Of a stretch of DNA of 22,031 nucleotides, positions 1 through 22,031 are shown in pieces (the stretch's first letter is position 1; each line of letters begins with the position of its first letter). The stretch is from positions 1 to 22,031 of IMG/VR virus record IMGVR_UViG_3300046780_000282; one strand, 5' to 3'. Both the position numbers and the translations under genes were made by a program. A model generated the notes under the pieces. It was not told the origin of the DNA. It saw nothing but the letters and a program-made list of their open reading frames with translations, and searched no databases. This stretch comes from a virus.

Positions 1-2
1 AA

Positions 3-167
3 ATGGTAGAGCGGGCGGCTGAAGCTATCTGCAACAAAGCCGAACGCGTCACACCGCCGGGCACAATCTGGAGGATAAAAAGCGATGAAGCGCAGGAGCG
101 CTATCGTTCACAGGCCCGCGCCGCTCTCGAAGCCGCCCTCACCACCCATGAGACAAAGGAGGGGTGA
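3..167 (+). CDS. small phage protein (54 codons, possibly 5'-truncated)
   Basis: The frame is open from the ATG at position 3 to a TGA at 165-167, giving 54 residues. Because only two bases precede the ATG, the true start may lie outside the window. The product is hydrophilic, with an Arg/Ala-rich helical C-terminal half (YRSQARAALEAALTT). It resembles the small ERAA...RRDARAAL-type hypothetical proteins often seen in alphaproteobacterial phages, but I can assign no function. The GTG of the next gene lies inside its stop region (GTGA overlap at 164-167), so the two are probably translationally coupled. Confidence 0.5.
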   Translation: MVERAAEAICNKAERVTPPGTIWRIKSDEAQERYRSQARAALEAALTTHETKEG

Positions 168-961
168 GTGAAACCGTGATCGACCCGGCCCGCGCCTGCC
201 TATTCATTCCCGACGGCCTCTCGACCTTCAAATCCAACCTTTTTGGCCGGATCGGCAAAACGGTCGGCGGGACGATCCGCGGCGATTTCCGCGCGCTCGC
301 CAAGTTGCCGGATACCGTCACGCCGATCGTAGGTTGCACGCCGGAACTGCGTCCGCTGATCGACGAATGGCGGGCGCGGCGCCGGACCTGGATTTATTGG
401 GACCGTGGCTACGCCCGGCGCGTCTTCGCGACCTGGCTGCCGCGGGGCGAGGCCGGCGGGTATTACCGATGGCATATCGGCCGTTTCCAACTCGGTGCCA
501 TCCGCGGCCTGCCGGCGGACCGCTGGGATGCTCTACAGACGGCAGTGCGGCCATGGCGCAAGGACGGCCGGCATATCGTGGTGGCCTGTCCTACGCCAAC
601 CTATGAGCGGTTTCATCGTATAGAGGGCTGGACGGACCGCACATTGCGGGTGCTTGCCAGGAGCACCGATCGGCAGATCGTGGTCCGGGACAAGGAATCC
701 AAGCGACCGTTGCAGTTCGATCTCGACGGCGCATTGTGTCTCGTCGCTCATGGCAGTAACACGGCCGTGGAGGCGGCAATTCTGGGATGTCCGGTGGTGG
801 TCGATCCGTCGAGCGCGGCCGCGCTTGTCGGCGCAACCAAACTTGAAGCAGTTTCCAACCCGCCGACGCCTGATCGCACGGCATGGCTGCACTCGCTCGC
901 CTATTCGCAATTTACTGAGGCCGAGCTGATCGACGGAACTCTCTGGAGGCTGCTTTCCTGA
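164..961 (+). CDS. phage-encoded glycosyltransferase-like protein
   Basis: A 265-residue protein starting at a GTG preceded by GGAGGG and overlapping the previous stop. It has no signal peptide or membrane segment. The C-terminal third contains AHGSNTAVEAAILGCPVVV (about residues 190-210), which resembles the nucleotide-sugar-side motif of GT-B fold glycosyltransferases and capsule enzymes (H-G-S...EA...G-x-P-V). The N-terminal half has WIYWDRGYARR and GGYYRWHIGRFQ segments that suggest a conserved phage family. It sits directly before the head-tail adaptor in an ATGA-coupled operon. Modification of a virion protein or of host surface sugar are both possible. The fold is an inference from one motif. 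Confidence 0.5.
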   Translation: MSETVIDPARACLFIPDGLSTFKSNLFGRIGKTVGGTIRGDFRALAKLPDTVTPIVGCTPELRPLIDEWRARRRTWIYWDRGYARRVFATWLPRGEAGGYYRWHIGRFQLGAIRGLPADRWDALQTAVRPWRKDGRHIVVACPTPTYERFHRIEGWTDRTLRVLARSTDRQIVVRDKESKRPLQFDLDGALCLVAHGSNTAVEAAILGCPVVVDPSSAAALVGATKLEAVSNPPTPDRTAWLHSLAYSQFTEAELIDGTLWRLLS

Positions 962-1395
962 TGCGTGCCGGGCCGCTCGATCGTCGCATCACTATCCAGC
1001 GCAAAACGGTCTCGCCATCGTCGAGCGGTCAGCCGACCGAGACATGGTCGACGCTGGCAAGCCGGTGGGCCTCGGTGGCGCCTGTGGTCGGAACCGAGCG
1101 TTTCGCCCTGCCGCAGATTTCGGCGACTGAGCAGACCAAATTTCAGGTTCGGTGGACCTCGGATATTTTCGACCTTAGTCCGCTCGATCGGATCGTGTAT
1201 CCAGTCGGATCGACCGACGAAGGTCAAATTTATGATATCGCCGCGGTGCATGAATTCCACCGCCGCGAGGGCCTGATAATCATAGCCATTCGCCGACCCG
1301 ACGTCGCCGCGGTCACTGCCGCTCCGCAGGCTGGCCGCGCATGGGGCGACGCCTGGGCGGATAATTGGGGCGACGCCTGGGGGGCCGCGGCATGA
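961..1395 (+). CDS. phage head-tail adaptor (head closure) protein
   Basis: A 144-residue protein with the family hallmarks of the Phage_H_T_join / SPP1 gp16-like head closure proteins: an N-terminal L-D-R-R-I-T-I-Q segment (residues 6-13), a central W...LASRWASV block and a late GQIYDIAAVHE...RREGLIIIA beta segment. Such proteins form a ring between the portal/adaptor and the tail. The length is slightly above the usual 105-120 residues because of a Trp/Gly/Asp/Ala-rich tail (WGDAWADNWGDAWG). The ATG overlaps the previous stop (ATGA at 958-961 region), and the next gene starts inside its own stop. Confidence 0.85.
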   Translation: MRAGPLDRRITIQRKTVSPSSSGQPTETWSTLASRWASVAPVVGTERFALPQISATEQTKFQVRWTSDIFDLSPLDRIVYPVGSTDEGQIYDIAAVHEFHRREGLIIIAIRRPDVAAVTAAPQAGRAWGDAWADNWGDAWGAAA

Positions 1396-2207
1396 CGGCT
1401 CATACCCTCCAATTCTCGTTCGGTTCATTTTTGGGATCGCCTGTCGCATTCGTCGGCCTTGCGGCCAGCCTCAACGGTGGCGGCGGCGCGTCGCCGACGC
1501 TCTCATTCGTCGCCAAGGCCGAGGGTGGCAGCACGATGTCGGCCGCCGGCGCCTCGATCGGCACCGCCGGCGCGAGCCGCAAGCTTATAATCGGCGTTAC
1601 ATCGATCATCACAACCGTTGAGACTGTCAACGGCGCCCTGACGGTCGGCGGCAGTTCCGCAACAAAAATTGCCGAAGCTAGTTCCGTCGGCGATGGGGGA
1701 GGAACAACGGCGGCCTATGCCGGCCTCTATCATATCGACGTCGCCGCGGGTACGACGGCCACGATCGCGCTGACGGGACCGTCAACGAACCCATTCGATT
1801 GTACGTTTTTCGTCTACAAAGCTGACATCGCCGGCAATTCCGTGGATGCACATACCTCGAAAAGTTTCGGACACGCCTCGCCCGGGTCGAGCCCGCAAGA
1901 CCTGTCCCTCGACGTGCCTGCCGACGGCATCGCGGTTGCTGTGTCCATCTGCTACAATCTCAGCAGCACGGCGTCGATTTCGTGGACCGGCGCGACGCAG
2001 GACTCGACCGAGGACCTGTACGGTTCCGACACGCGTCAGAGCGCGCATTTCATCGACACTACAGGCGCCAGCGGTCCAGCGTTCCGCAAAACGTTCTCGC
2101 CGATCGGCGGCAAGACCGGTCAGCGGCAAGCCATCCGTTGGCGCCGTCCCGTGCGCGGCGCCCTGATCCTGCGCGAATCCCCGTTGATCCTCCCGAGGGC
2201 AGCCTGA
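1392..2207 (+). CDS. beta-rich phage structural protein of unknown role
   Basis: 271 residues from the ATG at 1392, which overlaps the adaptor stop (ATGA). An upstream in-frame ATG at 1365 lies inside the adaptor gene and is less likely. The sequence is rich in Gly, Ala, Ser and Thr with alternating hydrophobic strands (KLIIGVTSI, GLYHIDVAAGTTATIALTG, CTFFVYKAD), as in carbohydrate-binding or virion decoration beta-sandwich domains. A short hydrophobic stretch near the N-terminus (residues 14-27) is not a convincing signal peptide. The last 40 residues are Arg-rich. Its position between adaptor and tail terminator genes implies a virion component, but I do not recognise a named family. Confidence 0.6.
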   Translation: MTAHTLQFSFGSFLGSPVAFVGLAASLNGGGGASPTLSFVAKAEGGSTMSAAGASIGTAGASRKLIIGVTSIITTVETVNGALTVGGSSATKIAEASSVGDGGGTTAAYAGLYHIDVAAGTTATIALTGPSTNPFDCTFFVYKADIAGNSVDAHTSKSFGHASPGSSPQDLSLDVPADGIAVAVSICYNLSSTASISWTGATQDSTEDLYGSDTRQSAHFIDTTGASGPAFRKTFSPIGGKTGQRQAIRWRRPVRGALILRESPLILPRAA

Positions 2208-2902
2208 TGCCAAGCCTTGTCAAACAGTCCACGACGCAACTCGCGCTCAAGTTTTTCTTGACGGATTCGGGCGACCACATTTCCGCCAAGACAGGCGTCA
2301 CGGCGACCGTCACAATTCGCAAGGAGGGCGGCTCGTTCGGCTCGCCGGCCGGATCGGTGACAGAAATCGCCAATGGCTGGTATCAGGTCGCCGCCAACGC
2401 CACGGACACGAACACGCTCGGCGAAATCCTCCTGCATGCGACAGGGACCGGCGCCGACGCGTTTGACGGCGTGGTGGCGATGGTCGTGGCGTTCGATCCG
2501 CAGGCCTCTAACCTCGGCCTGGACGCCGCCGGGGTGCGTTCCGCCGTCGGCTTGGCCAGTGCGAACCTCGATACCCAACTTGCAGCTCTGCCGACTGCCG
2601 CGGGGAACGCTACCGCCGTTTGGGGCGCCGGGACGCGCGTCCTGACCGCGGGTACCAATATCGCGCTTGCGAAAGGAACAGGCGTTACCGGATTCAACGA
2701 CGTCAGTTCGTCCGACGTTCAGACTGCCGCATCCGCCGCGCTCACCGCATTTGGCGCGGCCACAGCCTCATCGATCACAACTCTTTCGGCCAAAATCCCG
2801 GCCGCGCTCGCGAGCGGCCGGATGATCTGCGATATTAAGGCCGTGAACGGCATTGCCGTCGGCGGCAGCGGCACAACGCTCGATCCGTGGGCGCCCGCCT
2901 GA
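2207..2902 (+). CDS. phage beta-domain protein, possible fibre or decoration protein
   Basis: 231 residues from the ATG at 2207 (TGATG overlap with the previous stop). The open frame extends to 1982 but that part overlaps the preceding gene. Residues 1-100 form a beta-domain ending in GWYQVAANATDTNTLGEILLHATGTGAD; this type of domain recurs in phage proteins linked to fibres or baseplates. Residues 105-190 are Ala/Ser/Thr-rich with repeated ASAALTAFGAATASS-like helices. The C-terminus ends in a Gly/Ser-rich strand and DPWAPA. It is coupled to the tail terminator gene. Structural role inferred from context. Confidence 0.6.
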   Translation: MPSLVKQSTTQLALKFFLTDSGDHISAKTGVTATVTIRKEGGSFGSPAGSVTEIANGWYQVAANATDTNTLGEILLHATGTGADAFDGVVAMVVAFDPQASNLGLDAAGVRSAVGLASANLDTQLAALPTAAGNATAVWGAGTRVLTAGTNIALAKGTGVTGFNDVSSSDVQTAASAALTAFGAATASSITTLSAKIPAALASGRMICDIKAVNGIAVGGSGTTLDPWAPA

Positions 2903-3303
2903 TGGTCGCCGACGCTCGCCCCGCGCTACGCGATTTCCTGATGGCCGATGCCAGCATATCCGATGCCGTCGGTGGCGTGCGCATTTATCCTGTGATCCTG
3001 CAGCAAGGGCAGCGGCAACCCTCGCTCGTCTACAACCGCATATCTGACGTGGGCGATTACCACATGCTGGGCCCGTCGGGCCTGGCGCGGCCGCGCTTTC
3101 AGATCGACGCCTATGCGGAGACACAAGACCTTGCCGACACGCTGAATCGGCTCGTGAAAGACAGGCTCGACGGGTTTTCCGGCGACATGGGCAGCGTTAC
3201 GGTGCAAGGCGCGTTTATCGACAGTCTGCGCGACGAATATGAGCAGGACTCGAAACTGTTCCGGGTCTCGACCGACTATATAATCTGGTTCAATGAACGC
3301 TAA
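2902..3303 (+). CDS. tail terminator / tail completion protein (DUF3168-like)
   Basis: 133 residues from the ATG at 2902, overlapping the previous stop. The layout matches the DUF3168 tail-completion family: an N-terminal helix (DARPALRDFLMADASISDAV), a YPVILQQGQRQPSLVYNRISD strand pair, ARPRFQIDAYAET and a C-terminal FRVSTDYIIWF strand. Members cap the tail tube and mediate joining to the head, like lambda gpU. Gene order (adaptor, tail terminator, gp10-like, tail tube) is the standard one. The next gene starts in its TAATG stop junction. Confidence 0.8.
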   Translation: MVADARPALRDFLMADASISDAVGGVRIYPVILQQGQRQPSLVYNRISDVGDYHMLGPSGLARPRFQIDAYAETQDLADTLNRLVKDRLDGFSGDMGSVTVQGAFIDSLRDEYEQDSKLFRVSTDYIIWFNER

Positions 3304-3716
3304 TGCCGCCGTTCCTGACGATCAAAGTGAATGGAGTGCCGCAGGTGCAAGGTGCCTTGGACGGTATTCCAAAGGCTATCCAGGACGACGCCATGGGCGA
3401 CGTGCTTTATGCGGCTGCACAGATCATCGCCGACGCAGCGCGCTCGCGGGTGCGCGTGCGAACCGGCAAGCTGCGCGACAGCATCAAGATCGGTCTCACC
3501 GCCAAAGACGAGACAGTCGAGCGAGGGCAAGGAATTTTCGTCGGCTCGACATCGCCGATCGCCCATATCATCGAATTCGGCGCCTCGCACCGTCCAGCCA
3601 GGCCATACATGCGGCCGGCATATGACGCCGAGGCAACCGCGGCACAGAAAGAAATCCGCGACGGATTTTTGAAGGCGCTCGATGAGGAAGTCGCAAAGAG
3701 GAAGGTTAAATCATGA
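3303..3716 (+). CDS. HK97 gp10-like tail-joining protein
   Basis: 137 residues beginning at the TAATG junction. The central motif RVRTGKLRDSIKIG and the later HIIEFGASHRPARPYMRPAYD segment are the signature of the HK97 gp10 / tail component family. These proteins act at the neck or in tail completion of siphoviruses. The C-terminus is a charged helix (KALDEEVAKRKVKS). The ATG of the tail tube gene lies inside its TGA, so expression is coupled. Confidence 0.85.
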   Translation: MPPFLTIKVNGVPQVQGALDGIPKAIQDDAMGDVLYAAAQIIADAARSRVRVRTGKLRDSIKIGLTAKDETVERGQGIFVGSTSPIAHIIEFGASHRPARPYMRPAYDAEATAAQKEIRDGFLKALDEEVAKRKVKS

Positions 3717-4162
3717 CCACACAGGCGAGAATTGGCTATGGCCGACTGCTGTCCGTCCAGGACGTGACAAGCCCCGACGTTTTCATCACGCTAGGCGAGA
3801 TCACGGCTATCAACGGACCGAATTTCGCGGCCGACGCCGTGGACGTGACTCATATGCAGAGCACGGACGGGTTCCGCGAATTCATCCCCGGCCTACGCGA
3901 TGCCGGCGAGTTTTCGGGTGACGTTAACTACAACCCGACCGATAGCGGCATGATTGCGTTTCTCGAAACGATCGGGACCAAGCGAACTTTCAAGATCGTG
4001 GAGCGCAGTGCCACGTCGCCGGCGCCATCCGTGACGTGCGACGGCATCGTGACGGCGTTCAAGGTGACCGGCGCGGTTGCCGACAAAATGCAAGCAGCGT
4101 TCACGATCAAGTTGAGCGGCTCGCCGGTCATGGACGGCGTGACGTTCCCGGCGCAGCTCTGA
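3713..4162 (+). CDS. major tail tube protein
   Basis: 149 residues. The sequence fits the lambda gpV-like tail tube family: FITLGEITAINGPNFAADAVDVTHMQSTDGFREFIPGLRDAGEFSGDVNYNP is the typical N-terminal half (quoted here only by its landmarks, residues 26-78), followed by an immunoglobulin-free C-terminal strand set ending at SPVMDGVTFPAQL. It would polymerise into the tail tube around the tape measure protein. Start overlaps the previous stop (ATGA). A 28-base gap with a GAGGGG Shine-Dalgarno leads to the chaperone gene. Confidence 0.85.
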   Translation: MTTQARIGYGRLLSVQDVTSPDVFITLGEITAINGPNFAADAVDVTHMQSTDGFREFIPGLRDAGEFSGDVNYNPTDSGMIAFLETIGTKRTFKIVERSATSPAPSVTCDGIVTAFKVTGAVADKMQAAFTIKLSGSPVMDGVTFPAQL

Positions 4163-4190
4163 CGCGGCGTAATTTCGAGGGGTTCAATCC

Positions 4191-4562
4191 ATGCTGGGTG
4201 ATTTCGGATTTGAGGCCGGCGGCAAGCGATACACGCTCTGTTATTCCGTGAATGCGCTGATCGAGGCGGAACTGTCGCTCGGGATGGGCGTCGCCGACAT
4301 CGGCGCCATGTTCGCGCAGGACGTGCGCCTTGCGCCATTGCGGACGCTGTTCCGCTGCGGTCTTGTCGAGCACCATCCGGAGGTGACAGACGTCGAGGCT
4401 GGCCGCATGATGACGGCGCTCGGCATTGCCGAATCCGCCGCGCTCGTAGGCCGCGCGTTCGCCGCCGCGTTCCCAACGGCTGCTGCGGCAGAACCGGCCG
4501 GCGGTGAACGCCCTTTGGACGGCGGGAGTGGCTCGACGATTACCGGGCGTGGGTTGAATTAG
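4191..4562 (+). CDS. tail assembly chaperone, short form (GTA gp10-like)
   Basis: 123 residues from an ATG with GAGGGG 9 bases upstream. The core (residues 1-95: GGKRYTLCYSVNALIEAELSLG...LRTLFRCGLVEHHPEV...AGRMMTALGI) matches the GTA gp10-like proteins found between tail tube and tape measure genes. This is the slot of lambda gpG, which keeps the tape measure soluble. The last ~25 residues are Gly/Ser-rich and unlike a folded domain. Codons 107-109 contain C CCT TTG, a canonical -1 slippery heptamer, so part of the ribosomes probably make a longer product (next entry). Confidence 0.75.
   Translation: MLGDFGFEAGGKRYTLCYSVNALIEAELSLGMGVADIGAMFAQDVRLAPLRTLFRCGLVEHHPEVTDVEAGRMMTALGIAESAALVGRAFAAAFPTAAAAEPAGGERPLDGGSGSTITGRGLN
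4511..4517 (+). other. -1 ribosomal frameshift slippery heptamer C CCT TTG
   Basis: The heptamer fits the X XXY YYZ rule exactly in the zero frame (cgC CCT TTG). After slipping, codons read CCC TTT GGA, entering the frame that encodes the second chaperone domain. The -1 frame is closed by a TGA only four bases upstream, so this is essentially the only place to enter it. No strong downstream hairpin is obvious to the eye. Confidence 0.65.
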
Positions 4563-4834
4563 GCCTGCAGGCTGGCGAATTCTGGCGTCTGACGCCGCGG
4601 GTTATCCTAGCCACGGTCGAGGCATGCGGCCGGCGACTGGAGCGCGAGCATAATCATCGCGCGTGGCTGGCGTGGCACATGGCGGCGTTGCAGCGAACGC
4701 AGAAGATGCCGCCGCTCGATAGTCTGACGTCGCGCGCCGATCGCAAGCCGCAATCGAAAGAGGAATTTTGGGCACGCATGGCGGCGATTACGGTTATGAA
4801 CGGCGGCCGGATTAACGGCCGAAAGGTGAACTGA
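4517..4834 (+). CDS. second tail assembly chaperone domain, probably made by -1 frameshift
   Basis: A 105-codon frame, -1 relative to the preceding gene, open from 4508 to the TGA at 4832-4834. It has no ATG until 4679. The translation carries EFWRLTPRVI (extension residues 21-30) and HNHRAWLAWHMAALQR (45-60), characteristic of the phage tail assembly chaperone found before tape measure genes in alphaproteobacterial phages and gene transfer agents. The frame begins immediately after a TGA at 4505-4507 and just before the slippery site at 4511-4517. A -1 shift there would yield a 214-residue fusion (109 + 105), the gpG-T arrangement of lambda. Initiation at a non-ATG codon is the alternative. 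The stop overlaps the tape measure ATG. Confidence 0.7.
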   Translation, partial: GRREWLDDYRAWVELGLQAGEFWRLTPRVILATVEACGRRLEREHNHRAWLAWHMAALQRTQKMPPLDSLTSRADRKPQSKEEFWARMAAITVMNGGRINGRKVN

Positions 4835-6666
4835 TGGCGAATTCAATCGGTGCAGTCCGGGTTGATCTCGTCGCCGATCCGTCCGGGATCAAGGACGGCA
4901 TCGCGCAGGCGTCGTCGGCGTTGGCTGGTCTCGGGATTTCGTCGGTCGCCATCGGCAACATAATTTCGAAGGCGTTCACGGACGCGCTCGCCGCGGTCAA
5001 AGACGCGGTTAAAGACGCCCTGGAGAGAGTCGAGGCGTTCAGCAACATCGCCGACAAGCTGAAAATCAAGCCGGGGGATTTCTCAACTGCGCTCGCCGGC
5101 ACATTTGACGATGTCAAGGATTTTAACGATCTGCTCGACGGCCTTAAGGGCAAGATCGCGGAAGCCGTCGAAAAGCCGATGTCGCAAGCCGCGATATCGT
5201 TTCAGACATTAGGCGTTCAGACCAAGGACGCAACCGGCAAGACGCGAGACCTGTATAACGTTTTCGTGGACACCGCCGCGGCGATCGCCGCGTCAAAAGA
5301 TGGATTCTCGAAAACCGCTCTGGCCGTGGACGTGTTTGGCGAGAACGCCAAAGACGCGATGGACAAAATCAAGGAGCTCGGCGCCAAGGGCGGCATTCAG
5401 GACGCGATCGACGAGTCGAAGGAATTCGGGACGTATCTCAGCACCGAAGGTCTGCGCGCCGCAAAAGTATATTCCGACGCAAACGACAGTCTGACCAAGA
5501 GTTGGAAAGGCATAAGCGACACGATCACCGATGCATTCTTGCCGGTCGTTGCCGAGATTCAGAAGGCCTACGCCGCAAACGTCGAATGGATAGCGAAGAA
5601 TATTCAGTCGCTCCGCGATTATGGCCACGCGTGGGGAGAGGTTTTCCAGGCTTTGGACCTGGCCAATACGTCGATGAAAGCAATCATGACGACCGGGATT
5701 GCGATTGGCGCCGTGTTTTCCACGCTGGCGACGCTCATTGCCGCACCGATCGCTGCGCTCATTCAGTTGTCGCAAGGTGATTTTTCAGGTGCGCTGGAGA
5801 CCTTGAGCAAGGGCTGGCGCGATCTCAGCGGTGAGGTGTCTGACACGTCGAAGAAAATCACCGATCTGTGGACGGCCGCCAAAGGCGCGATGGACGACGC
5901 GTCCAAGACCGACACGGCGGTTGCCGGCATTCAGCGCGTGCGCGTGAGCGTCGATGACCTCAAGAAATCCATGGCCGACGCCAAGAAGGCCGCCAAGGAC
6001 GTGCTGCAGGAGGTGCTCCAATCGCCGTGGAGCACGCTATCGGACAAGATCACCGCGCTAAATGTGGCATTCGACAATGGTGCTTTGCGTCTCACCGAAT
6101 ACCAAAAGAAGCTTGTCGAGGTAAAAGACCAAGCACTCAAGCCGGTGTATGACGCATTCGAGACGTTTTTCGTATCGGTGCTCGACGGCTCGACGAAGAT
6201 ATCCGACGCCCTCAAAACGCTCACCAAGGCGCTGGAAGACCTCGCCCTTAAGGCCATATTCAAGGAGCTATTCGGCGGCCTGTTCTCTAGCGCGGCAGGC
6301 GGCGGCGGCGGGCTCCTTAGCAGTTTGTTCAGCGGTCTGAGCGGTATGCCGAAGGCGGCCAGCGGCCTTAATTTCATGGTCGGCGGCGCCGGCGCGGTAG
6401 ATAGCCAGGTCGTGGCGTTCCGCGCCTCGCCGGGCGAACGCGTGGCCGTGGGCGACGATGTCGGTCCGGTATCCAGCGGCAGCGGCGGGCAACCTAACGT
6501 GATCGTGAACAACTACACCGACGCGCAAGTGTCGACTCGCCAGAATCCGAACGGTGACCTTGAGTTGACGGTGCGCCAGATCGTCAACGATCAGCTCTCC
6601 CGGCAGGGCGGCCGCGACGCGATGTCGTCCACCTACGGGCTGCGGCCGAAAATCCGATCGAGGTGA
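4834..6666 (+). CDS. tail length tape measure protein
   Basis: 610 residues, starting at the ATG that overlaps the chaperone stop. N-terminus IGAVRVDLVADPSGIKDGIAQ is the usual tape measure opening, followed by long Ala/Lys/Asp-rich amphipathic helices (residues 45-270). A hydrophobic segment at about 280-312 (TTGIAIGAVFSTLATLIAAPI) could insert in the host membrane. The C-terminal third carries a lambda-type tape measure C-terminal domain with SDALKTLTKALEDLALKAIFKE, a Gly-rich turn and SPGERVAVGDD. It sets tail length. It is short for the class, implying a short tail of roughly 90 nm if the usual 0.15 nm per residue holds (inference). Confidence 0.85.
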   Translation: MANSIGAVRVDLVADPSGIKDGIAQASSALAGLGISSVAIGNIISKAFTDALAAVKDAVKDALERVEAFSNIADKLKIKPGDFSTALAGTFDDVKDFNDLLDGLKGKIAEAVEKPMSQAAISFQTLGVQTKDATGKTRDLYNVFVDTAAAIAASKDGFSKTALAVDVFGENAKDAMDKIKELGAKGGIQDAIDESKEFGTYLSTEGLRAAKVYSDANDSLTKSWKGISDTITDAFLPVVAEIQKAYAANVEWIAKNIQSLRDYGHAWGEVFQALDLANTSMKAIMTTGIAIGAVFSTLATLIAAPIAALIQLSQGDFSGALETLSKGWRDLSGEVSDTSKKITDLWTAAKGAMDDASKTDTAVAGIQRVRVSVDDLKKSMADAKKAAKDVLQEVLQSPWSTLSDKITALNVAFDNGALRLTEYQKKLVEVKDQALKPVYDAFETFFVSVLDGSTKISDALKTLTKALEDLALKAIFKELFGGLFSSAAGGGGGLLSSLFSGLSGMPKAASGLNFMVGGAGAVDSQVVAFRASPGERVAVGDDVGPVSSGSGGQPNVIVNNYTDAQVSTRQNPNGDLELTVRQIVNDQLSRQGGRDAMSSTYGLRPKIRSR

Positions 6667-6670
6667 CCCA

Positions 6671-7039
6671 ATGACGACATGGCCAGACACTCTGCCGAGC
6701 AATCCTCTAATTGCCGGGCTGCAATATCAACCGGCATCGAATGCGACTGCGATCCCGGTTGAGGCCGGCGAATTGCTCACGCGTCGGCGTTTCACAGGCG
6801 AGATGGCGCAGATTTCAGCGGTCATGACACTCACCACGGCGCAAGCGCAGGATTTGCTCAGTTTCTACCGGGACACGCTCGGCGAGGTCGATACGTTCGA
6901 TTGGACCGATCCGCTATCTGGCGACACCGTCGAGATGATATTTAATGGCGCGCCGTCCTTTCAGCCGATCAGCACGACGCACTGGAACGCAGCGTTTACG
7001 CTCTTTACCAAGCCTGTCATGGACGTCAGTTCACCATGA
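6671..7039 (+). CDS. minor tail protein, distal tail
   Basis: 122 residues, 4 bases after the tape measure stop. TTWPDTLPSNPLIAGLQYQ at the N-terminus and the FDWTDPLSGDTVEMIFNGAP block (residues 76-95) are typical of a phage minor tail protein that follows the tape measure, in the position of lambda gpM. Predicted all-beta. Its TGA overlaps the next ATG (ATGA at 7036-7039). Confidence 0.7.
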   Translation: MTTWPDTLPSNPLIAGLQYQPASNATAIPVEAGELLTRRRFTGEMAQISAVMTLTTAQAQDLLSFYRDTLGEVDTFDWTDPLSGDTVEMIFNGAPSFQPISTTHWNAAFTLFTKPVMDVSSP

Positions 7040-7512
7040 CAAGCGCGCTCACCTCGGAAACTGCAACCGAGCAGGCGTTAGCGCAGCACGCCGACGAAGT
7101 ATTTCTAGTGCTGCTGACGATCGCTCACGAGACGCTCGCCGATCCGTTCCGGTTCGTGCGCAACCGGGTCCGCGTGACGAGCCGCGGCAACGAATTCCTC
7201 GCGTCTCATTTCGAGATCGAATTACCGAATGACGGCGCCGATGTGCCACAAGCGCGAATCACGGTGGCCAATGTGGATCGCCGTATCGGCCAGACCCTGC
7301 AGGCGATCGTCACGCCGCCGTCGGTCACGATCGAGCTGGTGTTAGGCTCGACGCCCGACACCGTCGAGCGGTCATGGTCGCAGTTCCAGCTCACCGAGGT
7401 GACATGGGATGCGCTCACCGTCCAGGGGACGTTGACGAGGATCGCCTATTGGGATGAGCCGTGGCCTTATATCCGTGTCACGCCGAGCAGGTTCCCGGGG
7501 CTATTCCCTTAA
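7036..7512 (+). CDS. DUF1833-type minor tail protein
   Basis: 158 residues. EVFLVLLTIAHETLADPFRFV (about residues 20-40 of the protein), TSRGNEFLASHFEIELP and RITVANVDRRI match the DUF1833 phage family, located at the position of lambda gpL between gpM- and gpK-like proteins. It probably belongs to the tail tip complex. Note that the end of this gene overlaps by four bases the stop of a reverse-strand gene (7509-7739). Confidence 0.75.
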   Translation: MTSALTSETATEQALAQHADEVFLVLLTIAHETLADPFRFVRNRVRVTSRGNEFLASHFEIELPNDGADVPQARITVANVDRRIGQTLQAIVTPPSVTIELVLGSTPDTVERSWSQFQLTEVTWDALTVQGTLTRIAYWDEPWPYIRVTPSRFPGLFP

Positions 7513-7739
7513 GACCGCGCAATTCGCGCCATGCCGCCGAGGACAAGCCCGACGACAGCCCATGCGAGGACAACCGCCACGATCATCGGCAGGCTCTGCT
7601 CAAGTGCCTGCTTATTGGCGATATAATCGCCTCCCATCTGCGGGATAAGCTTTGACGCCGGCACGGCGAGCATTGCCATGCAGGCGAGGCTCCAAATCCA
7701 GAAACAACCGCGAAAAAACAGACCTACAATGCGTCCCAT
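7509..7739 (-). CDS. small two-helix membrane protein on the reverse strand inside the tail operon
   Basis: 76 residues from an ATG preceded by GGAG at 8 bases. Two hydrophobic segments, residues 6-29 (GLFFRGCFWIWSLACMAMLAVP) and 50-70 (LPMIVAVVLAWAVVGLVLGG), flank a short polar loop; a basic residue pattern at both ends suits an inner-membrane hairpin protein. It points against the surrounding tail genes and has its own promoter, TTGTCA-N17-TATGTT, with a 17-bp operator starting in the -10 box. This looks like cargo expressed apart from the tail operon. Function unknown; membrane exclusion is a possibility only. Confidence 0.7.
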   Translation of the reverse strand: MGRIVGLFFRGCFWIWSLACMAMLAVPASKLIPQMGGDYIANKQALEQSLPMIVAVVLAWAVVGLVLGGMARIARS

Positions 7740-7753
7740 GGTTCACTCTCCAC

Positions 7754-7770
7754 GTTGCGATAGCCGCAAC
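7754..7770. promoter_or_regulatory. 17-bp operator GTTGCGATAGCCGCAAC
   Basis: Inverted repeat with half sites GTTGCGA and (reverse complement of CCGCAAC) GTTGCGG around a 3-base centre. It belongs to the family also found at 8380, 17840, 17890, 19077 and 19206. It overlaps the -10 box of the minus-strand promoter and lies 9 bases before the proposed start of the NlpC/P60 gene. Confidence 0.7.
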
Positions 7771-7796
7771 ATAGCCTCGATGGCCTGGACTGACAA
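7768..7796 (-). promoter_or_regulatory. sigma70-type promoter for the reverse-strand membrane gene
   Basis: On the minus strand TTGTCA (7796-7791) is followed after exactly 17 bases by TATGTT (7773-7768). The gene starts 29 bases further on. The last three bases of the -10 box are the first three of the operator, so a bound repressor would block it. Confidence 0.6.
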
Positions 7797-8223
7797 GTAC
7801 ATGTCGATCCCGTTTCGCGACGGCGGGCGAGGCTGGCGCGGCGCGGATTGTTTTGGCCTCTATCTGCTTGTGCTCGCGCGCGAGGCCGGTGTACGGCTCG
7901 CCGATCACGACGTGAGCTATGGCCGCGACGCCGTGGCTGTGGTGACGCGCATCGAGGCCGAGATTGCCGCCGGCCGCTGGCTACGCGTGGAGGCGCCGGC
8001 CCGGTTCGATGCCGTGTGGATGACCGGCCATATCCGCACCGCTGCCGGGGTTGTCCGCGGCGACGTTCATATTGGCGTCGCGCTCGGCGACGGCAGGGTG
8101 CTGCACACGGAATCGCAGACCGGACCGCAGATCATGAGGCTCGACGATCCGCGCGTCGCACGTCGTATCCGCGGGTTTTATCGGCCGGTTTTCGCGACAA
8201 ATATAACTCAAAATATTCCGTGA
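7780..8223 (+). CDS. NlpC/P60 family tail peptidase
   Basis: 147 residues from the ATG at 7780. Family landmarks are visible: GADCFGLYLLVLARE with the nucleophile Cys24, GDVHIGVAL with His97, and HTE (109-111) as a third polar element. In lambda-like phages this is gpK, a cell-wall peptidase in the tail tip that opens peptidoglycan during entry. The frame extends back to 7678, but that part overlaps the reverse-strand gene and is unlike the family; an ATG at 7738 is possible too. The Shine-Dalgarno is poor for either. After it the tail module is interrupted until 9818. Confidence 0.8.
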   Translation: MAWTDKYMSIPFRDGGRGWRGADCFGLYLLVLAREAGVRLADHDVSYGRDAVAVVTRIEAEIAAGRWLRVEAPARFDAVWMTGHIRTAAGVVRGDVHIGVALGDGRVLHTESQTGPQIMRLDDPRVARRIRGFYRPVFATNITQNIP

Positions 8224-8379
8224 TTGATTGAAACACTTTGAAACAATTGACAGAAAATTAAGGCGAAGAATAAGGCTTTTTCGCCACATGTATGATTCGA
8301 GCCTGATACGTTCACCGTCAATTAGTCTAATACGGTTTGCGCAGTATTGATTTTATTGCGTTTTTTATTCAATCAACTT

Positions 8380-8396
8380 GTTGTGATAATCGCAAC
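8380..8396. promoter_or_regulatory. 17-bp operator GTTGTGATAATCGCAAC
   Basis: Matches the recurrent operator with one changed base in the left half. Its centre is 38 bases from the next operator (8418-8434). The sequence GATAAT within it could itself be a -10 box, but I see no matching -35. Confidence 0.65.
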
Positions 8397-8412
8397 GTGG
8401 TTGTTTTCGCTA

Positions 8413-8441
8413 TTGACGTTGGGATTTCCACAACGTATATA
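8413..8441 (+). promoter_or_regulatory. strong sigma70-type promoter with operator in the spacer
   Basis: TTGACG (8413-8418), 17-base spacer, TATATA (8436-8441). Transcription would start near 8448, 41 bases before the 58-residue gene. The spacer is almost entirely an imperfect operator, GTTGGGATTTCCACAAC (8418-8434), so repressor and RNA polymerase would compete. Confidence 0.7.
8418..8434. promoter_or_regulatory. 17-bp operator variant GTTGGGATTTCCACAAC
   Basis: Perfect outer half sites GTTG/CAAC with altered inner bases compared with the consensus GTTGCGA-NNN-TCGCAAC. Its position between -35 and -10 of the cassette promoter supports a regulatory role despite the divergence. Confidence 0.5.
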
Positions 8442-8476
8442 GGGCGCGTGCACGGGCAATCACGCCCTGCCAACGC

Positions 8477-8491
8477 GGAGTACATCCCATG
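8477..8491 (+). repeat. duplicated 15-base translation start region, copy 1
   Basis: GGAGTACATCCCATG, identical to 8755-8769, includes Shine-Dalgarno and start codon. Both cargo genes thus share the same initiation signal. Confidence 0.8.
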
Positions 8492-8665
8492 GACTACATC
8501 GACACTCTCGGAATGGCGTTCTTGGTTTTCTTCGGCGCGCTGCTGTGCGGCTACGGCCTCACCGAAGCCATCGCGGCCACGGCCGTCACATACATCATCG
8601 GCGGCACGATCGCGATTTTCCGGATGCGCCGCGAGATCATGAAACTTCGCGCTGGTCGCGAATAA
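8489..8665 (+). CDS. 58-residue membrane protein (cargo cassette)
   Basis: ATG at 8489 preceded by GGAG with an 8-base spacer. The product has a hydrophobic segment from about residue 8 to 24 (GMAFLVFFGALLCGYGL) and a second at 28-46 (IAATAVTYIIGGTIAIF), then a basic tail RMRREIMKLRAGRE, which predicts a hairpin in the inner membrane with a cytoplasmic C-terminus. It is the first gene after the cassette promoter. Its ribosome binding region (GGAGTACATCCCATG) is repeated exactly before the next gene. No family recognised. Confidence 0.7.
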   Translation: MDYIDTLGMAFLVFFGALLCGYGLTEAIAATAVTYIIGGTIAIFRMRREIMKLRAGRE

Positions 8666-8681
8666 AAAACTGATCGCAGCC

Positions 8682-8707
8682 TGATCCCCGGTTACGGCCG
8701 GGGATCA
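8682..8707 (+). other. perfect 10-bp hairpin between the cargo genes
   Basis: TGATCCCCGG and CCGGGGATCA flank a 6-base loop. No T-run follows, so it is not a standard terminator. It may protect the upstream mRNA end or set the ratio of the two cargo proteins. Confidence 0.55.
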
Positions 8708-8754
8708 CACGGCGACCAAGCCGAACCGCGCGGAAATCCTTCCCGCGGAAATGT

Positions 8755-8769
8755 GGAGTACATCCCATG
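8755..8769 (+). repeat. duplicated 15-base translation start region, copy 2
   Basis: Exact second copy of GGAGTACATCCCATG, 278 bases downstream, at the start of the 248-residue gene. Confidence 0.8.
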
Positions 8770-9513
8770 TTGACAATCATTCGCGCTACCGCGCTCGCCC
8801 TTGGTTTCTCGATGGCTGGCGTTGGAATGTATGCCTCTTACATGGCATACGCGGGCGGCGGTTACCTGATGATCGCCGCTCCCCTGGTGGCGTTGGCCGC
8901 AGCGCTTATCCCGGCCTACGCCGAGTGCGCATTCAACGCCCGTCAGTATGCGCGGGCGTTGGCGCTGACGCTGGTATGGTTGCCATGCTTTGGAATGGTC
9001 GTGCTCAACGCCATCGAGCGCAATCATGCGGCCAAGGCAGGCGGCGAGGCGGAACGCGCTGCGTTCCACACCGCAGTCAACCGCGCCGCCGCCGAATTGG
9101 TCGAGGCGAAAGCCACGGCGACAGCGGCGACCACGATAGCCAACAAGCTGCGGGCCGGCGACGGACCCAAGGCGCGTTCGGCCAAGGCGACCGAGACGGC
9201 CGCCCGCGAGCAGGTGCAGGCGGCTGAGAAGGCGCTGCACGCCGCCGAGGGCGCGGCCGTGACGGAGTCGGCGACTAAGGCTCCGGAATGGCTTTTACCG
9301 TTGGCGCTCGAAGTTGCGTCGATGTTCCTGATTGCCTGCGGTTTCGGCCTCGGGCGCAGGACGCGGCCGGTGCAGGCCGAAGTCGCCAAGCCGGCGGCCA
9401 GGGCCAAAGACCCGAAGCGCGTTGCTGCCGGCCGCAAGGCCGCGGCCACGAGGGCAGCCAGGAAGAATGTTGCGGCCGGCGTGGCTGCTGGCAAGGTGCG
9501 TAAGATCAGGTAA
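8767..9513 (+). CDS. membrane protein with coiled coil and basic C-terminal tail
   Basis: 248 residues. Three hydrophobic segments at about 5-26, 32-50 and 62-80 are followed by an Ala/Glu/Lys-rich region (about 88-165) with heptad-like spacing suited to a coiled coil. A fourth membrane segment follows (EWLLPLALEVASMFLIACGFGLG, about 175-197), and then a very basic Ala/Lys/Arg tail resembling histone-H1-like or DNA/RNA-binding tails. This layout is shared by hypothetical membrane proteins of alphaproteobacterial prophages. It is transcribed from the cassette promoter and ends at a strong terminator. A role in the envelope is likely; its task is unknown. Confidence 0.7.
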   Translation: MLTIIRATALALGFSMAGVGMYASYMAYAGGGYLMIAAPLVALAAALIPAYAECAFNARQYARALALTLVWLPCFGMVVLNAIERNHAAKAGGEAERAAFHTAVNRAAAELVEAKATATAATTIANKLRAGDGPKARSAKATETAAREQVQAAEKALHAAEGAAVTESATKAPEWLLPLALEVASMFLIACGFGLGRRTRPVQAEVAKPAARAKDPKRVAAGRKAAATRAARKNVAAGVAAGKVRKIR

Positions 9514-9520
9514 TTTCTCG

Positions 9521-9551
9521 AGCCCGGGGCGTTCTGCCTCGGGCTTTTTTT
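9521..9551 (+). terminator. rho-independent terminator of the cargo cassette
   Basis: A 10-bp stem (AGCCCGGGGC with GCCTCGGGCT, one G-T pair) closed by the loop GTTCT is followed by a run of seven T (9545-9551). It begins 7 bases after the stop of the 248-residue gene and separates the cassette from the downstream tail genes. Confidence 0.9.
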
Positions 9552-9566
9552 GTGGGAGTGCAGGAG

Positions 9567-9821
9567 ATGACGCGGACACAAAAAATCATGCTGACGGCTC
9601 GCACGGCGCTTTACGGCGACATGGAGGCCTCGGCGGAATTCGCCCATGATCTCGGCGTCAACCCGCGGACGGTCCGCAACTGGATTGCCGGCAAGAACGA
9701 CGTGCCGCCCGAAGTCTTGCAGCGCGTCGACGCGCTTCTGACGGCCAGATCGCGCGTTCTTAAGGACGCTCATTCGCAAATCGTGGCGCTTACCATTGTT
9801 AGGCCATCGTCTGGCGCATGA
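9567..9821 (+). CDS. small HTH DNA-binding protein coupled to the gpJ gene
   Basis: 84 residues from the ATG at 9567, with GGAG ending 9 bases upstream; a GTG at 9552 is directly in the terminator tail and less likely. The segment SAEFAHDLGVNPRTVRNWIAGKNDVPPEV (residues 22-50) is a helix-turn-helix of the Xre/YdaS type. The rest is a short helix plus tail. It is the only regulator inside the tail region. Its TGA overlaps the ATG of the tail hub gene (ATGA at 9818-9821), so it is translated with a late gene. A role in late regulation or in the cassette is possible. Confidence 0.7.
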   Translation: MTRTQKIMLTARTALYGDMEASAEFAHDLGVNPRTVRNWIAGKNDVPPEVLQRVDALLTARSRVLKDAHSQIVALTIVRPSSGA

Positions 9822-12544
9822 TCCTCGCCGAGCACCGCCGCACCGTCTTTTCCGAGCATCGCGACATCCGGCCGTTTCAGGCCGGGTTGACCGTTGCGCA
9901 GATCGTCGCGACGTTCGAGACGCCGCTGGAATTTCAAGAATTCGGAGCCGTCTATATCAAGCGCACGGACGGCCGGGGGCACGTCCTGGAGCGGCGATAT
10001 TGGCACCTCGTCAGGCCGAAGTCTGGAACCGCGCTGTTCATCTCCTGCGTTCCCCACGGCGGCGGCGGTAGCAGCGCCAACAAGCAAATATTCGCCTTGG
10101 TAGCCACGATCGCGCTGATCGCTCTGACGGCGTGGATCGGCGGTGGCGGCCTTGGATTCCTGTCGCCGTCCTATCTTGCCGCGGGCTCGGTCGGCGCGAA
10201 GATCGCGGCCGCTGCTCTACTGATTGCCGGGTCACTTGCGATCCAAAAACTGACCGCGCAACCGGGCGTAGCAGCTCCCGCCGACAACGGCGCGACGGTG
10301 ACGCTCGGCGTGGCCGGCATAAGCCAAAACACCATTGGGGCGTTTGCTCAGGTGCCGGCGCCGCTCGGCAGAATTCGGATTTCCGCCCCGCTGCTCGCGC
10401 GGCCCTACACTGAGATCAGCGACACCGATCAATATATCAACCTGATTACAGGCGTGTGTGGGCCGGCGCAGATTTCAAACATAAAAATTAACGATACAGA
10501 TCTCGCCGATCTTTCCGATTCCGATATCGAGATTGAGACGCGCGAGGGCTGGATCGATAGCAGCAACGACTCGCCGCTCACGCGCGATAATTCGCAGCTC
10601 ACGCTCATTACTCAATCGTTCTTCGAAGAATCCATTAATCTTCAGATGGGCACGCATCGGCTTGAAAATGATCAAACGACGCTTGTGCTAAATGCTGATT
10701 CCCCAACCGATCCAAGCGACAGCTATCCAACCAAGCATATCATTCGCACCGCGGGCCGGCCCGATGAAATCCGGATCACACTGGCATTCCCTCAAGGCCT
10801 GATCCGTTTCGATTCCACGTCTCAAACCGTCCTGACGGCGTTCCGTGTCAGACTGCGGCGCGTCGGCGACGTGAATTGGCGGGCGCTTCCTGAAATGCAG
10901 ATAGAGGCGGCGATCCGCGCGCCGTTTCGCCAACAGATACGGATTTTCTTTGGCGGCGTCACCGAGTCCGATCTCGTGTCATCAACCTCCAATGAGACGC
11001 CCGCGTTTTTGCGGTTCTACCTCTCAAACGCGGAATGGCAAGCGGACAGCTTTTTCGGCGCGATATCGAGTCCTGTCGCCATAAACACGGACGCGCTGCA
11101 TATCCACGCCGGCAAGGATCGCGTACTCGTCTGGCTCGACCGTAGCCAATGGCCGTCTGACGCTGCCTACGACATCGAGATTCAGCGTAGTTTCGCCCAA
11201 AATTCCAGCGCCAGCGATTTCGACGGGACGCATTACACCGGAGGTCTGTTTACGTTCAGGACTGCCGGGCCGCCCAATTGGACGATCCCGGTTCAGTCAA
11301 ATTTTTCCGCGTCGGTGGCGATCGAGAATTACGCCACCATGCGCCGGGTATATCCGATCGCTCAAGACGGCCTGGCGCTGATCGCAGTGCGCGCAAAAAA
11401 TATTGCCATCAATTCGATATCTGCCGAATTCGAGCCTTATGTGCCGATCGCGTCCGGCAGTCCGGAAAATTGGGACACGGTCGAGCCGTCGTCTAACCCG
11501 GCCGCGCTCGTCAGGGCGATCAGGACGGGCAGTCTCAATAAGCGAGCCTCGGACCCCGATCTGTCGCAAGGGCTCGAGGATTGGTACGACTATTGCGAGG
11601 ATCACGGCCTGCGTTGCAGCGCGCTCTTTAACGGCGGGTCCGTCGAGCAAGCCGCATCCCTCGCGGCCAACGTCGGCGACGCCATCATCCGCGAGAGCGA
11701 TAAATGGGGCGTCGTGATCGACAAGGACAGATCGGCCGAGGGCGTCGCGCACCTGTTCGGTGCGCACAACATGACGTCGCCGCTCACGATGAATCGGACG
11801 TTTTTGCAGAGTTCCCGCGGCATCATCGCGCAATTCGTGGACGAAACGAACGACTATCAGCTCACGGAATCCGCGCCTGTATTTGACGACGGTCTGTCAA
11901 CTCTGAATTCCGATCTTCTCGTCGAATCGGCGCCCTATGACGGCTATTCCGACGAGGATTTGGTTCGGCGCCGCGCCAAGATGGACCTGCGCCGGGCGCG
12001 GTTGCGGGCAACGCGTTACAGCTGGGAAACGCATCAAGAGCACCTCGTCGCGATCCACGGCGACCTGGTGGGCGTGTCGCACGATATCCTCGCCTATATG
12101 TTCGGGACGGGGCGCGTCGGTTCGTTCACAACTGAGACACTCGGCTCGCCGGCGGTGACATATCTCCGCACGGTGACGCTCAACACGGACGTGCCGGACG
12201 CGCCGCAATGGACGCTCAGCAGCCCGCCGGGGATGTTCGAGGTTCCCGACGTATTCCTGCTGCCGGATGTCTTCAGCATTTCGATCCCGGAATTAGGGAT
12301 GCAGGTGCGTCTCGCCGGCGGCAGCATCTCAACCATACCCGTGTCATCGATCGTCGGCCGGACGGTCACGGTCGAGGGCGACGTCGAACTGCCGGACGGG
12401 TTCGGTAAAACGCTCCTCGTGGCGATCGGCCCGCGGTCTCGCGAGGTGCGCCGCGTGCTGATTACCGCGATCACGCCAAAGCAGGATTATTTTGCTCAGG
12501 TTGAGGCCGTAGACGAGGCGCCAGGGATTTTCACGGGGTTATGA
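9818..12544 (+). CDS. tail tip / host specificity protein (lambda gpJ-like)
   Basis: 908 residues. Residues 1-80 form a small beta domain; two hydrophobic stretches follow (about 91-109 and 126-143), as in lambda gpI-like proteins. After these comes the gpJ-type hub: VAGISQNTIGAFAQVPAPLGRIRISAPLLARPY, an INLITGVCGPAQISNIKINDTDL insertion domain, and a Phage-tail_3-like region around EDWYDYCEDHGLRCSALFNGGSVEQAA and RRRAKMDLRRARLRATRYSWE (residue landmarks only). The C-terminus is beta-rich. It forms the central tail hub and usually governs receptor contact. The large size and central position make the assignment firm; an N-terminal gpI-gpJ fusion is my reading of the hydrophobic part. Confidence 0.85.
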   Translation: MILAEHRRTVFSEHRDIRPFQAGLTVAQIVATFETPLEFQEFGAVYIKRTDGRGHVLERRYWHLVRPKSGTALFISCVPHGGGGSSANKQIFALVATIALIALTAWIGGGGLGFLSPSYLAAGSVGAKIAAAALLIAGSLAIQKLTAQPGVAAPADNGATVTLGVAGISQNTIGAFAQVPAPLGRIRISAPLLARPYTEISDTDQYINLITGVCGPAQISNIKINDTDLADLSDSDIEIETREGWIDSSNDSPLTRDNSQLTLITQSFFEESINLQMGTHRLENDQTTLVLNADSPTDPSDSYPTKHIIRTAGRPDEIRITLAFPQGLIRFDSTSQTVLTAFRVRLRRVGDVNWRALPEMQIEAAIRAPFRQQIRIFFGGVTESDLVSSTSNETPAFLRFYLSNAEWQADSFFGAISSPVAINTDALHIHAGKDRVLVWLDRSQWPSDAAYDIEIQRSFAQNSSASDFDGTHYTGGLFTFRTAGPPNWTIPVQSNFSASVAIENYATMRRVYPIAQDGLALIAVRAKNIAINSISAEFEPYVPIASGSPENWDTVEPSSNPAALVRAIRTGSLNKRASDPDLSQGLEDWYDYCEDHGLRCSALFNGGSVEQAASLAANVGDAIIRESDKWGVVIDKDRSAEGVAHLFGAHNMTSPLTMNRTFLQSSRGIIAQFVDETNDYQLTESAPVFDDGLSTLNSDLLVESAPYDGYSDEDLVRRRAKMDLRRARLRATRYSWETHQEHLVAIHGDLVGVSHDILAYMFGTGRVGSFTTETLGSPAVTYLRTVTLNTDVPDAPQWTLSSPPGMFEVPDVFLLPDVFSISIPELGMQVRLAGGSISTIPVSSIVGRTVTVEGDVELPDGFGKTLLVAIGPRSREVRRVLITAITPKQDYFAQVEAVDEAPGIFTGL

Positions 12545-12545
12545 C

Positions 12546-13430
12546 ATGACGTTGCCGAGCCCGGATCGCACGTTTCCGAACACAGACACCGTCGGGCCGC
12601 CCGGCCCATCCGGCAGCGACTATTGCGACAAAGTCGCCGCCGAGGGGCAGGCGCTCTGGGATCGGATCAACAACACGCTCGTGAGCGTCGGCGGCACCGC
12701 TAACGCCATCACGGCGTCATGCGATCCGCCGCTGACGAACAGCTACCAGCACGGACAGCATTTTTTCCTCGTGCCAGTTTCCAACAACACAAGCAGCGGA
12801 ACGATCAACGTAGATAGCCGGGGCGTTGTGAACGTCGTTCGGCATGACGGATCGGCGCTGCATTCTGGCGATCTCATTGCTGGCGAGGGCGTCGATCTCG
12901 TGGCCATCGCGACCGGATCGCCGGCCGTTGTTACAGAACTGAGATTGCCGCATCCGACTGCTAATGAACTGATCGACCTGGCATCTGCGGGTGGCACGCA
13001 GATATGGGAACAGATCGGAGATAGCGGCGCATTAGGGACCGTTGCACAGGTTGAATTCACATTCACGGCAGGTCGCTATTCTCAAATTATGGTTATATTA
13101 TCTGACCTCACGGGCCAGAATACAGTCAGTACTAATGTCGCTCTGAGAAATTCGACGACAGCAATAATTACGTTGAGCACCTCATCCATAACTGCGGGGA
13201 CGCTGCATACCTATCTCGCAGAGTTCACACTTGGAATAAATGCGGCAACTAAGGGATGTTTCGGCCGGATGGATGGCGGCGACGAGCAAAGCGGTGCGGT
13301 CGATTCAGGCGGCCCATTCAGGCAATGGGGGCAGAATGCAACGGCGCCCGACCGAGTGCGCATAGCGCGCGCTGCAGGAAATCTCACCGCCGGGCGCATC
13401 ATGGCATACGGCCTGCTCGCGGCAGGATGA
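12546..13430 (+). CDS. putative tail fibre / receptor-binding protein
   Basis: 294 residues, starting one base after the gpJ stop. It opens with a proline/glycine-rich stretch including GPPGPSG, then a helix and beta-rich domains. The C-terminal part (SGGPFRQWGQNATAPDRVRIARAAGNLTAGRIMAYGLL region) resembles capsid- or cell-contacting tip domains of fibre proteins. A drop in G+C in the second half (13030-13240) suggests exchange, common for receptor-binding genes. Function inferred from position. Confidence 0.6.
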   Translation: MTLPSPDRTFPNTDTVGPPGPSGSDYCDKVAAEGQALWDRINNTLVSVGGTANAITASCDPPLTNSYQHGQHFFLVPVSNNTSSGTINVDSRGVVNVVRHDGSALHSGDLIAGEGVDLVAIATGSPAVVTELRLPHPTANELIDLASAGGTQIWEQIGDSGALGTVAQVEFTFTAGRYSQIMVILSDLTGQNTVSTNVALRNSTTAIITLSTSSITAGTLHTYLAEFTLGINAATKGCFGRMDGGDEQSGAVDSGGPFRQWGQNATAPDRVRIARAAGNLTAGRIMAYGLLAAG

Positions 13431-13436
13431 CACAGA

Positions 13437-13769
13437 ATGTTTGAGCAGTTCCTGCAATTCAATATCGGCCAAGTCATCCAAGTAGGACTTTTTTTAATTG
13501 GTATGGGCGTAATGATTCAGAGACTGAGAGACGATATAAAAAATCAGGGACTTCGCCTTGCGCATGTTGAAACGCAATTAGCTCAGATGCAATCAATTAT
13601 CGTGACGACAGCACGTCAAGATGAGCGCATAGCGGCGATGGATCAACGGATGATGGCGCAGGGAACGCGGATCGATTCAACCGCCATGATTTTGAACGGA
13701 CGGCTAGAAGCGATAAATAACATCGTCTCAGGACACACAGCACAGCTCAATAATTTACCTCGCGTCTGA
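13437..13769 (+). CDS. small membrane-anchored coiled-coil protein
   Basis: 110 residues, 6 bases after the fibre gene. One hydrophobic segment (about 11-28, GQVIQVGLFLIGMGVMIQ) is followed by a long coiled coil with regular hydrophobic spacing (LRLAHVETQLAQMQSI ... ILNGRLEAI). This N-in anchor plus coiled coil occurs in phage lysis accessory proteins of spanin or holin type and in other proteins, so the function stays open. Base composition is more A+T-rich than the tail genes. Confidence 0.6.
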   Translation: MFEQFLQFNIGQVIQVGLFLIGMGVMIQRLRDDIKNQGLRLAHVETQLAQMQSIIVTTARQDERIAAMDQRMMAQGTRIDSTAMILNGRLEAINNIVSGHTAQLNNLPRV

Positions 13770-13830
13770 CGCGGCAACTATTGCGACGCTATGAAGTATT
13801 GCGCTTCCGTCTAGCCACAGGAGAGGATTT

Positions 13831-14112
13831 ATGGGCGACACACTCAAGGAAATCGATCAGGCGCTGCAAATCGTCGAGAGCGTTCTGCCGCTGGCGTTAG
13901 GTGGCCTTGCGATGTTCGTTCCCGGGGTCTCGGCGATCACGCCATTCTTGCCGTTGCTGTCGAAGGTGATCCAGGCCGTCGACGTCGTGGCCACGGACAC
14001 CGGCAAACCAATCCTGGACGTGATTCAGGATGTCATGAACCATCTAACGGCCGGGGGCGCGGCTGCGCCCTCGCTGGCGCCTGCCGCGCCCATTGAGGCC
14101 CCGACGGGCTGA
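13831..14112 (+). CDS. small hydrophobic phage protein, holin candidate
   Basis: 93 residues with an AGGAGAGG Shine-Dalgarno 6 bases before the ATG. A long apolar region at about 17-45 (VLPLALGGLAMFVPGVSAITPFLPLL) could form one or two membrane helices; the tail is Ala/Pro-rich. It lies at the end of the late plus-strand genes, where lysis genes often sit, but no endolysin is next to it. Holin is a guess; a minor virion protein is possible. Confidence 0.55.
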   Translation: MGDTLKEIDQALQIVESVLPLALGGLAMFVPGVSAITPFLPLLSKVIQAVDVVATDTGKPILDVIQDVMNHLTAGGAAAPSLAPAAPIEAPTG

Positions 14113-14574
14113 TTATTTCGGCGGCGGCAGGAGCGGAACCATCCTGCCGCCGTCGTATATTGCCGCGATTGCTGGTCGGACGAGGTTTCCCACCGTGCCG
14201 CCCTCTGGCATCACGATATGAGCGAGGAATTCATCCTCGAACGTCGTGATTCCGCTCTGGATGGCCTCTATCTTGGCCTTGATGATTAGATAGAGCGCGC
14301 GCCATCGCTGCCGGCAAGTCTGCTCCCAAACCTCTCGACGCCTCGCCGGGGTGCGGATCGAATTTCGACCGTCTCGCAAAAACTGCTTGTCGTCTGGCAG
14401 CGGCAGCGGCAATGTGAACGCGACGCGACGGTTCGAGCATTCGAACGCGAGCACCGCGCGTCCAGGTCCGTTAAATATGCCCGTGCTCATCGCGCCGTAC
14501 TGCGTAATCATTTTCTCGATCTGAGCGCGAGATTTTTCGACCGAAACGGAAGTATCGGCGGCGAATTTTCTCAT
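14113..14574 (-). CDS. conserved phage protein of unknown function
   Basis: 153 residues with an AAGGA Shine-Dalgarno. FAADTSVSVEKSRAQIEKMITQYGA at the N-terminus and EQTCRQRWRALYLIIKAKIEAIQSGITTFEDEFLAHIVMPEG in the second half (residue landmarks) are shared by a family of proteins common in phages infecting diverse proteobacteria. No catalytic motif is visible. It is the last gene of the recombination operon and ends base-to-base with the last plus-strand late gene. Family function unknown to me. Confidence 0.75.
   Translation of the reverse strand: MRKFAADTSVSVEKSRAQIEKMITQYGAMSTGIFNGPGRAVLAFECSNRRVAFTLPLPLPDDKQFLRDGRNSIRTPARRREVWEQTCRQRWRALYLIIKAKIEAIQSGITTFEDEFLAHIVMPEGGTVGNLVRPAIAAIYDGGRMVPLLPPPK
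14122..14152. terminator. hairpin at the meeting point of the convergent operons
   Basis: An 11-bp perfect inverted repeat (CGGCGGCAGGA ... TCCTGCCGCCG) with a 9-base loop lies 10 bases after the end of the plus-strand late genes, inside the 3' end of the minus-strand gene. No clear T-run follows in either direction, so termination is plausible but not certain. Confidence 0.4.
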
Positions 14575-14597
14575 GAATCTTTTCCTTGAATGGAAAC

Positions 14598-14628
14598 GGC
14601 GCCCGGCATGGGGACCGTGCCGGGCGCC
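14598..14628 (-). other. strong hairpin in the intergenic region
   Basis: GGCGCCCGGCA and TGCCGGGCGCC pair over 11 bp with a 9-base loop, between the 54-residue gene and the last gene of the minus-strand operon. On the minus strand GTTTCC follows, so it might reduce read-through to the last gene. Confidence 0.5.
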
Positions 14629-14656
14629 GACGTGACCGTGCGAGGTGGCGCGCCGA

Positions 14657-14821
14657 TCACGATTTTTCGTCGGGCAACGTCAGGACGTCACTCATGTGGA
14701 ATTGCCGCAGCATGGCCGTTATCACGCGGCCAGCTTGCCGGCATTCGTCCGGCGTATGCGTCGCGCTCTCAAGCCTCCCGGCCAGCTTGGCGGCGTCTTT
14801 GACGGTGATCCGGTCTGCCAT
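14657..14821 (-). CDS. small phage protein (54 residues)
   Basis: ATG at 14821 (minus), stop at 14657-14659. The product begins MADRITVKDAAKLAGRLES and is helical and charged, with no motif I recognise. It starts 3 bases after the stop of the preceding gene. The position in the operon and close coupling support it as real. Confidence 0.6.
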   Translation of the reverse strand: MADRITVKDAAKLAGRLESATHTPDECRQAGRVITAMLRQFHMSDVLTLPDEKS

Positions 14822-14824
14822 GAG

Positions 14825-15142
14825 TCATCGGCTCATGGGGCACCAAGACGTGAGGCATTTATGCCACCACGCCTTGACTCCCGGGTAGATGCTCCACCGT
14901 CCCCGGATCATCGGCTTGTTGCAATTCGGACATAGGCGAGGTCCAGGGTCGTCGTACGCGCGACGATAGCGATACTGCGCGAGGCGGTAGAAAGAGCGCG
15001 CATCGCTCGTTGTCGCAGTGGTATTGGATGCACCTGACGGAACCGACGTCGCATGGTGCTGATCCCATAGGGCGTGTGCAGCCGGGGCAGTCCATAGGGT
15101 CAATCCGATCAGCAGAATTGTGCTAGCCTTTATGGCAGCCAT
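14825..15142 (-). CDS. exported protein with a zinc-ribbon-like Cys motif
   Basis: 105 residues from the second of two adjacent ATGs, 4 bases after AGGAGGT; the open frame runs back to 15295 without a better start. Residues 1-24 are a clear signal peptide (KASTILLIGLTLW, cleavage after AHA). The mature part ends with CPNCNKPM ... WWHKCLTSWCPMS, two Cys pairs spaced as in a zinc ribbon. A zinc ribbon in an exported protein is unusual; the cysteines may form disulfides instead. Part of the minus-strand recombination operon. Function unknown. Confidence 0.65.
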   Translation of the reverse strand: MAAIKASTILLIGLTLWTAPAAHALWDQHHATSVPSGASNTTATTSDARSFYRLAQYRYRRAYDDPGPRLCPNCNKPMIRGRWSIYPGVKAWWHKCLTSWCPMSR

Positions 15143-15212
15143 CATACCTCCTATCAAGGTTGTGGTGGTCAGAGCTGCCGGATCGGCTCGCATCCGCGCC
15201 GGCAGCTCGCTT

Positions 15213-15524
15213 TCATTCCGGTTTTGGCCGGAATTCCTTTGCCGCCTGCTCGCGTTTTGCCCATGCAGTCGCGCGGCACGCCATGATTTCTGCAATCCAC
15301 GAATCCGAACTGACGACGGCCGCGGGCTTGGCTGCGGGTGCTACGGCGTGAACGGTCGCGGTCTTGCGGGCTGCGTGGTGCTGCTTGTGCGGCTTGGCTT
15401 TGCAGACCGTCACGGACGGGCCGAACCATCGAAACTCTGAATGACAGCGCGGCGCAGCCTCGGCGCACCGAGATGCCATTAGGACGACGGCCACGGCGGC
15501 TAAAATCGTGAGCAGTGGTTTCAT
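15213..15524 (-). CDS. small exported protein with several cysteines
   Basis: 103 residues from the ATG at 15524, which overlaps the stop of the preceding gene (ATG within 15521-15524). Signal peptide: KPLLTILAAVAVVLMASRCAEAA, cleaved probably after AEA. The mature protein is basic with Cys at four points (PRCHSE, TVCKAK, MACRAT) and a His/Lys-rich patch KPHKQHHAARK. The upstream 53 codons of the frame are shadow. A second exported protein in a DNA-recombination operon hints at a host-interaction role. Confidence 0.65.
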   Translation of the reverse strand: MKPLLTILAAVAVVLMASRCAEAAPRCHSEFRWFGPSVTVCKAKPHKQHHAARKTATVHAVAPAAKPAAVVSSDSWIAEIMACRATAWAKREQAAKEFRPKPE

Positions 15525-15781
15525 GTCGGTTTGCTCCATTTGTGCCAGATCATCGGCAGCGTCTCGGCGGTGACGTCCTTGTCGGGCGGTTTCGCCGCCC
15601 ATAGAAGGCCGGCGAGTTCCACCATCTCGCCGTAGGTGAGTTCGCGGACTAGCATCGCGATCTCGTCGAGGCGGCCGGACCAAACCTGCCGTATATCGAC
15701 CGTCGGCGGCTCTGCCTGCTGATCGAGATCAGGCTGAGGCCGCGGCGCGTAGCCCGGGAATTCGCCGGCTATCGTGCTCAT
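15521..15781 (-). CDS. small acidic phage protein, unknown
   Basis: 86 residues, starting in the RecT stop (ATGA at 15778-15781). After a proline-rich first third comes a helical region, RLDEIAMLVRELTYGEMVELAGLLWAA (residue landmarks about 38-64). It resembles small partners encoded beside phage recombinases, but no function is assigned. Confidence 0.65.
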   Translation of the reverse strand: MSTIAGEFPGYAPRPQPDLDQQAEPPTVDIRQVWSGRLDEIAMLVRELTYGEMVELAGLLWAAKPPDKDVTAETLPMIWHKWSKPT

Positions 15782-16743
15782 ATATCGTCGCCCTCATGCC
15801 GCTGGCCGCGGCGATCGAGGAAGTCAGGAAGATCGAGGCCGTCGCCGTCCTGGCCCGGCTCGAAAATCACGCCCGTCTCGGGATCGTGCGGCGGGTCGGC
15901 CGGATGCTCTTGCGCTGCCGGGGCGACTGGGGTGATGTCCTTGAGTACGGCGGCCGCAGCGCCGCGCTGCTTGCGGGTTTGCGCGGCGGGCGCGGTAGCC
16001 TCGGCCGACGGGTTCGCCTCGATGGTGTACTCGTCATCCGGCAGATCGGCGGCATCGGCGAGGCGCTCGGCGCGCTCTGTGCTGCTGGGAAGGTGCTTTG
16101 TGAGACGGCGGAAAACCGTCTTTCTGGCCATCTCGCCCCAATCGGAATCCCACGGCGTCGATCTGATCCGGCCAGCCTTGAACGCCTTGAATCCGTCCGA
16201 GCGGTCACGAATCCGGTTCACGTCCGGGACGGTCATCACCTCGGTGATGATTCCGCCGTCCTTGAGCCGCGCCAGGGCGTAAACGGCATAAATCTCGCCG
16301 CGAGGCTTGAGCAGATTGATTTCATGGACGATCGGGCTATCGTCGCGGGTCGGCGAGTAATTGAACGAGTCGCCGATCTGCACGGTCTCGATCACGAGCG
16401 ATTTGATCTCGCCGGTGTTGTAGGCGAGTTTCATCAAGCCGCGGAACATCGGCATATATTGCACGTCGCCGTTGCTATCAACGCGTAGCGCAGCCTCGCG
16501 GCCGTCAAGAATGAGGCCGTCGGCCGCTGCACGCGTACACGCGGCGAGCAGAGATTGCGGGTTTTTCACCTTGTCGATGTTGCGCGTGAGCGCGACAGCG
16601 GTCTGCGCGGTCCGGATGAATTTGTCGGCTGTGATATGACCCGGCAACGCCTTTGCGAACTCGGGGCGCATCTTGCAGACGTGATCGCGCAGTGTCAGGG
16701 CGCGGGTGTTTGATGCGGTCTCGCCGTTTCCGTTAATGGTCAT
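15778..16743 (-). CDS. recT: RecT-family single-strand annealing protein
   Basis: 321 residues. Core motifs of the RecT family are all present: QSLLAACTRAAADGLILDGREAAL, QYMPMFRGLMKLAYNTGEIKSL, EVMTVPDVNRIRD and WGEMARKTVFRRLTKHLP (landmarks within residues 65-225). The last ~90 residues are acidic and low in complexity, a common variable tail that may bind SSB or the nuclease. RecT coats single strands left by the partner exonuclease and anneals them to homologous DNA. It follows the RecE-like gene by 7 bases, with GAGGAG as Shine-Dalgarno. Confidence 0.92.
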   Translation of the reverse strand: MTINGNGETASNTRALTLRDHVCKMRPEFAKALPGHITADKFIRTAQTAVALTRNIDKVKNPQSLLAACTRAAADGLILDGREAALRVDSNGDVQYMPMFRGLMKLAYNTGEIKSLVIETVQIGDSFNYSPTRDDSPIVHEINLLKPRGEIYAVYALARLKDGGIITEVMTVPDVNRIRDRSDGFKAFKAGRIRSTPWDSDWGEMARKTVFRRLTKHLPSSTERAERLADAADLPDDEYTIEANPSAEATAPAAQTRKQRGAAAAVLKDITPVAPAAQEHPADPPHDPETGVIFEPGQDGDGLDLPDFLDRRGQRHEGDDI

Positions 16744-16750
16744 GCTGTTT

Positions 16751-17575
16751 CTACTCCTCGAAATCCGATGGGTCGGTGTGCCGGTACGCCCACCGCTTGA
16801 ATTCCAGATTCTGCACGCCGGACGGATACCCGGGCCAAATGTCCGAGAATCTGCAGGCGGCGTAAGTGTCGAGCGCGCGCTCTATGATGGCGCGGCCTTC
16901 GATCACGATTTCGGGCGGCAGTTCATATACGGCGCGCGCGTAGGGCGGCGTTTTTTCGAAGGCGAGGAAAACGAAACCGTCCACGGCGTTGCCGGTCTGC
17001 GTCCACCCGTCGGAATAAAACGCTTCCTGCGCGTGGTAGCCGTAGTTCACGACGCTGCGCGAGAACGCGTCGGGATGTGCGCTTTTCGTCGATTTCAGAT
17101 CGACGATCAGGCCGAGATCGGCGCGGTAAAAATCTGGCCGGCAGCGGCACAGCACACCTGTGCGCTCGTCGATCCAATACGCCGAGTTTTCGATTTGCGG
17201 CTTGCCGCCGGTAATGATGCCGTTCAGCCAGCTATCGGAATGGATCATGTCGCGGAGCGCGAGCACCTCGTCATAGTCGCCGCTAGTGAGCGGCAGCTTG
17301 TTCTCGTGCTGGCACCATTCGATGACGTCAGTCCATTTCTTTCCGCGGCGATCATCCGGCCCCCGGAAAACGCGGCCCTCGAATTCGTTCGGCTGCAGGA
17401 TCGCGAGATGGCAGGCCTCGCCGAAATCGAAATGTGCGGCACCCTCGCGCGGGGCAAAGCAATAATGCGCCGGGCTCCGGGTCGTGATCGTCCATAGCCC
17501 GCTTTTCGAGACGCCATATCCTGTGTGATATTGTTCGTTAGTGACGTCAGAATAAACGCCGGGTTCGATCTGCAC
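16751..17575 (-). CDS. RecE-like exonuclease (PD-(D/E)XK fold)
   Basis: 274 residues from a GTG at 17575 with GGAG 8 bases upstream. This start gives the usual opening QIEPGVYSDVTNEQYH ... SKSGLWTITTRSPAHY. A GTG at 17641, overlapping the lipoprotein stop, would add 22 untypical residues. Catalytic elements: GEACHLAIL (His57), CRPDFY (Asp148), IVDLKST (Asp159, Lys161) and HAQEAFY (Gln183), the order of exonuclease VIII and related DUF3799 proteins. It would digest one strand of phage DNA and hand single strands to RecT next door. Confidence 0.88.
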   Translation of the reverse strand: MQIEPGVYSDVTNEQYHTGYGVSKSGLWTITTRSPAHYCFAPREGAAHFDFGEACHLAILQPNEFEGRVFRGPDDRRGKKWTDVIEWCQHENKLPLTSGDYDEVLALRDMIHSDSWLNGIITGGKPQIENSAYWIDERTGVLCRCRPDFYRADLGLIVDLKSTKSAHPDAFSRSVVNYGYHAQEAFYSDGWTQTGNAVDGFVFLAFEKTPPYARAVYELPPEIVIEGRAIIERALDTYAACRFSDIWPGYPSGVQNLEFKRWAYRHTDPSDFEE

Positions 17576-17637
17576 TGCGCTGACTCCATCAGAGAAAAGG
17601 CGGCCCGATACGACGCCTCGGGCCGGGGCTTGCTCAC

Positions 17638-17811
17638 TCACTCCGTGGGGCAACCGTCCATGCGGATCGACTTGAGGCAGTGCTGCAAGCCGGTCTGCGG
17701 TGAGAGCGAGGCCGACGGCCCGCGGGCGGAGCCATAGGCGCCGCCAGTCTGATTGCATCCGCCGAGAGCGAGAGCTGCGAGGCAAGGCAAAACGAGAAAG
17801 AATTTAGCCAC
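17638..17811 (-). CDS. small lipoprotein, first gene of the recombination operon
   Basis: 57 residues from a GTG at 17811 with GGAGG 7 bases upstream; an ATG at 17835 lacks such a site and would put polar residues before the signal. The N-terminus VAKFFLVLPCLAALALGGC is a lipoprotein signal with lipobox LGGC (Cys19 the lipid site). The mature part is Gly/Ser-rich and ends with two cysteines (LQHCLKSIRMDGCPTE). Its leader is about 36 bases from the promoter at 17854-17882. Phage lipoproteins of this size sometimes block entry of related phages; that is only a suggestion here. Confidence 0.72.
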   Translation of the reverse strand: MAKFFLVLPCLAALALGGCNQTGGAYGSARGPSASLSPQTGLQHCLKSIRMDGCPTE

Positions 17812-17839
17812 CTGTGATCCTCCGTTGTTTCGCAATTGA

Positions 17840-17856
17840 GTTGCGAATATCGCAAC
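17840..17856. promoter_or_regulatory. 17-bp operator GTTGCGAATATCGCAAC (perfect palindrome)
   Basis: Both half sites match the consensus exactly. It covers the -10 box of the minus-strand promoter and the likely -35 box (TTGCGA, 17841-17846) of the gcrA promoter, so one bound dimer could shut both. Confidence 0.8.
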
Positions 17857-17869
17857 ATAGTGCTAGGAT
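17841..17869 (+). promoter_or_regulatory. probable gcrA promoter
   Basis: TTGCGA (17841-17846), 17 bases, TAGGAT (17864-17869). It is weaker than the opposing promoter, and the operator lies over the -35 box. Transcription would start near 17876 and run through the second operator at 17890. Confidence 0.45.
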
Positions 17870-17882
17870 TTTCGGGCGTCAA
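17854..17882 (-). promoter_or_regulatory. promoter of the recombination operon
   Basis: On the minus strand TTGACG (17882-17877) and TATGTT (17859-17854) are separated by exactly 17 bases. The operator at 17840-17856 begins within the -10 box, the same arrangement as at 7768 and 19203. Confidence 0.75.
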
Positions 17883-17889
17883 GACTTGT

Positions 17890-17906
17890 TTTGCGATTTT
17901 CGCAAC
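17890..17906. promoter_or_regulatory. 17-bp operator TTTGCGATTTTCGCAAC
   Basis: One mismatch in the outer left base. Its centre is 50 bases (about five helical turns) from that of the 17840 operator, so cooperative binding is possible. It lies in the gcrA leader, directly before the GGAG Shine-Dalgarno. Confidence 0.75.
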
Positions 17907-17919
17907 GGAGAAAAACGCC

Positions 17920-18417
17920 ATGGACTGGACCGAAGATCGAATTGAATTGCTTAAGAAATTGTGGGCCGAAGGGCTTTCTTGCAGTCAGATTGCGGCCGAG
18001 CTCCGCGGCGTCTCGCGCAATTCCATCATCGGCAAGGTGCACCGGCTCGGCCTGTCCGGGCGCGCCAAGACGGGATCGATACCGCGCCAGCGCAAGCCGC
18101 GGTCTACGGGCCCCATGATGCGCATTGCGCGCCCGATCGTCCGCGTGAACACGACCGTTGCCGCATTTCTGGCCGTGGAACCACCGGCGGCGCCGGCCAA
18201 ATATTCGCCGCCCATGTCGCAGCGGTGCTCAATCCTGCAGGTCGGCGAGGGCAAATGCCGTTGGCCGGTCGGCGATCCGTCGGCGCCTGATTTCTTTTTC
18301 TGCGGTGGGAAAACGGCCGAAGGGCTGGTTTATTGCAAGCATCACGGCGCCGTTGCCTATGTGCCGGCGAAAGATCGTCCGTCGAGGAGGCCGCTGCGGC
18401 CGCATTACAGAGACTAG
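17920..18417 (+). CDS. gcrA: GcrA-family cell cycle regulator, phage-encoded
   Basis: 165 residues from the ATG at 17920, with GGAG 9 bases upstream; this gives the canonical start MDWTEDRIELLKKLWAEGLSC. Residues 1-47 are the GcrA DNA-binding helix-turn-helix (CSQIAAELRGVSRNSIIGKVHRLGL). The C-terminal domain has CRWPVGDP (Cys113), FFCGG (Cys128) and YCKHH (Cys139, His141-142), the conserved Cys/His cluster of the family. In Caulobacter, GcrA binds sigma70-RNA polymerase and stimulates promoters carrying methylated GANTC. A phage copy could redirect this network. It converges on the repressor gene, with stops overlapping. Confidence 0.9.
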   Translation: MDWTEDRIELLKKLWAEGLSCSQIAAELRGVSRNSIIGKVHRLGLSGRAKTGSIPRQRKPRSTGPMMRIARPIVRVNTTVAAFLAVEPPAAPAKYSPPMSQRCSILQVGEGKCRWPVGDPSAPDFFFCGGKTAEGLVYCKHHGAVAYVPAKDRPSRRPLRPHYRD

Positions 18418-19022
18418 GCGATGATCGCGAGCACCGGCGAGGCCGTCAGACACCGGAATTCGGTTTCGGTGCCATCGGCCAGGGTGGCGCGAGCCTCGCC
18501 GGTTTTCCGCACGCCGTGCAGATAGGCCAGGAAGCGCGAGTTGTTGTCGGAATGACAAACGGACAGTTTTCCGGTTGCGTCTGTCGCAATGTGATCGATA
18601 TTTGCGAAAAGCACCACGCAGTCGTCCATGATCCGAAAGCAACCGTCGGCGGCGCGGATTTGAGCGGCGACGATGTCGCCGTCCGGACGCACTACCGCTT
18701 GAGCGCGCTCCATGACGGCAGGCGGCAACGGTACAGGATCGATCTTTTTGAGAATGCCGGAACCGTCGATCGTCGCAATCAGCATGATCGATGCAACTTT
18801 GATGTTACTCGTATCGATTGCCGCCTGTCTGAGCACCTCCTCGACGCTTGCACCGATCAGCGTGGCGATTTTTCCGATTTCTGCCGCCTGCATGTTCCGT
18901 TTTCCCCTCAGTAATAGCGAGACCGCGGATTTATCGATCCCGAGTCGTTTCGCCAGATCACTTTGGTTCAGACCGGCATCGCCCAACCGCTCCACAAACC
19001 ATCGCGTATTGAATTTGCGCAT
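18414..19022 (-). CDS. CI-like HTH repressor
   Basis: 202 residues from the ATG at 19022 with GAGG 7 bases upstream. Residues 17-42 (GLNQSDLAKRLGIDKSAVSLLLRGKR) form an Xre-type helix-turn-helix. The C-terminal part (about 115-202) is beta-rich, like the LexA/CI C-terminal fold, but the catalytic G-D-S-M motif is missing; the aligned stretch reads AADGCFRIMDD. Self-cleavage on DNA damage is therefore doubtful. It is divergent from the HTH gene at 19220 and is the best candidate for binding the 17-bp palindromes, including that at 19077 in its own upstream region. Confidence 0.8.
   Translation of the reverse strand: MRKFNTRWFVERLGDAGLNQSDLAKRLGIDKSAVSLLLRGKRNMQAAEIGKIATLIGASVEEVLRQAAIDTSNIKVASIMLIATIDGSGILKKIDPVPLPPAVMERAQAVVRPDGDIVAAQIRAADGCFRIMDDCVVLFANIDHIATDATGKLSVCHSDNNSRFLAYLHGVRKTGEARATLADGTETEFRCLTASPVLAIIA
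18574..18590. promoter_or_regulatory. operator-like sequence inside the repressor gene
   Basis: GTTGCGTCTGTCGCAAT matches the operator at 12 of 14 half-site positions. It lies in coding sequence, so it may be coincidence or an intragenic roadblock site. Confidence 0.3.
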
Positions 19023-19076
19023 GGTCTAGCCTCGTTGTGAAGTCCCTACCCCACGTGGGACTAATTCCCCATTGAT

Positions 19077-19093
19077 GTTGCAGATTTCGCAAC
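19077..19093. promoter_or_regulatory. 17-bp operator GTTGCAGATTTCGCAAC
   Basis: Right half perfect, left half with two changes. It lies 54 bases upstream of the repressor ATG and is suited to autoregulation. Confidence 0.65.
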
Positions 19094-19178
19094 AAGGGAC
19101 AAGTAGAAACGCTAAAACGGTATTAAAGTATAGAAAACCACTCAGGCGGACTAAGGGAATTCCCTTGGCCGAACCCCC

Positions 19179-19208
19179 TTGACGGTGCGATAATAACAAC
19201 AATATGTT
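19179..19208 (+). promoter_or_regulatory. early promoter (PR-like)
   Basis: TTGACG (19179-19184), 18 bases, TATGTT (19203-19208). The predicted start of transcription is about 19214-19216, only a few bases before the ATG at 19220. Confidence 0.65.
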
Positions 19209-19222
19209 GCGATATTCGCATG
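19206..19222. promoter_or_regulatory. 17-bp operator GTTGCGATATTCGCATG overlapping the start codon
   Basis: It begins inside the TATGTT -10 box, as at 7754 and 17840, and its last three bases are the ATG of the early gene. The two mismatches to the consensus are exactly where the start codon is needed. Confidence 0.7.
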
Positions 19223-19549
19223 ACCGAAGCAGAGAGCGTTAACCACAACATGAAAGAGACACAAAGTTTCGCGGATACGGCGGCGACGCCGTGGCAGCGC
19301 GTCTTTTCCAGGTTCGCCGAGGCGAGCGGCAAAGACGTTTGGAACGAGTCGATGCGCGGGTTGCAATGCGATCAATACTACTCGCAAAGCGAATTCGCCG
19401 ATGAGCTCGGAGTCGACAAATCCAAGATTTCGCGCGTGCTGCACGATGATAAGGGCCTGATCTCAGGTCCGGATCAGGAGCGGATCATGCAAGCCGCTCG
19501 CGACAAGGGCGTGGAGGTGTCGCCGTCCGATCTGACCCCGAGGGCGTGA
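19220..19549 (+). CDS. Cro-like HTH regulator, first early gene
   Basis: 109 residues. A helix-turn-helix is visible at about 53-77 (YYSQSEFADELGVDKSKISRVLHDD). There is no Shine-Dalgarno before the ATG at 19220, and the promoter places the mRNA start about 5 bases upstream, so translation may be leaderless; an internal ATG at 19250 is the alternative. Divergent from the repressor and first in the early operon, it occupies the cro position. TGATG couples it to the next gene. Confidence 0.7.
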   Translation: MTEAESVNHNMKETQSFADTAATPWQRVFSRFAEASGKDVWNESMRGLQCDQYYSQSEFADELGVDKSKISRVLHDDKGLISGPDQERIMQAARDKGVEVSPSDLTPRA

Positions 19550-19773
19550 TGGCCCGGCAGAAGGACCTATTCCCGCGGGAGCCGCAGCCGCGCGGTTTCA
19601 TCGTGAACGTCTATGGATGGGGCGACGCCCGGTTCGTGGCGATATCGGCCGCAAAGGCGCGAGCGATGGCATATCGGGCGCTCTGCGAGGCTGCCGGACG
19701 CAGGGATTTCCTTTCGTTCTTAGTGAATTCGCGCGTCCGTAGGTCGAGGCCAGACGAGGACGCGAGGCCGTGA
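19549..19773 (+). CDS. small early phage protein, unknown
   Basis: 74 residues from the ATG in the TGATG junction. It contains GFIVNVYGWGDARFVAISAAKARAMAYRALCEA (landmarks about 16-48), a compact alpha/beta segment, and an Arg-rich tail. No family recognised. It is coupled on both sides. Confidence 0.65.
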   Translation: MARQKDLFPREPQPRGFIVNVYGWGDARFVAISAAKARAMAYRALCEAAGRRDFLSFLVNSRVRRSRPDEDARP

Positions 19774-19991
19774 CGGACCCGCCCAAACCGCCGCCGGCGA
19801 CGATCAAACAGCAGGCCGATTACCTGCGTTACCTCGCGGGCCGCTGCATTTGCGCGAACGGCAAGCCGGCCGAGGTCACGCTGCTGGCGATCGAGGCTGG
19901 GGATTACGACGCGCTGTCGGCGCTCGCCGAGCGGCTCGAACGCATGGCGCCGCACGAGGCGGCGATACGGCGGATCGTGGTGGGGAAATGA
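19770..19991 (+). CDS. small early phage protein, unknown
   Basis: 73 residues from a GTG that overlaps the previous stop (GTGA). Highly helical: IKQQADYLRYLAGRC then ALSALAERLERMAP. The single Cys pair (RCICANGK) does not suggest a metal site. It overlaps the methyltransferase ATG (ATGA at 19988-19991). Confidence 0.65.
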   Translation: MTDPPKPPPATIKQQADYLRYLAGRCICANGKPAEVTLLAIEAGDYDALSALAERLERMAPHEAAIRRIVVGK

Positions 19992-21862
19992 GCGAGCTGT
20001 TGGCTAACGGCCGCGTCACGCTGTATTGCGGCGACATGCTGGACATCATCAAGACGCTTGCCGACAATTCGATCGATAGCGTCGTGGTCGATCCGCCTTA
20101 TCACCTGACGAGCATCGTGCAGCGGTTCGGCGATGAGAACGCCAAGCCGGCGCTCTCGGCCGCTCAACGGCGTTTTGCCGAGACGGGTGGCGCCGATCGG
20201 ATGCCCGGCACCGATCAATACGGCCGTCTATCCAAAGGATTCATGGGCAAGGTATGGGACGGCGGCGACGTAGCCTTTCGCGCCGAGACCTGGCGCGAGG
20301 TGTTGCGCGTCCTCAAGCCCGGCGGCCATCTATGCGCGTTCAGCGGTACGCGGACCTATCACGACATGGCGCACGCTATCGCGCTAGCAGGATTCCAAAT
20401 CCGCGACATGCTCGCTTGGATATACGGCAGCGGGTTTCCGAAATCGCACGATATCAGTAAGGCGATTGACAAATCTGCCGGGGCAGATCGTGAGATTGTT
20501 GGCCGCAAAACCGGACGCGCCGCAACGCCGGTGCAGGATATCCGCGGCGGTTCTTATGCCGGCGGCAATGGGAAAAATGGCGCGGCGGATTGTTCGGCGA
20601 TCACTTTGCCAGCAACCGAACTCGCCAAGCGATGGGAAGGCTGGGGCACCGCCCTAAAGCCCGCGCTTGAGCCGATCTGCCTAGCGCGCAAGCCGATCTC
20701 GGAAAAGACGATCGCAAAAAATGTCCTGGCGCACGGGACCGGCGCGCTGAATGTGGACGCGTGCCGGGTCAATCCGGGCGAGCGCGTGCAAGGTGGCGGC
20801 AAATCGAAGCGCGGCGCGCAAGGTGGCGGAATTTACGGCGATGGCGAGTCGACGCACAATGCGGATTCGCACGCTCTCGGCCGATGGCCGGCTAACGTCA
20901 TCACGGACGGCAGCGACGAGGTTGTCGAGATGTTTCCGGAATCCAGCGCAAATAATGGCGTGACTAAGGGCTGCGCAGCGGGTGGAATATGGTCGGGTTC
21001 CAGCGGTAAACGCGCTGGACCGACGCACGGCGATTCCGGCTCGGCCGCGCGCTTTTTTGCTTCCTTTCCACAAGACGAGTCATGGCTTGATGAGGTGACT
21101 TTAGAATGGAATTCAGATCGCGGCCCATGCCGAGCGCGGCTCATGGTGGCTACGGAACAGTCACTCGGAAGGGTTATCGACGTATCGGGATCGGCAACAA
21201 GCAGCGAATGGAACACGTTCTTGTTTGGGAACAGCATAACGGACCTGTTCCGGACGGCTTCGACGTGCATCATAGAGACGAAAACAAACTCAACAACGAC
21301 ATCGCCAACTTGGCATTGGTTGACAAACTTACTCACAAACGAATTCACGGCGGATGTGAGCTACGAAACGGCGAATGGTGGAAGCCTTGCCGGAAGTGTG
21401 GACAGTGGTGCCACATCGCTGATTATTACAAGCGAAAAGACGGTGTTTCTCCCAAGCCATGCTGCGTCGAAAACGCCACTGAAAATAAGCGTAAACGCAA
21501 GGCACATGCATCAAATTCCAGCCAATAGTCCGCGGCTGCACTATACGTCAAAGGCGGATGCAGATGATCGATTAGGGTCACACCATCCAACTATTAAACC
21601 GCTCGACCTGATGCAATGGCTCGTGCGGCTCGTGACGCCGCCCGGCGGTATCGTTCTCGATCCGTTTGCCGGCACAGGCACAACCGGCGAGGCGGCGTTT
21701 CGCGAGGGCTTCCACGCCGTTCTGATCGAGCGCGAACCCGAATATCAGAACGATATCCGGCGCCGCATGTCGCTTGTGCTCGGCGGCAAGGACGAACGGC
21801 GTCGCGAAGCCATCAAGGCGGGCGGTAAGGCCGACATGGACCCGGGGCCTTTGTTTCGGTGA
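19988..21862 (+). CDS. DNA methyltransferase (N6-adenine/N4-cytosine type) carrying an inserted segment
   Basis: 624 residues from the ATG overlapping the previous stop. Catalytic motif DPPYHL is at residues 35-40, EVLRVLKPGGHLCAFSG follows, and the SAM-binding motif LDPFAGTGTTGEAA is near 557-570. The order (catalytic first, SAM second) is the beta class, Pfam N6_N4_Mtase type. Just before HPTIKPLDLMQWLVRLVTPPGG the usual RFFYxAKA segment is split: RFFASFPQDE ends at about residue 364 and RLHYTSKADADDR resumes at about 515. The ~150 residues between are Ser/Thr-rich and unlike any methyltransferase; they are the shifted translation of an HNH gene. Without them the protein is about 474 residues, normal for the family. 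Activity with the insert is uncertain. Target site not readable from sequence. Confidence 0.85.
   Translation: MSELLANGRVTLYCGDMLDIIKTLADNSIDSVVVDPPYHLTSIVQRFGDENAKPALSAAQRRFAETGGADRMPGTDQYGRLSKGFMGKVWDGGDVAFRAETWREVLRVLKPGGHLCAFSGTRTYHDMAHAIALAGFQIRDMLAWIYGSGFPKSHDISKAIDKSAGADREIVGRKTGRAATPVQDIRGGSYAGGNGKNGAADCSAITLPATELAKRWEGWGTALKPALEPICLARKPISEKTIAKNVLAHGTGALNVDACRVNPGERVQGGGKSKRGAQGGGIYGDGESTHNADSHALGRWPANVITDGSDEVVEMFPESSANNGVTKGCAAGGIWSGSSGKRAGPTHGDSGSAARFFASFPQDESWLDEVTLEWNSDRGPCRARLMVATEQSLGRVIDVSGSATSSEWNTFLFGNSITDLFRTASTCIIETKTNSTTTSPTWHWLTNLLTNEFTADVSYETANGGSLAGSVDSGATSLIITSEKTVFLPSHAASKTPLKISVNARHMHQIPANSPRLHYTSKADADDRLGSHHPTIKPLDLMQWLVRLVTPPGGIVLDPFAGTGTTGEAAFREGFHAVLIEREPEYQNDIRRRMSLVLGGKDERRREAIKAGGKADMDPGPLFR
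21106..21528 (+). CDS. HNH homing-type endonuclease nested in the methyltransferase gene
   Basis: 140 residues, frame -1 to the methyltransferase, with its own GAGGT 9 bases before the ATG. RKGYRRIGIGNKQRMEHVLVWEQHNGPVPDG, then VHHRDENKLNN (His55-His56, Asn60, Asn64) and LVDKLTHKRIH (His77, His81) are the HNH_3-type nuclease core. A Cys cluster follows (PCRKCGQWC, residues 94-102, and CC at 119-120) that may bind zinc, and the C-terminus is basic. Free-standing HNH genes of this kind are mobile in phages. G+C here is about half (210 of 410 bases from 21121 to 21530), below both sides. The stop TAG lies where the methyltransferase homology resumes. Confidence 0.85.
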   Translation: MEFRSRPMPSAAHGGYGTVTRKGYRRIGIGNKQRMEHVLVWEQHNGPVPDGFDVHHRDENKLNNDIANLALVDKLTHKRIHGGCELRNGEWWKPCRKCGQWCHIADYYKRKDGVSPKPCCVENATENKRKRKAHASNSSQ

Positions 21863-22000
21863 CTTGAGTGTTGTGATTTGCGCGACGGTGATTTAGAGTG
21901 ATGCGGATTTGGCAACTGTAATGCGGTGTCAGCGGGAGATCCACAGGTCGAGATCGCCCTCCTGCAGCGCCTTGGTTTCGTTACCCGGCCCGCCGGTGTG
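21863..22000. promoter_or_regulatory. intergenic region with two degenerate operators
   Basis: GTTGTGATTTGCGCGAC (21870-21886) and GATGCGGATTTGGCAAC (21900-21916) each share most half-site bases with the operator family, centred 30 bases apart. No promoter is obvious. No gene is seen until the reverse-strand end at 22001. Confidence 0.35.
21926..21939 (+). repeat. 14-base direct repeat, copy 1
   Basis: GTGTCAGCGGGAGA, repeated at 21998-22011 with a 72-base period. On the minus strand both copies encode S-R-stop in the same frame. Confidence 0.6.
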
Positions 22001-22011
22001 TCAGCGGGAGA
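21998..22011 (+). repeat. 14-base direct repeat, copy 2
   Basis: Second exact copy of GTGTCAGCGGGAGA. It spans the stop codon of the partial reverse-strand frame. Confidence 0.6.
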
Positions 22012-22031
22012 GGTATTCGATCAGGGCGGCG
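22001..22031 (-). CDS. 3' end of a reverse-strand gene (partial)
   Basis: The minus strand reads AALIEYLSR and a TGA (22003-22001). After that stop the same frame continues for 23 codons (ending GDLDLWISR) to a second TGA at 21931-21929. Too little is present to identify the product. Confidence 0.3.
   Translation of the reverse strand, partial: AALIEYLSR

Follow-up and report, generated by a model that had tools for sequence, protein, structure and literature searches.

How can a viral gene contain a second, complete gene and still be read from end to end? The question is raised by the last gene of a 22,031-base virus record that also holds tail genes, a RecT-like gene, and a repressor; the whole stretch is here called the window. 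This last gene (positions 19988 to 21862, plus strand, from ATG to stop) encodes a DNA methyltransferase (MTase) of 624 amino acids with no internal stop, and an HNH_3 endonuclease gene (21106 to 21528, plus strand) lies within it at offset +2 relative to the MTase codons. The MTase matches PF01555 (8.3e-24) and phrog_67 (2.8e-64), E-values, like the codon-usage estimates used below, being based on short contigs. DPPY occupies codons 35 to 38 and DPFAGTGTT occupies codons 558 to 566, and the predicted fold resembles those of the beta-class enzymes CcrM and RsrI. With DPPY upstream of the FxGxGT motif and a matching fold, the interrupted but open gene encodes a beta-class N6-adenine/N4-cytosine DNA MTase.

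The nested gene starts with ATG, encodes 140 amino acids, and matches HNH_3 (PF13392) with an E-value of 6.6e-17 and 61.3 bits (cut-off, 24.8). The HH...N...H residues are present, and a Shine-Dalgarno-like GAGGTG (21092 to 21097, plus strand) lies 8 nt 5' of the ATG, a feature shared with the related locus L160; L240 likewise has a Shine-Dalgarno-like sequence before its HNH gene. Two observations of the original prediction, a complete HNH gene with its own Shine-Dalgarno sequence in another frame and an MTase frame that stays open across it, are thus upheld. At positions 21442 to 21474, the window HNH reads SPKPCC, compared with SPWCKSCC in relatives. Because part of the C-terminal Cys pair (the WC) is missing, the activity of this particular HNH is uncertain and may be reduced.

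Comparison with homologs confirms that the segment is a real insert and redraws its borders. On the left, MTase conservation extends to RFF (codon 357, nt 21058), not to about RFFASFPQDE as first thought; on the right, it restarts at Y519 (nt 21542). The uninterrupted alleles to be expected of an insertion exist: L035 (RFFYGAKADADDR), L037 (RFFYSSKADAEDR), and L027 (RFFYCAKADEGDR) run directly from RFF to Y, so that 161 MTase codons of the window (21059 to 21541, plus strand), between RFF and YTSKADADDR, are inserted. The MTase resumes 3' of the insert with the segment YTSKADADDR...HPTIKP (21542 to 21604, plus strand), as judged by comparison with relatives. DNA alignment places the part of the insert common to the nested elements of L160 and L240 at approximately 21087 to 21500 (plus strand). 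The seven residues ASFPQDE on the left side of the window insert lie outside both the conserved MTase and the shared element, which begins near 21087, and may have arisen by decay from a copy of YTAKAGKRDR, the segment found left of the element in L160. In most relatives, the element is located 3' of AKxxxxxR(NxGL) and directly 5' of H(P/S)TVKP. The window element sits 5' of YTSKADADDR, i.e., upstream of this usual site, and has thus taken another position in the same phase.

Several comparisons indicate that the HNH element is mobile and moves horizontally. The MTases closest to that of the window lack the element, and in a tree of 243 MTases, nested and uninterrupted genes are intermingled, with 29 Fitch changes of state. 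Between the window and L160, 70% of HNH residues are shared, compared with only about 51% in the MTase N-terminal core. The HNH genes of L257, L258, and L259 are identical (dS of 0), although MTase dS is 0.2 to 0.36; for L241 and L242, HNH dS is 0.03 versus 0.87 for the MTase. Along these pairs, nearly complete identity (close to 100%) is limited to the element plus a short flank and drops outside. Among cultured phages, none was found with the window-type HNH family nested in an MTase, only distant HNHs at <60% identity, and a plasmid search returned one distant match.

Could the nested HNH instead belong stably to the MTase as an accessory, such as an additional part for DNA targeting or defense that is kept for the benefit of the phage? 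The recurrence of the HNH-MTase association and purifying selection on the HNH frame in all copies speak for such a role. However, the repeated changes of state and horizontal tracts described above, the involvement of several unrelated HNH families at several sites, and the occurrence of relatives outside MTases make a purely accessory, nonselfish role unlikely. Patchiness and tracts fit mobility better, although benefit and mobility are not exclusive.

If the element moves among MTase genes, is the open frame more than chance? The original prediction proposed that the element may have been selected to be translatable in two frames and expected some seven stops by chance. That expectation was too high: when synonymous codons are resampled from the usage of the locus itself, 2.7 MTase-frame stops are expected in the window alone, and the probability of finding none is about 0.05. 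Openness is borderline in this single window, and significance comes from the family. To sample the family, viral contigs were searched with an HNH-only profile that is blind to the MTase frame, so that copies were not chosen for openness. All six copies that served as queries were nested and open, and their peptide patterns were used in the scan; still, the scan was able to find other kinds, because outside and broken copies turned up.

We classified 82 copies, taking those from the HNH-only search together with copies known earlier. Of these, 64 are nested and open; another 4 are likewise nested and open but truncated at the end of a contig; in 7, the MTase around the nested gene is broken; and 7 lie outside MTases. 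All 68 nested and open copies have the same offset, 2. Removal of near-duplicates left 56 distinct nested copies (7,749 codons, 34 to 65% G+C, in related MTases), which have 0 MTase-frame stops versus 227.4 expected. In the other frame, the same 56 HNH genes have 640 stops, compared with 578 expected. Six distinct copies outside MTases have 24 stops in the corresponding frame (23.5 expected), and the AT-rich broken cases L256 and L278 have 25 (20.5 expected). Given the contrast between open nested copies and expected-level stops in outside and broken ones, we reject chance openness: an open frame is confined to copies whose host gene requires it or did so until recently. Selection for translation in two frames, as first proposed, is borne out to this extent: the counts strongly support the interpretation that the DNA of the element has been selected to lack stops in the MTase frame. 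The same dual-frame state, with one offset, recurs in all 56 distinct nested relatives, and among homologs the segment is not shared as a conserved domain without HNH coding.

HNH genes of other families, located elsewhere in this MTase family, are also open in the frame of the host, whatever the offset: offset 1 in L056 and L172, offset 2 in L026, L075, and others, and the opposite strand in L286. L056 has 0 stops at offset 1 and 8 at offset 2. A counter-example to the open-frame rule is the second HNH of L253, which is closed. In L286 (2956 to 3183, minus strand), an HNH_3 domain lies antisense in an MTase open reading frame (ORF) that remains open. L056 (6785 to 7339) and L027, two phages from one metagenome, form a filled and empty pair in which the nested HNH lies at VTP^GGLVLDPF at offset 1.

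Is METHYLTRANSFERASE still selected? The C-terminal part of the MTase beyond the insert is reachable only through the insert or from an unrecognized internal start, and it is under strong purifying selection between nested alleles, with dN/dS values of 0.034/0.85 (L302/L306) and 0.027/0.35 (L257/L258). By simple pattern, DPPY is found in 50 of 55 nested MTases and DPFxGSGT in 52 of 55. Within the insert, constraint falls on the HNH frame (pN/pS of about 0.3 versus about 1 in the MTase frame, with codon position 3 fastest), and the MTase-frame peptide is nearly unconstrained, with about 28% identity where HNH identity is 52%. AlphaFold2, run with a 41-sequence alignment, gave pLDDT values of >90 for the core blocks on both sides and <50 for the insert together with the neighboring native variable region. 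The simplest reading is that the insert forms a tolerated disordered loop between confidently folded halves; a tolerated loop is what the original prediction had suggested.

These results bear on whether the HNH insertion merely disrupts the MTase, with openness due to chance or a by-product of HNH composition. The borderline probability in the window alone would allow this, as would the broken MTases of some relatives. Such an account is nevertheless very unlikely in view of the stop counts for nested copies, outside copies, and the other frame, the strong purifying selection downstream of the insert, and the openness of L056 and L172 in a different frame, the one that their host uses. Inactivation of the MTase, initially kept as an alternative, is thus disfavored for open-frame copies and applies to a few relatives.

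The broken relatives are of two kinds. In L261, L310, L311/L313, and L314, the HNH gene is open in the MTase frame, but an insertion of 5 to 7 nt exactly at HPT^VKP brings in a stop. In L256 and L278, 2 nt (CT) are inserted at HPT^VKP, the MTase is broken, and stops occur inside the HNH gene; intron-borne copies were considered for these two loci and rejected on the same grounds. The broken genes imply that the MTase is dispensable in some phages. All of these 2- to 7-nt insertions (L261, L310, L311, L314, L256, and L278) fall exactly between the ACN and GTN codons of HPT^VKP and are possible repair scars at a nuclease cleavage site. The MTases of the mycobacteriophage-like contigs L065, L067, and L068 are disrupted near the C terminus by stops and a frame change (near 6380 to 6860; 5170 to 5810 in L068), and L065 and L067 also have a short foreign-looking ORF.

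An Rfam scan of 12 sources found no intron family or other match, and a Pfam scan of the window found no intein or splicing-domain profile. It is very unlikely that the insert is removed, whether as a cryptic intron or as an intein-like element that leaves by protein splicing and encloses an HNH ORF by coincidence. In favor of removal are an in-frame N|S, reminiscent of an intein junction, where the window insert ends on the right, the frequency of intron-borne HNH genes, and true inteins elsewhere in the same MTase family (L061, L075, L079, and L072). Against it, the HNH ORF takes up 423 of 483 inserted nt and leaves about 60 nt, no room for a ribozyme, which with the absent covariance-model match speaks against a group I or II intron; the MTase-frame sequence is unconserved, unlike splicing domains, which with the missing profile match speaks against an intein; an open frame would be unnecessary for an intron; and the ShiLan study, taken up below, likewise reported no intron or intein signature (PMC11855218).

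Expression of the HNH from its own start is suggested by more than the Shine-Dalgarno-like sequences. We scored promoter-like pairs with at least 5 of 6 bases of TTGACA, a spacing of 16 to 18, and a near-TATAAT -10 element. Such pairs occur in 17 of 56 distinct upstream windows (about 30%), with a perfect -35 element in 9, whereas none of 2,700 control windows from the same ORFs and 0.6% of shuffled sequences had one. L002 and L275 have TTGACA-17-TATAAT upstream of the HNH gene. The -35 element often appears to overlap the GLD codons (cttgaca) of the MTase. In several relatives, the -10 element is only 12 to 14 nt 5' of the HNH start codon, a distance that would give an almost leaderless message. 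At the other end, the HNH stop commonly overlaps an MTase motif, as caTAGcac (H-S-T replacing H-P-T) or as gTTAAa within V-K.

The locus is therefore best read as a mobile, dual-frame homing-endonuclease element that does without splicing and leaves its host gene readable, an interpretation that we consider very probably correct. The sequences show the nesting, a family-wide openness of the frame far in excess of chance, horizontal movement, and purifying selection that acts both on the HNH and on the downstream MTase. The HNH protein would be made from its own start, with a Shine-Dalgarno sequence in the window and dedicated promoters in many relatives. As a putative nuclease, it would presumably cut or nick MTase genes that lack the insert, close to the insertion site, and the element would then be copied into the cut gene during repair; such homing behavior is suggested by the horizontal tracts and the HPT^VKP scars. 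The MTase would be translated straight through, presumably with no splicing, gaining about 160 residues as a disordered, sequence-unconstrained loop beside the catalytic core, and would probably retain its activity with the loop.

With moderate confidence, we extend this interpretation to phage MTase genes at large as hosts of a large and old class of dual-frame homing elements, comprising several unrelated HNH families at several sites. In this class, open-frame selection would replace splicing as the means of sparing the host gene; many members would carry their own promoter, built in part on the host GLD codons (cttgaca) and in some cases positioned so that translation is leaderless; and the HPT^VKP insertions would mark the cleavage site. 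A second, unrelated nested gene, an HNH_2 gene with zinc-finger-like Cys pairs, occurs in L073 (2411 to 3016; the cultured Escherichia phage BUCT618) and L001 (3576 to 4238). It lies out of the MTase frame after SGFPKSxxxSKQ(I/L)D, and the flanking sequence recurs as SKAIDKA; L001 has two nested HNH genes in one MTase. In-frame intein-like inserts were also seen in the same MTase family, in L061, L075, and L079 at the SGFPKS site and in L072 (EBPR siphovirus 2 gp50) at the GFMG site; L075 holds both an intein-like insert and a nested HNH.

How does the element compare with known systems? The phenomenon is not new. The ShiLan domain, an insert described earlier by Gosselin et al. 2023 (PMC9957025), was reported by Arsenault et al. 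2025 (PMC11855218) as an HNH gene that lies out of frame in methylases of actinophages without closing the methylase frame; its distribution is disjunct, and signatures of introns or inteins are absent. The 2025 report rested on a few mycobacteriophages and left open both frame selection and HNH translation (PMC11855218). The window has the same properties: a phage DNA methylase whose third frame holds a complete HNH ORF, the absence of methylase-frame stops, a patchy, horizontally moving distribution, no intron or intein signature, and an in-frame product predicted to be disordered or looping. Even the MTase family is shared, since Starcevich, named in PMC11855218, is L075, a ShiLan-type copy. 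Nevertheless, the window element is not the ShiLan domain proper. The HNH clade differs, with 140 amino acids and an ATG start here versus 195 amino acids, flanking zinc fingers, and a GTG start in ShiLan, and the site is RFF^Y or before HPTVKP, whereas ShiLan lies at LK^PxxEP about 100 codons upstream. Furthermore, the present family is not restricted to mycobacteriophages and has a Shine-Dalgarno sequence and/or a promoter, whereas ShiLan has no detectable ribosome-binding site. The kind itself is known; what is new is the HNH family, which occupies a different site in the same MTase family.

Out-of-frame HNHs in methylases are also reported for Mycobacterium phage Pacc40 gp60 and Applejack gp54/gp55 (PMC11855218, PMC12613952). 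The HNH of Pacc40 is divergent and lies in a methylase of another family; the likeness to Applejack is by description only. Free-standing phage HNH homing endonucleases are similar in having HNH_3 and their own start, and relatives of the window element are found next to genes (L254 and L307, for example); they differ in not being nested and in having as many stops as expected in the frame that corresponds to that of the MTase. Beyond ShiLan, the present analysis adds a separate HNH family and site, the finding that this family is widespread among environmental phages, a statistical answer on frame selection from a controlled test, possible cleavage scars, and promoter evidence that, with the Shine-Dalgarno sites, offers a concrete candidate answer to the question of HNH translation. 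Such inserts can be annotated as part of one long methylase, a warning for gene calling. Inteins and group I introns with homing endonucleases occupy a conserved protein gene without abolishing its product, as the present element probably does too. They remove themselves by protein or RNA splicing, whereas here the insert is apparently kept and the endonuclease is encoded in another frame. With this family, a third mode of hiding in genes, alongside introns and inteins, becomes directly testable.
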